In this document: in pieces, positions 1-64,000 of the stretch
Numbering within the stretch: position 1 is the first letter of the stretch
Layout of the letters: each line of letters starts with the position of its first letter
Assembly (NCBI RefSeq): GCF_012913485.1
Contig: NZ_CP051774.1
Location: forward strand, 744,001 to 808,000
DNA: 64,000 nucleotides
Source of the DNA: Luteolibacter luteus
GTDB taxonomy: Bacteria; Verrucomicrobiota; Verrucomicrobiia; Verrucomicrobiales; Akkermansiaceae
Reading direction: 5' to 3'
Notes under the pieces: generated by a model
Database searches by the model: none
Told to the model about the DNA's origin: nothing
What the model saw: the letters and a program-made list of their open reading frames with translations, nothing else
Translations under genes and position numbers: made by a program

Positions 1-1063
1 CCGGCGTTGGAGTGGCAAAGTAACCGGGAGCGGGAGCAGGCCCCGCGATTGTCGTTTCGGCAATCAACTGCGGGCGGATGAAGAAATCGGTCGTATTCGC
101 CTGCCGGTTGAAGCCGTGGATCGCCAGGACATTCTGCCCGCTGGTGAGAAGCCCGAGGCTCTCGGTCACATCGAAGTCCTCGAAAACCTCCGCGGAGGAA
201 TCGACATGGGCCTGGGTCGCAGCACTGTTCCAAGCAAGCGGCGTAAGCGCATTCCTCCGGACCTGGGTACCGCCCGATAGCAGCGGCTGGCCATTGAGCC
301 AGACCGCGAAGCCATCGTCATACTTCATCTGCAGTTTCAGCGATGTCGTCGTAGTCCCCGAGGGCACGTTGAAGGGCACCCGGATGTAACAGGACGGGTT
401 GTTCGCCGTCGTCATCGCCGAGTCCGTATCCCCGCCTCCCCCGATCTGGGTAACATAGTTTACGCCGCCGCTGTCCCGGTCGTAACCGATCCCCAGCGTG
501 GCACTGTTCCAGCCCGCGGGGTTGAAACCCACATTCTTCCAAGTGATCGCCGGATTCGAGGCCGAGGTCGGGACGATCCACTGCGCCGCGGCAGTTTCCG
601 CGACCAGCACCGTTTCCGAGGTGTTGGATGGAGTGCCGTAGGAGATGTCCGCAAACTGGCCTGGATATTCCGGCGAAAAGTGGGAGGCCACCGTATTGCC
701 ATTCGGCCGGATCAGCCCCAGATATTCCCCATCCGCGCTCAGCGAAAAACCGGTGTGGAGGGGCTGCCCTGGAACCCGCTTGTTTTTGCCGGAGGCGAAA
801 ACGACCAAATACCCTCCCGGCGGGATACTCGCAGCGGGAAATCGCCACTTGGTCTTCTCGGCCAAGTTGTCGGTCAAATACCAGTTTGTCAGGTCAGCTG
901 TGACCGCGTCAGGATTGTAAATTTCGATCCAATCCGGGCGATCCCCGTCCTCGTCCCTAATGCCGTTTTGATTGCTCGCACAGAATTCCGAGATGACAGG
1001 ATCAGCCAGGACCGGCTGGGACAGCGCAGGTACAAGGCACAGAGCGGCGAGGAATGAACGCAT
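1..1063 (-). CDS. Lamin-tail-domain (LTD) secreted protein, partial (C-terminus outside window)
   Basis: The reading frame stays open from an ATG at 1063 to the window edge, giving 354 codons with no stop, so the C-terminus is missing. The protein begins with a signal peptide (MRSFLAALCLVPALSQPVLA). A lamin-tail domain follows at about residues 21-125: it opens VISEFCASN, continues with DWIEIYNP, and has a GGYLVVFASGK strand. After it comes a jelly-roll-like stretch of about 200 residues (YDDGFAVWLNG, VLAIHGFN) that in this group often precedes CotH or fibronectin-like modules. Such proteins are exported and occur in many copies in Verrucomicrobiota and Planctomycetota. The substrate and role are unknown. 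The frame and domain are seen directly; export is inferred from the signal peptide. Confidence 0.85.
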   Translation of the reverse strand, partial: MRSFLAALCLVPALSQPVLADPVISEFCASNQNGIRDEDGDRPDWIEIYNPDAVTADLTNWYLTDNLAEKTKWRFPAASIPPGGYLVVFASGKNKRVPGQPLHTGFSLSADGEYLGLIRPNGNTVASHFSPEYPGQFADISYGTPSNTSETVLVAETAAAQWIVPTSASNPAITWKNVGFNPAGWNSATLGIGYDRDSGGVNYVTQIGGGGDTDSAMTTANNPSCYIRVPFNVPSGTTTTSLKLQMKYDDGFAVWLNGQPLLSGGTQVRRNALTPLAWNSAATQAHVDSSAEVFEDFDVTESLGLLTSGQNVLAIHGFNRQANTTDFFIRPQLIAETTIAGPAPAPGYFATPTP

Positions 1064-1108
1064 GGGGTGGGTTTTCCAAGTGAACAGCGGGGGGACGATT
1101 TTACCGGG

Positions 1109-1128
1109 TTGTGACGAGAACGTCACAA
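1109..1128. promoter_or_regulatory. Perfect inverted repeat between LTD gene and xylA
   Basis: TTGTGACG and CGTCACAA form perfect 8-bp arms around an AGAA centre. The site lies between two divergently transcribed genes, 46 bp upstream of the LTD start and 145 bp upstream of the xylA start. No T-run follows, so an operator is more likely than a terminator. A further TGTGACC sits just to its right. Confidence 0.4.
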
Positions 1129-1272
1129 TGTGACCCTAGGTTTAGTTTACCATGACGGCAAGGAGATCGTCTTGTCCCCGGAAACGGTTTGATCGTGGCG
1201 ACACCAAATGCGGAAACATACACAATTCAGTGTTGGACTCGGGGGGCCCACTCACGTATTGCGGTGCCTTCC

Positions 1273-2580
1273 ATGGCATACTTCCCGGACATTCCCAAGA
1301 TCGTCTACGAGGGTTCGAAATCCAAGAATCCGCTCGCCTTCAAACATTACAATCCCGACGAGGTTATCGAAGGGAAAACCATGCGTGATCACATGCGCTT
1401 CGGCGCCGCCTATTGGCACGTGATGCGCAATAGCTTGTCCGACCCCTTCGGCGGCGGTACCGCGGTGACCCCGTGGGACGACCAGTCCGACTCGGTGGAC
1501 AATGCCAAGAAGCGCGCTGACGTATTCTTCGAGTTCCTCGAGAAGATCGATATCGACTACTACTGCTTCCACGACCGCGACATCGCGCCGGAGCTGAATG
1601 ACTTCACCAAGTCCACGGAGGCACTCAATGCCGTGGTGGATCACCTGGCTGGCCTCCAGAAGTCCACCGGCAAGAAGCTTCTCTGGGGCACCGCTTGCCT
1701 CTTCTCCCACGGCCGCTATTCGCAGGGTGCCGGCACCTCTCCGGATGCCCGCGTCTTCGCCTATGCCGCCGCGCAGGTGAAGGCCGCCATGGACGCCACC
1801 CACAAGCTGGGCGGTGAAGGCTACACCTTCTGGGGTGGCCGCGAAGGCTACGCCACTCTGTTGAATACGGACATGAAGCGCGAGCTGGATCACCTCGCCG
1901 CGCTGCTTCACATGGCCGTGGCCTACGCGAAGAAGATCGGCTACACCGGCCAATTCTACATCGAGCCGAAGCCGCGCGAACCCTCCACGCACCAGTACGA
2001 TTCCGATTCCGCTGCCTGCCTGAATTTCCTCCGCCAGTACAACCTGCTGGACCACTTCAAGCTGAACATCGAAACCAACCACGCCACGCTGGCCGGCCAC
2101 ACCATGGAGCACGAGCTCACCGTGGCCCTCGGCTCCAACGCGCTGGGCTCCATCGATGCCAACCAGGGCGACACGCTTCTCGGCTGGGACACCGACCAAT
2201 TCCCGAGCGACCTCTACGGCACCACCAAGGTGATGCTGAAGGTGCTCGAGATGGGCGGCTTCACCACCGGCGGCCTGAACTTCGATGCGAAGCGCCGTCG
2301 TGAGTCGCACGAACCGATCGACCTCTTCTACGCCCACATCGGCGGCATGGACGCCTTCGCCCGCGGCCTCAAGACCGCCGCCGCCATCCGTGCGGACGGA
2401 CGAATCGAGGACTTCGTGAAGGCCCGCTACGCCAGTTGGGACAGTGGCATCGGCCAGCGCATCGAAAGCGGCAGCACCAACTTCGATGAACTGACCGAGT
2501 GGGTGAAGCAAAACGGCGAACCTGTCGTCGCCTCCGGCCGCCAAGAGCTGCTGGAAAACATCCTCAACGAACTTCTGTGA
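1273..2580 (+). CDS. xylA: Xylose isomerase
   Basis: Interconverts D-xylose and D-xylulose (and D-glucose/D-fructose) in the cytoplasm, a TIM-barrel metalloenzyme. The ATG at 1273 gives 435 aa, close to the ~440 of class II enzymes; upstream in-frame codons would add 28 unconserved residues. Visible hallmarks are the catalytic His100 in CFHDRD, WGGREGY near residue 188, the metal-ligand segment [23 protein letters not shown], and GSIDANQGD near residue 292 followed by the Asp pair in GWDTDQFP. No xylB kinase or xylose transporter lies next to it, so it is a stand-alone unit. A strong terminator follows 45 bp after the stop. The inverted repeat at 1109-1128 may regulate it. Confidence 0.97.
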
Positions 2581-2625
2581 CTTGCCGCGGGGCGACCCGC
2601 ATCAGGTCACCTTCCAACGGGTGCC

Positions 2626-2663
2626 AAACGGTCCGGCGTGTATGCGCCGGACCGTTTCATTTT
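2626..2663 (+). terminator. Rho-independent terminator after xylA
   Basis: A perfect 13-bp stem, AAACGGTCCGGCG paired with CGCCGGACCGTTT, has a 6-nt loop and is followed by CATTTT. Confidence 0.85.
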
Positions 2664-2886
2664 CCAGTGGAGGTCATGGTGATGCGATCTTTAAGTGCAT
2701 CTAACAAGGCACCGTTCCCTCGCAATCCCGGGAACCATCCCCATCTCCGGACGAGAATAGAACGGAGCCAAAGGACCGCCGGCTTACGGCCCTGCCGGGG
2801 CGCGGTCTTGGCTACCCGCCCAAGCGGTGGCTCACGCCAACCAGCTCATATCAGGCCGCCCCTACGGGACTCAAATCAAGCCTTAC
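2664..2886. other. Intergenic, no gene seen
   Basis: This GC-rich stretch lies between the xylA terminator and the phoU stop. It carries short inverted pieces such as CCGCCGGC and GCCGGGGCG but no coding pattern, RNA gene or promoter that I can support. Confidence 0.5.
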
Positions 2887-3603
2887 TCACTCCGCCGACA
2901 CCTCTTCCTCCTCGCTCGGAGGACGATTGTGCCGGTCGTAGCGAATGTCGCGGTTCTGATCGAGGAACACTGCGTCTTCCCCGATGTTCTTCGCGAGATC
3001 GCCGATCCGCTCCAAAGACCGGGCCACGAAAATCAGGTGAAGGAAATCCTCGGCCCGATCTCCCCCCTCCTCCAGCCGGGCGCTGAAGGTGGCGACCAGG
3101 CGCTTATGCATCTTGTCGAGCTCCTTGTCCTTCAACTGCAGGGACTGGCCGAGCTCGGCATTCCTGTCCGTATAGGCGGAAAGGGCATCGCGCATCTGCT
3201 GGTCGGCGAGCGCATAGAGCGGCTCCAAGAAGCTGACCTCCGCGCACTCCGGCCGGGCGAGCATCTTGCGAGCCCGCTTGGCGATATTGGTGGCGTGATC
3301 TGAGACGCGTTCCAGATTCGCTGCGACCTTCATCGAAGTGATCACTTGGCGCAAATCGCTTGCCACCGGGTGGAAGCGGACCAGCGTTTCCATGCCAAGG
3401 CGGTCGATGCGCAGTTCTGCCTCGTCCACTTCATCATCATCCGCAATCGCCGCCTTGCAGCGTTCAAGGTCGCGGTTGAGAAGGCCCTGCATGGCGCGCT
3501 CCAGGTTGAGACGGGCCTGACCGGCCATGGCGATGACCTCGTTGCGAAGATTGGCGAAGGCCTGATCGAACTCGCGGAGAATATGTGGGGTATCCGAGTG
3601 CAT
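2887..3603 (-). CDS. phoU: Phosphate signalling complex protein PhoU
   Basis: A 238-aa all-helical protein with the usual two PhoU repeats. The repeat signatures, a Leu-Glu-Arg-(hydrophobic)-x-Asp-x-(Ala/Thr)-xx-Ile-Ala pattern, appear as NLERVSDHATNIAKRA (about residues 95-110) and SLERIGDLAKNIGED (about residues 195-210). These acidic residues bind metal in the family. PhoU links the Pst transporter to the PhoR/PhoB sensor and dampens the Pho response when phosphate is plentiful. It starts 10 nt after pstB ends, so the two are one operon. The 3' end is acidic (PPSEEEEVSAE). No phoB/phoR gene is in the window. Confidence 0.95.
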   Translation of the reverse strand: MHSDTPHILREFDQAFANLRNEVIAMAGQARLNLERAMQGLLNRDLERCKAAIADDDEVDEAELRIDRLGMETLVRFHPVASDLRQVITSMKVAANLERVSDHATNIAKRARKMLARPECAEVSFLEPLYALADQQMRDALSAYTDRNAELGQSLQLKDKELDKMHKRLVATFSARLEEGGDRAEDFLHLIFVARSLERIGDLAKNIGEDAVFLDQNRDIRYDRHNRPPSEEEEVSAE

Positions 3604-3613
3604 GGGTGGGGAA

Positions 3614-4474
3614 TCAACCGAAACGGCCGCTAATGTAGTCGAGCGTGCGCTTGTGCGTGGGGTTTTCGAAGATCTTGCGGGTGTTGTCGTACTCCACCAT
3701 TTCCCCGAGATAAAAGAAAGCCGTACGATCCGACACTCTTGTCGCCTGTTGCATGTTGTGCGTCACGATCACAATCGTGTAGTGATCGCGGAGCCCGAGG
3801 ATCAGGTCCTCCACATGGGCGGTGGCGATCGGGTCCAGCGCCGAGCACGGCTCATCCATCAGGATGATCTCAGGATCCACCGCGATGGTGCGGGCGATAC
3901 ACAGGCGCTGCTGCTGGCCGCCGGAAAGACCGGTGGCGATGTCATTGAGGCGGTCCTTCACCTCGTCCCAGAGTGCGGCGCGCCGCAGGGATTTCTCCAC
4001 GATCTCGTCCAGTGCGGCCTTCTTGTTCTCCCCGAGGGTCCGGGGACCATAGGCCACGTTGTCGTAAATGCTCCGTGGAAAGGGATTGTACTTCTGGAAC
4101 ACCATCCCCACGTGACGGCGGAGTTGGACCGGATCGATCGATTTGTCGGCAATGTTCGCCCCCTCGATAATGATCGAGCCCTTCGTCACCCGGGCACCGG
4201 GGACGAGGTCGTTCATCCGGTTGAAGCAGCGCAGGAGGGTCGTCTTACCACAGCCGGAAGGACCGATAAAGGCCACCACTTCATTGGCCGGGACATCCAA
4301 CGTGACGTCCTTAAGAACTTTCTTATCCCCGTAGCTGAAATCCACTCCCTTGACTTGGATGGCGGGGATCCCGGCGGGAGCCGGGGCATCGGCGGCGGGC
4401 GGCGCAGGGTGTTCGTGCGTCATCGGCGGGGTCGTCGGCCGTCTGCGCGGCGGGGCTTCGGTTACCAGTGACAT
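3614..4474 (-). CDS. pstB: Phosphate ABC transporter ATP-binding protein PstB
   Basis: Cytoplasmic ATPase of the high-affinity phosphate importer. It shows the Walker A motif GPSGCGKTT, a Q-loop (VFQKYNPFP, typical of PstB), the ABC signature LSGGQQQR, Walker [13 protein letters not shown] and the switch His in VTHNMQQA. The C-terminus [11 protein letters not shown] is the classic PstB ending. The start is uncertain: ATG 4474 gives 286 aa, ATG 4423 gives 269 aa, nearer the family length. The in-frame extension upstream of 4474 is antisense to the DUF47 gene and was discarded. phoU follows directly, but pstS, pstC and pstA are not adjacent; a divergent Pit system lies upstream instead. Confidence 0.95.
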
Positions 4475-4598
4475 AGCGGATTGTAAAGGTCTCCCGCCCC
4501 GCGGCAACGGGCGGCAGAGGCAATCTGTCAGGGAATTCGAACGGCGCGGCTTGCCACGTGTGACGTTTTCGCCACAAATCGCGCCCGGAAAACTTCCC

Positions 4599-5225
4599 AT
4601 GATCTCCATCCAACGCCTGTTCGGCAAAGAGGACCGCTTCTTCGACCTGCTCATCGCCAGCGCCGAGGAGGCGCGCCAGAGCATCATCGGCCTCACCCAC
4701 ATCCTCCGCCACGAGAAGGCCCCCTCTCTCGGCGAATTCGCGGAGGTCCGCAAAAAGGACAAGGCGATCACCCAGGAAATCAGCGACCTGCTGGTTAAAT
4801 CTTTCGTCACCGCGCTTGAGCGTGAGGACATCGAGGCTCTCTCCACCGCCCTCTACAAGATCCCCAAGACCGTGGAGAAATTCGTCGAGCGCTATCTGAT
4901 CTCACAGGAAAAGGTCGCCAGCACGGACTTCAATACTCACGCCAAGATGCTCGATGAGGCAACCGGTCTCGTCGTCGAGATGATCCATGCCCTCCGCAAG
5001 GGCATGGATATTGTGAAGATGAAGGAATTGAACGACCGCATGCAGCAGATCGAGGGCGATGCCGACAAGCTGATGGTCGACTGTCTGAAGGATCTCTACA
5101 GCGGCAAATACGACACCCTGCTCGTGGTGATCGTCTCCAATCTCTACGACCTGTTGGAGAAGGTCTTCGACCGTTGCCGCGATGTCGGCAATGTCGCGAA
5201 ACAGATCGCCTACAAGAACTCCTGA
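4599..5225 (+). CDS. DUF47 family Pit accessory protein (PhoU-like)
   Basis: A 208-aa helical protein of the DUF47/YkaA family, distantly related to PhoU. The ATG at 4599 was chosen because the sequence from [18 protein letters not shown] matches the start of the family; the in-frame stretch upstream overlaps the pstB promoter. Members occur next to PiT permeases and are thought to regulate or assist them. Here the gene ends only 10 nt before the PiT gene, so the pair is an operon. Acidic clusters ([25 protein letters not shown]) resemble the metal-binding helices of PhoU. The divergent neighbour is pstB-phoU, so phosphate control of both is plausible but not shown. Confidence 0.92.
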
Positions 5226-5235
5226 AGCGCCGCTC

Positions 5236-6690
5236 ATGACGCTTATCCTTGTCGTCATCCTCGTCGCGCTCGCCTTCGAGTTCATCAACGGCTTCCACGA
5301 TACGGCGAACTCCATCGCCACCGTGGTTTCCACGAAGGTGCTCACGCCGCGCCAAGCCATCATGATGGCGGCGGTGACAAACCTCATCGGTGCCCTCGTC
5401 GGTCACGCGGTCGCGAAGACGGTTTCCTCCGGCTTGGTGGACTCCCAGTTCGTGACTACCTCCACAATCATTTGCGCCCTCTTCGGCGGCATCGTGTGGA
5501 ATCTGCTCACCTGGTGGTTCGGCCTTCCTTCCAGCTCCACTCACGCGCTGGTCGGCGGCCTCTGCGGCGCGACGCTGGCAAATGCCCAGAACAACTTCGG
5601 GGCCATCATCTGGTCCCAAGAGAAGCTGAAGGACGGCAAGATCGTGATGGAAGGCGTCTATCACAAGGTCATCATCCCGATGATGGGCTCTCCGATCATC
5701 GGCCTGGTCGGCGGCTTCATCGTCATGACCATCCTCTACGCGCTGCTCCGCAACGCGCGTCCCATGTGGGTGAACCGCTTCTTCGGACGCGCTCAAATTT
5801 TCAGCGCCGGCTACATGGGCTTCGCCCACGGTCTCGCGGACGCGCAGAAGACCATGGGCATCATCACACTCGCCTTGGTCACCGCCACCACGGCGGGTTC
5901 TTTCGAAGCTCTGCCGAAATGGCTCGGTTTCCTGAAGATGGAAAAGACGCCCGCCGCCGAGCAGCTCCTGCTGACCGTGATGGACGGCAAGCACACGCTT
6001 GAGACCGCAGCGAAGCTGGAGGAAGAAGGCTTCAAGATGCGCTCCGGTGAATTCCGCGAGGCCTTCCTCTCCATGGCCGCGGAAGTCCACGAAGACCTCG
6101 GCGATGCCGCCGGCGCCGAGCGCACGCGTGCGGACGTCAAGGAAGACTACGATGCGAACGTAGCCCGCGAGAAAGCCCGTATCCTGCCAAAGGTGCCGAT
6201 CCTCGGCCCGATGGTCGCGGCAAAGCCGACCGATTGGATAAAGGCGCTCGATGACGTTCAGGAAAAAGCGGAGAAGGACGGCAAGCAGCCTCTTCCTTCG
6301 ATGGCTGGCAAGGTTCGCGAACTGGCTCCCGATGTCCCGGCTTGGATCAAGGTGGTCTGCGCGCTCGTGATGGCCGCAGGAACCTCGGCTGGTGGCTGGC
6401 GCATCATCAAGACCATGGGCCATAAGATGGTAAAGCTGCAGCCCGTCCACGGCTTCGCCGCGGAAACCACGGCCGCCACCCTGCTCGCCGTGACCGGAAA
6501 GCTCGGCATGACCGTCTCCACCACTCACGCCATCACCACCGCCATCATGGGCGTCGGTGCCACCAAACGCTTCAGCGCGATCGATATGAAGATCGTGAAG
6601 AAGATCCTCGGAGCATGGATCCTTACCCTCCCCGCCGCAGGTGGCGTTGCCTACATCTCGATGTGGCTCTGGCTGAAGGTAGCGGGGTAA
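5236..6690 (+). CDS. PiT family inorganic phosphate transporter
   Basis: Low-affinity phosphate (metal-phosphate) symporter of the inner membrane, 484 aa. The two inverted PiT signatures are present: FINGFHDTANSIAT near residue 15 and VHGFAAETTAA near residue 402. The paired re-entrant segments are GLPSSSTHALVGG and VSTTHAITTAIMG. A hydrophilic loop of about 130 residues (roughly 225-365, rich in Glu, Lys and Ala) separates the two halves. The start is ATG 5236, because the earlier in-frame codons overlap the DUF47 gene. It is translated right behind DUF47. The C-terminus ends in a membrane helix (AYISMWLWLKVAG). Confidence 0.93.
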   Translation: MTLILVVILVALAFEFINGFHDTANSIATVVSTKVLTPRQAIMMAAVTNLIGALVGHAVAKTVSSGLVDSQFVTTSTIICALFGGIVWNLLTWWFGLPSSSTHALVGGLCGATLANAQNNFGAIIWSQEKLKDGKIVMEGVYHKVIIPMMGSPIIGLVGGFIVMTILYALLRNARPMWVNRFFGRAQIFSAGYMGFAHGLADAQKTMGIITLALVTATTAGSFEALPKWLGFLKMEKTPAAEQLLLTVMDGKHTLETAAKLEEEGFKMRSGEFREAFLSMAAEVHEDLGDAAGAERTRADVKEDYDANVAREKARILPKVPILGPMVAAKPTDWIKALDDVQEKAEKDGKQPLPSMAGKVRELAPDVPAWIKVVCALVMAAGTSAGGWRIIKTMGHKMVKLQPVHGFAAETTAATLLAVTGKLGMTVSTTHAITTAIMGVGATKRFSAIDMKIVKKILGAWILTLPAAGGVAYISMWLWLKVAG

Positions 6691-6879
6691 TGATGTGCCT
6701 CAGGTCGAGCTAGGGCGCCCCAATATCGGATGCCACTCCTGCGACTCGGGTAACACCTCGCTTCACCCGCATCCGGCGGTCTACTGCACGCGGCGCAGAA
6801 GCGACCGTCGGCATTTCGTCAGTTCGAGATATCTCCATATCTACGATGCGAGCCGTCGCCTCATCATCCACCAAAACAA

Positions 6880-6905
6880 AAACGCGCCGCGCAGGCGGAG
6901 CGTTT
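6880..6905 (-). terminator. Terminator of tRNA-Thr
   Basis: Read on the minus strand, AAACGCTCCGCC pairs with GCGGCGCGTTT around a short loop with one mismatch, then runs into TTGTTTTGG. It lies 15 nt beyond the 3' end of the tRNA. Confidence 0.6.
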
Positions 6906-6920
6906 GGCATGGAAAAATGG

Positions 6921-6995
6921 TGGAGCCGCTGGTCGGATTTGAACCGACGACCTGCTCATTACGAATGAGCTGCTCTACCCCTGAGCTACAGCGGC
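6921..6995 (-). tRNA. tRNA-Thr (anticodon CGT)
   Basis: This is a 75-nt cloverleaf with an encoded CCA end. The acceptor GCCGCTG pairs perfectly with CAGCGGC. The D arm is GCTCAGGGGTAGAGC, the anticodon stem GCTCA/TGAGC holds loop TTCGTAA, and the T arm is GTCGG-TTCAAAT-CCGAC. Anticodon CGT reads ACG (Thr). Confidence 0.97.
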
Positions 6996-7087
6996 GGGTT
7001 CCTTTGCAGGACGGGCGGGAATGAACCAGAGAGGAGACCTTCCGGCAAGCGGGATTTCCAAGAGAAAACAGGACTCCCCTACATTCG

Positions 7088-7124
7088 AAAAGGAAGCCCG
7101 GCTATCCGCTGGGGACGCCGGGCT
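7088..7124 (-). terminator. Terminator after ndk
   Basis: On the minus strand AGCCCGGC pairs with GCCGGGCT across a 14-nt loop and is followed by TCCTTTTCG. It lies 41 nt past the ndk stop. Confidence 0.65.
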
Positions 7125-7164
7125 CCGTAAAATCGGGCGGAAACGGGCATCTTGCCCGCCTTGA

Positions 7165-7596
7165 TCAGAAGACCTCGCCTTCCTTGAAGAAGCGCTTGAT
7201 CTCGGCAGCGGCCGCTTCGACGCCATCGGAGGCGTGGCAGACGTTGCGCATCTTGGCGTCGCCTTCCTTGTCACCGAAGTCGCCGCGGATGGTGCCTGCG
7301 GCAGCCGCCTTCGAATCCGTCGGGCCGAGCAGGTCGCGCACGCGGGCGATCACGTCTTCGCCTTCGAGGGCCAGCGCTACCACCGGGCTCTCCTGCATGA
7401 AATCACGCACGGAGGGGAAGAAGGGCTTGTCCGCGATGTGCGAATAGTGGTCTGCCAGAAGCTCGTCGCTCAGATAGAGCATCTTCATGCCACGGATCTT
7501 GAAGCCTTCCTTCTCGAAGCGGTTAAGAACGGTGCCGACGAGTCCCTTGGACACGGCATCGGGTTTGAAAAGAATCAGGGTGGTCTCGAGGGCCAT
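7165..7596 (-). CDS. ndk: Nucleoside diphosphate kinase
   Basis: Transfers the gamma-phosphate of ATP to NDPs through a phospho-histidine. It is 143 aa, the usual bacterial length, from the ATG at 7596 (METTL-like start, MALETTLILFKPDAV). The active-site His121 sits in NVCHASD, matching the family NxxHxSD pattern. FKPDAV and TDSKAAAAGTIRGDFG are the nucleotide-binding segments. The 46 in-frame codons upstream are not conserved in appearance and were left out. It stands alone, between a tRNA and a methyltransferase gene, with its own terminator. Confidence 0.97.
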   Translation of the reverse strand: MALETTLILFKPDAVSKGLVGTVLNRFEKEGFKIRGMKMLYLSDELLADHYSHIADKPFFPSVRDFMQESPVVALALEGEDVIARVRDLLGPTDSKAAAAGTIRGDFGDKEGDAKMRNVCHASDGVEAAAAEIKRFFKEGEVF

Positions 7597-7726
7597 GCGC
7601 GGGAGGTAGGCGGGCGGCGGCAGGCTGGCAAGCCTTTTGGTAGCAAGGCCCGGAGGATGTTTCCAATTCCCCGCCAACCTGCTTTCCCCGATAGAAACGG
7701 GCATCTCCGGACGGTGCCGAGGATAC

Positions 7727-8326
7727 TTAAGCAAGGTTTATCACCGCGGACTGCGGGCAGACCTTCTTCCGCACCAAAATCAAAAACGGAGCTGGTCTCA
7801 AGGTTCCCTCTCTCCGGGCTACTTCCACGTCATAAAGCGAAGCGTCCAGATCCCGCACCCAAGCCAGCACCGCCTCGCTCTCTTCATCCCCACCGGCATG
7901 GCCGGGATAGCACACCATTGCCAACAGGCCCCCGGCCCTCAGCGCATCGAGCGCCTGCCGGGTCGCCGAAAGTGTCTCCTCCCGCAACGTGATCACCGCA
8001 TGGTCGCCCCCGGGTAGATAGCCAAGATTGAAAACCACGGCCGCTACCGACCCGATATCCACATCCCGCGACAGGCGTGCGTGAGAGCCCTGGATCAAGG
8101 TCACACGCTTTTCCAAACCCACCGCCTCGAGACGAGACCTCGTCGAGGCAATCGCTTCCGCCTGGATGTCATAAGCGATCACCCGGCCGCTTTCGCCCAC
8201 CTGCTCCGCCAGAAAGACCGTGTCGTGGCCGTTCCCCGCCGTCGCATCGATCGCTAGATCACCGGGACGGATCACCTCTGCCAGTTCCCGGTGGGCTCTC
8301 GCAGTCGGTCGTTCGGGCGCGCTCAT
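7727..8326 (-). CDS. mnmM: YtqB/MnmM-like SAM-dependent tRNA methyltransferase
   Basis: A 199-aa class I methyltransferase. The SAM site is LAIDATAGNGHDTVFLA (about residues 25-41), and the family-specific motif FNLGYLPGGDH lies near residue 105. Both match the YtqB/MnmM family, whose B. subtilis member methylates the wobble uridine of tRNA to the mnm5 form. The start is ATG 8326, whose ATGA overlaps the stop of the upstream membrane protein gene, so the two are translationally coupled. The assignment to MnmM activity is by family only. No mnmE/mnmG lies nearby. Confidence 0.85.
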   Translation of the reverse strand: MSAPERPTARAHRELAEVIRPGDLAIDATAGNGHDTVFLAEQVGESGRVIAYDIQAEAIASTRSRLEAVGLEKRVTLIQGSHARLSRDVDIGSVAAVVFNLGYLPGGDHAVITLREETLSATRQALDALRAGGLLAMVCYPGHAGGDEESEAVLAWVRDLDASLYDVEVARREGTLRPAPFLILVRKKVCPQSAVINLA

Positions 8327-8742
8327 GGACGACCAGTGTCCGCTGGCGGAGGATCCATCTGCAAGCCCCGCGGGACGAGAGCCACACAGATCCGCTGAAA
8401 AACGACCACCGCGACACAAGCCGCGACGCCGCTTAACAACTGCCTCATCTCTGTAGGAAAGAGCAGGATGAATCCCTTCCCCTTGATCAGCGAGGAGTAG
8501 CTGGAAACACAAAACGGAAACAGAAACAGCCGGAACTTCGTCCAGCCATCCATCGCCTGCCCCGGCACCTTCGTCGCAAAGATCAGCGCGATTCCGATCA
8601 GCGCCGAGATCCCTAGCGCCGTGAACCAGATCAAGGGCGACGGCTCGAAATGAAACGGAACAATTGTTAGATACCACGCGAGATAACACCAGAGCACCAG
8701 TTTCGGTGTTCTCAGGTTCGCGAAATAGTTCAACACTCGCAT
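8323..8742 (-). CDS. Small integral membrane protein, unknown function
   Basis: A 139-aa protein with about four hydrophobic helices: LVLWCYLAWYLTIVPF, LIWFTALGISALIGIALIFA, FRLFLFPFCVSSYSSLI and LLSGVAACVAVVVFQ. Several Trp and Tyr residues sit near helix ends. It overlaps the following methyltransferase by 4 nt (ATGA), so they form an operon. I do not recognise the family. The start at 8742 is the first ATG after the divergent AraC promoter region. Confidence 0.75.
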   Translation of the reverse strand: MRVLNYFANLRTPKLVLWCYLAWYLTIVPFHFEPSPLIWFTALGISALIGIALIFATKVPGQAMDGWTKFRLFLFPFCVSSYSSLIKGKGFILLFPTEMRQLLSGVAACVAVVVFQRICVALVPRGLQMDPPPADTGRP

Positions 8743-8816
8743 CGGCAGCCGCAGGATTCATCCCTATCAGCCGGCGACAACCCGAAATTCGGGCTTCTCC
8801 CCGCCAAATTCCGCGG

Positions 8817-8852
8817 CGCGTTCTGCAAGTGCTTTGACGCGTCCTGCAAGTG
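8817..8852. promoter_or_regulatory. 21-bp-spaced direct repeat, candidate AraC-type operator
   Basis: The 15-mer CGCGTTCTGCAAGTG at 8817-8831 recurs with one mismatch as CGCGTCCTGCAAGTG at 8838-8852. The offset is exactly 21 bp, two helical turns, as is usual for AraC-family half-sites. It lies 50 bp upstream of the AraC gene, in the divergent intergenic region. Confidence 0.6.
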
Positions 8853-8901
8853 ACAGTGCCCGCTTCCGCGCTACCTTGGCACCAGCACCGGGACGCCAAA
8901 A

Positions 8902-9915
8902 ATGATGAACGATCGCTTCCGCATCTCCAATCTCCTGCTGGAACGTCTGGCTGAGCTAGGCCTCTCGCTGCCCGCGCTGCTGAGGCTCGCAGGCCTGCCC
9001 GCGACCTTCTTCCAGCAGGAAAAGATCTACGCCACCACCACGGAGCTTTTTAGCATCTGGCGGGCGATCGAAGAAGTCAGCGGGGATCCCGGCATCGGGC
9101 TGAAGCTGGGAAATGAGGCCCGCATGGAGCGCTACCACCCCATCGCCGTCGCCGCGGTCTGCAGCCGCACTTTCCATGATGCCCTGCAGCGGGTATCGCG
9201 CTACAAGCAGTTGACCTGCCCGGAAACGATCCAGTTCACGACCTCGGGCGAGGAGACCACCGTGGAGTTCATCTACTTCGAGGCGGACGACAACGAGCCG
9301 AAGACCCTCATCGATATGGCGCTCGCCTGGATCCTCACCACCGGCCGCCGCGGCACCAATGGCCAGATCATCCCGCTGCGCCTCGAACTGAAACGCCCCG
9401 CCGAGCGCCGCGAACAGCTCGAAGCCCACTTCGGTTGCCGCGTCAGATTCAAAGCCGGCCGCAATGCCCTGGTCTTCCTCACCAGCGATCTCGACCGTCC
9501 CTTCGTTACACATAACGAGGAGCTGCTCACCGCCATCGGCGCACAGTTGGAAAACGAATGGCAGGCGCGGCATAACACCATCGACATCGCCGGCCACGTG
9601 AAGGGCACTTTGAAGCGATCGCTCGCTGGGCGACGCCCCACGCTTCAAGACGTCGCCCGCGAGATCGGCATGAGCCCGCGCACGCTCCAGCGCCGCCTTG
9701 GCGAAGCGGAGATCACCTTCCAGCAATTGGTGGAAGACACCCGCCGCGAGCTCGCTCGCCACTATCTCGAACACAGCAGCGTGGAGCTGAACGAAACCGC
9801 CTTTCTCCTCGGCTACGAGGACGCGAATTCCTTCTTCCGCGCCTTCCATCGCTGGGAAGACACCACTCCTGGCGAATGGCGCACCCGTCACCGCGCGCTT
9901 GCCGGAAGAGCGTGA
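8902..9915 (+). CDS. AraC family transcriptional regulator
   Basis: A 337-aa regulator. Residues 1-200 match the arabinose-binding-domain type N-terminus found in OruR/ArgR-like AraC proteins (MERYHPIAVAAVCSRTFHDAL is in the typical position). Residues ~245-330 hold the double helix-turn-helix: LQDVAREIGMSPRTLQRRL, then the second helix pair ending AFLLGYEDANSFFRAFHRW, and the usual TPGEWR tail. It is followed by a cupin and an aldo/keto reductase on the same strand (34 and 23 nt gaps), which it probably controls. This triad of regulator, cupin and reductase is common in proteobacteria and could be a detoxification unit. The tandem half-sites at 8817-8852 suggest autoregulation. Confidence 0.92.
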   Translation: MMNDRFRISNLLLERLAELGLSLPALLRLAGLPATFFQQEKIYATTTELFSIWRAIEEVSGDPGIGLKLGNEARMERYHPIAVAAVCSRTFHDALQRVSRYKQLTCPETIQFTTSGEETTVEFIYFEADDNEPKTLIDMALAWILTTGRRGTNGQIIPLRLELKRPAERREQLEAHFGCRVRFKAGRNALVFLTSDLDRPFVTHNEELLTAIGAQLENEWQARHNTIDIAGHVKGTLKRSLAGRRPTLQDVAREIGMSPRTLQRRLGEAEITFQQLVEDTRRELARHYLEHSSVELNETAFLLGYEDANSFFRAFHRWEDTTPGEWRTRHRALAGRA

Positions 9916-9949
9916 CCTGCCCCATCCGTGCGCTTAACAATCCACTGTC

Positions 9950-11376
<1,427 letters not shown>

Positions 11377-11407
11377 GAACCGCGACACCACTCCACATCT
11401 CAGCACG

Positions 11408-11440
11408 AAAAAGCCGGGCCCCTCACGGAGCCCGGCTTTT
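11408..11440. terminator. Bidirectional terminator between AKR and lipoprotein genes
   Basis: AAAAAGCCGGGC pairs with GCCCGGCTTTT around a ~10-nt loop. A-tract and T-tract flank the stem, so it can serve the + strand reductase and the - strand lipoprotein gene. Confidence 0.85.
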
Positions 11441-11466
11441 CAAATTCCTAGGTCACTTCGCTCAGC

Positions 11467-13674
11467 TCAGCGCACCTTGAAGTGCAGCGTCGAACGGAGC
11501 TTGCCACCTTCGACTCGCTCGGAAGCACTCACGCTGTCGAACTCCTCGATCGCGGCAAGGCCCTTCTGGATCCGCGGGAGCTGCGCCTTGAACTCCTCGA
11601 ACTTCTCCGGACCACCCACCATCGCTTCGCCGTGCTTCTCAAGCAGCGTCACCCACTCAGCGGTGAACTTGCGCAGCGTGTCGAAGTCGAACTCCACCCA
11701 GGCACCCTTGCGGTCGCCGGCGGCGCTGTCCGCAGAGGTCACCAGATCCAGCGCCTGCAGCTTCGAAGTCGAAGCCGCGAACCACTTGTCGCTCACCGTC
11801 ACGGATGGAATGAAGTCATCGTTCGTGAAGGGCAGCGCGAAGAAGTAGGACGCGATGTCATTCTTCTCGGAAGTCATCGGCTTCTGCATCGGGATCTCCT
11901 CGCCGGTCATCTCGCTCACCGTCTTGAAGATGTTTCGCAGGGAACCTTCGAGCTTCGTCCAGGACTCGCCCAGCTTCGCACGATCCGTCACCGGGGACAC
12001 CATCGTCGCACGGAAGAACTTGCCGGAGTCGGCCACTTCCTGCGGGATCCCCGGGAATTGCGGCACCGTGCCATTCAGGTCCACCACGAACGCAGCTTCC
12101 GTTCCGAGACCGGACTCCGCCGTGCTGAGAGCTTCCCAAGCACCCAGCGCATCCGCGCGGAACTTCTCGTTGAAGAGGCCGAAGCCCTGCTTGAATTGCG
12201 CAAAATCCTCGTTCTCGATATTCAGGCCCGCGACCTTCTCGGCAAGGGCATAGGCCGTCTCGACCAAGACCTCGCCGTATTCACCGGCACGCTTCGAGTA
12301 TTCCTTGTTGGATACCCAGTTGGAGAAAACCAGCACGCCATCCTTGCTGCCCAGATTTGCCAGCTTGTGATCCGCCGCGTGGTCGATCGCACCGTAATCG
12401 TTGCCGCCGAAGAGTTCGAACTTCACGCCGTCCTCCAGCACGATCAGGCCACCGATGGTGTCGGGCTTCGCCAGCGCCACCACCGCATCTTCCTTCTCGC
12501 CCACCATGTCCAGCAGCGCCGCCAGTTCGCGGGTCTCGCCATAGACATCGGTGCCGGCCAGGCCATCGCGGATGCCCTGGGCCATATCCTTCAGGCTGCC
12601 CGTGAGCATGCTCTTCGCAATGCCCTTGTCGCCGTAAAGGAAGCCCACCAGCTTCTTGTCCTTGTAAGCGTCCACATAGGAGATCGCCTCGTTTGCGGCC
12701 AGGGACTCATCCACGCTTTCCGCCAGCGGGCAGCCTTCCTCGCTGTCGCCAGTGTAAAGCATCAGGTAGTCATCCTTCGAACCGTGGGCCACCACGACGT
12801 TCTTCTTCTTGATCGCACCGATCAAATGATCCACGTCGCCCGGCTCCAGCATCTGCTCGATGTCCGCGCGAGCCTGCTCCAGTTGCTCCGCCACGAAGCT
12901 GCCTTCCAGCTTGTAGCCCTTGAAAGCCACGCCGCCCTTCGTGAAGTCCACCGGCTTCGCACCTTCGCCCAGCATGCCGAACATCATCTCGATGCTCGAA
13001 CCCAGCTGCTCCTGTGCCTTGCCAAGCGTCTCCGCGTCCGCAGCCTTGATGCCGATCAGCATCGGCGGCAGCGCCAGGCTATCGATCAGCGGCATGTCCT
13101 TGCCCAGCTCCTTCGCCATCTCCATCAGGTAGGCCTCATCCGGCTCACCCGCGGTGGAAAGGTCACCGCTCTTCGCGGCTTCGTTGAAGGAGTGGGTCAT
13201 TGCCTTCATCTGATAGTAGTTCATCCGGCGGCCCACCTTCGTCAGGTTCTCCACCTGCGGCACCGTGCCCTTGCCGGTCGCGATGAAAATCTCTTGGCCC
13301 AGGAACTTCCCGGCCTCTTCCGCATTGGCCGCGATCTCCTCTTCCGGGTCCGTTCCATCCACCTCCTTCGAAACTTCGCGGATGAATGCCCAAGTCTTCA
13401 GCCCCTTCAGGCGGCTCACGATCTCCTTGCCATCATAGAGCGCCATCACGCTCTCCGTCTCCTTCGAAAGCTGGCCCACGATGCCCAGCATCGCGGCACG
13501 CTCTCCGGGCGTCAGGGCCTTCACCGCCGGGGCGGGTGCAGCCTCCACCTTCGCAGGCGTCGTCGCCACCTCACCCGGTGCTGCCGGAGCGGTGGGCTCT
13601 TCCTTCTTCTGGCAGGACCCGAGGATGATTGCCGTTGCCGGGAGAACCGGCCACCATGAACGAAATGCTTTCAT
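11467..13674 (-). CDS. Large lipoprotein of unknown function
   Basis: A 735-aa protein with a lipoprotein signal peptide (lipobox LGSC, Cys21), followed by a Pro/Ala/Glu-rich linker (residues ~25-55). The rest is soluble, with many Glu, Lys, Ala and Asp residues and no membrane segment. Repeated phrases such as KGLKTWAFIREVSKE, FEFDTLRKF-like helices and SVSASERVEGGKLRSTLHFKVR suggest a DUF3352-like architecture of paired domains. That link is weak and no catalytic motif is visible. It probably sits on the inner leaflet of the outer membrane or on the cytoplasmic membrane. The 2.2-kb open frame on the opposite strand is a codon-bias shadow. Confidence 0.85.
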   Translation of the reverse strand: MKAFRSWWPVLPATAIILGSCQKKEEPTAPAAPGEVATTPAKVEAAPAPAVKALTPGERAAMLGIVGQLSKETESVMALYDGKEIVSRLKGLKTWAFIREVSKEVDGTDPEEEIAANAEEAGKFLGQEIFIATGKGTVPQVENLTKVGRRMNYYQMKAMTHSFNEAAKSGDLSTAGEPDEAYLMEMAKELGKDMPLIDSLALPPMLIGIKAADAETLGKAQEQLGSSIEMMFGMLGEGAKPVDFTKGGVAFKGYKLEGSFVAEQLEQARADIEQMLEPGDVDHLIGAIKKKNVVVAHGSKDDYLMLYTGDSEEGCPLAESVDESLAANEAISYVDAYKDKKLVGFLYGDKGIAKSMLTGSLKDMAQGIRDGLAGTDVYGETRELAALLDMVGEKEDAVVALAKPDTIGGLIVLEDGVKFELFGGNDYGAIDHAADHKLANLGSKDGVLVFSNWVSNKEYSKRAGEYGEVLVETAYALAEKVAGLNIENEDFAQFKQGFGLFNEKFRADALGAWEALSTAESGLGTEAAFVVDLNGTVPQFPGIPQEVADSGKFFRATMVSPVTDRAKLGESWTKLEGSLRNIFKTVSEMTGEEIPMQKPMTSEKNDIASYFFALPFTNDDFIPSVTVSDKWFAASTSKLQALDLVTSADSAAGDRKGAWVEFDFDTLRKFTAEWVTLLEKHGEAMVGGPEKFEEFKAQLPRIQKGLAAIEEFDSVSASERVEGGKLRSTLHFKVR

Positions 13675-13800
13675 TACCCGCCGACCCTACGGAAAACCAC
13701 GAACGAGGAGCAATTCCAAAGCGGGGCGGATTTCCGACACATGGGAGACTTCCCTAGCGAAATCCACTACACCCGCCGGACCGGACACCTCCCGCCTTTC

Positions 13801-13877
13801 TCTCCCCTCTCCCCTCTTCGCTCTTCGCTCTTCGCTCTTCGCTCTCCCCTCTCCCCTCTTCGCTCTTCGCTCTTCGC
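13801..13877. repeat. Heptanucleotide microsatellite, 11 units
   Basis: Eleven exact tandem 7-mers: TCTCCCC twice, TCTTCGC four times, TCTCCCC twice, TCTTCGC three times. On the minus strand it reads as a nearly all-purine tract. It lies 127 bp upstream of the lipoprotein start. Confidence 0.9.
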
Positions 13878-13886
13878 TCCTCCCAA

Positions 13887-13922
13887 AAAGAAAGCGCGGT
13901 CCCGGCAAACCCGAAACCGCGC
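13887..13922 (-). terminator. Terminator of the DUF1080 gene
   Basis: On the minus strand GCGCGGT pairs with ACCGCGC across a 15-nt loop that can itself pair weakly, then runs into TTTCTTTTT. It lies 22 nt past the stop. Confidence 0.8.
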
Positions 13923-13943
13923 CCCTGTCAAAAGCTCAAGGAC

Positions 13944-14738
13944 TCACTCCTGATCGTAGTCTCCGATCGTCCGCACCCAAATATTGCGGAAGTTGATCGG
14001 ATCCCCGTGGAATTGCAGCGCGATCGGCCCCGTCTCCGGATGATTGTCCGGGTACTTCGCCAGCTGGCGATACTGCGTCGGCCCGATCAGCTTGCGTGCA
14101 TGATGCAAGACCACACCGTTCTGCATCACCGTGATCCACGCCGGCTCCGTCACCTTCCCGCCCTCCATCTTGGGCGGCTGGAAAAGGATATCGTAGCTCT
14201 GCCACTCGCCCTGCGGCGCCGTCGCATTTACCAGCGGCGGCGTCTGGCCATACAGCGCACCCGCCGTCCCGTCCGGATAAGTCTTGTTTCCGTGGCTCTG
14301 CAGGATCTGCACCTCGTACAAGCCCATCAAGAAGATCCCGCTGTTCCCGCCACCCTGGCCGTCCACCTTCCGGTCCGCCGGGATCTGCCACTCGATGTGC
14401 ACCTGCACCGGGCCGAATTTCTCCTTGGAAGTCAGCGTCCCCGGCGCAGCCGTCAGGATCCCGTCCTTGACCGGCCAGGTCGCCGGCTTCCCGTCGATCT
14501 CCCAGGCGTCCACGTTCTTCCCGTCAAAGAGCACCTTCGCATCCGCCGGTGCCTTCACGCTCACCGCCCCCCCGGTCTCCACGACCTTCGGCTGCGGGCG
14601 CGTTCCATCGTGCACCTTCCACGGCGTCCCCGGCAAATCGGGCGTACTCGGCTTCTTGCCGAAGCCCTCGTCTCCTGCCTGTGCCATACCCCCGACTGCA
14701 ATGCAGCCGGCCAACGCGGTCCAACGAAATGCGCGCAT
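13944..14738 (-). CDS. DUF1080 (3-keto-disaccharide hydrolase-like) secreted protein
   Basis: From ATG 14738 the protein is 264 aa with a clear signal peptide (MRAFRWTALAGCIAVGGMAQA); an ATG at 14771 would add 11 residues. The DUF1080 concanavalin-like fold spans about residues 60-260. Typical phrases are LFDGKNVDAWE, VHIEWQIP, GGGNSGIFLMGLYEVQILQS and GEWQSYDILFQPP, ending in GPIALQFHGDPINFRNIWVR. Related proteins cleave 3-keto-glycosides or serve as binding modules. They are greatly expanded in Verrucomicrobiota and Planctomycetota. It is exported and single-gene, with its own terminator. Confidence 0.92.
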   Translation of the reverse strand: MRAFRWTALAGCIAVGGMAQAGDEGFGKKPSTPDLPGTPWKVHDGTRPQPKVVETGGAVSVKAPADAKVLFDGKNVDAWEIDGKPATWPVKDGILTAAPGTLTSKEKFGPVQVHIEWQIPADRKVDGQGGGNSGIFLMGLYEVQILQSHGNKTYPDGTAGALYGQTPPLVNATAPQGEWQSYDILFQPPKMEGGKVTEPAWITVMQNGVVLHHARKLIGPTQYRQLAKYPDNHPETGPIALQFHGDPINFRNIWVRTIGDYDQE

Positions 14739-14850
14739 GTGTTCTTCATCTGGCAAACGCAGCGATTTCATGCAATCTTTCGCCGCGTCTGCGACATCGG
14801 GGTTGCGGACCCGCAGAGATTGTGAAATTTTTCACAAGCGTTCGCGCCCC

Positions 14851-15858
14851 ATGAGTATCAACACGATCCCACAAAGCCGCGGTGAGCGGTTTCCGTTCGA
14901 ACTGGTAAAACCCCAATTGGAACGTGTGGAAGCCTCCATCCGCGATCAGGTCCGCGCCTTCGATCCCGCCGTGGAGCCCTACGTCAGCTACGTCTGCAAT
15001 ACCTCCGGCAAGCGCATCCGCCCCGCCCTCTCCATCCTCGTCGGCGGCGCCCTCGGCGGCGTGAAGGACGGCCACCTCAGCATCGGCGTCATCCTCGAGC
15101 TCATCCACATGGCAACCCTGGTGCACGATGACATCATCGATGGCGCCGTCACCCGCCGCATGATCCCCACCGCGAATGCGAAGTGGGGCGCCGGACTCTC
15201 CGTCCTCCTCGGCGATGCCCTTTTCTCGCACGCCCTCGCCCTCGCCACCGAGTTCGACGACATCTCCATCTGCCGCAAGGTCGGCAAGGCCTCCCGCGAA
15301 GTCTGCGAAGGCGAGATCGTCCAGACCCAGCGCCGCTGGGACCTCACCCTCACGAAGGCCGACTACTTCCGCATCATCGAGATGAAGACCGGCGCGCTCT
15401 TCGCCGCCGCCACCGGCATCGCCGCCGCCATCTCCGGTGCCGATCCCGAAATGGAGGCCAAGCTCTTCGACTACGGCCTCAAGCTCGGCACCGCCTACCA
15501 GATCTACGACGATTGCCTCGACCTCGTCGGCAGTGAAGAAGCCGTCGGCAAGACCCTCCGCACCGACCTTGAGAAGGGCAAGCTCACCCTGCCCATCCTC
15601 AATCTCCTCGAAAGCGCCAGCGAGTCCCAACGCTCGAAGCTGAACAAGCGCATCATTGACCAGGAAGCCCTCGATCTCTCCGTCCTCGTCGGCATCGCCG
15701 AATACGAAGGGGCCATCGAATCCGCCGTCGATACCGGAGTCCAGATGCTCGCCACCTGCCGCGACCACCTCACCGACCTCCCCGAAAGCGACTACAAGGA
15801 CGCCCTAGTGCAGATCACGCGGTTCCTCGGTGCGCTGCTGGAGAAGTGCCGGCGATAG
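14851..15858 (+). CDS. Polyprenyl (octa-/hepta-type) diphosphate synthase
   Basis: Trans-prenyltransferase that chains isopentenyl diphosphate onto an allylic primer, probably for the menaquinone side chain. 335 aa. The first Asp-rich motif is LVHDDIIDGA (Asp93, 94, 97), and the second is YQIYDDCLD (Asp220, 221, 224). GKRIRPAL, which binds diphosphate, lies near residue 53. The ATG at 14851 fits the family start; the earlier in-frame codons are antisense to the DUF1080 gene. Chain length cannot be read safely from sequence. It is monocistronic and marks the left border of an AT-richer island. Confidence 0.93.
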   Translation: MSINTIPQSRGERFPFELVKPQLERVEASIRDQVRAFDPAVEPYVSYVCNTSGKRIRPALSILVGGALGGVKDGHLSIGVILELIHMATLVHDDIIDGAVTRRMIPTANAKWGAGLSVLLGDALFSHALALATEFDDISICRKVGKASREVCEGEIVQTQRRWDLTLTKADYFRIIEMKTGALFAAATGIAAAISGADPEMEAKLFDYGLKLGTAYQIYDDCLDLVGSEEAVGKTLRTDLEKGKLTLPILNLLESASESQRSKLNKRIIDQEALDLSVLVGIAEYEGAIESAVDTGVQMLATCRDHLTDLPESDYKDALVQITRFLGALLEKCRR

Positions 15859-16467
15859 ATCCGGAGTAGCGAGCAAGGTCTTCCGAAAGAACGGGCAGTC
15901 CACTGGCACTGCGAGACGCCTGCCCTGCTTGACCGGCCGGGGACGCCCCGCGCTTGCTAGCAGTCCCGCGAACCATGAGTTCATGCGGGGGACGGAAATA
16001 ACAGTCCGTCTCCCCCTCAACGACCATCCTCCTTTTGCCAGAGGCCCTCCTCCCCAACACCTAAGGCGCGTCTTGTACTAGCCTAGTTTCCAACACTTGG
16101 GACAGATCCTCCATTTCATGGATAACTCGATGGCACCTTCTATCTCAACGGACGCTCTACTATCTTCTGGGTTGCAACCTGCATCCATGGGACCGAACGG
16201 CTGCCTAAGGTCAACGCGACAATTTCCGGCAATCTTCTCTTGGCGTCCCTACTTATCCGCGGCAACCGTGTCATTCTCTATTCCAGAAAGAACGACTTAT
16301 CCGCAAACCTCAAAGACAGCCCTCCTCCACCTCCTAATGAGAGGCGCACCAATCTCTTGAATACCTTCTTGGCGTAAAAATCCATTCTCGACCAAGGAGA
16401 GACAGAGCACCTCAACCAATAAAAAGAAGGGTCTGCGCCGGGGATATCACCCAAGCCATTCTCTGCA
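15859..16467. other. Non-coding or degenerate stretch at the left flank of the island
   Basis: No ATG-started gene is convincing here. In one frame, 16126-16377 is open for 83 codons without a start (DGTFYLNGRSTIFWVATC near its beginning, LLNTFLA at its end, stop TAA at 16375). It reads like a diverged gene remnant behind an in-frame stop at 16123. GC drops gradually through this stretch, which may hold the insertion junction. Confidence 0.4.
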
Positions 16468-16496
16468 TTGACGTCAGAAGCGCCAACTACTACACT
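16468..16496 (+). promoter_or_regulatory. Sigma-70-like promoter of the four-gene island
   Basis: TTGACG (16468-16473) and TACACT (16491-16496) are separated by exactly 17 bp. They lie 62 nt before the ATPase start codon. The sequence around it is AT-richer than the host background. Confidence 0.55.
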
Positions 16497-16557
16497 TCAT
16501 TTAAACATCAGGAACGCAAGATCGCTTCAAAGTGACTAGCACTGCAACCCTCGCCCT

Positions 16558-18522
16558 ATGATAGAAAATTGGATCGCGGCCAAACGCGTCATCGTAACTG
16601 GTGCCGAACGACTCTATCCTGACGGGATCGACTGGAATTTGTCTCCCGGCGTTAATGCCATCATAGGCGGCACCGGGTTAGGCAAGACCACCCTAGTCTA
16701 TGCCCTCCAATTCGCAATCTTCGGGAAGATGATCGTCGATTCAGCGGAACGAGTCGAAAAAGAATTTTTCAGGAACCGCCTTACTAACCGAGATGAATCG
16801 GAGACCAAGAAAGCTCCGCCCTTGGTTACTGTAGAATTCGACGTTGGGCCCAAGAAGTTCACAGTTAAGAGAAACCTTCTGAGCGGTGCCATAGTCTCCG
16901 CGAGATGTAACGAAAAGCCCCTCAACCAAAAGGGCTACGAAGCAGCTTTGCCACAAGCTATCGGGATCGATGGTGATTTTGCGAGTCTGTCAAGACTTCA
17001 GGGGAACTTGTTCTTCTTTGGCGAGAGTCGTCGCCTTCTGGCTTGGGAAAACCGACTGCAGCACGAACTCGCTAACCTCCTTCTCGCAGATCACGAGACT
17101 TATCGCCGGCTTGAGCATCTGTGGGGACAAGTAGAATCAGCTGACAGCTTTGCTCGAAACATTAGTTCCCAAGCTTCGCGACTCGAAAAGGATTTAGAAC
17201 AGCTAACCGCGAAAAATTCAAACGTACTTCAACTTGAGCAGCTGAGCAAATCCCAGCAACTCTCTCAAGAGAGGGAGCAAATGGAACTTCGAGTCAATTC
17301 CCTATCAAAAAAACTGGCGAATGATGAAAAGTTGAGTAAAGCGCAGGGCGATCATATCTCTATTTTGCAGAATAGATTCCACGAAGAACTTGCATCATTA
17401 GAAGACGCCATTGAGTCCCAATGGGACGACAATTTTCTAGCAACAGCGATCACTAGTCCGACGGCAGGATCAATAAGACACTCACTGGAAAAGTTCTACT
17501 TGGACCCTCGCGCTCGCGGGTGCCCTTGCTGTGGCCGTCCAGGAATGGAAGCGCACTTGGCAAAAATTGCAATAACTGCGGCTAAAGACGCCCAAAAGGG
17601 AAGTTGTATAATCTGCAATAAAGACATCGCTGAGCCAAAACCGAAAAAAAGCGAGGGCCTCAAGAATGCCCAGAAATCAACTGATATAAAAGCAGACCAG
17701 CTTCAGAAGCTCTTGTTCGAAAGGGAGCAAACTCTTAGCCGGATTAACGAATACAAAACAGCACTCAGCATCAGCCTCCAGCAGCTTGCAGTGATCTCAT
17801 CAGCAGAGCTGAAACACGCAAGAGAGAATCCTATTTCAGACGGTGAAAACCTGCGAGTCGCAATTTCGCAAATGCGGAAACGCGAAAGGCAAGCCAGAGT
17901 CGAGCGCGACAGACACCTTCTCCAACTCAACGAAGAGTTGGCATCCACCAACGAAGGCCTAGATCGAAAGAAATCGCTGATAGCCACTGCGTTCAAAAAA
18001 TACGCGACCCTGTATCTCGATGAATCCTGCGACGTGAAATTCCTAAATGAAACCGAGCTTCCGCGCAAACGAGGTCCACAGATCAAGGCTCCCCATGCTG
18101 CATTCTTTCCTGTTATCTCTGGTCAAACGAGACCGTCGGCACAAGCCCTTTCTGACGCACAGAGGTCCTTTGTAGACTTGGCTTTTCGAATGGCAATGAT
18201 CGACGTGTGGCATCAGGAGACAGATGGCACAATCACGATGATCATTGAAACTCCTGAGGGAGCCGTAGACATCGCTTACATGGAGCGCGTAGCTTCAATG
18301 ATCAGAAAATTCTCCGCCCAAGGCCATACGTTAATCATCACAACCAATCTGAACAACGAGATATTTCTTCCTCACGTTATGGCAAGACGCCCTTCAGATG
18401 AACGCGACAAGCATATCTTAAATCTTCTTGAGAAAGGCAACCCGCGCCCAGTCCAAAGAAAAAACAAGCCCTATTTTGACAGGATCCTCGCTTCAGTAAA
18501 GACTACCCCCAGAACAAGATGA
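16558..18522 (+). CDS. SMC/Rad50-like ABC ATPase with zinc-cysteine site (putative defence ATPase)
   Basis: A 654-aa soluble ATPase. The N-lobe has Walker A GGTGLGKTT (residues 37-45). The C-lobe has an ABC signature LSDAQRS (531-537), a Walker-B-like MIIETPEG with Glu564, and an Ala-Val-Asp D-loop. Between them lies a coiled-coil arm, interrupted by two cysteine pairs, C322/C325 (CPCC) and C350/C353 (CIIC), that could form a zinc finger or hook. The Walker B carries Glu-Thr where Rad50 has Asp-Glu, and the H-loop is ITTN. Its stop overlaps the next start by 4 nt. It is likely the motor or sensor of a defence module and may act on DNA ends. Closest families: Rad50, LmuB, ABC-3C ATPases; identity with none is claimed. 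Confidence 0.85.
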   Translation: MIENWIAAKRVIVTGAERLYPDGIDWNLSPGVNAIIGGTGLGKTTLVYALQFAIFGKMIVDSAERVEKEFFRNRLTNRDESETKKAPPLVTVEFDVGPKKFTVKRNLLSGAIVSARCNEKPLNQKGYEAALPQAIGIDGDFASLSRLQGNLFFFGESRRLLAWENRLQHELANLLLADHETYRRLEHLWGQVESADSFARNISSQASRLEKDLEQLTAKNSNVLQLEQLSKSQQLSQEREQMELRVNSLSKKLANDEKLSKAQGDHISILQNRFHEELASLEDAIESQWDDNFLATAITSPTAGSIRHSLEKFYLDPRARGCPCCGRPGMEAHLAKIAITAAKDAQKGSCIICNKDIAEPKPKKSEGLKNAQKSTDIKADQLQKLLFEREQTLSRINEYKTALSISLQQLAVISSAELKHARENPISDGENLRVAISQMRKRERQARVERDRHLLQLNEELASTNEGLDRKKSLIATAFKKYATLYLDESCDVKFLNETELPRKRGPQIKAPHAAFFPVISGQTRPSAQALSDAQRSFVDLAFRMAMIDVWHQETDGTITMIIETPEGAVDIAYMERVASMIRKFSAQGHTLIITTNLNNEIFLPHVMARRPSDERDKHILNLLEKGNPRPVQRKNKPYFDRILASVKTTPRTR

Positions 18523-19172
18523 GCGACCAATCTTTGGTTTTACTGGCGATTCTCGACTCGAATCGCAGGTTAGGCAACGGCGCAGTCAATCGTACAACCT
18601 TGGTGAAGCAAGTATTCTTGGCAGAAATCCTACGCCCCCTTTACAGGATATGGGAACAGCATTTCAATTTCTTTAAGTACAACCACGGACCATACAGTGA
18701 CGAGATATTCACAAAACTCGACACCCTAATGTTCAACGGCTTGGTCACCGCAGAAAGGTTTCGAAAGTCAAGATCGAGGATAGAGGGTCGCTACACGATT
18801 ACCGTGAATGGGATCAAACTTCTAGAGAAAACAGATCAACCTCAGATCCTGTCGCTCTCCAGAGATCTAATTTGGGCACTACAAACCCTAGGAATCGAAC
18901 AATCAAACTCGATCTGCAAGTTGGTATATGAAGAATCGGAGTTCGCGCAAGTGCTAGCAGATCACGCAAGAAGAGGGATTCCGTCTAACATTAAAGGCAA
19001 TCTTCCCGCGATCACGAAGGAGGGCAACGAGACCTTCATTGCCCTCTCTATATTGAAACAGCTCCAGAAGAGCGTTAGTCTGACTGACGTCTCTCTCTCT
19101 CTTCGAGAGACAACAAGACTCTTCTTAACCGCGCTAGCGCTGCGCGCGGCGCGCCACCGCAGTACCAATTAA
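18519..19172 (+). CDS. Winged-helix YwgA/Panacea-like protein of the island
   Basis: A 217-aa protein. Residues ~20-95 carry a pattern seen in YwgA and SocA/Panacea (DUF4065)-type proteins: LVKQVFLAEI, then HFNFFKYNHGPYSDEIFTKL, then LMFNGLVTAERF, followed by a wing (SRSRIEGRYTITVNGIKLL). The second half is helical with no clear motif. In ABC-ATPase defence loci a small middle component bridges ATPase and effector, and YwgA-like domains can act as regulators; either role fits. The start ATG overlaps the ATPase stop (ATGA) and the gene ends 9 nt before the nuclease start. The family call rests on pattern only. Confidence 0.7.
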   Translation: MSDQSLVLLAILDSNRRLGNGAVNRTTLVKQVFLAEILRPLYRIWEQHFNFFKYNHGPYSDEIFTKLDTLMFNGLVTAERFRKSRSRIEGRYTITVNGIKLLEKTDQPQILSLSRDLIWALQTLGIEQSNSICKLVYEESEFAQVLADHARRGIPSNIKGNLPAITKEGNETFIALSILKQLQKSVSLTDVSLSLRETTRLFLTALALRAARHRSTN

Positions 19173-19181
19173 GGTCTTCAG

Positions 19182-20303
19182 ATGAGCGAACCACTTCTTG
19201 ATCTATCCAAGCTAACGAATCACGCTCAGATGTTTTCTGCTAGTGCCGAAAGGTGCGGCTTCACATCTCTTGGCGAGATCAATCGGTTTATTTTTAAAAG
19301 CTACGGAAAAGCCATCCGATCGATTTCTCATGCTAGCCTTCCAAAAGGCGCGATTTTCATTCTGTCTCCCGCCCGTGGGGATGAACTCGCCTCTAATGAC
19401 TCTATCAGGGCAGCAGTAGCAAAGATAAGGTCTGATCATTCTAAGAAATTCTACCGAATCCGTGCCGACCTCTCTAGCGGCCTTCAGTTGGCTCACGAGA
19501 TCGAAAGCGAGGAAAAGAAGCAGATGGCGATGGGCGGATGGACCCCTGCATTTGCGATGAATGTGAGCAGAATTACAGGAGAATGTGTCGTTTGGGTCAA
19601 TGGCGTGAGTGCCTGTGTATACTTGGATGGCTTATGCTACATCGAGAGTCCTGACACGGTCGAAGAGATCGCGGCGGGAATACCAGGCAACTTTCAGTCT
19701 TTGAGCTGGAAGGATGGAGAACTGCTTTACGATTTTGCACGAAGCGAGCTGACAGATACCACGGCGACGGGCGTTTGGCATTCGCCCAATGGTTCTTTGC
19801 TCCGACCGAAACCGGAAAAATTAATGAGCTCAGCGCTTGGGAATTTCCTGCGATTTCGTATGGCCGGATACAAGCATCATGATGAGGAAGCTCACGTGGA
19901 GCACCAAGGACGAGCCGACATATCTCTTCACAGCTACAACGGATGCATATACATAGTCGAAGTCAAGTGGATTGGACGATCCCTTAAATCCACCAGGTTA
20001 TCGGAGCCGAGCAAATCCATAGAAGCTGAACTTAAAAAATTCACTTCTAGTTGGATTACCGAATTTGGAGACGAGGCATTTGAATCTGGCGCTAAGCAGC
20101 TCGCAAAGTACTTTGGAACGGGAAAATACGACAGGGCCTATCTAGCAGTTTTTGACTGCCGCCCTCCTGTCATCAAGAGAAAAAGTGAATCCCTTCCGGT
20201 TGATCCTCGCCATGTCGCCCCACATTCCTTGGACGATTTTTGCATCTACCGCGCTTGCGCCGATCCTCGCAAAGCATCAAAAGCGAGCAAGGCGGGCGAC
20301 TGA
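19182..20303 (+). CDS. PD-(D/E)XK-type nuclease candidate (restriction effector)
   Basis: A 373-aa protein. The first 190 residues are unlike anything I recognise. The C-terminal part has a PD-(D/E)XK core: a helix with Glu (EEAHVEHQG, about 235-243), Asp246 in GRADISLH, then Glu260-Val-Lys262 in IYIVEVKWIG. Near residue 310 comes an Ala-Lys-Gln-Leu-Ala-Lys-Tyr helix (GAKQLAKYF), a typical conserved Gln/Tyr position. These are the residues expected of a metal-dependent DNA endonuclease. It lies between the ATPase/winged-helix pair and a DNA methyltransferase, which argues for restriction activity. An AAGG sequence 8 nt before ATG 19182 is a good ribosome site. Catalysis is inferred. Confidence 0.72.
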   Translation: MSEPLLDLSKLTNHAQMFSASAERCGFTSLGEINRFIFKSYGKAIRSISHASLPKGAIFILSPARGDELASNDSIRAAVAKIRSDHSKKFYRIRADLSSGLQLAHEIESEEKKQMAMGGWTPAFAMNVSRITGECVVWVNGVSACVYLDGLCYIESPDTVEEIAAGIPGNFQSLSWKDGELLYDFARSELTDTTATGVWHSPNGSLLRPKPEKLMSSALGNFLRFRMAGYKHHDEEAHVEHQGRADISLHSYNGCIYIVEVKWIGRSLKSTRLSEPSKSIEAELKKFTSSWITEFGDEAFESGAKQLAKYFGTGKYDRAYLAVFDCRPPVIKRKSESLPVDPRHVAPHSLDDFCIYRACADPRKASKASKAGD

Positions 20304-20327
20304 GCCCACCAGCACTCTTAGAGAAAA

Positions 20328-21593
20328 ATGATTCATCTATCCTCTCAAGAATCATCGCCAAGTTTCCGGCCAGATTTTGCACCGAATGCTCAACTACCAC
20401 GACACCGGTGGTATCGGTTCAAAGAAGGATTCAGTGCAGGCTTAGTTTCTCAATTCGCCGCCAGTTATCTACCTAGAGAAGGGGCTCATCTTCTGGATCC
20501 TTTTCTCGGCAGTGGAACTACCGCTGTGGAAGGTGCCCGACTAGGGCACCACGTCGACGGGATTGAAACCAATCCATTCATGGCATTCATGGCAAAGGTA
20601 AAAACTCGCAATTACACGAAAACTGCTCGGCTAGATCTTGCCGCACTTGAGTGCCTTCGTTCTCGAAAAAGATGTGACCAGTTTAAGCTTCCTCGTGACT
20701 CAACACTTGTGGAACGAAAGGGGTTGGAAAAATGGCTTCTGAATCGTTCTGTAGCATTGAGATTTGAGCAACTCCGTAGCGCAATCTCTTCCATTCAACC
20801 CCTCGCGCGTCGCGATCTTCTCCTCTTCGCGCTTCTGTCTTCTGTTGAGGAAGTCGCCAACGCTCGAAAGGACGGCAAATGCTGGCGATACAAGAAGAAC
20901 TGGGAGTCCCTTGCATTTTCATCGAAGTCACTCGATGAATCTTTTGCTGCAAAAATCATCCATTTTATAGAAGATATCGAGATCTCACCAAAACTGAAAG
21001 GAAGCACCTCCATAACTCAAGGCGACTCGCGAAACCACTTCCACAAAGCGCATCGCAATGAGAGGTTTTATGATGGAATACTTACCTCCCCCCCCTACCT
21101 GAACTCTTTTGACTATACCGACATTTATCGCCCAGAGCTGCTTCTTATGAAGGCTGCGCAGAACTCTGAAGACCTTAGAAGGCTAAGGCTCCGAACTCTT
21201 CGTTCTCACGTTCAAGTTGCTTGGAAGCCGTCAGAACCACTAGGTATTCCACGTCTAGCAGAAAAAATTGAGGCAATCAAGGATGCCGGGCTTTGGTCGA
21301 GCCGCATTCCTGCCATGATCAATGCCTATTTTGTGGACCTTGATGCCGTTGTTACCCAATCCTCACAGTGCTTGAAGAAAGCGGGAACTGCGGGTTTTGT
21401 CGTCGCTGATTCCGCATATGCAGGAGTTGTTATACCTGTCGGAGAGATCCTCGGTGAGATTTTCGAACGCAGAGGTTTTCGCATAGAAAAAATTCATACA
21501 TTCCGACAAACGCGAGGAAATGGAAACCACCAACAACAATCTAAGGACCGCTTAAATGAGGTGATGGTCGTGGCAAGCTTTCGCGGTAATTGA
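20328..21593 (+). CDS. Site-specific DNA methyltransferase (m4C or m6A)
   Basis: A 421-aa amino-methyltransferase. The SAM motif I is DPFLGSGTT (residues 57-65), followed by the adenine-binding acidic residue in HHVDGIETNP. The catalytic motif IV is TSPPY (residues 253-257), the form common in N4-cytosine enzymes. Motif I precedes motif IV with about 190 residues between them, which could hold the target-recognition region (alpha-like order). A stop codon four codons before ATG 20328 fixes the start to this region. Following the nuclease by 24 nt, it would protect host DNA from the island's own effector. No methylation motif can be predicted. Confidence 0.9.
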   Translation: MIHLSSQESSPSFRPDFAPNAQLPRHRWYRFKEGFSAGLVSQFAASYLPREGAHLLDPFLGSGTTAVEGARLGHHVDGIETNPFMAFMAKVKTRNYTKTARLDLAALECLRSRKRCDQFKLPRDSTLVERKGLEKWLLNRSVALRFEQLRSAISSIQPLARRDLLLFALLSSVEEVANARKDGKCWRYKKNWESLAFSSKSLDESFAAKIIHFIEDIEISPKLKGSTSITQGDSRNHFHKAHRNERFYDGILTSPPYLNSFDYTDIYRPELLLMKAAQNSEDLRRLRLRTLRSHVQVAWKPSEPLGIPRLAEKIEAIKDAGLWSSRIPAMINAYFVDLDAVVTQSSQCLKKAGTAGFVVADSAYAGVVIPVGEILGEIFERRGFRIEKIHTFRQTRGNGNHQQQSKDRLNEVMVVASFRGN

Positions 21594-21625
21594 CTCCAAT
21601 CAAAGTGTTCGCCTGCTGACCAAAG

Positions 21626-22237
21626 TTACCCCCCCTTCAACCTCCCCAGATCCAGCTTCCGCGCAAACCCGAGCAGTTCCTTCTCCCCCGTCTCCTCATC
21701 CCCCGCGATCTCCACATAGATTCTCCCATCGACCACCATCTGCAGCTTGTGCTCGCCCTCCATCACCGCGGGTTCGCCGGAGATCCGGTGCACCTTGCGA
21801 TTGCTGGCCCGCAGCAGATCCTCATTCGCCAGCGTGACCATCAGCATCTTCACCAGCGGTGAATCCTTGATCACCTTCGCGGTCAGGCTGCGCTTCCCGG
21901 AATCCTTGTAGAGCCGGCTCAGGCAGATTCCCCCGCCGACCGCGCTCATGTCGTCGCGCTTCAGCGATTCCCCTTCCCACTGCTCCAGGAACTCCGGCAG
22001 GACCTCGCCGACCTTCGCCGCGCCCTTGTCCTCCATCAGCTTGATCAACTCGCGGAGCTTCGTCGTCACCGCCTCGTGATCCCCCTTTTTGTAATCCGCC
22101 ATCGCCTCCCGCATCCCCGACTCGAAGGCATCCGGCTCAGCGCCCCCCTTCTTCCCCGGCGGAGCCGCCGAAAGCCCCGAGGGCAAACCAAGAACCAGGA
22201 GAACCGGAAACAAGCACCGTGCGAAAGAAGTCTTCAT
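21626..22237 (-). CDS. Secreted protein of unknown function
   Basis: From ATG 22237 a 203-aa protein with a signal peptide (MKTSFARCLFPVLLVLGLPSGLSA). The mature part is charged and helical (MREAMADYKKGDHEAVTTKLREL), then LMVTLANEDLLRASNRKVHR and a closing beta segment KLQMVVDGRIYVEIAGDE. The helical half resembles a tetratricopeptide-like pair, but no family is recognised. An ATG two codons upstream (22243) is possible. It is convergent with the methyltransferase (32 nt apart) and returns to the host's high GC, so it marks the right border of the island. Confidence 0.75.
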   Translation of the reverse strand: MKTSFARCLFPVLLVLGLPSGLSAAPPGKKGGAEPDAFESGMREAMADYKKGDHEAVTTKLRELIKLMEDKGAAKVGEVLPEFLEQWEGESLKRDDMSAVGGGICLSRLYKDSGKRSLTAKVIKDSPLVKMLMVTLANEDLLRASNRKVHRISGEPAVMEGEHKLQMVVDGRIYVEIAGDEETGEKELLGFARKLDLGRLKGG

Positions 22238-22700
22238 AAGCATCCCGGCAAGACGCCCACCTGCCATGCAGAGGCGTACGCCCAACACGCCACGAAAGGT
22301 TACACGCCCCCATACCCCTTCACGGATCATGGGGCACACCGTCTCCCCTCCCGCCTTCCACGGAACACTTCTGACGGATCACCCGGCACTCCGCTCCCGA
22401 CCAAGAAATCGGGCGGGAAGGAAAGCACGCATCCCACAAAACCTCACCGTGCTTCCCGACCCGCCCTTTCTATTTCCCTCGCGACCCGGCCGGCCCTTCC
22501 CACAGCAACCGGCCGGGCCGTCTCACCCATAGAGCGGAAGACGAAGGGCCGCCCACACCATCACGCCAGACATGGCGGGAACTGCACGGCCACCACACCG
22601 TCCCGGTTCCCTTCCTCTATCGCCTGCGTCTTCCCCTTGAATGGGCACCTGCTTCTTCGTTTCCACACCGCACACCATGCCCCATCCCCACTCACCACCG

Positions 22701-23330
22701 CCATCCCTCCCAGTGGTCCCCGGCAAGTGACTCCAATTCACCACTCGCAACGCCCGCGCAGAATCGCACCGCCCTCAACCCGCACAGCCCACCCATCGGC
22801 CAAGCACCTTCCTCCCGCCATCCCCATTCATCCGCCCCTCAACTCCCGTCCCAAACCCAGCTCTTGCGTGTATTCCGCGTATTCCGTGGTTCTCCTCTTC
22901 TTTTCCGCCATCCCTCCCAGTGGTCCCCGGCAAGTGACTCCAAATTCACCACTCGCAACGCCGCCCGCACAAAATCACACCTCCCTCTCCCCGCACAGCC
23001 CACCCATCGGCCAAGCACCCTCCTCCCGCCATCCCCATTCACCCGCCCCTCAACTCCCATCCCAAACCCAGCTCTTCCGTGTATTCCGCGTATTCCGTGG
23101 TTCTCCTCTTCTTTCCCGCCATCCCTCCCAGTGGTCCCGGCAAGTGACTCCAAATTCACCACTCGCAACGCCGCCCGCACAAAATCACACCGCCTTCAAC
23201 CCGCACAGCCCACCCATCGGCCAAGCAGCTTCCTCCCGCCATCCCCTTTCACCCGCCCCTCAACTCCCGGCCCAAACCCAGCTCTTCCGTGTATTCCGGG
23301 TATTCCGTGGTTCTCCTCTTCTTTTCCCGC
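22701..23330. repeat. Tandem array of three ~200-bp intergenic units
   Basis: The block beginning CCATCCCTCCCAGTGGTC starts at 22701, 22918 and 23119 (periods 217 and 201 bp). Each copy carries GGCAAGTGACTCCAA, then CGCACAGCCCACCCATCGGC, then the phrase GTGTATTCCGCGTATTCCGT at its right end. No frame is coding in all copies. The region from 22244 to 22700 holds no gene that I can support. Confidence 0.88.
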
Positions 23331-23592
23331 CTTTCCAAATTTCGCGCTCCTTCGCGCCCTTTCGCGGTAAAATCCAAGCTCCCGGCAAACCTCTCCCGGC
23401 CCCGCCATCCCCTTTCACACAGCCCAGCCCGATCAATAACCACAGTTCCCATCGCTGGCGATCTCTCCACTCCTTGGCAGTAGAAAGCACCTCCCTACCG
23501 GCGCACCATTCCCCGATGAAAAAACTCCTCCCATACCACCCGAACCCCATTCTCCCGACACCCCTTTTCAACTACCCTACCAGAAAATCCCG

Positions 23593-23628
23593 CCTGTTAT
23601 TTTCCCTGTTTTAACAGGCATAACAGGC
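23593..23628. repeat. 36-bp dispersed palindromic element, copy 1
   Basis: CCTGTTATTTTCCCTGTT is followed by TTAACAGG and a second AACAGG. A copy with 33 of 36 identical bases lies at 42754-42789. The half-sites CCTGTT and AACAGG are inverted repeats. It is 113 bp upstream of a secreted protein gene. Confidence 0.85.
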
Positions 23629-23693
23629 ACCAAAACCCCACCCCTTCCACTCTTCAAAAATCCCTCCCCCAGCGCAGCGCAGTCCGATCGGTG

Positions 23694-23718
23694 ATTAAAA
23701 GATTAGTGATTGGGGATT
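23694..23718. repeat. 25-bp GATT-rich element, copy A
   Basis: ATTAAAAGATTAGTGATTG plus GGGATT matches 20 of 25 positions of the element at 25369-25393. It lies 23 bp upstream of the FG-GAP protein start. Confidence 0.6.
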
Positions 23719-23740
23719 TCTCTTCGAACGTATCTACCCA

Positions 23741-24910
23741 ATGCGCCTTCACCTCCTAATCCTCGCCGCCACCTCCCTTCAATCAACCCACGCCCTGCCC
23801 GAGGCACCCGCGGCGAAGTTCCGCGCCCAAACCCTCGATGCGAAACTCGGCATCGGCTACGGCCTCTCCATCGCCGACATCGATGGCGACGGAAAAGACG
23901 ACATCGTCCTCGTCGATGCCAAGGAAACCGTCTGGTATCGCAATCCCGAGTGGGCCAAGCACCAGATGACCGGCGCTCTCACCAAGCTCGATCACGTCTG
24001 CGTCGCCGCCTGCGACATCGATCACGACAAGAAGGCCGAAGTCGCCATCGGTGCCGAGTGGAACCCCGGCGATACCAAGAACAGTGGCGCCGTCTTCACC
24101 CTCACCGCCCCCGAGGACCGAACCAAGGGCTGGTCCGCCCAGGAGCAACACCGCGAGCCTACCGTGCATCGCATGCATTGGATCAAGGAGAAGGCCGATA
24201 CCCATTTCCTCGCCGTCCTTCCCCTTCACGGCTGCAACAACGTGAACACCGAGGGCGATGGCATCCGCTTCCTCGGCTATCGCCCCGAAAAGGATCCCGC
24301 CAAGCAGTGGCCCACCTTTCTCATCAACGACCAGTTCCACCTCGCCCACAACTTCGATCCCATCTCATGGGAAGGAGCCGAAGGCCAGGCCATGCTCGTC
24401 GCCGCCAAGGAAGGCGTGCATCTCCTCAAGCAAGCCGATGGCAAATGGAGCGCCACCCGCATGACCGAGAAAGGCAGCGGCGAAGTCCGCCTCGGCACCC
24501 TTCCCGACAAGCGCCGCTTCATCGGTGCCATCGAGCCCTTCCACGGCAATGAGGTCACCGTGAATCCCGAGAACAAGGACGGCCTCTGGTCCGCTAAGCG
24601 CGTGCTCCTCGATGACTCACTCGGTGAAGGCCACGCCCTCGCCGCCGCCGACTTCCTCGGCCTCGGCTACGACCAGCTCATCGCCGGCTGGCGCAAGCCC
24701 GATCGCAAGGACCAGAAGGTCGGCATCCGCCTCTACGTCCCCACCGCCGAAGATGGCAGCGCATGGAAGATGCACGCCGTCATCGATGACAACACCATGG
24801 CCTGCGAGGACTTCAAAGTCGCCGACCTCAATGGCGATGGAAAGCCCGACATCATCGCCGCCGGCCGCGCTACGAAGAACTTGATCGTCTATTGGAACGA
24901 GCGAGGCTGA
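23741..24910 (+). CDS. Secreted FG-GAP/VCBS repeat protein
   Basis: A 389-aa protein with a signal peptide (MRLHLLILAATSLQSTHA). It contains FG-GAP/VCBS-type Ca-binding repeats, seen as IADIDGDGKDDIVLVD (about residue 46), ACDIDHDKKAEVAIGAEW (about 90) and VADLNGDGKPDIIAAG (about 365). Such repeats fold as beta-propeller blades and are common in exported Verrucomicrobiota proteins. No catalytic domain is seen. The next gene starts 3 nt after the stop, so the two are probably cotranscribed. Confidence 0.9.
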   Translation: MRLHLLILAATSLQSTHALPEAPAAKFRAQTLDAKLGIGYGLSIADIDGDGKDDIVLVDAKETVWYRNPEWAKHQMTGALTKLDHVCVAACDIDHDKKAEVAIGAEWNPGDTKNSGAVFTLTAPEDRTKGWSAQEQHREPTVHRMHWIKEKADTHFLAVLPLHGCNNVNTEGDGIRFLGYRPEKDPAKQWPTFLINDQFHLAHNFDPISWEGAEGQAMLVAAKEGVHLLKQADGKWSATRMTEKGSGEVRLGTLPDKRRFIGAIEPFHGNEVTVNPENKDGLWSAKRVLLDDSLGEGHALAAADFLGLGYDQLIAGWRKPDRKDQKVGIRLYVPTAEDGSAWKMHAVIDDNTMACEDFKVADLNGDGKPDIIAAGRATKNLIVYWNERG

Positions 24911-24913
24911 ACG

Positions 24914-25279
24914 ATGGGAAAGATCCTCAGCCACATCGATCTCCGCGTCCCGGACCTCGCCGCCGTCGACGCCTTCTACCGCGCCCTCCTCCCCGCCCTT
25001 GGCTTCACCGAAGAAGAAGACATCGAAGGCTGGCTGCAATTCCGCAGCCCGGACGGCTCCGAGTTCTTCGGCATCACCGCATCCCCGGGCCATCAGGCGA
25101 ATCAAAACCGCATCGCCTTCTGGGGCGAAAGCCGCGCTCACATCGATCGCATCGCCGGCATCATCCAAGAACACGGAGCCAGGAACATCGAAGGCCCCGC
25201 ACCCTACGCCGACATCTACTACGCCCTCTTCTTCGAGGACCCCGCCGGCACTCGCCTCGAAGTCACCTTCAAAGGGTAG
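24914..25279 (+). CDS. VOC (glyoxalase/bleomycin-resistance fold) protein
   Basis: A 121-aa single-domain VOC protein with paired beta-alpha-beta-beta-beta units. It starts ILSHIDLRVPDLAAVDAFYRALLPALGF, the usual family opening. Candidate metal residues are His in SHIDLRV, then Glu in DGSEFFGI and Glu in GTRLEVTFK. The substrate cannot be inferred. It is read behind the FG-GAP gene with a 3-nt gap. Confidence 0.9.
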   Translation: MGKILSHIDLRVPDLAAVDAFYRALLPALGFTEEEDIEGWLQFRSPDGSEFFGITASPGHQANQNRIAFWGESRAHIDRIAGIIQEHGARNIEGPAPYADIYYALFFEDPAGTRLEVTFKG

Positions 25280-25368
25280 CGCCGGACGCCCCCGGGCCAA
25301 CCGCCTCTGCGCCCCCCTTTCACAAACACCATCTCCTCCATCCCCAGCGAAGGACACTTCGATTGATG

Positions 25369-25393
25369 ATTGGAAGATTGGTGATTGATGATT
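25369..25393. repeat. 25-bp GATT-rich element, copy B
   Basis: ATTGGAAGATTGGTGATTG plus ATGATT, related to the copy at 23694. It lies just upstream of the GTG start chosen for the nucleoside hydrolase and overlaps an alternative ATG start. Confidence 0.55.
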
Positions 25394-25404
25394 CACTCCC
25401 CACC

Positions 25405-26403
25405 GTGTTCCGCACCACCCTTCTCTCCCTCCTCTTCGCCACCTCCGCTCTCGCTGCCGATCCCGTCCCGCTCATCTTCGATACGGACATGGGAAATGAC
25501 ATCGATGACGCCCTGGCCCTCGCCATGATCCACTCCCTGGAGTCCCGCGGTGCCTGCAAGCTTCTCGCCGTTACGGTCACCAAGGATCACCCGAAGGCCG
25601 CGCCCTTCGTCGATATCCTGAATACCCGCTACGGTCGCCCGGACATCCCCATCGGCGTCGTCAAAGGCGGAGCCACCAAGGAAGAGGGTAAGTTCCTCAA
25701 GCTCGCCGATGCCAAAGCCGCCGACGGCTCCCCGCTCTACCCGCACGATCTTCTCGACGGCAGTACCGCCCCGGACGCCATCCCGCTCCTCCGCCGCACC
25801 TTGGAACAACAGCCGGACGGCTCCGTCGTCATCGTCCAGGTCGGATTCTTCACCAATCTTCTCCGCCTTCTCGAATCCGCACCCGATGAGAACTCACCAC
25901 TCTCCGGCCGCGATCTCGTGGCAAAGAAAGTGAAGCTCCTCTCCCTCATGGCCGGAGCCTTCACCCCCATCGATCACAATACCCGCTACCGCGAGTACAA
26001 CGTCGTTTACGACATCCCCGCCGCCCAGGAGGTCACCGCCGAATGGCCCACCCCGATGGTCTGGAGCGGTTTCGAAACCGGCAACGCCGTTACCTATCCC
26101 CACCAGAGCATCGATCTCGACTTCCCGGCTCAGGATCCAATCAAGGAGGCCTACTATCTCTACGAGACCCCGCCTCACGACCGCCCCACATGGGACCTTA
26201 CCGCCGTCCTCCACGCCGTCTATCCGGACCGCGGCTACTTCGAACTCTCTCCTCCCGGAAAGGTCGTCGTGGATCAGGACGGCACTACCGACTTTGCCCC
26301 GCAGGAGAAGGGCCGCGACCGCTACCTCATCCTGAACCCCACCCTCGCCGCCCGCGCCCGCGAGGCCATGGTCCAGCTCTGCACCCAGCCCCTCGCGCGC
26401 TGA
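25405..26403 (+). CDS. Secreted nucleoside hydrolase family protein
   Basis: Inosine/uridine-preferring nucleoside hydrolase family (ribosyl N-glycosidase), exported. The metal-binding signature DTDMGNDIDDA is seen near residue 20 of the mature region, as in DxDxxxDD of the family. The GTG at 25405 gives 332 aa and a clean signal peptide (MFRTTLLSLLFATSALAA). An in-frame ATG at 25366 would add 13 acidic residues that come from the repeat element at 25369-25393, so I prefer the GTG. A further family feature is VVIVQVGFFTNLLRLL. An exported member would salvage extracellular nucleosides or act on related glycosides. Confidence 0.9.
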   Translation: MFRTTLLSLLFATSALAADPVPLIFDTDMGNDIDDALALAMIHSLESRGACKLLAVTVTKDHPKAAPFVDILNTRYGRPDIPIGVVKGGATKEEGKFLKLADAKAADGSPLYPHDLLDGSTAPDAIPLLRRTLEQQPDGSVVIVQVGFFTNLLRLLESAPDENSPLSGRDLVAKKVKLLSLMAGAFTPIDHNTRYREYNVVYDIPAAQEVTAEWPTPMVWSGFETGNAVTYPHQSIDLDFPAQDPIKEAYYLYETPPHDRPTWDLTAVLHAVYPDRGYFELSPPGKVVVDQDGTTDFAPQEKGRDRYLILNPTLAARAREAMVQLCTQPLAR

Positions 26404-26408
26404 GTTCC

Positions 26409-26876
26409 TCAAAACTTCACGTCGGAGCTCCGCGCCAGGATCGTCGCAGTGATCCATCCGCCGAGGATCATCAGCAGCCATCCTGCGATCGCGAACGAGG
26501 CTAGAATCACGAAGAGCAGAGGGAAAATTAGGCCCAGCGCAATCGGCAAGGAACCGAAGAAAAAACAGCGCGACGGCCGGTAGATCCCCCACTCTACCAC
26601 TCCACAGCGCGGTCCCGTCATCGTCATCCCGAGAAACGCGATCAACGATCCCAGCATCAAGGGCAGCAAGGAAACCACGACAGCGGCTCCTGCATTCCCC
26701 ACAAAAGGCATCACCTGCCTCCATAGATAATTGGAAACCGGATAGAGTAGCAGGCTGAAGATCGCCCCCATCACCATGATCATCCGGCTCCGCTTGCGGC
26801 CGCGCTCCGCCAGCGCCTCCTCCCTCGCCAGGTCCTCTCGCTGCGCCTCCAAAAAAATCTCACGCTCAGCTTCCAT
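26409..26876 (-). CDS. Membrane protein with four helices, unknown function
   Basis: A 155-aa protein. An N-terminal charged helix (MEAEREIFLEAQREDLAREEALAERGRKRSR) is followed by four transmembrane segments (SLLLYPVSNYLWRQVM, AAVVVSLLPLMLGSLIAFLG, IALGLIFPLLFVILAS, IAGWLLMILGGWITATIL). No recognised family. It is convergent with the nucleoside hydrolase (5 nt apart). Confidence 0.75.
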   Translation of the reverse strand: MEAEREIFLEAQREDLAREEALAERGRKRSRMIMVMGAIFSLLLYPVSNYLWRQVMPFVGNAGAAVVVSLLPLMLGSLIAFLGMTMTGPRCGVVEWGIYRPSRCFFFGSLPIALGLIFPLLFVILASFAIAGWLLMILGGWITATILARSSDVKF

Positions 26877-26930
26877 CCTCCGCGAAGTCCAATCGCATCC
26901 CGCTGCCCCCGCAAGCCGTATCCGTACACG

Positions 26931-26985
26931 AAAAGACCGGGACTAACCCCGGATCCCCCGATCCTTAAGTCCCGGCCTTTTTTTC
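26931..26985. terminator. Strong hairpin with flanking A and T tracts
   Basis: CCGGGACT (26937-26944) pairs with AGTCCCGG (26968-26975) around an inner GGATC/GATCC stem. AAAAG precedes it and a run of T's (CTTTTTTTTC) follows, so it can terminate in either direction. No gene known to me reads into it from the left, so its role is open. Confidence 0.6.
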
Positions 26986-27462
26986 TTCACCAGCCTCCGG
27001 CCAAGGGAATCCCCCGATGCCTTCGGCGCGTTAGCAGGTGCAGTGGCGTGTGTGTGGTGTGTTTGGGAGAGCGGTCGCGGTGCCGTTTCCAGCCCCCCGA
27101 CCGGATTAGGCACCGCTTCCTTTCGCTGGACCGTTTGACAGACGGCATCCGATCCGGGCTGAGCTCCCATAGCGGACCACCGTTCCCCCCGTCGTTCGGG
27201 CAGCATTTGGAAAGAGGTCGGCACCGGGGAGCTTGCGCTGCCGCACGGTGCCACGAGATCCAGCCACCCAATTTTTTCCTAATCCGTTCGGAGCGCACCC
27301 CCCGGAACGTCCGCCCGGTTCAGGAAGTCTTGTATGGTCGGAATCTCGTCTTAGCTACCAATCGCAATCGGGAATCCCAGATTTCCAAAATTTACTAAAA
27401 ATTTTCCATCAGGGATCATCCGGATCTCCGGATTCTTTGGATCCCAGTGATTTCGGGAATTC
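26986..27462. other. Intergenic, no gene seen
   Basis: The stretch has GTGTGTGTGGTGTG at 27048 and an AT-rich tail near 27360-27410. It shows no coding pattern. I looked for tmRNA, RNase P and SRP RNA motifs and saw none I would accept. Confidence 0.4.
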
Positions 27463-29109
27463 TCAGAAATTCAGATTCAGCCCGAAATGGCTGCGATTTT
27501 CCGATTCGTCCACCCGCCAGCCATGGTCGAAGCGCAGGTCCATATGGTCCGTGATCCTCATCCGCAGCCCCAGTCCGGCACCGGAGACTGACGATGAAGC
27601 CCCCCTCCGGTCCTCCAATCCCGCGTAGTCGAAAAAGGTCAGAAAGCGGAATCCCCACTCGTCCATGGGGCGGATGACCGGCGTGAGCACCTCGACGCTG
27701 GCCAGCCAGCCACAGTCCGCAGAATACTCCCGTTCCGAGACACCTCGAACCGTCTGGTAGCCCCCCACGGAAAATTGCTCGGCGGGCAGCAGGCGGGAAT
27801 CCGCCACTTGGCCGGAGCCCCGCAGGTGCAGTTGCCAATCCGCACCCGGACTCCACCACGCATCGCCATTCATTCGCCCGATCACATAGGTAGCGTCCGC
27901 CGCGGGATCGTAGGCCTTGAAAGCACTGTCCTCATTGTTACCACCCAGCTCCATCGGTGCCGCCAGTAACGCCGAGTCGAGGGAGATCGAGCCACTCTCC
28001 CAAGTGCGGGAGATCTCGTGGCTCAGCTTCCCATTGAAAAACAAAACCTCCCCCGGTGACAGGGAGCTGCCACCGAAAAGCAGGAACTGGTCGGTGCCTT
28101 TTACCTCGAAGCCTGCGCTGAAGGATTGTCGCCAGGCCCCGAGCGAGGGCAGCGGGATTTTCTGGGCAGCCGCGAAGGACCAGGATGAGCCCTCGCTTTC
28201 CACCGGAAAGCCGTTGCTCGCGTAGCGCGAGAGCACCTCCGCATAAGCAGCATCGATCTGGAGAAGCTGATGGCTCGTGGCAAAGGGAACCTCCCAGCGG
28301 ATCGCGTTTGCCAGCAGTGAGGATGCCGGCATCCCCACCACGCTTTGCCACGCGATGAGATGGTCGTTCGGCGTCAGGCCGGCCACCCCCAGCAGGAAGC
28401 GATCCCGTCCCAGCAGGTCGGGGCCGCTGTTCTCGTAGCCCGTGGTCACTCGCCACGGCTTCGATTCCTCAAAGCCGATCAGAAAATCTGCGGTCGCCGG
28501 CTCGGCTCCCGGTGAGACAAAGAGGCGCGGATGGCGGAAAACCGTGCGTCCGTACCACGCCAGTTGCTCATCGATCTCCGGCCTCCGGATCGGCTCGCCG
28601 CTGGTAAGACGCAAGCCTTTCTGAAGGACTTCCGATGACGTCAACTTCGAGCGGGAGAGCCCGACATTCCCCACCTTGCCGATTTCCACATGGAGGACGA
28701 GCTCGCCCTTCGCCAGATCCTGTTGCGGGGCTTCCACCAGCACCACGGGAAAGCCCTCTTCATCAAAGTGGATCAGGATCTGATCCGCCAGATCCGCGAG
28801 ATCTCCCGCATGCAGCGGAGCTCCAAGCCATTTCTTCAAGCGCGCAGCAAGAGTACGGGGAGCGGGGACCCTCAGATCACTCCCACTTCTGAGACCCGGC
28901 GCGACTTCGCTTGCGACGGCCCCTTCGGTCGTCATGAGCGTGATGCTGCGCAGTTGATCGCAAAGCAAATCACCCTCGGCATGGGGCTCACCTGCCTCGA
29001 CCTTTGGCAGCGATTCTGGTGCCGGAGCCTCGGGTAAGCGCGGCTCCACCCCGGGGAGCGATTGCCCACGGGCGCTGGCGATCAGGAGAACGGCAAGGAT
29101 CAGGCGCAT
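27463..29109 (-). CDS. TpsB outer-membrane transporter (ShlB/FhaC/HecB family)
   Basis: Two-partner secretion pore of the Omp85 superfamily, 548 aa, outer membrane. The ATG at 29109 follows GGAGG at 12 nt and gives a signal peptide (MRLILAVLLIASARG); the longer frame opens with TTG. A POTRA-like region lies at about residues 75-180 (ALHAGDLADLADQILIHF), and a 16-strand barrel follows. The barrel motif RFLLGVAGLTPNDHLI and, near residue 440, LPAEQFSVGGYQTVRGVSE are the TpsB hallmark that docks the secreted partner. The last residue is Phe, as expected for an outer-membrane protein. The probable substrate is the TpsA-like protein 4.5 kb upstream on the same strand. Confidence 0.9.
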   Translation of the reverse strand: MRLILAVLLIASARGQSLPGVEPRLPEAPAPESLPKVEAGEPHAEGDLLCDQLRSITLMTTEGAVASEVAPGLRSGSDLRVPAPRTLAARLKKWLGAPLHAGDLADLADQILIHFDEEGFPVVLVEAPQQDLAKGELVLHVEIGKVGNVGLSRSKLTSSEVLQKGLRLTSGEPIRRPEIDEQLAWYGRTVFRHPRLFVSPGAEPATADFLIGFEESKPWRVTTGYENSGPDLLGRDRFLLGVAGLTPNDHLIAWQSVVGMPASSLLANAIRWEVPFATSHQLLQIDAAYAEVLSRYASNGFPVESEGSSWSFAAAQKIPLPSLGAWRQSFSAGFEVKGTDQFLLFGGSSLSPGEVLFFNGKLSHEISRTWESGSISLDSALLAAPMELGGNNEDSAFKAYDPAADATYVIGRMNGDAWWSPGADWQLHLRGSGQVADSRLLPAEQFSVGGYQTVRGVSEREYSADCGWLASVEVLTPVIRPMDEWGFRFLTFFDYAGLEDRRGASSSVSGAGLGLRMRITDHMDLRFDHGWRVDESENRSHFGLNLNF

Positions 29110-29369
29110 TTTTAGAAATCGCCTCCGGTGGAAAGCGAACCTTGGCAAAACATTAGCAATTCTTACCTATCAACGTAAAGAGAAAGAGATAATCAAATTT
29201 ATAAAAATTAGATCATTCAGAGGTCTTAATTTCTAAAAATAGAAGCTTCCAACTCCTTGGAACTATAAGGTTTCTCGGACTTCAAACCCAGTTATGGAAA
29301 ACATTACAAAAGCTGGACAAATCGCAAATTCGTTAGATAAATGGCGCAACACCTCACCCGCCCTCGGCT
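29110..29369. promoter_or_regulatory. AT-rich divergent promoter region of the tpsB / S8 genes
   Basis: This is a 260-bp, strongly AT-rich segment between two divergent genes, unlike its GC-rich surroundings. It has several TA-rich boxes (ATAAAAATTAG, CTAAAAATAG) but no clear consensus pair that I could assign to either direction. Confidence 0.5.
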
Positions 29370-30803
29370 TTGTCCAATATCACCGCAAAGATTAGCCGTG
29401 GACTGCTCGGTCCCTTCTTGGCTGCGCCTCTTTTGGTGTCGGCTCAGACGTCCTTCGACCGCAGCGCTCCGTTCCTAACACCGTCCCGGGCCACGATCGA
29501 AGATCGCTTTTCCCAATGGCGTCCTGCCGTGGCGAGCGCATCGATCACCTTGGAGCCAAATGGCGAGATCGCGGACGCCGGCTGGGCGCTCGCCCGCTTG
29601 AATGACGGAAGCAGCAGCTCGGAAATCCAATCCTTTGCCTATCCGGAGACCAGCACTCGCGTGCGTCTCTACCTGATCGACACCGCCGTCAAATACACCA
29701 GCGGATGGTTCGAGAAGAACCCCAAGCTTGCCTTCAAGGGCACCACACGGACCTACAGCAAGCCTACCGCCTCGAAGTCCTTCATTCACGGCACACGGAT
29801 GCTCGGTGTCATCGCGGGCCCCGAAACCGGAGCCGCGCAGGGAACCCCGATCGACGTGGTCAACTACGACGTCTATCCCGGTGTAGAACCGACCAACACC
29901 ACCGCGGGCCAGATCTGTAGTGCGATTAGCAAAGCTTACATCCACTATCTAACCACCACTCCCCGCCTCCCCAGCGTGATCTGCATTGCCGCCGGATCCA
30001 CGACTCCGGAAACGGATTACATCATGGAAGATTACATCAACACGGTGGTCCAGGAAGGGATCACCGTGGTGGTTTCCGCGGGCAACCAGAGCGCCGATGC
30101 TTCGGCCTACATTCCAGCCTCCTATGGAAAGCAAGCGGGAGTGATTTGCGTGGGTGCCACCGGAAAGAACAACCAGCGGCTCCCGATGTCGAACTACGGT
30201 TCTGCGGTGGATCTCTACGCTCCAGGCGAAGATGTCCGCACCCTCCGCTACTCCTCTCCAAAGAGCGGTTTCTACGATCTCATGGACGGCACCAGCCCCG
30301 CAGCGGCCCTGACCACCGCGGCCGCATTGATCAAGCTCTCCCAGAACCCGGCACTGACCCCCGTCCAATTGGAGCAAGCGCTAGTGGCTGACGCCTATAC
30401 TTCCGTGGCTCCGGCTGCGCTCGTGCAGGTGGCGCCCCCTGTTCCGGAGCTCGATACCGATGGCGATGGCGCGGCGGACGTGCTTGAGAATTTCTTCGGT
30501 TCGAACTCGAGCGACGCGACCAGCAAGCCAGCCGCGCCCACGATCTCCCTCGCCAATGGCCAAGCGAGCCTGTCCTTCAAGGTGGCCGCCACTTCCTTCA
30601 AATCCGAGAGCCCCTATTCGGTCGCCGGTGGTGGCACTTGGAAGGTGCAAGTTTCCAATGATCTGATCGCTTGGCAGGACGTCAGCGCCCCATTGATCCA
30701 AGGCGCCACGGCGGATGGAAAGACAACGCTGAGCGTTTCCGTTCCCGTCGGACCCGAAGCGAACTTCCTCCGCGTGGAGGTGAAGGGGCCGGAAGCGGAG
30801 TAG
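29370..30803 (+). CDS. Secreted S8 family (subtilisin-like) serine protease
   Basis: A 477-aa exported protease. The only upstream start is TTG 29370 (MSNITAKISRGLLGPFLAAPLLVSAQ is a plausible signal peptide). All catalytic residues are seen: Asp104 in YLIDTAV, His140 in SFIHGTRMLGVIAG, oxyanion Asn239 in VSAGNQSADA and Ser309 in MDGTSPAAAL. A thrombospondin-type-3-like acidic segment (LDTDGDGAADVLENFFGS) follows near residue 363, and a ~90-residue C-terminal beta domain with a VSNDLIAWQDVS phrase closes the protein. It lies between tpsB and the CHAT gene and may activate or release a partner in this locus. Confidence 0.9.
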   Translation: MSNITAKISRGLLGPFLAAPLLVSAQTSFDRSAPFLTPSRATIEDRFSQWRPAVASASITLEPNGEIADAGWALARLNDGSSSSEIQSFAYPETSTRVRLYLIDTAVKYTSGWFEKNPKLAFKGTTRTYSKPTASKSFIHGTRMLGVIAGPETGAAQGTPIDVVNYDVYPGVEPTNTTAGQICSAISKAYIHYLTTTPRLPSVICIAAGSTTPETDYIMEDYINTVVQEGITVVVSAGNQSADASAYIPASYGKQAGVICVGATGKNNQRLPMSNYGSAVDLYAPGEDVRTLRYSSPKSGFYDLMDGTSPAAALTTAAALIKLSQNPALTPVQLEQALVADAYTSVAPAALVQVAPPVPELDTDGDGAADVLENFFGSNSSDATSKPAAPTISLANGQASLSFKVAATSFKSESPYSVAGGGTWKVQVSNDLIAWQDVSAPLIQGATADGKTTLSVSVPVGPEANFLRVEVKGPEAE

Positions 30804-30952
30804 CCCGCGGCTTTTCCGGAGGCCGGGAAACCGCCTGAAGGCGGAATGATGGCTCGATCTGCCGGGTAGACTTGCCCGGCAGGCCGGGATCAGGAATGCT
30901 GTGGACAAGGGGCGGCTAGAAAAGCGCCCCGCGCCATTTCGCGTCCGCCAGC

Positions 30953-33661
30953 ATGTTGCTCCCCACCCGTCGTCTCCTATACCTGTCCGGCTTGTTTCTG
31001 CTGTCCGGGGTGCTGCGCGCGGCGGATCTCGATGCGGCCATATCGGCTAACGATCTCGAGGCTGCGGAGACCGAACTGGAGCAACTGGTCTCCGACTGGC
31101 GCACAGCCCGGGAGAAACAGCCGGGAGAAGAGAGCTCGCGTGAACTCGGGGTGACACTCCAAGCACTTGGCATCATCGAACGCCAGGCGGGCAAGCCGAA
31201 GGAGGCCCTGCCTCATCTGGAAGAGGCGATAAAGCTCTTGGCCAATGCAGACGCCGCAGCCCGGGCCGATGCCCTGGAAGCACTCGCCCTTACCCTGCAG
31301 GACCTCGGTGAAGCCGCGGCTGCAGAGACACATCTGCGCCAAGTCATCGAACTTCGCGAAAGCCTCCCCCAAGAAAACAAGGAGCCCTCCCTCTCCACCA
31401 GTCGCGATCACCTTGCGCTGAACTTGCTCGCCCAAGGCAAGTATGCCGGGGCCGATGAACTGATTCGCGAGAATCTCGCCAGGACAAGCCCGGAGGATAC
31501 GGAGGCCAGAGCCCGACGACTTGGCTATTCAGGACGCTATCTGCACACGATGGGCAGTCATTCACGGGCGGCGGAGGCTTTCCGCGAAGCCCTGGCCCTC
31601 CCATTTGAAAACTCGGAGCTCCGCCTTTCCTTGGAGAGCCAGCTCGCGCTCGCCCAATTGCGGCTTGGGAAAACCGACGAGGCGCGCAGGGGCATGGAAA
31701 AAGCGACAGAGGACGCTTCGGCCTTTTACTCGGCTCCGGGAGATTCCTTTCGCGCGGCCCCCTATTTGAACAGTCTCGGTGCTCTGGATCTCGCGCTAGG
31801 AAATCCGCTTCAGGCCCGGATCGCCTTCGCCGAAGCACTTGAGCTTCTGGAAACATCCTTGGGCTCCGATCATCCTTCCTTGATCTCCCCGCTCAACAAT
31901 CTGGGCTGTGCGGATCAGGCCGCGGGAAACTATGCGGAAGCAGAGAAAAGCCTCCGCCGTGCCGCAAGCTTGCAAGCCGCACATCTGCCGCGACTCCACC
32001 TGCGCGTCGCGGAAACGGCACGGAATCTCGCCCGCAATGCAGTGCTCTCTGGCACTCCGGATGCAGCCAAGGAAGTCGATGATGCCACCCGCCTCGGCCT
32101 GGGCCTGCTTGAGGAACTGATCGTCCACGGCACCGAACAAGAGCGGCTCAACTTCCTGCAACGGCTCGACCTCGTATCACTGCCCTGCTCGACGGGAGAT
32201 GCATCACGAATCGCCGACGTATTGATCGCCACCAAAGCCCGCCTGCTGGACTCGATGCTCGGTTCACAGGTGGAACACGCGGCCAAGGTCCAGCACTGGC
32301 GACAGGTCCAGTCAGCGATGAAGCCGGGGACGGCCCTCATTGATACTTGCCGCTACCTGACCGTCTCCCCCGATCCGGAGGAGCGCTACGGCGCGATTGT
32401 CCTGCTATCGGAAGGCGATCCCAAATGGGTGCCGCTGGGCAGTTCCGAAGACCTCCAACAAGGGCTCGACGCTTTCCGCAGACGGCTGTCGTGGAAGGCC
32501 GCCCAACTCGCGGGCAAGGCGACGACTCCGCCCGTGCTCAAACTGCGCGGCAGCCTGAGATCGCTTCACGATGAGTTCTGGGCACCGCTTGCGCGGGAAA
32601 TTCCAGATGACACCAAGCATCTTGCCTTTTCCCCGGACGGCGCGCTGCACTTCTTGCCTCTGCCCGCCCTCCTCGATGGATCCATGACCCCGCTCTGCGA
32701 GAACTATCTCCAGATCACCACGGTGACCAGCGCCCGGGATCTCTGCGGAGCTCCAACCGCGCACCCTCTCTCGGCCTCGCCATGGACTCTGCTGGGGGTT
32801 TCTTCTTTTCCCAAGCGGCAGCATCCTCCCGGCGAGGACCGCCTGCTCGGGCTGCTTGCGGAGCTCGATGACATGCCCGGTACCGCAGATGAACTGGCAC
32901 GACTCCGAGAGCTGGCACCAAAGGACTCCACCTTCCTGAATGACGCCGCTGCCACCGAGTCGGCTTTGAGGTCCCTGCCTCAAGCACCCGGGGTGCTGCA
33001 CCTCGGCTGCCACGCCTTCTTTCTATCAGGAGAAGCCAGGTCGGGTGATCCGCTGGATTTCGACGAGAATGCGGAGCTCCTCTTCTCCGGGGGCCTGCTG
33101 CTCCATCGCGCTGCACTGAGAGAACCCGACGCCCCGGCTCTCTCTCCTGATGACGACCTGCTCTTTCCCGTTGAAGTGGCGGACTTGCCGCTTCAGGGGA
33201 CCCGGTTGGTCACTCTTTCTTCCTGCGAGTCCGGAGCGGGCACGGCCGTCTCCGGCGAGGGCCTGCTGGGCCTGCGCCGCGGCTTCGCGCTGGCCGGCGC
33301 GCGGGAGGTTCTCGTCGCTCTTTGGCCCGTATCGGATCGTTCCACTCCGGAGTTCATGGAGCGCTTCTACCAGCTGGCCATCGCATCGGACCGCACAGGA
33401 CAAGCGCTATGGCAGAGCCAGCGGGAATTCCTCTCGAAAGCCAAAACAGACGATGAGTTCGAGGCAGCTGTTTTGAGATATGCCCCCTTCGTTCTGAGTC
33501 AGAATGAACCCTTGGCCACCGGTGGTGAAATTGTCGTGACCGGAAAGCGGGAAATCCCATGGAAAATGGCATGGGTGCTGGCACCCTTGCTGGTGTTCCT
33601 TGCGGCAAGGCAGGCGGGCCGAAGAAACAAATCCACCCCGGAAAAATCACCCGCCCCTTAA
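30953..33661 (+). CDS. TPR-CHAT protease-like protein with signal peptide and C-terminal membrane anchor
   Basis: A 902-aa protein with a signal peptide (MLLPTRRLLYLSGLFLLSGVLRA). Residues ~25-450 are tetratricopeptide-type helices (LEEAIKLLANA, TLQALGIIERQAGKPKEALPH). From about 560 to 850 comes a CHAT domain, the caspase/gingipain-like fold: His687 in VLHLGCHAFF and Cys758 in LVTLSSCESGAGT form the dyad. One hydrophobic helix (WKMAWVLAPLLVFLAA) and a basic tail close it. The sequence predicts a periplasmic domain, tethered at the inner membrane. Its stop codon TAA overlaps the tpsA stop in a TTAA palindrome. Substrate unknown. Confidence 0.88.
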   Translation: MLLPTRRLLYLSGLFLLSGVLRAADLDAAISANDLEAAETELEQLVSDWRTAREKQPGEESSRELGVTLQALGIIERQAGKPKEALPHLEEAIKLLANADAAARADALEALALTLQDLGEAAAAETHLRQVIELRESLPQENKEPSLSTSRDHLALNLLAQGKYAGADELIRENLARTSPEDTEARARRLGYSGRYLHTMGSHSRAAEAFREALALPFENSELRLSLESQLALAQLRLGKTDEARRGMEKATEDASAFYSAPGDSFRAAPYLNSLGALDLALGNPLQARIAFAEALELLETSLGSDHPSLISPLNNLGCADQAAGNYAEAEKSLRRAASLQAAHLPRLHLRVAETARNLARNAVLSGTPDAAKEVDDATRLGLGLLEELIVHGTEQERLNFLQRLDLVSLPCSTGDASRIADVLIATKARLLDSMLGSQVEHAAKVQHWRQVQSAMKPGTALIDTCRYLTVSPDPEERYGAIVLLSEGDPKWVPLGSSEDLQQGLDAFRRRLSWKAAQLAGKATTPPVLKLRGSLRSLHDEFWAPLAREIPDDTKHLAFSPDGALHFLPLPALLDGSMTPLCENYLQITTVTSARDLCGAPTAHPLSASPWTLLGVSSFPKRQHPPGEDRLLGLLAELDDMPGTADELARLRELAPKDSTFLNDAAATESALRSLPQAPGVLHLGCHAFFLSGEARSGDPLDFDENAELLFSGGLLLHRAALREPDAPALSPDDDLLFPVEVADLPLQGTRLVTLSSCESGAGTAVSGEGLLGLRRGFALAGAREVLVALWPVSDRSTPEFMERFYQLAIASDRTGQALWQSQREFLSKAKTDDEFEAAVLRYAPFVLSQNEPLATGGEIVVTGKREIPWKMAWVLAPLLVFLAARQAGRRNKSTPEKSPAP

Positions 33662-34764
33662 CGCTTCGTGCCACCGTCGCCACCTCGCATGCCGAAGAAG
33701 GAGGCACGCTGGAGCATCGGCTTGTTGCCACGGTCGTGACTGGCCACCTGCTGGGTCTGGCGCTTGCGATCACGTCCGCCATCCGCGTTCGCGGACATGG
33801 GCGTATTGTTGACCAGCATGCGGGATGAAGCCGCATTGGTTCCATCCGGACGCTTGAGCGCGGGAAGCTTGAGGGTCGAGGTGCTGATCGCGGAGGCGGA
33901 GTCGCCATCATTCCGCTCCAGCGAGGAAGCCTTCACCTCGAGCTTCCCGTTTACCGTGAGATTGCCGATGATGATGCCCTTGGAGTCCTTGGTCACCTTA
34001 CCGTTCTTACCTACCTCGAGAAAGATCCGTTGGGCACCGGTGCCGACACTGAGCGTACCTTCGTTGGAGATCTGTTTGCCCGCAGCGATCTCGATGTGGC
34101 TGGCGCGGGTCTTGCCCAGATGGAGCACGAAACCTTGATCGCCGGTTTGCTTGAGTCTCTGCGTGCCATCCCGCGAAATCTTCACTTCCGAGCCACCGGC
34201 AAGAAACGCGGCACCCTTCGCATTCAATTTCCCATCCTCGCGCAGTTCCACCGTGCGGCCAGCCAGTACGATGTCGCCATCCGTGGCCTTGATCGACCCT
34301 TCCACGATCAGATTCCTCATGGCTCCTCCGGAAAGCGTGAAATCGCCACCTCCCAAAAAGGCAGCCTTGTCGACATTGAGCGTCGAAAGGGTCACCGACT
34401 TCGCGGAGATGTCTCCGCTCACCACTAGCGTGGCGTTGGGCGAGAAGAAGCCCACGTTTCCATTCGAGGTCACGTTGCCGGAGAGCATGTTCACCCCGGT
34501 GCCATTCAGCATGTTGACCACGCTATCCCCGCCCACGAAGTCGAAGACAAGCTCGCTGCCGTAAGGAAGGTTGAACCCGTTCCAATCAAATATGGAATTC
34601 GAGTTGATGGTAAAAACCATCCGGGTGCCCGAAGGCGTCGCCTGCGAAACCCATGTAGCAGTACCCGGCGTGGAGAGCACGGGATTGCCAATGGTCTGGG
34701 CGTGCAGGGGTACAGTGAGGAGGGCCGGAATTAACCCGGCAAGGGGGAACAGGCTGGTTTTCAT
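33658..34764 (-). CDS. TpsA-like filamentous-haemagglutinin-type exoprotein (short)
   Basis: A 368-aa secreted protein with a signal peptide (MKTSLFPLAGLIPALLTVPLHA). The TPS secretion domain at about residues 30-150 shows SIFDWNGFNLPYGSELVFDF and VNMLNGTGVNMLSGNVTSNG, the NxxxFxx and NRV-like landmarks of FhaB/HpmA partners. A beta-helix region follows with Ser/Thr/Gly turns (NATLVVSGDIS, GDIVLAGRTVEL, KGIIIGNLTVNGKLEV). It ends with a basic, Arg/Lys-rich tail (GGRDRKRQTQQ). At 368 aa it is far shorter than adhesin-type TpsA proteins. Export by the TpsB encoded at 27463 is the natural guess. Confidence 0.82.
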   Translation of the reverse strand: MKTSLFPLAGLIPALLTVPLHAQTIGNPVLSTPGTATWVSQATPSGTRMVFTINSNSIFDWNGFNLPYGSELVFDFVGGDSVVNMLNGTGVNMLSGNVTSNGNVGFFSPNATLVVSGDISAKSVTLSTLNVDKAAFLGGGDFTLSGGAMRNLIVEGSIKATDGDIVLAGRTVELREDGKLNAKGAAFLAGGSEVKISRDGTQRLKQTGDQGFVLHLGKTRASHIEIAAGKQISNEGTLSVGTGAQRIFLEVGKNGKVTKDSKGIIIGNLTVNGKLEVKASSLERNDGDSASAISTSTLKLPALKRPDGTNAASSRMLVNNTPMSANADGGRDRKRQTQQVASHDRGNKPMLQRASFFGMRGGDGGTKR

Positions 34765-34803
34765 TTCGACGCGGGTTCGGTGGGACTTGGCGACCGCTCG
34801 TTA

Positions 34804-34821
34804 ATTTTGAAAATAAGGATA
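34804..34821 (+). promoter_or_regulatory. Shared AT-rich box, copy 1
   Basis: ATTTTGAAAATAAGGATA lies 56 nt upstream of the sigma-like gene, in its divergent region with tpsA. A near-copy is found upstream of the next gene (35792-35808), with one base fewer. Confidence 0.35.
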
Positions 34822-34877
34822 ACCTAGAGGCTTGCAAAGCATTCTTTTTTGGTATTTTCTACTTTCCGCTGCACCTA

Positions 34878-35798
34878 ATGTCCCCCGATCACCCCCAGAG
34901 ACACCTCGAAAAGTGTTGGGAAGCCTGCTGGCATCGCGCTCGCAGGCCGGTGGAAGGCGTGCTTGTGCCAGAGGAACAGGCGGCGGAAATCGCCGAGCGT
35001 GTCCTGCGGAATATCTGCCTCGATTATGAGGAGATGCCTCCCGAGGCGGAATTCGCCGCACGCGTGGTCCAGGAAACCGCCGAGGTCACCCGCGAACTCG
35101 TGGCCGGACAGCGCCGGAAAGTCGCGGATCCCCAGCTTCACCACGACCCTTCGGACCGCCGCTATCCCCAGAATCTCGATCTCGACCGCCTCCAGCATCT
35201 CCATCCCCAGCGTGGCTTCAGCGACGCCGAATGGAACCGCCTCCCCCGAGTGCTGCGCCCGCTGGCTCTCGCGACACTCAGTAAAAAGGGCATCCAAGGC
35301 CCTGACGCAGAAGACGTTTTCAACGACACACTTGTCGAACTCGTGCGCGAGCGGGAGGAAAGCCGCACCGCCCCGATCCAAGAACCCCGGGTCTTTGAAG
35401 AACTCATTCCCCTTCACTCCCGCATCGTCCAATTCCGCGCCATCGACTGGTTCCGCCGGCGTACCGCGCTGAAAAACCAGCCGAACTCCGGAGACAGCTT
35501 GGAAGCGATGACCGATGACCCGGATCGCCCTATCCAATTCGAGGATTCCTCCACCGGTCGCCTCAGCTTCGAGCAGATCTACGCCGAGTGTAAAGAGGCT
35601 CTGAGCAAGCAGGAGTGGCAGCTGATCTATACTCTGTACGTCGGACAAACGGCCACGATCCAAGATCTGATCATGGACGACGCCTTCTGCTCCCGGCTCG
35701 GCATCAAGGCCGGAGCCTCGGCGTCGACCCGCCGCCGGGCGATCAGCGAGATGGTCGAGGAAGCCCTCGATAAAATCAGGGAAAATTTAGTATTTTGA
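34878..35798 (+). CDS. Sigma-70-family-like (ECF-type) regulator
   Basis: A 306-aa protein. A region-2-like signature, DAEDVFNDTLVELVREREE (about residues 145-163), is followed by SRIVQFRAIDWFRRRTALKN (about 180-199), the usual core-binding and -10 recognition helices. The C-terminal half ends with a helix-turn-helix-like segment (MVGQTATIQDL-like: VGQTATIQDLIMDDAFCSRL and ASTRRRAISEMVEEALDKI), which fits region 4. The N-terminal ~110 residues are unassigned. It is divergent from tpsA and followed 40 nt later by a single-TM protein, as in sigma/anti-sigma pairs. The gene is close to the secretion genes, suggesting local control. Confidence 0.72.
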   Translation: MSPDHPQRHLEKCWEACWHRARRPVEGVLVPEEQAAEIAERVLRNICLDYEEMPPEAEFAARVVQETAEVTRELVAGQRRKVADPQLHHDPSDRRYPQNLDLDRLQHLHPQRGFSDAEWNRLPRVLRPLALATLSKKGIQGPDAEDVFNDTLVELVREREESRTAPIQEPRVFEELIPLHSRIVQFRAIDWFRRRTALKNQPNSGDSLEAMTDDPDRPIQFEDSSTGRLSFEQIYAECKEALSKQEWQLIYTLYVGQTATIQDLIMDDAFCSRLGIKAGASASTRRRAISEMVEEALDKIRENLVF

Positions 35799-35808
35799 AA
35801 ATCGGATA
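35792..35808 (+). promoter_or_regulatory. Shared AT-rich box, copy 2
   Basis: ATTTTGAAAATCGGATA overlaps the sigma-like gene stop and lies 30 nt upstream of the next start. It is a near-copy of the box at 34804-34821. Confidence 0.35.
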
Positions 35809-35838
35809 TCTCGGACTGCGATTGGAACCTTAACCTCC

Positions 35839-36435
35839 ATGCAACTCGAACTCCCAGAACGCCTCCTCGTCACCCGCGATGTTCTGACCCGCAGTCTCCT
35901 CGCGCACCCGGAAGAAAAGGCGCCTGCCATGCCGGCAAGCCTTGCTGCCGATCTGGCGGGCCGTTTCGCGCCGAAAGCCGCGTCTCGCAAGGATTCCGCC
36001 TGCATCTCCTGGCTGGATAAGGTGAAGAACTTCCTGGCGACTCCCGGCTTTGGAGCCGTGGCAGCAGCGGTGGTGGTGCTTGGCGTGGCCGTCCCGATGT
36101 TCTCGCAGGGAGATCATGCGGCACCCAAGGAAAGCTTCCGCGGCGGCGAGGCAATCGTCGCGACCGGAGAGCAGACCCGGATCTTCTTCGTCGGTGAGAA
36201 TGCCGAGATCCGCGCCGCCGTGGAGTCCTCCGGGAATTTCGAATCTTCCGCCTTGGCTACCGCGCCTAGCGTGGAGGCCGTGAAGGAAGAAAGAGGCGCG
36301 AAAGTCGTTGTCGATCTGAACACCGGCACGGTCACGGCCTATGGCGCTGACGGTGAAGCGCTTTCCCAGAAGATGATTCCCACCGATACCTCCAAGGTCG
36401 CTGGCGTCATCGCGAAGATGGTCGCGGGACTCTGA
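35839..36435 (+). CDS. Single-TM membrane protein, candidate anti-sigma factor
   Basis: A 198-aa protein. The N-terminal ~75 residues are soluble and helical, with an Asp/Lys-rich helix. One transmembrane helix (TPGFGAVAAAVVVLGVAVPMFS) follows at about residues 70-92, then an extracytoplasmic part rich in Ala, Glu and Lys (about 100-198). The topology, cytoplasmic N-terminus then TM then outer domain, and its place directly behind the sigma-like gene support an anti-sigma role. No ZAS-type His-Cys motif is visible, so this is an inference from context. Confidence 0.6.
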   Translation: MQLELPERLLVTRDVLTRSLLAHPEEKAPAMPASLAADLAGRFAPKAASRKDSACISWLDKVKNFLATPGFGAVAAAVVVLGVAVPMFSQGDHAAPKESFRGGEAIVATGEQTRIFFVGENAEIRAAVESSGNFESSALATAPSVEAVKEERGAKVVVDLNTGTVTAYGADGEALSQKMIPTDTSKVAGVIAKMVAGL

Positions 36436-36461
36436 GCCATCGCTCGGATTGATCGATTTCC

Positions 36462-36500
36462 AAGCCTGCAGCGCATCCTTTCGGTGCCTGCAGGCTTTCT
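36462..36500 (+). terminator. Terminator after the anti-sigma-like gene
   Basis: AAGCCTGCAG (36462-36471) pairs with CTGCAGGCTT (36488-36497), followed by TCT. Confidence 0.55.
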
Positions 36501-36519
36501 GCGTATTTCCCGCCGCACG

Positions 36520-36680
36520 TGATTGCGTGATAGCAGAAGGGGGCAAAATCGGACATCGTGTTCTCGTAAGCAACGCCATCCCCCCAACGGCCGAGCTTCC
36601 AATCCCCCCGCAGAACATCCCCCCAAAACAATAACCCGCTGCTCGTTTCCCCCGACGATACAGCGGGTTCTTCTTTTCTC
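36520..36680 (+). ncRNA. Candidate C-rich small RNA ending in a terminator
   Basis: Between the preceding terminator and 36680 lies a segment with four short C-runs (ATCCCCCC, AATCCCCCC, CATCCCCCC, TTTCCCCC) in single-stranded positions. It ends with a hairpin, AACCCGCTG (36633-36641) paired with CAGCGGGTT (36661-36669), and CTTCTTTTC. Bacterial C-rich sRNAs use such runs to mask Shine-Dalgarno sites. I see no certain promoter; the start point is approximate. Confidence 0.3.
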
Positions 36681-36766
36681 CCCTTCTCCGTCTCCCGGAG
36701 CCGTTCCAACCCCCGGCGGATTTTCCATCCCTATCCGGGAAAGAATCTGCTAGAAGAGCCCCGCAG

Positions 36767-38158
36767 ATGGCGCGCTACCCCACCCGATTCCAGCTCCGCA
36801 CCCTATGGAATGCGGCCACCGGCGTCTCAATTTTGATCTTGGGAGCCCTGATCGTCGGGCTGATCTGGCTGATTGGTAAGATCTTCGGCTTCCTCCAGCC
36901 CGTGCTTGTGCCCCTCGCCGTCTCGGCGATCACAGCTTACCTGCTGGACCCCGTGGTAAGGCTTTTCCAGAAACGCGGATTTTCCCGGCGCTGGTCGGTG
37001 GTCTCGGTTTTCGCGACCTTCACCCTCCTGGTGGGAGGCTTGGTCGGGATCATGATCCCTTTGGTCGGCGGACAGATCCATGAGTTCCAAGAGCAGCGGC
37101 AGGCCATGGCCGAACAAGCACAGGCACAGCTGCAAAGCCCGGCCGAACAGGAAGCGATCGAAAAGAATCCCGCCGCCGATCCCAAGCGACCCTTCGATGA
37201 GGTGATCGTGGACCTCCTCGTCGATGCCCGGAACAAAAACGCTTGGGCCAAGCCATTCATCGATCCCCTCCTCGCTCCACCCGCCGCAGACGAGGCCTCC
37301 GCACCCAAGGCACGCATCGACGCCCAGTTGGATACCCTCGCTGAAGAAGGTCGCCCGCTTGAACATGGGATTGTGCCGAGAAACACCGAACTGTGGGCCA
37401 AGGGAGAAGGTTATCTCGACGAAATCTTCGGCTGGATCAAGGGCGGCGCTGGCAAGGTCCTCGGCTTCCTCGGTCTCGCACTCGGCTTTCTCATGGTGCC
37501 GATCTACCTCTACTACATTCTGAACGAGAGCGCCGCGATCAAGGAGCACTGGCATGACTACGTTCCGCTGAAGGCGTCCCGCTTCAAAACGGAACTCGTG
37601 GAGACCTTGAATGAGATCAATCGCTACCTCATCTCATTCTTCCGCGGGCAAGTCCTCGTCGCTTTCATTGATGGCATGCTCGTCGGCATCGCTTTGACGA
37701 TCTTTGGCCTGCCGCTCGGCTTGCTGATCGGGATCCTCATGGCCGCGCTCGGCATCATTCCTTACATCGGGAATATCATCACGCTGATCCCCGCCTGCGT
37801 GCTCGCCTGGTTCCACTTCAGCATTCCGGAGAACCAAGGTTGGCTTGGTGCGAATCCATGGGCCTACGTCGGGGCGGTGGTGGCCATCTTCATCATCGTG
37901 CAGCAGATCAACTCGCTGGTGACCGCACCGAAGATCGTGGGCGATTCCGTGGGACTGCATCCGATGACCGTGATTTTCTCGATGCTCTTCTGGTCCTTGA
38001 TCCTCGGAGGCTTCGTGGGTGCCCTGCTCGCAGTGCCTCTCACCGCCGCCGTGAAGGTGCTCTTTCGCCGCTATATCTGGGAGCGCAAGCTGAAGGAAGA
38101 ATCGGATGACAAGGACGATCGCTATGAGGAGTGGGAGCCTTCCGAATCGGAGGCCTGA
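36767..38158 (+). CDS. AI-2E family transporter (PerM-like)
   Basis: A 463-aa membrane protein of the AI-2E/PerM/TqsA exporter family. Hydrophobic helices start LILGALIVGLIWLI, then PLAVSAITAYLLDPVV, and from residue ~225 five more. The middle ~110 residues are hydrophilic (about 105-215). Near residue 310 the family motif PLGLLIGILMAALGIIPYIGN is clear, and VGDSVGLHPMTVIFSMLFW is another. It ends in an acidic tail. The exported substrate is not known from sequence. It begins a run of genes on the + strand with 45 bp to the next. Confidence 0.92.
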   Translation: MARYPTRFQLRTLWNAATGVSILILGALIVGLIWLIGKIFGFLQPVLVPLAVSAITAYLLDPVVRLFQKRGFSRRWSVVSVFATFTLLVGGLVGIMIPLVGGQIHEFQEQRQAMAEQAQAQLQSPAEQEAIEKNPAADPKRPFDEVIVDLLVDARNKNAWAKPFIDPLLAPPAADEASAPKARIDAQLDTLAEEGRPLEHGIVPRNTELWAKGEGYLDEIFGWIKGGAGKVLGFLGLALGFLMVPIYLYYILNESAAIKEHWHDYVPLKASRFKTELVETLNEINRYLISFFRGQVLVAFIDGMLVGIALTIFGLPLGLLIGILMAALGIIPYIGNIITLIPACVLAWFHFSIPENQGWLGANPWAYVGAVVAIFIIVQQINSLVTAPKIVGDSVGLHPMTVIFSMLFWSLILGGFVGALLAVPLTAAVKVLFRRYIWERKLKEESDDKDDRYEEWEPSESEA

Positions 38159-38203
38159 GGGCCACCGAGCCGAAGCTTGCCTCTGGGCGTGATCCGTGGC
38201 GGC

Positions 38204-39514
38204 ATGCGCCACGTGTTCGCCAAGCTTGCCCTTTCCGCCCTGGCCCTCGCCCTCACGTCTGCCGCGCAAGCACAGATCTACGCGGACTTCACGGTCTCCC
38301 ACGGGAGCACCCCGCTGGGCACCTTCCGCGCCAAGCTCGAATATCAGAAGGCGCCCCGCACCTGCGCGAATTTCATCGGCCTCGCCACCGGCCGCCGCCC
38401 GTGGATCAAGGTAAGCAGCGGCCAGATCATGGAGAACAAGCCCTACTACAACGGGCTGACCTTCCATCGACTGATTCATAATTTCATGATCCAAGGTGGA
38501 TCGCCGAACGGACTGGGCACCGATGGTCCGGGATACGTGATCCAAGATGAATATGATGCCACCCTCCGCCACTCGGGCCGCTACTTCCTCTCCATGGCGA
38601 AGAGCAACCTCCCCGGCACCGGAGGCTCGCAGTTCTTCATCACTTTCGAACCTTCTCCATCCCTCGACGACAAGCACTCGGTCTTCGGCGAGGTGATCGA
38701 GGGCAAAGCGGTGATCGATGCCTTCACCAACGCGGCGAATTTTCCGACCGACCGCACGGCCGCCGGCGCCGCTCCGGGTGATCCTGCTTACTCGGACAAA
38801 CCGGTCACCCCGATCAAGATGGACTCGGTCGTGATCAGCGGACTAGGTCTGGAAAGCTTCGATCTCGATAATCCCGCACTGGGTCTGCCGGTGATTACCC
38901 GCACGCCCCTGGTTGGGACTCGTAACAACGCAAACAAAACGTTCGCGGTGACTTTCGAGCGCGGCTTCCAGACGGAACATCTGATCACCTATTCGACGGA
39001 CCTCCAGAATTGGACCTACCTCCGGAATATCCGGAGCGCCGATACCGTGGAGGACTTCACCTACACCATGACCGGAGTGACGTTTCCCAGATTCTACGCG
39101 GCTAGCGCACGGATCGACTACGGTTTCCTGCCCAACCCGCCATCCGCCTTCCTCCCGGCAGGAAGCCAGCTCCGCCTTCTCGATCGCTCTGGAAAAGCGA
39201 TGACACTGGTATCGAATGGGACCGGAGGAGGAACATGGAACCACAGCAACGGAAGCAGCGGAAATCTGACCAGCCTGACGACGGCCGATGGATCGGTCAG
39301 CACCGGCTTTTTCTCGAATGCCTCCTCGTCCGCCCATCTGTTCCCCCTCGCCCAAGTGAATGCCACCTTTAGCAGCGCGGCGGGCCCGGACGCTTGGACA
39401 TCCCTGGGCCTGATTCTCTCTTTTCACTCGGCGAAGACCGGCTGGGTGGAGGGTAGCGCGGTGAAGGGTTCAGGGTCGGTGGCAGTGCAGCAGTCCTTTG
39501 CCATCACTCCCTAG
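38204..39514 (+). CDS. Secreted peptidyl-prolyl isomerase (cyclophilin) with C-terminal extension
   Basis: A 436-aa cyclophilin, exported. The start is ATG 38204 (MRHVFAKLALSALALALTSAAQA signal peptide); the longer frame uses a TTG. Residues ~25-215 are the PPIase domain: YYNGLTFHRLIHNFMIQGGSP, RYFLSMAKSNLPGTGGSQFFIT and LDDKHSVFGEVIEG are the active-site and binding segments. The extra ~200 C-terminal residues hold a beta domain with YSTDLQNWTYLRNI and ATFSSAAGPDAWTSL phrases seen in other exported proteins of this group. It may help fold periplasmic or surface proteins. Confidence 0.9.
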   Translation: MRHVFAKLALSALALALTSAAQAQIYADFTVSHGSTPLGTFRAKLEYQKAPRTCANFIGLATGRRPWIKVSSGQIMENKPYYNGLTFHRLIHNFMIQGGSPNGLGTDGPGYVIQDEYDATLRHSGRYFLSMAKSNLPGTGGSQFFITFEPSPSLDDKHSVFGEVIEGKAVIDAFTNAANFPTDRTAAGAAPGDPAYSDKPVTPIKMDSVVISGLGLESFDLDNPALGLPVITRTPLVGTRNNANKTFAVTFERGFQTEHLITYSTDLQNWTYLRNIRSADTVEDFTYTMTGVTFPRFYAASARIDYGFLPNPPSAFLPAGSQLRLLDRSGKAMTLVSNGTGGGTWNHSNGSSGNLTSLTTADGSVSTGFFSNASSSAHLFPLAQVNATFSSAAGPDAWTSLGLILSFHSAKTGWVEGSAVKGSGSVAVQQSFAITP

Positions 39515-40672
<1,158 letters not shown>

Positions 40673-40687
40673 AGCATCCTTTTTAAA

Positions 40688-40725
40688 AAGGGCCGATTCC
40701 GCGAGGGATCGGCCCTTCTTTTTTA
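40688..40725 (+). terminator. Terminator after leuB
   Basis: AAGGGCCGAT pairs perfectly with ATCGGCCCTT around a 10-nt loop, then CTTTTTTTA. Confidence 0.9.
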
Positions 40726-40809
40726 GGATTCGACTTCACAGCCGCCCAAATCTTTAAAGATCACACTTCGCGTGAAGAAGATCTCCTGAGTCGGAGTCTA
40801 TCCTGTCTC

Positions 40810-41307
40810 ATGCATGCTCCGACTTCCCTGCCACGATCCTGGTTCTTGCATTCTCGGACCTTCTGGTTGGGGCTGCTGGTGACGGTGTTCTGTACTTGGT
40901 TGCTCATCGATTCGCACATCAACACCACCCTCATCCGCACCATCCACCGCGGATCATGGAAGGACTGGTCGTCATACAGCAGCTTCCCACCCGGAACTCC
41001 CGACGAGACAGGATCATGGATGCTAGGCCTCTCAGGTGGTGCGATCCAAGCCACCTGGCTCGACGAGATCGGCCCGGATTCCGACTACTCCGGATCCGAC
41101 GAGCGGGAAAAAGCGGACCCTCGCCTCCGCAAGATTTGGCTTCCGGAAATCGAAAACGAGCGGGATTCGGTCATGCGGTCACGCGGAATGCGTCTTCCCA
41201 CCTGGCTATTTCTAGCCGCTTGGCTGGGGATCTGGCCCCGCCTGCTTGTCAAATCAAGGAATCGGCACCGCTCCTATCTCGCTCCGGAAGCTTCCCCGGT
41301 TCCCTGA
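40810..41307 (+). CDS. Small membrane protein, unknown
   Basis: A 165-aa protein with one N-terminal helix (LGLLVTVFCTWLLI) and a C-terminal one (LPTWLFLAAWLGIWPRLL). The intervening ~85 residues are polar and acidic, and would face outside. No family recognised. It lies 50 nt upstream of fabH on the same strand. Confidence 0.65.
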   Translation: MHAPTSLPRSWFLHSRTFWLGLLVTVFCTWLLIDSHINTTLIRTIHRGSWKDWSSYSSFPPGTPDETGSWMLGLSGGAIQATWLDEIGPDSDYSGSDEREKADPRLRKIWLPEIENERDSVMRSRGMRLPTWLFLAAWLGIWPRLLVKSRNRHRSYLAPEASPVP

Positions 41308-41357
41308 GCCTTCGCACTTGCCACCCTGCCCCCCGGTTTCCAAAGTCCGCGCCGTTC

Positions 41358-42365
41358 ATGAGCGACGCCGCCTATTCCTCTCCGCACCAAGTTTGCATCG
41401 CCGGCACTGGCAGCTACTTGCCCGAGAAGATCCTGACCAATGGCGACCTGGCAAAAATCGTCGAGACTTCCGATGAATGGATCGTCGAGCGCACCGGCAT
41501 CCGGGAGCGCCGCATCGCAGGAGAGCATGAGTATACCTCCCACATGGCCGCGAAGGCCGCGGAAAAGGCCCTGGAACAAGCTGGCATCGCGGCAGCGGAT
41601 GTGGAGCTGATCATCGTGGCCACCATCACGCCGGACACCTTGACCCCGGCGACCGCCTGCTACGTGCAGCAGCAACTCGGAGCCGTTCGTGCGGTCGCTT
41701 TCGATATTTCCGCCGCCTGCTCTGGCTTCCTTTACGCGATGAAGATCGCGAAGCGCCTGATTTCGGATGGTGCCTTCACCAATGCCCTGATCATTGGTGC
41801 TGAGAAACTCTCCTCCTTTATCAACTGGGAAGACCGCACCACCTGCGTGCTCTTTGGCGATGGCGCCGGTGCCGCGGTCCTGCGCCGTGCTGAGCCCGAG
41901 GAAGGTTCGATCATCGCGACCGAGATGGGCACCGATGGCCGCCTCACCCACCTGCTGAATATCCCCGGCGGTGGCTCGGCCTGCCCGATCACCATCGACA
42001 ATGCCGGCCTCCGTCTCGCGAGCCTGGCCATGATGGGTAAGGAAGTCTTCAAACATGCGGTCAACCGCATGAAGGAATCCGCCGAGCGCGTCATCGAGCG
42101 CGCGGGACTGAAGCCGGAGGACATCGCTCTCGTGGTGCCCCACCAGGCGAACCTTCGCATCATCGATGCCATTGCGGATCGCCTCACCGTCCCGCGCGAC
42201 CGGGTCTTTGTGAATCTCGAGAAATACGGGAATACTTCCGCCGCCGCCGTGGCGATCGCACTCGACGAAGCCAACCGGACCGGAGCCATCAAGCGCGGTG
42301 ACCACCTCGTGCTCGTCGTTTTCGGAGCAGGACTCACTTGGGCCGCTGCTGCCGTGCGCTGGTAA
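41358..42365 (+). CDS. fabH: 3-oxoacyl-ACP synthase III (FabH)
   Basis: Starts fatty-acid synthesis by condensing acetyl-CoA with malonyl-ACP. 335 aa from ATG 41358; earlier codons are shadows of the preceding gene. The catalytic triad is complete: Cys121 in DISAACSGF, His262 in VVPHQANLR and Asn292 in EKYGNTSAA. The N-terminal motif IVETSDEWIVERTGIRERRIA is typical of the family. It is not beside other fab genes in this window. Confidence 0.96.
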   Translation: MSDAAYSSPHQVCIAGTGSYLPEKILTNGDLAKIVETSDEWIVERTGIRERRIAGEHEYTSHMAAKAAEKALEQAGIAAADVELIIVATITPDTLTPATACYVQQQLGAVRAVAFDISAACSGFLYAMKIAKRLISDGAFTNALIIGAEKLSSFINWEDRTTCVLFGDGAGAAVLRRAEPEEGSIIATEMGTDGRLTHLLNIPGGGSACPITIDNAGLRLASLAMMGKEVFKHAVNRMKESAERVIERAGLKPEDIALVVPHQANLRIIDAIADRLTVPRDRVFVNLEKYGNTSAAAVAIALDEANRTGAIKRGDHLVLVVFGAGLTWAAAAVRW

Positions 42366-42753
42366 AGGACACCCCGTCAGAACGAGAGAGCCATCTGCGG
42401 CGCCGTCAACCCCGGACCGCCTCGCGTTCCCGCGCGCACCCCCAATCGTCACACCCAAGGCGCCTAACCGGAGTGGCGCTTTTCGAAACGCCCTAACGCG
42501 AACGGGCTTCTTTCAGAAGGCCTCGGATCGCCACTGCTCGTGGTGCGAATCGCGAGTCGCACTCTGCAAGGATGCCGGGAGGCATCTGACTTCTCCCGCC
42601 CCGTTTCGGTCAACCGTGGCAGTAGAAACCCGCCCCCGCACGGACCAAACTCTCCCCCAGCATGCTTTCGACTTGTACTTCCACTCCACCCGGATTCCCC
42701 GCTTCGACGTCCAATGGTAAAGGGTCGATGTTCGATATTCCCCTTCCCTCCCA
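42366..42753. other. Intergenic, no gene seen
   Basis: A 390-bp GC-rich stretch between fabH and the dispersed repeat. Imperfect inverted pieces such as GGCGCTTTTCGAAACGCC near 42474 are present. No coding pattern or RNA gene that I can support. Confidence 0.4.
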
Positions 42754-42789
42754 CCTGTTATTTTCCCTGTTATAACAGGCGGAACAGGC
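42754..42789. repeat. 36-bp dispersed palindromic element, copy 2
   Basis: CCTGTTATTTTCCCTGTT is followed by ATAACAGG and a second AACAGG. It shares 33 of 36 bases with the element at 23593-23628 and lies 198 bp upstream of the POT gene. Confidence 0.85.
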
Positions 42790-42987
42790 TCCGGATTTCA
42801 AAGCCCGCCCTCCTCGATCCGCATTCGGAAATGCGGCACCCGTCGTTCTCCCGCAACATCGCCCACCCTACCCAAAGCTTCCCCCAGCTTCGGCGCGGAT
42901 GCTGCTTTCGCCGGGCGCGCAACGGCGCTTTACGTGAGGAAAAACAACTCCTAGCGTCCGCAGCAAGCTCCCGAAGAACACCTCCGC

Positions 42988-44841
42988 ATGTCCAGTTATC
43001 GAACCTCCGCCTTGGATACCGACAAGATGCCACCCGGCATCCCCTACATCATCGGAAACGAAGCCGCGGAGCGCTTCTCCTTCTACGGGATGCGGACCAT
43101 TCTCGTGGTCTTCATGGTGAATTATCTTCACCTGATGGATGGTGCGACGCTGAAGGGCATGTCGAATGCCGAGGCGAGCGAGCACTACCACCAGTTCACG
43201 AGCTGGGTATATTTCACACCGCTCTTCGGTGCCCTTTTGGCGGATATCTTCTGGGGGAAATACAGGACCATCCTTTGGCTCTCCCTGGCCTACTGCATAG
43301 GTCACGCATGCCTGGCGCTGATGGGCACCGTGGGTGATTCGAAGTGGTGGCTGCTCTCGGGCCTGCTCTTCATTTGCGTCGGCGCGGGTGGGATCAAACC
43401 TTGCGTCTCCGCACACGTCGGCGACCAATTTGGAAAGGCCAACCAGCACCGCCTCACGCGGGTCTACAATTGGTTCTACTTCTCGATCAATTTCGGATCC
43501 TTCTTCTCCACCGCCCTCACGCCTTGGCTGCTGGTAAAATATGGGCCGCATTGGGCCTTCGGCGTGCCCGGCGTCCTGATGGCCATCGCCACCTTCATGT
43601 TCTGGCTGGGCCGGAACCGCTTCGTTCACATTCCCCCGGCCGGAGCGGGCTTCGTTCGTGAGGCCTTCTCGCGCGATGGAATCGTCGCGCTCGGCAAGCT
43701 AATCCCCCTCTTCGTTTTCATCGCCGCCTTCTGGGCGCTCTACGATCAGACCGGGTCCTCCTGGGTGCTGCAAGCGCAGCAACTGGATCTCCAGCCCCTC
43801 CCCTTCCTCGATTGGAAATTCGAGGCCTCCGCCGTGCAGGCGGTAAATCCGATCCTCATCCTGATTTACATCCCGCTCTTCAATTACGTGATCTATCCGG
43901 CGGTGAACCGGGTCTTCAAGCTGACCCCGCTGCGCAAGCTGGCGATCGGCCTCTTCGTGATGGCCGCATCTTTCTGGCTCGTCGGCTGGGTTCAGGGGCG
44001 GATCGATGCAGGGGAAAGCCCCTCCGTGCGATGGCAGGTGGCTTGCTACATGATCATCACCGCCTCCGAGGTCATGGTCTCGATCGTGGGCCTCGAGTTC
44101 GCCTACACCCAGGCACCGAAGACGATGAAGTCCTGGGTCGTCGCCCTGTTCTACCTCTCCGTCTGGCTGGGCAATCAATTCACCGCCCAGATCAACCACC
44201 TCATCCAGATCCCGAGCGCCGCGGAAAGGCAGCTGACGGAGGCCATCAAGAACCTGCCCGCCGACTGGAAAGAATCTCCGCGCAATATCCTGCTGCCGGG
44301 GTACGACGGCAAGACGGGCACCGGCGATGACTTCGTGCAGCGGCTGACCTCCGGCAAGCCGGACACGCTGGAAATCCCGGGACAGCCGGCCTTTGAAAAC
44401 GCCGCCGCGATCATCGAGGCGGATGCCCGCGCCAACGAGGACCGCCTGCCTCCGGAAACCGAACGCAATCTGGGCGAGGACTTCTGGGGAAATCCGATCC
44501 ATTACAAGATCATCGACTCGACCCACTTCCGCCTGATGAGCGATGGCCCGGAGAGCAAGGCGAACAACCAGTGGAACCAAGGGCTCATCGTCACGGTCAA
44601 GAAGCCCGAGCCACCGAACGCCGCGGACTCATGGCTGGAACGCCGGAAAAAGGAACTCGGAATCCCTGAAGAAAAGGCCACCACCGAGACCATTTATTCA
44701 CGCGCTGCTTTCTCGGGCGGTCAAACGAAGCTTGAAGGAGCCGCCTACTTCCATTTCTTCACATGGCTCATGCTCGGCACGGCGGTCGTCTTCGTTCCTT
44801 TCGCGATCGCCTACCGGCCGAAGACCTACCTTCACGATTGA
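42988..44841 (+). CDS. POT/PTR family peptide-type transporter with large C-terminal insertion
   Basis: Proton-coupled oligopeptide transporter family (MFS), 617 aa. N-terminal landmarks are ERFSFYGMRTILVVFM, the ExxERFxxY proton motif, and GAGGIKPCVSAHVGDQF, the second family signature. After about eleven hydrophobic helices comes a ~175-residue soluble segment (about 411-585) before the last helix (FFTWLMLGTAVVFVPFAIAY). In that segment LLPGYDGKTGTGDDFV and FWGNPIHYKI, then HFRLMSDGPE, resemble the Ca-binding tail of GspG-type pseudopilins. The substrate is probably di- or tripeptides. TatD follows directly. Confidence 0.9.
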   Translation: MSSYRTSALDTDKMPPGIPYIIGNEAAERFSFYGMRTILVVFMVNYLHLMDGATLKGMSNAEASEHYHQFTSWVYFTPLFGALLADIFWGKYRTILWLSLAYCIGHACLALMGTVGDSKWWLLSGLLFICVGAGGIKPCVSAHVGDQFGKANQHRLTRVYNWFYFSINFGSFFSTALTPWLLVKYGPHWAFGVPGVLMAIATFMFWLGRNRFVHIPPAGAGFVREAFSRDGIVALGKLIPLFVFIAAFWALYDQTGSSWVLQAQQLDLQPLPFLDWKFEASAVQAVNPILILIYIPLFNYVIYPAVNRVFKLTPLRKLAIGLFVMAASFWLVGWVQGRIDAGESPSVRWQVACYMIITASEVMVSIVGLEFAYTQAPKTMKSWVVALFYLSVWLGNQFTAQINHLIQIPSAAERQLTEAIKNLPADWKESPRNILLPGYDGKTGTGDDFVQRLTSGKPDTLEIPGQPAFENAAAIIEADARANEDRLPPETERNLGEDFWGNPIHYKIIDSTHFRLMSDGPESKANNQWNQGLIVTVKKPEPPNAADSWLERRKKELGIPEEKATTETIYSRAAFSGGQTKLEGAAYFHFFTWLMLGTAVVFVPFAIAYRPKTYLHD

Positions 44842-44849
44842 TCGATTCC

Positions 44850-45656
44850 GTGATCACCGATTCCCACTGCCACCTGGCGAGCTACAAGTTTTCCCGCGCT
44901 GAAGTCCCCGATCTGATCACCCGCGCCCATGAAGCAGGCGTCACCCGCATGGTGAGCTTGGTCACCGGGCTGGATGATCTCCACGCGAATCTCGAGATCG
45001 CCGCCGCCCATCCGGAGGTGGCGGTGTGCATCGGCATCCACCCTTGCGAGGTACATGAAGCTCCGGATGACGCCGTGGAGCAATTGCGCGCCCATGCGGC
45101 GGATCCTCGGGTCTGCGGGATCGGCGAGACGGGGCTCGATTACTATCATCCGGCCCCGGAGGGCTGGAATGAGATCGATTTCCGCGAGCGCCAGCGCCTC
45201 TTTCTCGACGAACATTTCCGCCTGGCAGCTGGCGCAGGCCTGAATGTGGTGATCCATACGCGCGACAAGAGCGGCGATGCCTCCTTCCAAGACGCACTCG
45301 CTATCTATAAGAAGCACGCGGGAAAGGTGCGCGCCGTGTTCCATTGCTTCATCGGCCCGGAGGCGAACGCACGCGAGGTGATCTCCTTGGGTGGCTTGGT
45401 TTCCTTCGGCGGCGTGGCCACCTTCAAGAATGCGGCTGACGTGCTCTCCACCGCAGTCGCCTTGCCCCTTGGGTCCTTCATGTTGGAGACGGACTCCCCG
45501 TACCTCGCGCCGGTGCCGCATCGCGGTCAACGCAATGAGCCATCATACGTGCGCCACGTTGCGGAGCATCTCGCGAAGAGTCGCGGCATCACGCTCGATG
45601 AACTTGCTCGTGCGACGACAACGAACGCATTGGACTTCTTCCGATTCGCTGGTTGA
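44850..45656 (+). CDS. TatD family metal-dependent hydrolase
   Basis: A 268-aa TIM-barrel hydrolase. TatD-type metal ligands are the His pair in TDSHCHLAS, Glu in CGIGETGLDYY, His in VVIHTRD, His in RAVFHCFIG and Asp in MLETDSPYLAPV. TatD proteins are 3'-5' DNases or related phosphodiesterases. I chose GTG 44850 because TDSHCHL should sit near the N-terminus; a TTG at 44838 overlapping the POT stop would add four residues. It lies 8 nt after the transporter gene and so is probably cotranscribed. Confidence 0.93.
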   Translation: MITDSHCHLASYKFSRAEVPDLITRAHEAGVTRMVSLVTGLDDLHANLEIAAAHPEVAVCIGIHPCEVHEAPDDAVEQLRAHAADPRVCGIGETGLDYYHPAPEGWNEIDFRERQRLFLDEHFRLAAGAGLNVVIHTRDKSGDASFQDALAIYKKHAGKVRAVFHCFIGPEANAREVISLGGLVSFGGVATFKNAADVLSTAVALPLGSFMLETDSPYLAPVPHRGQRNEPSYVRHVAEHLAKSRGITLDELARATTTNALDFFRFAG

Positions 45657-45766
45657 TTCTCACCGCGAGACGAATTGAACGAACCAGAGGCTCGGCCTCG
45701 TTACTCATCCGATGTCGGCACTTTCCAAGAAGGCCGCCGCTTGCTAATCCCTGCCTGACGAAATCC

Positions 45767-46405
45767 ATGAGTCCTTCACGCTACCTCGCACTCGCCGCTG
45801 CCGCCGCCACGCTTTCTTCCTGCTCGCTCTTCAAAAAGGGTGAAGAGAATTACGACACCGCAGGAGGAGATGCCGGAGCCTACGATACCTCGAATCCCTA
45901 CGGCGTGCCCGGCGATGCTTCCGCCGAGTCCGTGCCCTATCAGGCAGTGAATCCACCGGCCGACAATCCGACCTACTCGCAGGCCGCGTACGAAGAGAAC
46001 TCCGCGAGCCCGGCTGCAGCTGCACCTTCGGCTCCATCCCACTCCGCGCCCGCCGCTCATTCCGCTCCGGCTGGAAAGAGCGCGAGCCACACTGTCGTGA
46101 AGGGCGACACCCTCGGCGGCATCGCCCGCAAGTACGGCGTGAGCAGCGCTGCCATCAAGCAGGCGAACGGCATGACCAGCGATACAGTGGTGCTGGGCAA
46201 GCAACTCACCATCCCGGGTGCCTCCGGTCCGGTGGCGAAGTCCGCACCGGCCGCAAGCGCCGGTAGCAAGAGTCACACCGTCGTGAAGGGCGACACGCTC
46301 GCCAAGATCAGCCGCAAGTATGGCGTGAGCGTCGATGCGCTGAAGAAAGCGAACGGCATGAGCACCGACACCGTGGTGCTCGGTTCCAAGCTGCGCATCC
46401 CGTAA
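45767..46405 (+). CDS. LysM lipoprotein
   Basis: A 212-aa lipoprotein (lipobox LSSC, Cys19). A Pro/Ala/Ser-rich spacer of about 70 residues precedes two LysM domains at about 108-150 and 170-212. Each begins SHTVVKGDTL and contains GIARKYGVS or ISRKYGVS, ending VVLGKQLTIP or VVLGSKLRIP. LysM domains bind peptidoglycan, so the protein likely tethers to the cell wall. The spacer is rich in Ala/Pro, as in stalk-like proteins. It is followed 18 nt later by a thioredoxin-fold protein gene. Confidence 0.94.
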   Translation: MSPSRYLALAAAAATLSSCSLFKKGEENYDTAGGDAGAYDTSNPYGVPGDASAESVPYQAVNPPADNPTYSQAAYEENSASPAAAAPSAPSHSAPAAHSAPAGKSASHTVVKGDTLGGIARKYGVSSAAIKQANGMTSDTVVLGKQLTIPGASGPVAKSAPAASAGSKSHTVVKGDTLAKISRKYGVSVDALKKANGMSTDTVVLGSKLRIP

Positions 46406-46423
46406 CCAAAAACAAAACCGATC

Positions 46424-47401
46424 ATGGTGCCTTCCGGACTTTCCCGCATCGCCGTGCTGCTCCTCGCCACGGCGATGGCGGTTGCCCAGGAGCCGAAGGC
46501 ACCGGACGCGGAGGGAGGAGCTGCCTCTCCCGCCCCGAAGAAAGCCGCGCTCGAGCGTGTGATGTCCGAGCGCGGCACCGAAGCGGAATTCAGTGCCGCC
46601 CTTGCCAAGGCGAAGGAGGCCGGCATCCCGGACCAGGCACTCGTGGAAGCGAGGTTCCTCTACCACGTGGATCGCCAGGAGGACGAAAAACTGGCGGCCA
46701 TGCTGCCGGAACTTCAGAAACGGAAGGACTCCTTCAAGCTGGAGGACTCGGAGATCTTCGCCGTGCGCGAGGATTGGCTCGCGGTGGTGGAGTATGTGGA
46801 AGCTCTCGCCGCGCTGAAAAAGGGCGACAAGGACCGCTTCAAGAAGCACATCACCGAAGCCTTCTGGCTGAGCCCGCGCCAAGGATCCGCCTTCGCACCG
46901 CACATCGATCGCCTGCGCATGGAAGAGGCCATGCGCGGCGTGAGGATCGATCTCGCGACCAAGCTGGCCTCCCTGCTCGCTGGCGAAGAGATCGATCTCG
47001 CCAGGCTGCTGAAGGATAAAAAAGCGCTGCTCCTCCATTTCTGGGCGCCATGGAACCAGGAGAGCGAAGCAAGCATGCCCGACTTCAAGGTCACGGCAGC
47101 TGAACTGCAGAAGAACGGGATCGCTGTCGTATCCCTGCTTGCCGACACCGAACCGGAAGCAATCCACGACGCAAAGGAGATCGTCTCCGAACTGGGAACA
47201 CCACCGCCCGGAGCATGGCTGGTGGATCGCGAGAAGGACTCGCTGCACCGCTTGCTGCGCATCCAGAACCTTCCCTCGATGGTTCTGGTATCGCCGGAAG
47301 GACAGGTGCTCTTTAACGGCCACCCTTCCGAAGATGGCCTGTGGGAAGCGCTGGCGAAACTCTCGCCAGCCATCAAACGCCCGCCGGTAAAGGACGAATA
47401 G
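46424..47401 (+). CDS. Thioredoxin-like exported protein lacking CxxC
   Basis: A 325-aa protein with a signal peptide (MVPSGLSRIAVLLLATAMAVAQ). Residues ~45-180 are helical and charged; from ~195 comes a TlpA/ResA-type thioredoxin fold (ALLLHFWAPWNQESEASMPDF, NGIAVVSLLADTEPEAIHD, LPSMVLVSPEGQVLFNG). The CxxC pair is replaced by Asn211-Gln-Glu-Ser214, so it cannot act as a disulfide reductase. A structural or partner-binding role in the periplasm is more likely. The cis-Pro is kept (LPSMV). It follows the LysM gene closely. Confidence 0.88.
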   Translation: MVPSGLSRIAVLLLATAMAVAQEPKAPDAEGGAASPAPKKAALERVMSERGTEAEFSAALAKAKEAGIPDQALVEARFLYHVDRQEDEKLAAMLPELQKRKDSFKLEDSEIFAVREDWLAVVEYVEALAALKKGDKDRFKKHITEAFWLSPRQGSAFAPHIDRLRMEEAMRGVRIDLATKLASLLAGEEIDLARLLKDKKALLLHFWAPWNQESEASMPDFKVTAAELQKNGIAVVSLLADTEPEAIHDAKEIVSELGTPPPGAWLVDREKDSLHRLLRIQNLPSMVLVSPEGQVLFNGHPSEDGLWEALAKLSPAIKRPPVKDE

Positions 47402-47413
47402 CGTGCCGCAAAC

Positions 47414-47435
47414 AACTACGATAAACATCGTAGTT
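47414..47435. promoter_or_regulatory. Inverted repeat, candidate BlaI-type operator
   Basis: AACTACGAT and ATCGTAGTT are perfect 9-bp arms around AAAC. The half-sites ACTAC and GTAGT match the BlaI/MecI recognition pattern. A further AACTACTAG at 47518 overlaps the promoter region of the next gene. No T-run follows, so a terminator is less likely. Confidence 0.5.
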
Positions 47436-47502
47436 CGAAATCGGACTGGAAAAGCGCTGGTAAAAATTGTTTAATGTTTGCTAAAATTCGGATAGTTTGA
47501 AC

Positions 47503-47531
47503 TTGACGGAATTGTGAACTACTAGCTTTAT
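47503..47531 (+). promoter_or_regulatory. Possible promoter of the BlaI-tail gene
   Basis: TTGACG (47503-47508) lies 17 bp before CTTTAT (47526-47531), 30-58 nt upstream of the start codon. The -10 match is weak. The whole stretch 47460-47530 is AT-rich. Confidence 0.35.
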
Positions 47532-47560
47532 GGTGTCACGAACCCGGCGATCATAAGATC

Positions 47561-48337
47561 ATGGCACGAGTCACACACCCCTCCAACCTCGAGCTCCAAG
47601 CATTGTCGGTATTGTGGCACGAGGGCCCATCTACGGTAAGCGCCGTACTTGAAACCCTTCCCGACGGGAAGGACAGGGCCTACACCACGGTACTCTCCGT
47701 GTTGCAGAGCCTCGAGCGAAAGAAGCTGGTGAAGCGTGTGCGCGACGGACGCGCGCATGTTTACGAAGCCGCGTTTTCGCAGGACACGATTGTCCGCCGT
47801 GCAGCGCACGACTTTCTGACAAACGCTTTCGGGGGCCGTCTCGGTGAGGCGATCCTCGCACTACTCTCCGCTGGCACGTTAACGCCGGATGAGAAAACCA
47901 ACATCGAACGCGAACTCAAAAGACACAAAGCCATGGCTGCAAAGAAAACAGCAAAGAAGGCTGCCAAGAAGGCTCCGGCCAAGAAGGCCGCCGCCAAGAA
48001 GGCCGCGAAGAAGGCTCCGGCCAAGAAGGCCGCTGCTAAGAAAGCCCCCGCCAAGAAGGCTGCCAAGCCTGCGAAGAAGGCGGCGAAGAAGGTTGCAAAG
48101 AAGGCCACCAAGAAAGCTGCCAAGTCTGCAAAGAAGGCTGCCAAGAAGGCCGCCAAGAAGACCGTAGCGAAGAAGGCTGCCAAGAAGGCCGCTAAGAAGG
48201 CTCCGGCCAAGAAGGCTGCTAAGAAGGTTGCCAAAAAGGCCGCGAAGAAGGTCGCCAAGAAGGCTGCCAAGTCTGCGAAGAAGGCCGCTCCGGCAAAGAA
48301 GGCTGCCAAGAAGGCCGCCAAGAAAGCCGCGAAATAA
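47561..48337 (+). CDS. BlaI/MecI-type winged-helix protein fused to a histone-H1-like AKK tail
   Basis: A 258-aa protein in one uninterrupted frame. Residues 1-~120 are a BlaI/MecI (penicillinase repressor) domain: LELQALSVLWHEGPSTVSAVLETL, YTTVLSVLQSLERKKLVKR, RVRDGRAHVYEA. From residue ~125 the rest is almost only Lys, Ala and Pro in repeats of KKAAKK and KKAPAKKAA, as in eukaryotic H1 tails and the Chlamydia Hc proteins. An internal ATG (47933) could start the tail alone. BlaI proteins usually repress beta-lactamase-type genes; no blaR1 peptidase or beta-lactamase is nearby. The tail would bind DNA without sequence preference, so this may be a nucleoid-compacting or hybrid regulator. Confidence 0.9.
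   Translation: MARVTHPSNLELQALSVLWHEGPSTVSAVLETLPDGKDRAYTTVLSVLQSLERKKLVKRVRDGRAHVYEAAFSQDTIVRRAAHDFLTNAFGGRLGEAILALLSAGTLTPDEKTNIERELKRHKAMAAKKTAKKAAKKAPAKKAAAKKAAKKAPAKKAAAKKAPAKKAAKPAKKAAKKVAKKATKKAAKSAKKAAKKAAKKTVAKKAAKKAAKKAPAKKAAKKVAKKAAKKVAKKAAKSAKKAAPAKKAAKKAAKKAAK
47936..48334. repeat. DNA-level repeats encoding the AKK tail
   Basis: Short repeats of AAGAAGGCTGCC and AAGAAGGCCGCC encode KKAA and KKA units. The array is not a strict tandem repeat and is GC-rich; synonymous codons vary between units. Confidence 0.8.
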
Positions 48338-48413
48338 GGCCCGTTCCCCATCCGCGAGAGGCCTCCCCGCCCAGTGCGCCGGAAGCCATCGCGTTGAGTC
48401 GAATGTCTCAAAC

Positions 48414-48447
48414 GGCGGGGAGCTCCGGCTCCTCGCCCTTTTTCTTT
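48414..48447 (+). terminator. Terminator after the BlaI-tail gene
   Basis: GGCGGGGAGC pairs with GCTCCTCGCC (one G-T) around TCCG, followed by CTTTTTCTTT. Confidence 0.75.
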
Positions 48448-48552
48448 CCCGCCCGGGAACCCCTTCAAAAAACCCGCTGGCCCGATGAAAAAATGGGTTG
48501 CATCCCCGCGAAGGTCCCCCCATTCTCCCGCCCCCGTCCGGGGGCACACAAC

Positions 48553-48627
48553 GCGCGGTTAGCTCAGTGGTAGAGCACCACCTTGACACGGTGGGGGTCA
48601 CTGGTTCGAACCCAGTATCGCGCACCA
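48553..48627 (+). tRNA. tRNA-Val (anticodon GAC)
   Basis: This is a 75-nt cloverleaf with encoded CCA. The acceptor GCGCGGT pairs with ATCGCGC (one G-T), the D arm is GCTCAGTGGTAGAGC, and the anticodon stem CCACC/GGTGG holds loop TTGACAC. The T arm is CTGG-TTCGAAC-CCAG. Anticodon GAC reads GUC (Val). Confidence 0.97.
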
Positions 48628-48640
48628 CCCCTTTTTCCCC

Positions 48641-49504
48641 GTGACCACTCGGATCGACACTTCACCAGAGCGCCTCGCCGTTCTTCTGAGGCTGCTCGAC
48701 GACGATTCCCCTCCGGTTCGCACATCCGTTGAAGCCGCTCTTTCCGAATTCGGCGGTGACGTGAGCGAATTGCTCAGCGAAATGGACGTCACGCTGTCCG
48801 AAGCGGACCTCGAATTACTTTCGCTCCTCCTTCTCCCCTCCCGCCGCGAACGCCTGCGCCGCGAATGGATCGTGCCTGCCGGCGGTGCCGCAGCCGTCCA
48901 TGACGATTGGGAACAGTTTGAAGCGCTGCTCCGCTCTCTCTCGGATTATTTGCACGATGGCGTGACCATGCGCCAACCCTTGGGCGATGCCTTGGATCTC
49001 CTGACCGAAGAACTCCAGTTGGTCGCCGACGAGGAAGGCCCGGCAGGAATTAACCGTGCTCTTTTTGAAAGCGGTCGCTTCGAGGCTAATATCCAGGAAG
49101 AGGATGATCCGGATAACTATGATCTGGCCCATGTCTTGGCGGGAAATCCCTCGAATGCCGTCGGGCTGGGATTGATTTTTCTCCTTATCGCCCGCCGCAT
49201 GGATATCGATGTCGACGGGCTGCTTTTGCCGCAGTCACTCCTGTGCCGCTACCACGAAGAAGGCCACGTCGTTTTGTCCGAGCCTCTCGTGAAAGGACGT
49301 CGTGTACTGGTGGAGGACCTCGCACACCGGATGCGCCGTTATCCGCGCGATGTCCGCGCGATCGCGGCACGCCCCGCCACTCCCGGTGAATTGTTGGTAA
49401 GAGTGGTGGAAGAACTCGCGACCGCGTGGTCGGTGCGGGGCGAGGTGGAAGACGCGGAGCTCATGGAGGAGCTTCTGGCAACACTCGTGAAAGCCCCGTT
49501 CTGA
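48641..49504 (+). CDS. SirB1-like transglutaminase-fold protein
   Basis: A 287-aa protein from GTG 48641, 13 nt after tRNA-Val. Residues ~165-215 match the SirB1/transglutaminase-like family (NPSNAVGLGLIFLLIARRMDIDVDGLLLPQSLLCRY); in canonical members this region is NPISLxxxY and PGHFLVRY. The typical His of PGHF is Gln here (LPQSLL), so the fold is probably kept without catalysis. The N-terminal ~70 residues look like HEAT-type helices (LAVLLRLLDDDSPPVRTSVEAAL). The role is unknown. It is convergent with the DUF6600 lipoprotein. Confidence 0.82.
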   Translation: MTTRIDTSPERLAVLLRLLDDDSPPVRTSVEAALSEFGGDVSELLSEMDVTLSEADLELLSLLLLPSRRERLRREWIVPAGGAAAVHDDWEQFEALLRSLSDYLHDGVTMRQPLGDALDLLTEELQLVADEEGPAGINRALFESGRFEANIQEEDDPDNYDLAHVLAGNPSNAVGLGLIFLLIARRMDIDVDGLLLPQSLLCRYHEEGHVVLSEPLVKGRRVLVEDLAHRMRRYPRDVRAIAARPATPGELLVRVVEELATAWSVRGEVEDAELMEELLATLVKAPF

Positions 49505-49513
49505 GAAAAGGAA

Positions 49514-49539
49514 ACGGGGTGAAGTAAACTTCACCCCGT
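49514..49539. terminator. Hairpin between convergent genes
   Basis: ACGGGGTGAAGT (49514-49525) pairs perfectly with ACTTCACCCCGT (49528-49539) around AA. There is no long T-run on either side, so termination would be imperfect. Confidence 0.5.
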
Positions 49540-49574
49540 GGATACCGCTCAGCTTGGGCAACTGTATTTGTCTC

Positions 49575-52292
49575 TTATCTGCCACGGCGCTGACGTTCGT
49601 CGTCTTGCTGCCGGGAGCGTTCTTGCTCCTGCCTTGAACGCTCCTGCTGTTGGCGGGCATTCTCTTCCTGCTGCTGACGACGGGCTTCCTCTTGCTGGCG
49701 CCGGGACTCTTCCTGCTGGCGAGCACGTTCTTCAGCTTGGCGCCGGGCCTCCTCTTGCTGACGTGCGCGTTCCTCCTGCTGCTGGCGCCGCTCTTCCTCT
49801 TGCTGACGTGCGCGTTCTTCCTGCTGTTGGCGACGCGCCTCCTCTTGCTGACGGCGGGATTCTTCCTGTTGCTGGCGCATCTGCTCTTGCTGACGGGCGC
49901 GCTCCTCTTGTTGCTGGCGTTCCCGTTCCTGGGCTTGGCGACGTGCCTCTTCCTGCTGCCGCGCGCGCTCCGCTTGCTCAAGGGCGCGTTCTTCCTGCTG
50001 CTGGCGCATGCGTTCCTGTTGCTGGGCACGCTCCTCCTGCTGCTGGCGGCGATTGTTCTCCTCGTTCTGTTGCCGCGCTTGCTCCTGGCGCTCGCGCATC
50101 TCTTGCTGACGTTGGTTCTGTTCAGTGCGCTCCCGTGCTGTTTCCTGCTGCTGCCTGCGGGCTTCTTCCATGCGCTGGCGACGGTTGTTTTCCTCCGCCT
50201 GCTGCCCTGCTTGTTCCTCCTGCTGTTGGCGAGCGCGCTCTTGTTGTTGCTGGCGGGCCTGCTCCATGCGCTGGCGACGGTTCTCTTCCAGCCCTTCCCT
50301 CGCCTGCTGTTGTTGTTCTCGCTCGGCCGCTTGCTCGACCTGTTGGCGACGCGCTTCTTCCATTCGTTCGCGCCGACTGATCTCTTGCTCCTGGACCTGC
50401 GCCTGCTGCTGTCCGGCTTGCTCTTGCTGTTGTTGCCGTTCGTTTCGCGCTTCCTGCTGGCGTTCGCGACGGTTGATGCGGGGGCCCTCTCCGTTTTGTT
50501 CCGGCTGCGGCGCTACCGGATTGTTGTTCCCCGGCGGCTGTGGAGTGGCGGCTTCGTTGTTGTTGGGTTGTGGCTCGCGCCCCGGCTGACGGCGTTCGCG
50601 CAAACGATCCGCGGCACCACCACGCGGCAGATCCTCCTTGGCCGGCGGCTCCGCGGCTGGCCTTTGCGGTTCCTCATCTTCACGCGCCGTGATCTTCGGC
50701 GAAGGATCCACACCACCATTGCGCTGAGCGCGCTGCTCCCGCAGACGCTGGGCATTCTGGCGCTGGCGCTCCGCGAGCGATAGCCGTCCACCTTCCTTCG
50801 GAGCATCTCCAGCTTGTGGAGTCCCTGCGGGATTCGCCGGTGCGTCGGGGCGTTGGCTCTCGCGCTCTTGCTCACGAATCTTCGCGAACTTCTCGCGGCG
50901 ATTCTCAACAATCTTCTGCTGCTTCACTTCGAGCTTCTCCTGCGCTACGGAAACCTTCTGGCGATTCGCCTTAAGCTGCTTCTGCCGGTCTCCACCATCG
51001 CGCACCCAAACAGCGGCCTGCTCCTGCTGCTTCTGGCGGGCATCGCGAAAACGCTCGCGCCACTCCGGCTTGATGCCAGCTTCTGCCCGCTCGACCTTCA
51101 CGTTATCCCACTTCCCTTGGAGCCGTGGTGGTTTCAGGTTCGCATTCCACTTCGTATTGAAATTCGGCGCGAAGACCGCGAGTTGCTTGCCACGAAAGAC
51201 CGCATTGCGTTCCTGCGCCTTTTGGTTGAAGGCCTTCAAGCGATCGATCTGCAGTTGATACACCGGCCACGGCTTACCCACGAACCTCTGGAGCTTTTCC
51301 CAACGCGGACCACCGGAGACGATCTGGTTTCTGTGATATTGGATGTTGGTGACGTTGGTCGTCTTCGGAACATAGATCCTGTTGTCCGCAACCGGCAGGC
51401 AGTGCTTCCACAGAGGGTCTGCCATATGCCGGCAATGCACGAAGGTGAACATCGACCAACTGATGCCAAAATCCGCCTCGACCGATTTGTTCCAGCCGCG
51501 GTTGCGGTAGCACAAGGTTTCGGGCGGCAGTGGCGCCCATCCGACGTGGTCTCCGCCCTCGCGCCAGCACACCCACGATGGAGCCCATTCATCACCCGGC
51601 ACCCAGGCCCAGCCACGACCTTCGATCAGACACCAACGGCCATAGTGGAAACAGGCCCAGCCAAAGGGTTCGTCCGAGCACCAGTTCCATCCCAAGTTCG
51701 TGCATGCCCAGCGGCCGCGGGTATAGGGACGCCATGAAGCATCCTGCGCGACCACCGTGGGCTGGTAGACGTAGCCATACTCGGGTGTCTCATACCAGGA
51801 TCCGTAGGGCTGGAGGTCTTCATAAAAAGTCTCGTAATCCGCCACCGGCTCTTGGGTTTCCTCGATGGGCTCCGGCTCCCAATCGTCCAAAGGCTCGTAG
51901 CCCGCGGAGACATACTCCTGTTGATCCAGATCGGACTCACGCGCGGCAAGGTCCCCTTCCCGGTCTGCCAAATTGGCTTCGCGCCGGTCGATCTCGCGCT
52001 GTCGATCTTCCAAGGAGGCATTGAAATCGTCCGCATCCTGCTCACGTGCGGCGAGGCGGGACTCCCGTTCGGCACGCAGCGCTTCCTTCTCTTCCTCCAG
52101 GGCAGCGCGTTCTTCTTCCAATCGCTCTCGTTCCAGCGTCGCCCGCTCGTCTTCGAGGGCAGCTCGTTCGGCGGAGAGATCGCCTGCCGGGCCCTCGCCG
52201 CCGGTGGCGGCCTTGGTGCTCTTCTGTTTTTCGCAGGCCGCGAGCATCATGCAGAGGGCGGAGGAAGTCCAAAGGAGACGATGCGCTTTCAT
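49575..52292 (-). CDS. DUF6600-type lipoprotein with a 290-residue Gln/Glu/Arg-rich C-terminal coil
   Basis: A 905-aa lipoprotein (MKAHRLLWTSSALCMMLAAC, Cys20). It begins with a charged coiled coil (residues ~50-130, ALEDERATLERERLEEER). The central part (~145-290) is rich in Trp, Tyr and Gly: PYGSWYETPEYGYVYQP, RPYTRGRW, GWNWCSDEPFGWACFHYGRW, GWAWVPGDEWAPSWVCWREG, the pattern of DUF6600. A Pro/Gln/Asn linker leads to a long Arg/Gln/Glu coil from ~610 to the end. Part of that region reads in other frames only because it is low-complexity. It would be a long outer-membrane-anchored filament. Confidence 0.88.
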   Translation of the reverse strand: MKAHRLLWTSSALCMMLAACEKQKSTKAATGGEGPAGDLSAERAALEDERATLERERLEEERAALEEEKEALRAERESRLAAREQDADDFNASLEDRQREIDRREANLADREGDLAARESDLDQQEYVSAGYEPLDDWEPEPIEETQEPVADYETFYEDLQPYGSWYETPEYGYVYQPTVVAQDASWRPYTRGRWACTNLGWNWCSDEPFGWACFHYGRWCLIEGRGWAWVPGDEWAPSWVCWREGGDHVGWAPLPPETLCYRNRGWNKSVEADFGISWSMFTFVHCRHMADPLWKHCLPVADNRIYVPKTTNVTNIQYHRNQIVSGGPRWEKLQRFVGKPWPVYQLQIDRLKAFNQKAQERNAVFRGKQLAVFAPNFNTKWNANLKPPRLQGKWDNVKVERAEAGIKPEWRERFRDARQKQQEQAAVWVRDGGDRQKQLKANRQKVSVAQEKLEVKQQKIVENRREKFAKIREQERESQRPDAPANPAGTPQAGDAPKEGGRLSLAERQRQNAQRLREQRAQRNGGVDPSPKITAREDEEPQRPAAEPPAKEDLPRGGAADRLRERRQPGREPQPNNNEAATPQPPGNNNPVAPQPEQNGEGPRINRRERQQEARNERQQQQEQAGQQQAQVQEQEISRRERMEEARRQQVEQAAEREQQQQAREGLEENRRQRMEQARQQQQERARQQQEEQAGQQAEENNRRQRMEEARRQQQETARERTEQNQRQQEMRERQEQARQQNEENNRRQQQEERAQQQERMRQQQEERALEQAERARQQEEARRQAQERERQQQEERARQQEQMRQQQEESRRQQEEARRQQQEERARQQEEERRQQQEERARQQEEARRQAEERARQQEESRRQQEEARRQQQEENARQQQERSRQEQERSRQQDDERQRRGR

Positions 52293-52394
52293 CGGTGAAT
52301 TGGGATTACGGTGCTTTGACCGAAGGTGGTCGCACACTATTCAAACGGCTTGAAAAGAAATCAACGCCGCCCGGACACGGCATGCGCCGCTTCC

Positions 52395-53066
52395 TCAGGT
52401 CGGCTCCCGCACCCCCAAGGTTGCGACCTCGTAGTCGATGCGGGCAGGCCCCCCGCGTCCGCCGGGGATCTCGCGGCGGATTACCCGCGTGGCAAGTAGC
52501 TCCTCCATCATGCGCAACTCAAGATTGATCGCATTAGGATAAGCCGCGAACACCGCTTGCAGGGGATGGTGATATTCCTCGATCCGGAAGCCCTTGGCCG
52601 GATCGTATTTGCAGCGACCGAAGCACCCTTCCTTCTCCCGCAGGGCGGAAAGCAAGGTCGCGCGCTCCACCAGCGACTTCGCCTTGTTCAACTTCGGCCG
52701 CCATTGCTCGCGAAGCTGGCTGAAATACTGGAGCAGCAAGCGCTCCGGTGCCGTGTCGCCGAACAAGGCACGAGCCGCTTCAAGCAACTCGATTGAAAGC
52801 GAGACTCCCGCTTGAGGGAAAATCGCCTCGGCTTTCGGGGCCAGACGGTACATGATTTCCGGTCGACCCACCTCTTGCCGTGGCAGCCGCCAACGCTCCA
52901 GATAGCCCATTTTTACCAGCCGATCACACTGGTCCTTCATGCCCATGTAGCTCGTGCCGAGGCGGCGGCTCAGCTCGCTGACAGGCAGCCCGCCGGAGAT
53001 CTTGAGCTCTTCGATCACCTTCACCCATCCCTCTTTCACCAACTCGCGGAAGCCCGGCAGGAACAT
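52395..53066 (-). CDS. Winged-helix regulator of the SufR/ArsR-like type
   Basis: A 223-aa regulator from ATG 53066 (a longer frame to 53246 reads through non-conserved codons). The helix-turn-helix is LPVSELSRRLGTSYMGMKDQ then LVKMGYLERWRLPRQEVGRP, with the wing. The C-terminal part has GCFGRCKYDP (two Cys) and LQAVFAAYPNAINLELRMMEELLATRV, a layout of the SufR/DtxR-like iron-sulfur regulators. The full set of Cys ligands of SufR is not present, so cluster binding is doubtful. It is divergent from the kinase gene at 53252 (185 bp apart). Confidence 0.78.
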   Translation of the reverse strand: MFLPGFRELVKEGWVKVIEELKISGGLPVSELSRRLGTSYMGMKDQCDRLVKMGYLERWRLPRQEVGRPEIMYRLAPKAEAIFPQAGVSLSIELLEAARALFGDTAPERLLLQYFSQLREQWRPKLNKAKSLVERATLLSALREKEGCFGRCKYDPAKGFRIEEYHHPLQAVFAAYPNAINLELRMMEELLATRVIRREIPGGRGGPARIDYEVATLGVREPT

Positions 53067-53251
53067 TCCCCAAGTTCCGCGCGACCGTGCCTCCCGATCA
53101 ACCGAAAATCCCTGAAACCCCTGCACATCTTGGATTCCGGCCTGTCGCGAATGCCAATTTTGTCCATGTAAATGTCTCTGAAACCCACGTTCAAATCCAG
53201 TTCCGTCATTTTTTTCTGGAATTGAGGAGCTTAAATGCCTATTCATTAAAC

Positions 53252-54376
53252 ATGCACGACGTCCGGCACGTTTCCGCCCTCTTTGACATGAGGGCAGACT
53301 TCGTAGACGCCCAGCCCTATGGCTCCGGGCACATTAACGACACCTATTGCGCGTGGTATGACCAAGCCGGGCTGCGGATCCGCTACATCCACCAGCGGAT
53401 CAATCATAACATCTTCAAGAATCCCGTCGCGCTGATGGAGAACATCGAGCGCGTGACCAGCCACTCGCTGTCCCGCCTGATGGATGTCAACCATCCGGAA
53501 GCTCGCCGCCGCACCTTGACCGTGGTCCCTGCGGTGGATGGAAAGCCTTACGCGATGGACCGCGATGGCAACTACTGGCGGACCTATCCCTTCATCGAGC
53601 GCGCGCGCGGCTACGACGAGATCCGTAGTAACCTGCAGGCGGAGCAAGCAGCGAAGGCTTTCGGAGAATTCCAAAAACTCGCCGCCGACCTCGGAGGAGC
53701 TCGTCTTCATGAGACGATCCCGAATTTTCATCACACTCCGAAGCGTCTCGAGGCGCTGGAGCAAGCGATTGAGGCCGACATCGCAGGACGGGCGCGGAGC
53801 TGCAAGGCTGAGATCGAATTCGCCCTCGCCCGTGCCAACGATTGCAGGCGCGTGACCGACCTCATCACCGCAGGCGTGATTCCGGAACGCGTGACCCACA
53901 ACGACACGAAGCTCAACAACGTCCTGCTGGATGACGTGACCTCCGAGGGAGTCTGTGTGATCGACCTCGATACGACGATGCCCGGCTCCGTGCTCTACGA
54001 TTTCGGCGATATGGTGCGCACCGCCACGCCCACCACGCGCGAGGATGAGGTGGACCTGGCGCTGGTAGGTATCCGGCTCGATCGCTTCGACGCGTTGGTT
54101 CGCGGCTATCTCGACAGCGCCTCTTCTTTCCTGAACCGCGCGGAGATCGATCACCTCGCCTTCTCCGGAAAGCTGTTGACCTTGGAATGCGGCATCCGCT
54201 TCCTCACCGACTACCTGCAGGGGGATGTTTATTTCAAGACGAAGCGCCCCGGCCACAACATGGACCGCTGCCGCTCGCAGTTCGCGATGGTGAAGGCCAT
54301 CGAGGAAAACCTCGATCAAATGGAAGAAATGGTGCAAGCCACCGCTGGCAGCACGAAGATCGTGGTAGCAGCCTGA
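53252..54376 (+). CDS. NahK-like sugar kinase (APH-fold phosphotransferase)
   Basis: A 374-aa kinase of the aminoglycoside-phosphotransferase fold. The N-lobe has QPYGSGHINDTYCAWYD and IRYIHQRINHNIFKNP, which matches N-acetylhexosamine 1-kinases. The C-lobe has the Brenner motif THNDTKLNNVLLD (catalytic Asp) and DxD-like VIDLDTTMPGSVLYDFGD. The start is ATG 53252; the earlier in-frame codons are shadows of the divergent regulator. The next gene (24 nt away) is a UDP-sugar epimerase, which fits an amino-sugar activation route. Substrate remains a guess. Confidence 0.88.
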   Translation: MHDVRHVSALFDMRADFVDAQPYGSGHINDTYCAWYDQAGLRIRYIHQRINHNIFKNPVALMENIERVTSHSLSRLMDVNHPEARRRTLTVVPAVDGKPYAMDRDGNYWRTYPFIERARGYDEIRSNLQAEQAAKAFGEFQKLAADLGGARLHETIPNFHHTPKRLEALEQAIEADIAGRARSCKAEIEFALARANDCRRVTDLITAGVIPERVTHNDTKLNNVLLDDVTSEGVCVIDLDTTMPGSVLYDFGDMVRTATPTTREDEVDLALVGIRLDRFDALVRGYLDSASSFLNRAEIDHLAFSGKLLTLECGIRFLTDYLQGDVYFKTKRPGHNMDRCRSQFAMVKAIEENLDQMEEMVQATAGSTKIVVAA

Positions 54377-54400
54377 TTCCCTTCCCTCCTTCTTGATCGC

Positions 54401-55315
54401 GTGAAAATCCTCGTAACCGGAGGCTCCGGCTTCATCGGCTCCCATATCGTCGAGCACTATCAGGACAAGGCGGAGGAAATCCGCGTGCTGGACAACCTCC
54501 GCACCGGCTATCGCAAGAACCTCGATGGACTGAGGCACACCTTCATCGCGGGCTCGATCACCGACCGCGAAGTGGTGGCGAAAGCAGTGGAAGGCGTGGA
54601 CTACATCTTCCACATGGCCGCACTGGTGAGCGTGCCGGAGTCGATGTCGAAGCCAGCGGAGTGCGTGGACATCAATGTCCATGGTCTGCTGAACGTGCTG
54701 GAAGCTGCGGCAGCCGCAGGAGTCAAGAAGCTCGTCTTTGCTTCTTCTGCTGCGATCTACGGTGACAACCCGACCGTGCCGAAACTGGAGACGATGCTGC
54801 CCGAGCCGAAGAGTCCCTATGCGGTGACAAAGCTCGATGGCGAATTCTACCTGGATCTTTTCAATCGCGAGCGCGGCCTGGAAACAGCGGCAATCCGATT
54901 CTTCAACGTCTTTGGTCCCCGCCAGGATCCGAAGGGTGCCTATGCCGCGGCGGTGCCGATCTTCATCGAAAAAGCACTGAAGGGGGAGGACATCACCGTG
55001 TATGGCGATGGCGGGCAGACGCGCGATTTCATCTACGTGAAGGACATTGTCGGCGCGCTCTCCTTCGCAGTAGAAACACCAGGAGTGACCGGAGTTTTCA
55101 ACGCCGGCTATGGCGGCCAGATGACGATCAACGATCTGGCGGGCAAGATCATCGCCTCTGCGGGATCGGGATCCAAGGTGCTCCACGGACCGGAACGTCC
55201 GGGAGACGTGAAACACTCGCGCTCCAGCGCTGCGAAGCTACAGGGTGCCGGTTGGCAGCCGAAGTATTCGCTCGAAGAAGCCTTGGCGACGACGCTGGAG
55301 TTTTTCCGCAAATAA
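54401..55315 (+). CDS. NAD-dependent sugar epimerase/dehydratase (GalE-like)
   Basis: Extended short-chain dehydrogenase, 304 aa, GTG start. It has the nucleotide-binding motif GGSGFIGSH, the catalytic Tyr-Lys pair in SPYAVTKLDGE, and FVFASSAAIYGD-like LVFASSAAIYGD. It acts on nucleotide sugars (UDP-glucose/GlcNAc 4-epimerase type). With the preceding kinase it likely feeds a sugar-nucleotide pool. A sulfatase gene is convergent 10 nt downstream. Confidence 0.93.
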   Translation: MKILVTGGSGFIGSHIVEHYQDKAEEIRVLDNLRTGYRKNLDGLRHTFIAGSITDREVVAKAVEGVDYIFHMAALVSVPESMSKPAECVDINVHGLLNVLEAAAAAGVKKLVFASSAAIYGDNPTVPKLETMLPEPKSPYAVTKLDGEFYLDLFNRERGLETAAIRFFNVFGPRQDPKGAYAAAVPIFIEKALKGEDITVYGDGGQTRDFIYVKDIVGALSFAVETPGVTGVFNAGYGGQMTINDLAGKIIASAGSGSKVLHGPERPGDVKHSRSSAAKLQGAGWQPKYSLEEALATTLEFFRK

Positions 55316-55325
55316 GGCGCCCGCC

Positions 55326-56816
55326 TTACTCATACTGCCACTTTAGCACCCAAGGGTCGGAGGTCTCCTCCTGCGCTGCCTTGAGCCGCTTCTTCATGGC
55401 ATCGATCTGAATGCGGAAGTTCGGATCGTCCACAAGGTTCCTGGACTCGGCGGGATCCGCCTTTAGATCGAACAGCTCGAAGGCCGGACGCTGGATGTAT
55501 GATCCGACCGTACGTTTTCCGTAGGGCGCATCCAAGCCCTTCCTGTATTGCGCCTGCCAAGTCGATGCCGCCCAGAGATCGGATGCGAAGGGATAGGGGA
55601 GCGGTGCGGCAATGTTCCAGATCAGCTTGAACTGCCGGTCTCTGAGCGCCCGCATAGGGTAGTACATCTGGATCTCATGAAAGGTGTGCGACGCCATGAC
55701 CGAATCCCAACCCGCTCCGTGCTCCTTCCCGAGCACATCCAGCCATGACCTGCCATGGTAACGCTGGAACTTCGGGCCAGGATTCTCACCCCTTCCCAGC
55801 TTCGTCACTGGCAGAAGAGTCATCGGAGCCTGCTTTCCAGCCTCATATCCCCCAGCCGCATCGAGAAGTGTGGGAGTGATGTCCGAATGCGAGATCATCG
55901 CATCGTTGACCACTCCTCCTGTCACACCCGGCATCTTGACGACGAAAGGCACCCTAAGTCCCGCTTCATACACGGTCGTCTTTGCTCCGGGGAAAGCCAT
56001 GCCGTGATCCGCCGTGAAGACGATCATCGTATTCTCATACTGCCCCGCCTTCTTCAGCGCCGCAACCAAGGCCCCAAGCGCCTTGTCCGTGCGCGTGACG
56101 CTCTGATAGTACTGCGCCAGCTCGCGACGGCACTCCGGTGTATCCGGCAAAAAATCGGGAACAGGCAGGACCGCCGGATCGTAAGCCACCTCTTCGATTC
56201 CCTTGTAGGATTCGTTAGTGGCAGGGTTACCAAAGCGGTTCGGCTTCAACTCTTCCGGTGCGTTCAGATCGTCCTCAGCACCACGATGGGGATCGTTGGT
56301 CCAGAAGCAGAGGAAGAAGGGTTGCTCCGTCTTTTCGTTGAAAAGAGGTTCACAGGCTTCCACCCAGTCCGGAGTTTGATGTGCGCCTTTCGAGGCTAGC
56401 CAGCGTTCGAAGCCGTAGACCGATTCGGGAGCCACGTGCAGCTTCCCGATGTGCGCGGTGCGGTAGCCCAGCGACTTCAACTGCAGCGGCAAACTCAAGG
56501 ACGAACAGCTCTGGAAAGTCTCAAACTTGTGGTAGTCATGCACGTGGCCGTACTGGCCGTTTGCATGGTTGTGAAGGCCGGTCAGGATAACCGAGCGGCT
56601 CGCCGAACAGGAAGCAGTCGTCGCGAAGGCTTCGGTGAACCGCGTGCCCTCCCCCGCGAGTTGATCGAGATACGGCGTCCGGATCACCGGTGACCCGTAG
56701 CAGCCCGCGATCGGACTCTGGTCGTCCGTCACGAAGAGCACGATGTTCGGCCTGGCGGCATGGACGCCCCCCATGGACACCAGCAACAGGGCAAACCACA
56801 ATGCGTGAAAAGGCAT
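55326..56816 (-). CDS. Secreted sulfatase (formylglycine type)
   Basis: A 496-aa arylsulfatase-family enzyme (start ATG 56816; longer in-frame codons to 56891 precede the signal peptide). Signal peptide MPFHALWFALLLVSMGGVHA. The metal site PNIVLFVTDDQSP, the formylglycine site CSASRS (Cys70) and HADHG-like FTADHGMAFPGAKT are all present. The site is Cys-Ser-Ala-Ser-Arg rather than the more usual Cys-x-Pro-x-Arg, both of which are matured by sulfatase-modifying enzymes. No maturase gene is in the window. Targets would be sulfated polysaccharides, typical for Verrucomicrobiota. Its neighbour DUF3472 gene is 108 nt upstream. Confidence 0.93.
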   Translation of the reverse strand: MPFHALWFALLLVSMGGVHAARPNIVLFVTDDQSPIAGCYGSPVIRTPYLDQLAGEGTRFTEAFATTASCSASRSVILTGLHNHANGQYGHVHDYHKFETFQSCSSLSLPLQLKSLGYRTAHIGKLHVAPESVYGFERWLASKGAHQTPDWVEACEPLFNEKTEQPFFLCFWTNDPHRGAEDDLNAPEELKPNRFGNPATNESYKGIEEVAYDPAVLPVPDFLPDTPECRRELAQYYQSVTRTDKALGALVAALKKAGQYENTMIVFTADHGMAFPGAKTTVYEAGLRVPFVVKMPGVTGGVVNDAMISHSDITPTLLDAAGGYEAGKQAPMTLLPVTKLGRGENPGPKFQRYHGRSWLDVLGKEHGAGWDSVMASHTFHEIQMYYPMRALRDRQFKLIWNIAAPLPYPFASDLWAASTWQAQYRKGLDAPYGKRTVGSYIQRPAFELFDLKADPAESRNLVDDPNFRIQIDAMKKRLKAAQEETSDPWVLKWQYE

Positions 56817-56924
56817 GGCTATCCTACGCCCGGAACCGCGAAATCTGCCATCCGACGAACGATCTGCATATTTTGGATCGCAGCTTATCATTCACCCGTT
56901 CGAAAGCGTCTATCGACTGCAAAT

Positions 56925-58196
56925 TTACTTGGCCAAGGCATCCAACTCGGCATCCGCGGGGTGTTTGCCTTCGGGACTGGAGATCTTGAGCTTGTCGTAA
57001 GCCGTGGTCACCGCGCTCTTGTGGGCGTCTTCGACGAAGCCCCCGTTCGCGAGATAGAAGCGCTTTCCCTCCACACCGGCGCTGCGATCCAAGCGCTCGC
57101 TCTTGCCATGACCGTCGTGGGTGAAGCTGGCTTCGGTAAGCGGAAGCCACTTGCCGGATTTCGTCTTGATCCAGCCATTGCCGAATTCACAGACGCGGCG
57201 TTGATCGCCATTCTGGCCGCCAAAGTTCTCGTTGAAGGAATAGAGGCCGTGCAGGTACTTCCCGTCGTTCGGTGCACGGAAGGACGAGACGAGTTGCCAG
57301 TCCTTCTTCTTCGAATCCCGGAACCAGCCGGTGTAGATGGTGTTCGTTCCTTCCACCTCCGCACGCATCAGGAAGTGCACCGTATCGCCGAGCTTCCACG
57401 GATAGACCAAGTGGCTGTGCCCGCCGGTGCCTTCATTGCCGAAGTCACCTGCATTCACGCCCGGGCCCTTGCCGAGGAGCTTCACCCGATGGTCGTCGTG
57501 AACCTTGTCGCGATCCACCGCTTCATTGCCGGAATCCCAGACCGAAAAAATGATCCGCCGCTCAGTGGGGCTGTTCACCTGCATGCCGAAATAGCCGCGA
57601 TGCCAACCGGTGGCCATGTAGTAGGACCACAGCGGCTCGGTCTTCGGGGTAACTTCGAGGTAGAACCACTCGACCTCTTCCTTCGCCTCGTCCGGCACCG
57701 GATACCCGAGGTGGATGGATGCGCTGTTCTTGCGCTCGACCTTCGAGAAGTGTGCCTCCTCGGAAGCGGCGCCATCGAGATTGAGCGATCTCAAATCGGG
57801 GAGCTTCGTCCCCTTCCCTTCCAAGGTGAACCTGTAATAACCGGGCTTGGAAATCTCGGCCTTGCCAAAGGAAATGGTATCACCCTCGGCTTTACCGCTG
57901 AGCTTGGTGGTCTCCTTCGGATTCTCCTGCGAGCTCACGGTCAGCTGAAGCTTCGCTTGCTTCGAAATCTCTCCAATGGCCTTCAGGGAAAGCTCAAGAT
58001 CTCCCTTCTTCTTCACGAGCCCGTACCAGGAAAGCGTGGTCTTCGCCTCCCAGCCGGTGATCTCACCATCCTTGCCCCGGCTCGCACCACCATTCGGATC
58101 CGGAGACTGGTAGGCAGTGAAAGCAGGAACCTCCACGGCTGCGTGGAGGTGGCCAAGAAGGAGGAACGGAATGATACCTAAAAGCCGGTTTTTCAT
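56925..58196 (-). CDS. DUF3472 domain secreted protein
   Basis: A 423-aa protein with a signal peptide (MKNRLLGIIPFLLLGHLHA). Residues ~20-150 are a DUF5077-like beta domain (WYGLVKKKGDLELSLKAIGE). The DUF3472 core follows from ~180 (WSYYMATGWHRGYFGMQVNSPTERRIIFSVWDSG, GHSHLVYPWKLGDTVHFLMRAEV). It probably binds carbohydrate; the catalytic role, if any, is unknown. It is on the same strand as the downstream sulfatase gene, which fits a polysaccharide-use pair. Confidence 0.9.
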   Translation of the reverse strand: MKNRLLGIIPFLLLGHLHAAVEVPAFTAYQSPDPNGGASRGKDGEITGWEAKTTLSWYGLVKKKGDLELSLKAIGEISKQAKLQLTVSSQENPKETTKLSGKAEGDTISFGKAEISKPGYYRFTLEGKGTKLPDLRSLNLDGAASEEAHFSKVERKNSASIHLGYPVPDEAKEEVEWFYLEVTPKTEPLWSYYMATGWHRGYFGMQVNSPTERRIIFSVWDSGNEAVDRDKVHDDHRVKLLGKGPGVNAGDFGNEGTGGHSHLVYPWKLGDTVHFLMRAEVEGTNTIYTGWFRDSKKKDWQLVSSFRAPNDGKYLHGLYSFNENFGGQNGDQRRVCEFGNGWIKTKSGKWLPLTEASFTHDGHGKSERLDRSAGVEGKRFYLANGGFVEDAHKSAVTTAYDKLKISSPEGKHPADAELDALAK

Positions 58197-58273
58197 GCCG
58201 TAGATTTGCTTTCATGCCATCCTAGTCAATCCCAAAGGAAAGTAGCCTCACGGGCGAGTCACCGGAGTCGCGA

Positions 58274-60154
58274 TCAATGACGCTGCATTTCCAGCAGGCT
58301 GCGGAACATGTCGTGCTTCGCTTCCAACTCTTGGAAAGTGCCATCGCCCACGATGCGCCCTTGTTCGAAAACAAGAATGCGGTCCGCGATGCGGATCGTG
58401 CTGAAGCGGTGGGCGATGATGAAGGTGGTGCGTCCCTTGGTAAGGCTGGAGAGCTCTTCCTGGATACGGGCCTCTGCACCGGCATCCAGCGCGGAGGTCG
58501 CCTCGTCGAGGATAAGCACCGGGGCATTCTTGAGGAAGGCACGCGCGATCGAGATCCGCTGCTTCTGGCCACCCGAGAGTTGGGCACCGCGTTCCCCTAC
58601 TTGGGTTTCGTAGCCCTGCGGAAGGTTCACGATGAACTCATGCGCGTGAGCTTGCCGGGCAGCTTCCATCACCTCCTCCTTGCTCGCGTCCATGCGCCCG
58701 AGGCGGATATTCTCAAACACCGTTCCCGCGAAGAGCACCGCTTCCTGCGGCACGATGGTGATGAAGTCTCGCAGTTCCTTCAGGCGCAGCTCGCGGATAT
58801 CGGTACCGTCCAATTGGATCGAGCCCGATGTCGGATCGTAGAAGCGCGGGACAAGGCTCGCGAAGGTCGTCTTGCCAGCGCCCGAGGGACCGACAAGCGC
58901 CACCACCTGGCCCGCAGGAACATCGAGGACGATGTTGTGAAGGGCCGGATTGTCACCGTAGGAGAACTCGACGTTCTGGAAGGAGACCCGGCCCTTTACC
59001 GTGCCGAGATGCACCGGATTCGGCGGATCGGTCACGCCTTCCTCTGCCTTCAGGATCACCTCGAGACGGTCCAGCGAGGCTTCGCCCTGCTTCATGCGGT
59101 TGTGAATTTCCCCGAGCTTCTTCATCGGGTCGTAGCACATGTAGAGCGCCGTCACCACGCCCATGAAACGTTCCAGCGTCAGGCCCTTCGTGGCTCCGTA
59201 ACCGAGCGCAAATGCAACCACGCCGGCAGCAACCATTTCGATGAAAGGCGGCGTGAGGTAGCGGTATTTGATCACCTTCAGGTGAAACTTCGTCCAGCGA
59301 CCGATGCCATCCAGGAAGCGCTGGCCCATCATTTCCTCCAGATTGAAGGCGCGGATCTCACGGGTCGCACCGAGCGTCTCGGCTAGAATCCCCGAATTGT
59401 CTCCGGACTCACGCTGCATGTGCGCGGCCTTTCTCATCAGGCGCTTGCCGAGGAAGCGGATGGGAACCACCACCAGGGGGATACTCAGCAAGCAGATGAT
59501 CAGGAAGAAGGACTCCTTGTTTTCCCAGCTGTCTTTCACGAGGAAAGCCAGTGCCGCGATCAAGGTGAAGGGCTGTTTGATCAGATCGTTGGAGATCGTG
59601 GTGACCACGCCTTGCAGCATGTTGGAATCCGAAATCACCCGGCTGATCAGGTCACCCGTCTTGCGCCCGCTGAAGAACCCCAGCGGCAGGCGCTGGAGTT
59701 TCACGAAGACGGACTGCTGGATCTCACGTAGCACGTGAAGCCCCGCAGCGGTAATCCAATAGACATTGAAAAACCCGGCAATGCCACGGATCAAGGCCGC
59801 CAGGGGAATAATCGCACAGGCCGCGATCAGGATCGCCCGCGGGGCATTTTCCTCCCCTACCTGTTTTGCCACGTATTCGCGGAACTTGGAGGTCTCCTCC
59901 AATTGCTTCATCTCGGATTCGAAGGCCTTCTCGAGAAGCTCCTTCGACCTTTCCGGCCCCACCGACTTTTCCAGCTCGGCCTGGACTTCCGTGATCGGGT
60001 TTACCTTTCCAAAGATCAACGGGAACACCGTCTTCACCATCAGGGGCAAGCCGAAGCCGCTGGCTACCGCAAACAAAATCCCGGCACCGACACCTGCGAG
60101 GAAGGTGCCTCTCACACCCGCGAGGTATCTAAAGTAAGGGTAGAATTTCTTCAT
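58274..60154 (-). CDS. ABC transporter ATP-binding/permease (MsbA-like exporter)
   Basis: A 626-aa half-transporter with TM domain then ATPase domain in one chain. The TM domain has about six helices (TFLAGVGAGILFAVASGFGLPL, AILIAACAIIPLAALIRGI, SFFLIICLLSIPLVVVPI and others). The ATPase has Walker A GPSGAGKTTF, signature LSGGQKQR, Walker B VLILDEATSALD and switch His in IIAHRFST. A ~55-residue soluble segment between the first two helices (VQAELEKSVGPERSKELLEKAF) is unusual for MsbA. It probably exports a lipid or hydrophobic compound. The DUF2721 gene is divergent. Confidence 0.94.
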   Translation of the reverse strand: MKKFYPYFRYLAGVRGTFLAGVGAGILFAVASGFGLPLMVKTVFPLIFGKVNPITEVQAELEKSVGPERSKELLEKAFESEMKQLEETSKFREYVAKQVGEENAPRAILIAACAIIPLAALIRGIAGFFNVYWITAAGLHVLREIQQSVFVKLQRLPLGFFSGRKTGDLISRVISDSNMLQGVVTTISNDLIKQPFTLIAALAFLVKDSWENKESFFLIICLLSIPLVVVPIRFLGKRLMRKAAHMQRESGDNSGILAETLGATREIRAFNLEEMMGQRFLDGIGRWTKFHLKVIKYRYLTPPFIEMVAAGVVAFALGYGATKGLTLERFMGVVTALYMCYDPMKKLGEIHNRMKQGEASLDRLEVILKAEEGVTDPPNPVHLGTVKGRVSFQNVEFSYGDNPALHNIVLDVPAGQVVALVGPSGAGKTTFASLVPRFYDPTSGSIQLDGTDIRELRLKELRDFITIVPQEAVLFAGTVFENIRLGRMDASKEEVMEAARQAHAHEFIVNLPQGYETQVGERGAQLSGGQKQRISIARAFLKNAPVLILDEATSALDAGAEARIQEELSSLTKGRTTFIIAHRFSTIRIADRILVFEQGRIVGDGTFQELEAKHDMFRSLLEMQRH

Positions 60155-60267
60155 CCGTGGGGGCGGAGGTTCCCCCTACCCGGCCCCGGGAGCAAGCCCG
60201 GAACTCTCTGCCCCGCGAGCAAAAAAGCTTGCAAGTCATGCGGTTGCTTGTCCGGCAGCGGGCGATT

Positions 60268-60675
60268 ATGGTCCGCCGCGTGACGCTCGAAGTCTCCACA
60301 CCTGCACTGCTCTTCCCTGCGATCAGCCTGCTTTTCCTCTCCTTCACCAATCGCTTCCTCCACCTCGCCGCCCTGATCCGCCAGCTCCACAAGGATTGGC
60401 TGGAAAAGGGAGACGACCTCCTGCGCAGCCAGATCGACAACCTCCGGCGCCGTCTGACCCTGATCCGGGCGATGCAGCTGTTCGGCGCTTTCAGCCTTTT
60501 CCTCTGCGTGGCCTCGATGGTCTCAGTGATCGCAGGACTACAGGTGATCGCGGTGCCCTCCTTCACGGTGGCACTGCTGCTGATGGGCTGCTCGCTGGCT
60601 TGCCTGTGCTACGAGGTCTGGATCTCGGGTGGCGCACTGCGCATCCTGCTGAAGGCGATGGAGGAGCGGAGGTAG
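60268..60675 (+). CDS. DUF2721 membrane protein
   Basis: A 135-aa protein from ATG 60268 with three hydrophobic segments (PALLFPAISLLFLSFTN, LFGAFSLFLCVASMVSVIAG and FTVALLLMGCSLACLCYEVWI) and a charged loop between the first two. This fits the DUF2721 family. The 37 in-frame codons upstream look like spurious sequence. Alternatives include GTG 60280. It is next to xseA but with a 76-bp gap. Confidence 0.78.
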   Translation: MVRRVTLEVSTPALLFPAISLLFLSFTNRFLHLAALIRQLHKDWLEKGDDLLRSQIDNLRRRLTLIRAMQLFGAFSLFLCVASMVSVIAGLQVIAVPSFTVALLLMGCSLACLCYEVWISGGALRILLKAMEERR

Positions 60676-60751
60676 CCTGCCGCCTGCTCCGTGAAGGCGG
60701 GGACCACCTTTCCGCTTTCCGTTTCCTCCCCCATCTTGCTTCAATTTCCCT

Positions 60752-62122
60752 GTGGACGATCTCTTCGCACCCAAGCCCGCTCCGGCACCTGCTCCAAAGG
60801 CACTCTCCGTGACACAACTGGTGCGACGGATGAAAAACCTGCTGGAGATCGAGTTGGGCGAGCTGTGGGTGGAGGGCGAGGTCTCCAACCTCAAGAAGCA
60901 AGCCAGCGGCCACTGGTATTTCTCGCTGAAAGACGATGGTGCGCAGATCCAGTGCGCCATGTTCGGGGCGCGGAAAAAGGCCGGGTCCGAGGCGCTGGAT
61001 GATGGCGTGAAGGTCCGCGTCTTCGCGGAGCCCAGCGTCTACGAGGCACGCGGCCAGCTTCAGATCATCGTGCAACGCGTGGAGCGCGCGGGCATGGGCG
61101 AATTGCAGGCGCGCTTCGAAGCACTAAAGCGGAAGCTCCAGGCGGAGGGTCTCTTCGATCCTGCGCGGAAGCAGCCCCTCCCCTCTTTCCCGAAAGTCGT
61201 TGGCATCGTCACCTCCGACACCGGTGCGGCGATCCGCGATATCCTGAACATTCTCGAACGCCGGGCCCCATGGGTGCAGCCGGTCCTCTATCCGGTACGG
61301 GTACAGGGAAAAGGAGCGGAGATAGAGATCGCCCGCGCCATCGAGCGGATGGGAAATCCCGAAAAGTACGGCATTCCCCGTAGCGATGTCCTGATCGTGG
61401 GCCGGGGCGGAGGATCGATCGAAGACCTGTGGAATTTCAACGAGGAGATCGTGGCCCGTGCCATCGCTGCGTGCCCGATTCCGATCATCTCCGCAGTCGG
61501 ACATGAAATCGACTTCACCATCGCCGATTTCGTCGCGGACATGCGGGCACCCACACCGAGTGCCGCCGCTGAAATCGCGGTGCCGGATGGCGAGGAACTG
61601 CGGAACCGCCTCGCACTCCTGAAGCGCCGCCTTTCCCGGCGCGCGGAGGACCGGCTGGAGCGGCTCGCATATACGCTGGAGAACCTGCGTCGCGGAGTCC
61701 TTTCCCGCGGCGGCGAGCGCCTGCTGCGTGAACCTGTGCTGCGGGTCGACTCCGCCCGCAGCCGCCTGAACTCCGCCGCGGAGAGTGCGCTGCGCGATCA
61801 CGGCCAGGTATTGAAGGAACTCGCCCGCACCTTGGCCGCCCATCATCCGGCGCGGCAGATGCAGCTCCGCTTCGACCATCTCCAGCGCCTGCGTGGCCAG
61901 TTGGAACGGGCAAGCCATCGCCGGCTCGACCGTGCAGAGGAGCGGCTCATGCGCCTGCGTTCACTGCTCCGCACCTTGGGACCGGAGTCCGCCTTTGAGC
62001 GCGGCTTCTCGATTGCGCTGGATTCCTTCGGACGCATCATCCGTTCAAGGGCTGACGTATCTCCCGGAGACATCGTCCGGACCAAGGTCAAGGATGGCGA
62101 GATCCGGAGCGTGGTGGAATGA
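60752..62122 (+). CDS. xseA: Exodeoxyribonuclease VII large subunit
   Basis: Large subunit of the single-strand exonuclease; 456 aa with a GTG start at 60752. The N-terminal OB domain has ELWVEGEVSNLKKQASGHWYFSLKDDGAQIQ. The catalytic core from ~130 has KVVGIVTSDTGAAIRDILNIL and GGGSIEDLWNFNEE, then ISAVGHEIDFTIADFVADMRAPTPSAAAE, the family signature. A long coiled-coil C-terminal region follows. The small subunit xseB is not visible in the window. The protein opens with DLFAPKPAPAPAPKA. Confidence 0.95.
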   Translation: MDDLFAPKPAPAPAPKALSVTQLVRRMKNLLEIELGELWVEGEVSNLKKQASGHWYFSLKDDGAQIQCAMFGARKKAGSEALDDGVKVRVFAEPSVYEARGQLQIIVQRVERAGMGELQARFEALKRKLQAEGLFDPARKQPLPSFPKVVGIVTSDTGAAIRDILNILERRAPWVQPVLYPVRVQGKGAEIEIARAIERMGNPEKYGIPRSDVLIVGRGGGSIEDLWNFNEEIVARAIAACPIPIISAVGHEIDFTIADFVADMRAPTPSAAAEIAVPDGEELRNRLALLKRRLSRRAEDRLERLAYTLENLRRGVLSRGGERLLREPVLRVDSARSRLNSAAESALRDHGQVLKELARTLAAHHPARQMQLRFDHLQRLRGQLERASHRRLDRAEERLMRLRSLLRTLGPESAFERGFSIALDSFGRIIRSRADVSPGDIVRTKVKDGEIRSVVE

Positions 62123-62280
62123 GGTGAGCCCTCACGACGGTTGGGAAGGACGGAATCCAAGCACATTGGATTGATTTTCCGCTTTTGGTAACGGTTTCCG
62201 TCACATTTGCCCCCATAGGGGCCTTTTCCTTGACCCCAACGGCTCGTCCCTTAGCGTCGCCGCGATTTTCCGACGGCCCC

Positions 62281-63462
62281 ATGAACATCCACGAATACCA
62301 GGCGAAGGAGCTTTTCGACCGTTTCCAAGTCCCTAGCCCGAAAGGCAAAGTGGCATCCACCCCGGAAGAAGCGGCCGCAGCCGCCAAGGAATTCGAGGGC
62401 GCCAAGCTCGTCATCAAGGCCCAAGTGCACGCCGGCGGCCGTGGCAAGGGTCACTTCAAGAACGGCTTCCAAGGGGGCGTCCACCTCATCGAGTCCCCGC
62501 AGCAAGCCTCCGAGTTCGCCGGCAAGATGCTCAATGAGACTCTTGTGACCATCCAGACCGGTGAGGCCGGCAAGCTGGTCCGCAAGGTGATGGTGGCCGA
62601 GGCCGTGGACATCACTCACGAATACTACCTTGCGATCCTCATGGATCGCGGCACTTCCCGCCCGGTAATTGTCGCCTCCACGGAAGGCGGCATGAGCATC
62701 GAGGACGTGGCACATAACACGCCGGAGAAGATCATCCGCCAGTTCGTCCACCCGCTCCTCGGCCTGCAAGGCTACGAGATCCGCAAGCTGGCCGGAGCGC
62801 TCGGCATGCATGGCGACATCGCCAAGCAATTCGGCAAGCTGCTTTCCAATCTCTACAAGCTCTTCATCTCGCTCGACTGTTCGATGGTCGAGATCAACCC
62901 GCTGGTCACCACTCCGGACGGCCGCGTGCTGGCACTCGATGCCAAGTTCGGCTTCGACGACAATGCGCTCTACCGCCACCCGGAAATCGTGGCCATGCGC
63001 GACAAGGAAGAGGAAGACCCGCGCGAGGTCGCCGCTTCCGAGTATGAGCTCAACTACATCGGCTTGGATGGCAACATCGCCTGCCTCGTGAACGGTGCCG
63101 GGCTTGCCATGGCCACCATGGACATCATCAAGCACTACGGTGGCGAGCCTGCGAACTTCCTCGACGTGGGCGGCGGTGCTTCCAAGGAGCAGGTCACCGC
63201 GGCCTTCAAGATCATCCTGGCCGATCCGAACGTGAAGGGCATCCTGATCAACATCTTCGGCGGCATTATGGACTGTAACGTGATCGCCGAAGGCGTGATC
63301 GCCGCGGCCAAGGAAACCGGCCTCCCGATCCCCCTTGTTGTCCGCCTTGAAGGCAACAACGTCGAGCAGGGCAAGGCCACGCTCGACGCCAGCGGCCTGA
63401 ACATCGTCTCGGCCAGCACTATGGCGGACGGTGCGCAAAAGATCGTGGCAGCCGTCGCCTGA
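62281..63462 (+). CDS. sucC: Succinate-CoA ligase (ADP-forming) subunit beta
   Basis: TCA-cycle enzyme; beta subunit, 393 aa, typical length. The ATP-grasp opening [18 protein letters not shown], then [17 protein letters not shown] and [20 protein letters not shown], are conserved family segments. The C-terminal CoA-binding-like part has [21 protein letters not shown] and [23 protein letters not shown] 62281 fits the family start; upstream in-frame codons do not. The alpha subunit (sucD) usually follows; here two VOC genes come next instead. Confidence 0.96.
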
Positions 63463-63483
63463 TGCGCTTACCGGTATCCCGCT

Positions 63484-63888
63484 ATGAAAGGAATCGGCAT
63501 TAAAGAAGCAGGCTTCACGGGATATCCGGCCCTCGATATCGAGGAAACGCGCAAATTCTATCGCGAGATCATCGGCCTCAAGGAGGGCATGGTCTTCGAT
63601 CACGAAGGAAAAGTCGGCTGGGTGGAATTTGAAATCCCCGGCGGACATACCCTCGCCATCGCACAGGCAAATGAGCAGTGGCAGCCAAACCCCGGGGGCG
63701 GCGGCCTCTGCTTCGAGATGGAAGATCTCGATGCCGCGGTGGAAAAATTGAAAACCGCCGGAGTGAAGATCTATTTGCCGATCCAGGATTTCCCGATCTG
63801 CCGCATGGCGCTGATCTCCGATCCAAGCGGTAATACGGTTGCCCTTCACCAGAAGAAGCCGAACCACCCGGAGTGTGGGGGACACTAA
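63484..63888 (+). CDS. VOC family protein
   Basis: A 134-aa VOC-fold protein: EAGFTGYPALDIEETRKFYREIIGLKE, then WVEFEIPGGHTLAIAQAN and, at the end, ALISDPSGNTVALHQKK, the second repeat with the usual DPxGN. Candidate metal positions are only partly of the classic His/Glu type. It starts 21 nt after sucC. A second VOC gene follows at 63902. Confidence 0.92.
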   Translation: MKGIGIKEAGFTGYPALDIEETRKFYREIIGLKEGMVFDHEGKVGWVEFEIPGGHTLAIAQANEQWQPNPGGGGLCFEMEDLDAAVEKLKTAGVKIYLPIQDFPICRMALISDPSGNTVALHQKKPNHPECGGH

Positions 63889-63901
63889 TAGATCAAAGGT
63901 C

Positions 63902-64000
63902 ATGAAAGTCACCGAGATCGCTTTCTCCTGCTACCCCGTTACCGACATGGCGCGCTCCATCGCCTTCTACGAAGGCGTGCTAGGCCTGACCAAAACCATG
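63902..64000 (+). CDS. VOC family protein, partial (3' end outside window)
   Basis: Open from ATG 63902 to the window edge (33 codons). MKVTEIAFSCYPVTDMARSI and AFYEGVLGL are the typical VOC N-terminus. The ATG is preceded by AAAGG at a good ribosome-site distance, and lies 13 nt after the preceding VOC gene. It is probably a paralogous neighbour. Confidence 0.85.
   Translation, partial: MKVTEIAFSCYPVTDMARSIAFYEGVLGLTKTM

Follow-up and report, generated by a model that had tools for sequence, protein, structure and literature searches.

A conserved six-gene locus of Luteolibacter luteus joining two-partner secretion genes, a subtilase and a TPR-CHAT protease to an ECF-like sigma factor and a membrane partner

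Gene content of the locus

The window analysed here, that is, the whole 64,000-nucleotide stretch comprising bases 744001-808000 of the Luteolibacter luteus sequence NZ_CP051774.1 (a single-contig genome of 6.41 Mb), contains six genes within 9 kb (27463-36435), all of which are present where the original prediction had placed them, as judged from the open reading frame list and Pfam searches (Table 1). The divergent AT-rich promoters of that prediction are also borne out, with the GC content of the TpsB/S8 gap falling in the lowest 0.1% of the window and that of the TpsA/sigma gap in the lowest 3%. A promoter motif shared across a sigma regulon was considered and rejected, the AT-rich TTTTNAAAA-like word common to both divergent regions being absent from the CHAT promoter; the second copy of ATTTTGAAAAT overlaps with the stop codon of the sigma gene. 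Within the 40-nt gap between the sigma and TM partner genes (window 35799-35838), a TGCGATTG-like element upstream of the TM partner start codon is conserved throughout the genus.

Table 1. Features of the six-gene locus, in window coordinates.
Feature	Position	Strand	Length (aa)	Properties
TpsB	27463..29148	-	561	ShlB/FhaC-type outer-membrane transporter, POTRA_2 and barrel; Pfam ShlB 7.2e-16, POTRA_2 5.3e-6
TpsB/S8 divergent promoter region	29149..29369			36% GC; conserved blocks within the genus
S8 exported subtilase	29370..30803	+	477	Asp/His/Asn/Ser catalytic residues conserved; Pfam Peptidase_S8 3.1e-27
TPR-CHAT protease	30953..33661	+	902	Signal peptide, TPRs, CHAT with H687 and C758, C-terminal TM anchor; Pfam CHAT 3e-53
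Mini-TpsA	33658..34764	-	368	Signal peptide, TPS domain (about 33-255), linker, tail RASFFGMRGG...KR
TpsA/sigma divergent promoter region	34765..34877			45% GC; conserved GCTTGCAAAGC..TTCTTTTTTAG block
ECF-like sigma factor	34878..35798	+	306	N-terminal extension of about 100 aa; profile-profile comparison with ECF sigmas
Single-TM anti-sigma-like partner	35839..36435	+	198	Cytosolic N-terminus, TM 70-88, juxtamembrane ESFRG (R101), alpha/beta periplasmic domain

The flanking AI-2E, PPIase and leuB genes were rejected as members of the unit, being common to few genomes only, as were two genes on the other flank, which are common to 0 of the fetched loci. The leuB-like protein (window 39533-40672) is 97-98% identical to its versions in two close relatives (G003 and G015), and in the same comparison the product of the gene between the leuB-like and AI-2E genes shows 55-56% identity and CHAT 61-66%. 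Elsewhere in the window, positions 16001-22000 have a GC content of 0.49-0.51, compared with about 0.60 in their surroundings, and are possibly a horizontally acquired island.

TpsB combines ShlB-type POTRA with an Omp85-like barrel, with Pfam matches to ShlB, POTRA_2 and Omp85 above cut-off, and its orthologues are linked to the locus within the genus. A signal peptide is predicted for the S8 subtilase, whose Asp/His/Ser catalytic triad is conserved in 17 of 17 aligned sequences. In most loci the S8 gene immediately precedes CHAT, and in three other families, too, the two genes are neighbours; the S8 sequence is divergent outside the genus. Outside the main group, S8 frames of about 1000-1140 aa are found (L089:3737-7057, L086:10223-13441, L088:10741-14169 and L159:2832-5798), in which 500-800 residues precede the subtilase domain, with weak beta-propeller SBBP matches in L086 and L159.

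The best-known CHAT proteases are cytoplasmic and linked to CRISPR. The protein encoded here is predicted to be exported, membrane-anchored and periplasmic, and this location appears to be kept by two different means, since the genus members have a signal peptide and, at the C-terminus, a hydrophobic helix with basic residues behind it, while the distant CHATs of L088 and L091 lack the helix and carry a lipobox instead (LLVSC and LLISC). The His/Cys dyad is invariant in 18 sequences; a single-sequence search of the CHAT domain against the PDB returned no match.

The fourth protein, originally described as a TpsA-like exoprotein, does have a TPS domain but is a mini-protein of 368 aa rather than a large exoprotein. 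A single-sequence Pfam search with mini-TpsA gave no match; with the family profile, matches to TPS domains of known structure were obtained, including those of HMW1 (2odl, 2.8e-18), EtpA (1.5e-16) and heme/hemopexin-binding protein (1.5e-15), with E values against the HMW1, EtpA and HxuA structures ranging from 2.8e-18 to 8.7e-14 over residues 33-255. Family members are about 350-430 aa long throughout and consist of the TPS domain, a low-complexity linker and a tail, the large repetitive exoprotein region behind the TPS domain being absent across the family. The C-terminal tail is predicted to be disordered and carries SFFGMRGG, part of the pattern R-x-S-F-F-G-(M/L)-R-G-G...KR that 29 of 30 members retain with minor differences. 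Its interpretation as a genome-wide sorting signal was rejected, as FFG(I/L/M/F)(R/S)G DNA patterns occur elsewhere at about the control rate. Mini-TpsA is a putative export substrate of TpsB, of a minimal TPS-domain type.

Conservation and linkage of the six genes

In the neighbourhood comparison across Verrucomicrobiota that the original prediction had called for, the gene set proved to be conserved in many genomes; its named carriers are Luteolibacter, Haloferula and Roseibacillus strains, alongside metagenome-assembled genomes of Akkermansiaceae and neighbouring groups. Among the close relatives, the gene order of the window recurs in six genomes (G003, G006, G008, G010, G012 and G015), is rearranged in three (G013, G014 and G017) and is split into modules in seven (G002, G004, G007, G009, G011, G016 and G027). 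The modules that are usually kept together are the divergent TpsB-S8 pair, TpsA-sigma-TM, and CHAT, with the exception of G016, where CHAT-S8-sigma-TM are grouped and TpsA-TpsB lie elsewhere. Outside the genus, the set is found in at least two more families: all six genes are present in L091 (family f2), TpsB-S8-CHAT on a short contig in L090 (family f3), and L096 (family f4) carries a collinear operon on a single strand, in the order sigma-TM-TpsB-S8-TpsA-CHAT.

Linkage is matched by co-occurrence, as assessed by profile searches of 384 genomes of the class. The sigma profile has matches in 14 of these genomes, and the TM-partner profile in the same 14 with one additional weak match. A CHAT orthologue is present in all 14 sigma-containing genomes, with a weak match in G054, and full-length mini-TpsA, defined by a match reaching through the C-terminal tail, occurs in 13 of the 14 and in 0 genomes elsewhere; in the remaining TPS matches the TPS domain alone is covered, most of them lying in frames of 1000-8500 aa. 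Co-occurrence is kept despite unlinked genes in five genomes (G007, G009, G027, G226 and G401). The exception is G001 (90% complete, 150 contigs), which contains TpsA-sigma-TM and in which CHAT, TpsB and S8 were not detected.

Scattering of homologues to unlinked sites, which had been named beforehand as the observation that would speak against a unit, does occur in a small number of genomes. In G007, G009 and G011, TpsA-sigma-TM is not linked to CHAT or TpsB-S8, and G027 has most of its parts at unlinked sites. However, all four genomes still carry every part searched for (in G027, all but S8 were searched for), and the unit is therefore not broken by scattering. Judged by linkage and co-occurrence together, which support the earlier proposal of one unit combining envelope parts with a sigma switch, the six genes are a real, conserved functional unit.

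The sigma factor, its membrane partner and cousin CHAT loci

In single-sequence searches, the sigma factor shows a weak match to sigma70-ECF (E 0.003), and both it and the TM partner of the window remain below the NCBIfam and Pfam family cut-offs. In profile-profile comparison, unambiguous ECF sigmas are matched with a probability of 96 and an E value of 1.6e-9 over 179 columns, with a sigma2-sigma4 architecture, and the AlphaFold model (pLDDT 84) has sigma factors as its top Foldseek matches, at E values of 0.05 or above. The TM partner gene adjoins the sigma gene in the mapped sigma loci.

The TM partner has one TM helix and an alpha/beta periplasmic domain that is confidently folded by AlphaFold (pLDDT above 94) and for which a fold search returned no convincing match. 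Between the two lies a juxtamembrane linker modelled with low confidence, as would be expected for disorder, and otherwise variable in sequence. Within this linker, R101 is the sole fully invariant residue of the protein, found in 31 of 31 sequences (which are related and so represent fewer than 31 independent observations) at pairwise identities down to 14%. It is embedded in the motif (F/M/L/I)R(G/S/D/N), 7-20 residues past the TM helix; on shuffling of the linker, such a motif arises in 10% of trials.

Cousin loci in other families of Verrucomicrobiota (L171-L175) place a CHAT protein with a signal-peptide-like N-terminus beside an ECF sigma factor and a TM protein. Four of the five TM proteins match the NCBIfam ‘anti-sigma factor’ description at E values of 3.6e-8 to 8e-5, below the family cut-off, and the cousin anti-sigmas have R-G or R-D-G near the membrane (IMRG, AVRG, DTRG, TTRDG). 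The TM-partner profile matches these cousin proteins at E 1.2e-5, an alignment in which FRG falls on MRG, and at 7e-7 with a broader set. By these profile comparisons, the TM partner is distantly related to anti-sigma factors of the NF052375 type. TPS genes were not found near the cousin CHAT-sigma-anti-sigma loci; from these loci and the profile match, a core of CHAT, ECF sigma and TM anti-sigma seems to be older than its association with TPS.

Other gene associations were seen around the cousin CHATs. TPR-CHAT adjoins a bacterial alpha-2-macroglobulin of ~1950 aa in L165 (863-6772), L172 (3974-9805 and 12828-14218) and L174 (6944-8325 and 11568-17405), and in L172 and L174 an ECF sigma/anti-sigma pair also lies beside CHAT. 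In L166 (9118-15582) a Ser/Thr protein kinase domain is followed by many TPRs and CHAT in one protein of 2155 aa, and a CHAT frame of comparable length occurs in L167. Plasmid CHAT loci, cyanobacterial and other, were rejected as relatives of the TPS-linked system, as the five examined lack annotated TPS genes.

Proposed roles of proteolysis and export in release of the sigma factor

The original prediction had a proteolytic cascade at the envelope switched on by the sigma factor. The evidence favours the opposite arrow, in which proteolysis probably activates sigma, since the TM partner, itself related to anti-sigma factors, carries an invariant Arg-Gly site next to the membrane. The reading preferred here, to which a probability of about 0.4 is assigned, is that the six genes make up a module for envelope signalling and secretion, centred on a periplasmic CHAT protease by which the anti-sigma is cut and the sigma factor freed. 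The TM partner would hold sigma at the inner membrane, and a change in TpsB/mini-TpsA export (its start, its stalling, or trimming by S8) would free or activate CHAT. CHAT would then cut the anti-sigma at the invariant (F/M/L/I)R-G in the disordered juxtamembrane linker, as the site-1 cut of regulated proteolysis, upon which sigma would be released. The mini-TpsA tail, SFFG(M/L)R-GG, which resembles the anti-sigma site, would be the other substrate of CHAT, a competitor or a trigger, and would in this way couple export to the switch. The cut sites so predicted lie after R101 in the TM partner and after R360 in mini-TpsA. Arginine at P1 is known among clan CD proteases, namely gingipain-R, MALT1 and separase (PMC4626109), and a cut after R101 is therefore reasonable; CHAT proteases, however, need not be Arg-specific.

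The same proteases may instead do no more than mature and release mini-TpsA, with sigma and anti-sigma controlling expression in the direction first proposed. Such a regulated two-partner secretion system is possible, if rather doubtful. It would account for the persistence of the divergent TpsB-S8 pair in split loci and for the conserved TpsA tail with its basic residue, by way of which processing of mini-TpsA is in any case plausible. It also has precedents in the stepwise processing of Bordetella FhaB by DegP, CtpA and the surface protease SphB1 (PMC8263021) and in the control of a TPS pair by the ECF sigma VreI in Pseudomonas (PMC2729926). Against maturation alone speak the cousin loci that pair CHAT with sigma/anti-sigma and have no TPS genes found nearby, and the location of the invariant Arg in the anti-sigma.

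The enzyme that cuts the anti-sigma could also be S8, with CHAT directed at S8 or something else. With its predicted signal peptide, intact triad and position directly upstream of CHAT in most loci, S8 is a candidate site-1 protease, yet a profile search found no S8 near L171-L175 and its sequence diverges outside the genus; S8 is the less likely cutter compared with CHAT, and this arrangement is considered improbable. Cleavage might not be involved at all. Conserved short linear motifs often act as docking sites, and the Arg-Gly motifs could serve binding or topology while the TM partner senses through its alpha/beta domain, the confident folding of which would suit such a role. However, the linker is modelled as disordered and varies in sequence apart from the motif, and the TM partner is linked genetically to two exported proteases; signalling without proteolysis is likewise regarded as improbable.

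The locus that comes closest to the CHAT-centred reading is the CASP pathway of type III-E CRISPR, in which the TPR-CHAT protease Csx29 cleaves Csx30, an inhibitor of the ECF factor CASP-sigma, between residues 427 and 429 and thereby relieves the inhibition (PMC10028731). In both systems a TPR-CHAT protein is tied genetically to an ECF sigma and its inhibitor, which here is a putative one. The CASP protease is activated by RNA through Cas7-11, whereas the CHAT described here is predicted to be exported and membrane-anchored, its inhibitor has a TM helix, and its partners are TpsB, mini-TpsA and S8; Pfam identified no Cas7-11 (gRAMP)/RAMP or other Cas protein among the six genes. The combination of a single-TM anti-sigma bearing a periplasmic domain with a periplasmic protease recalls DegS/RseA/sigma-E, although the candidate protease here is a caspase-fold CHAT (or a subtilase) rather than a DegS-type serine protease.

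Compared with type Vb two-partner secretion (FhaC/FhaB, HMW1, HxuA, EtpA), the locus has the expected TpsB with POTRA and barrel and a partner with a TPS domain, but this partner is a mini-protein with a conserved C-terminal tail and without the large exoprotein domain. Pseudomonas PUMA3 (VreA-VreI-VreR, with the TPS genes PA0690/PA0692) likewise links an ECF sigma and anti-sigma to a TPS pair; here CHAT and S8 are added, mini-TpsA is the putative substrate, and Pfam identified no TonB-type receptor with a signalling domain, of the FecA/FecR/FecI or PUMA3 type, among the six genes. Bordetella FhaB shares with the locus a TPS substrate served by several envelope proteases, SphB1 acting at the surface, and differs in its large prodomain, in lacking a CHAT-type protease and in having no sigma switch inside the locus. 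No description of the present system was found in the open-access papers searched, nor any that joins a CHAT domain to ShlB or hemagglutinin.

More tentatively, the TPS system may double as a sensor, with the mini-exoprotein and the membrane anti-sigma sharing one type of R-G motif for a single periplasmic CHAT, so that the state of export would determine how active a dedicated sigma factor is. A CHAT/ECF-sigma/anti-sigma core would then be widespread in Verrucomicrobiota and differ in its envelope inputs, with TPS here and alpha-2-macroglobulin elsewhere. If an exported, membrane-anchored CHAT is indeed tied to sigma and anti-sigma, the CASP principle, in which a caspase-fold protease frees a sigma factor, would extend to envelope signalling, and the model supplies concrete cut sites in both candidate substrates. 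A TPS substrate that hardly reaches beyond its secretion domain is unusual, and could reveal how export itself is sensed.
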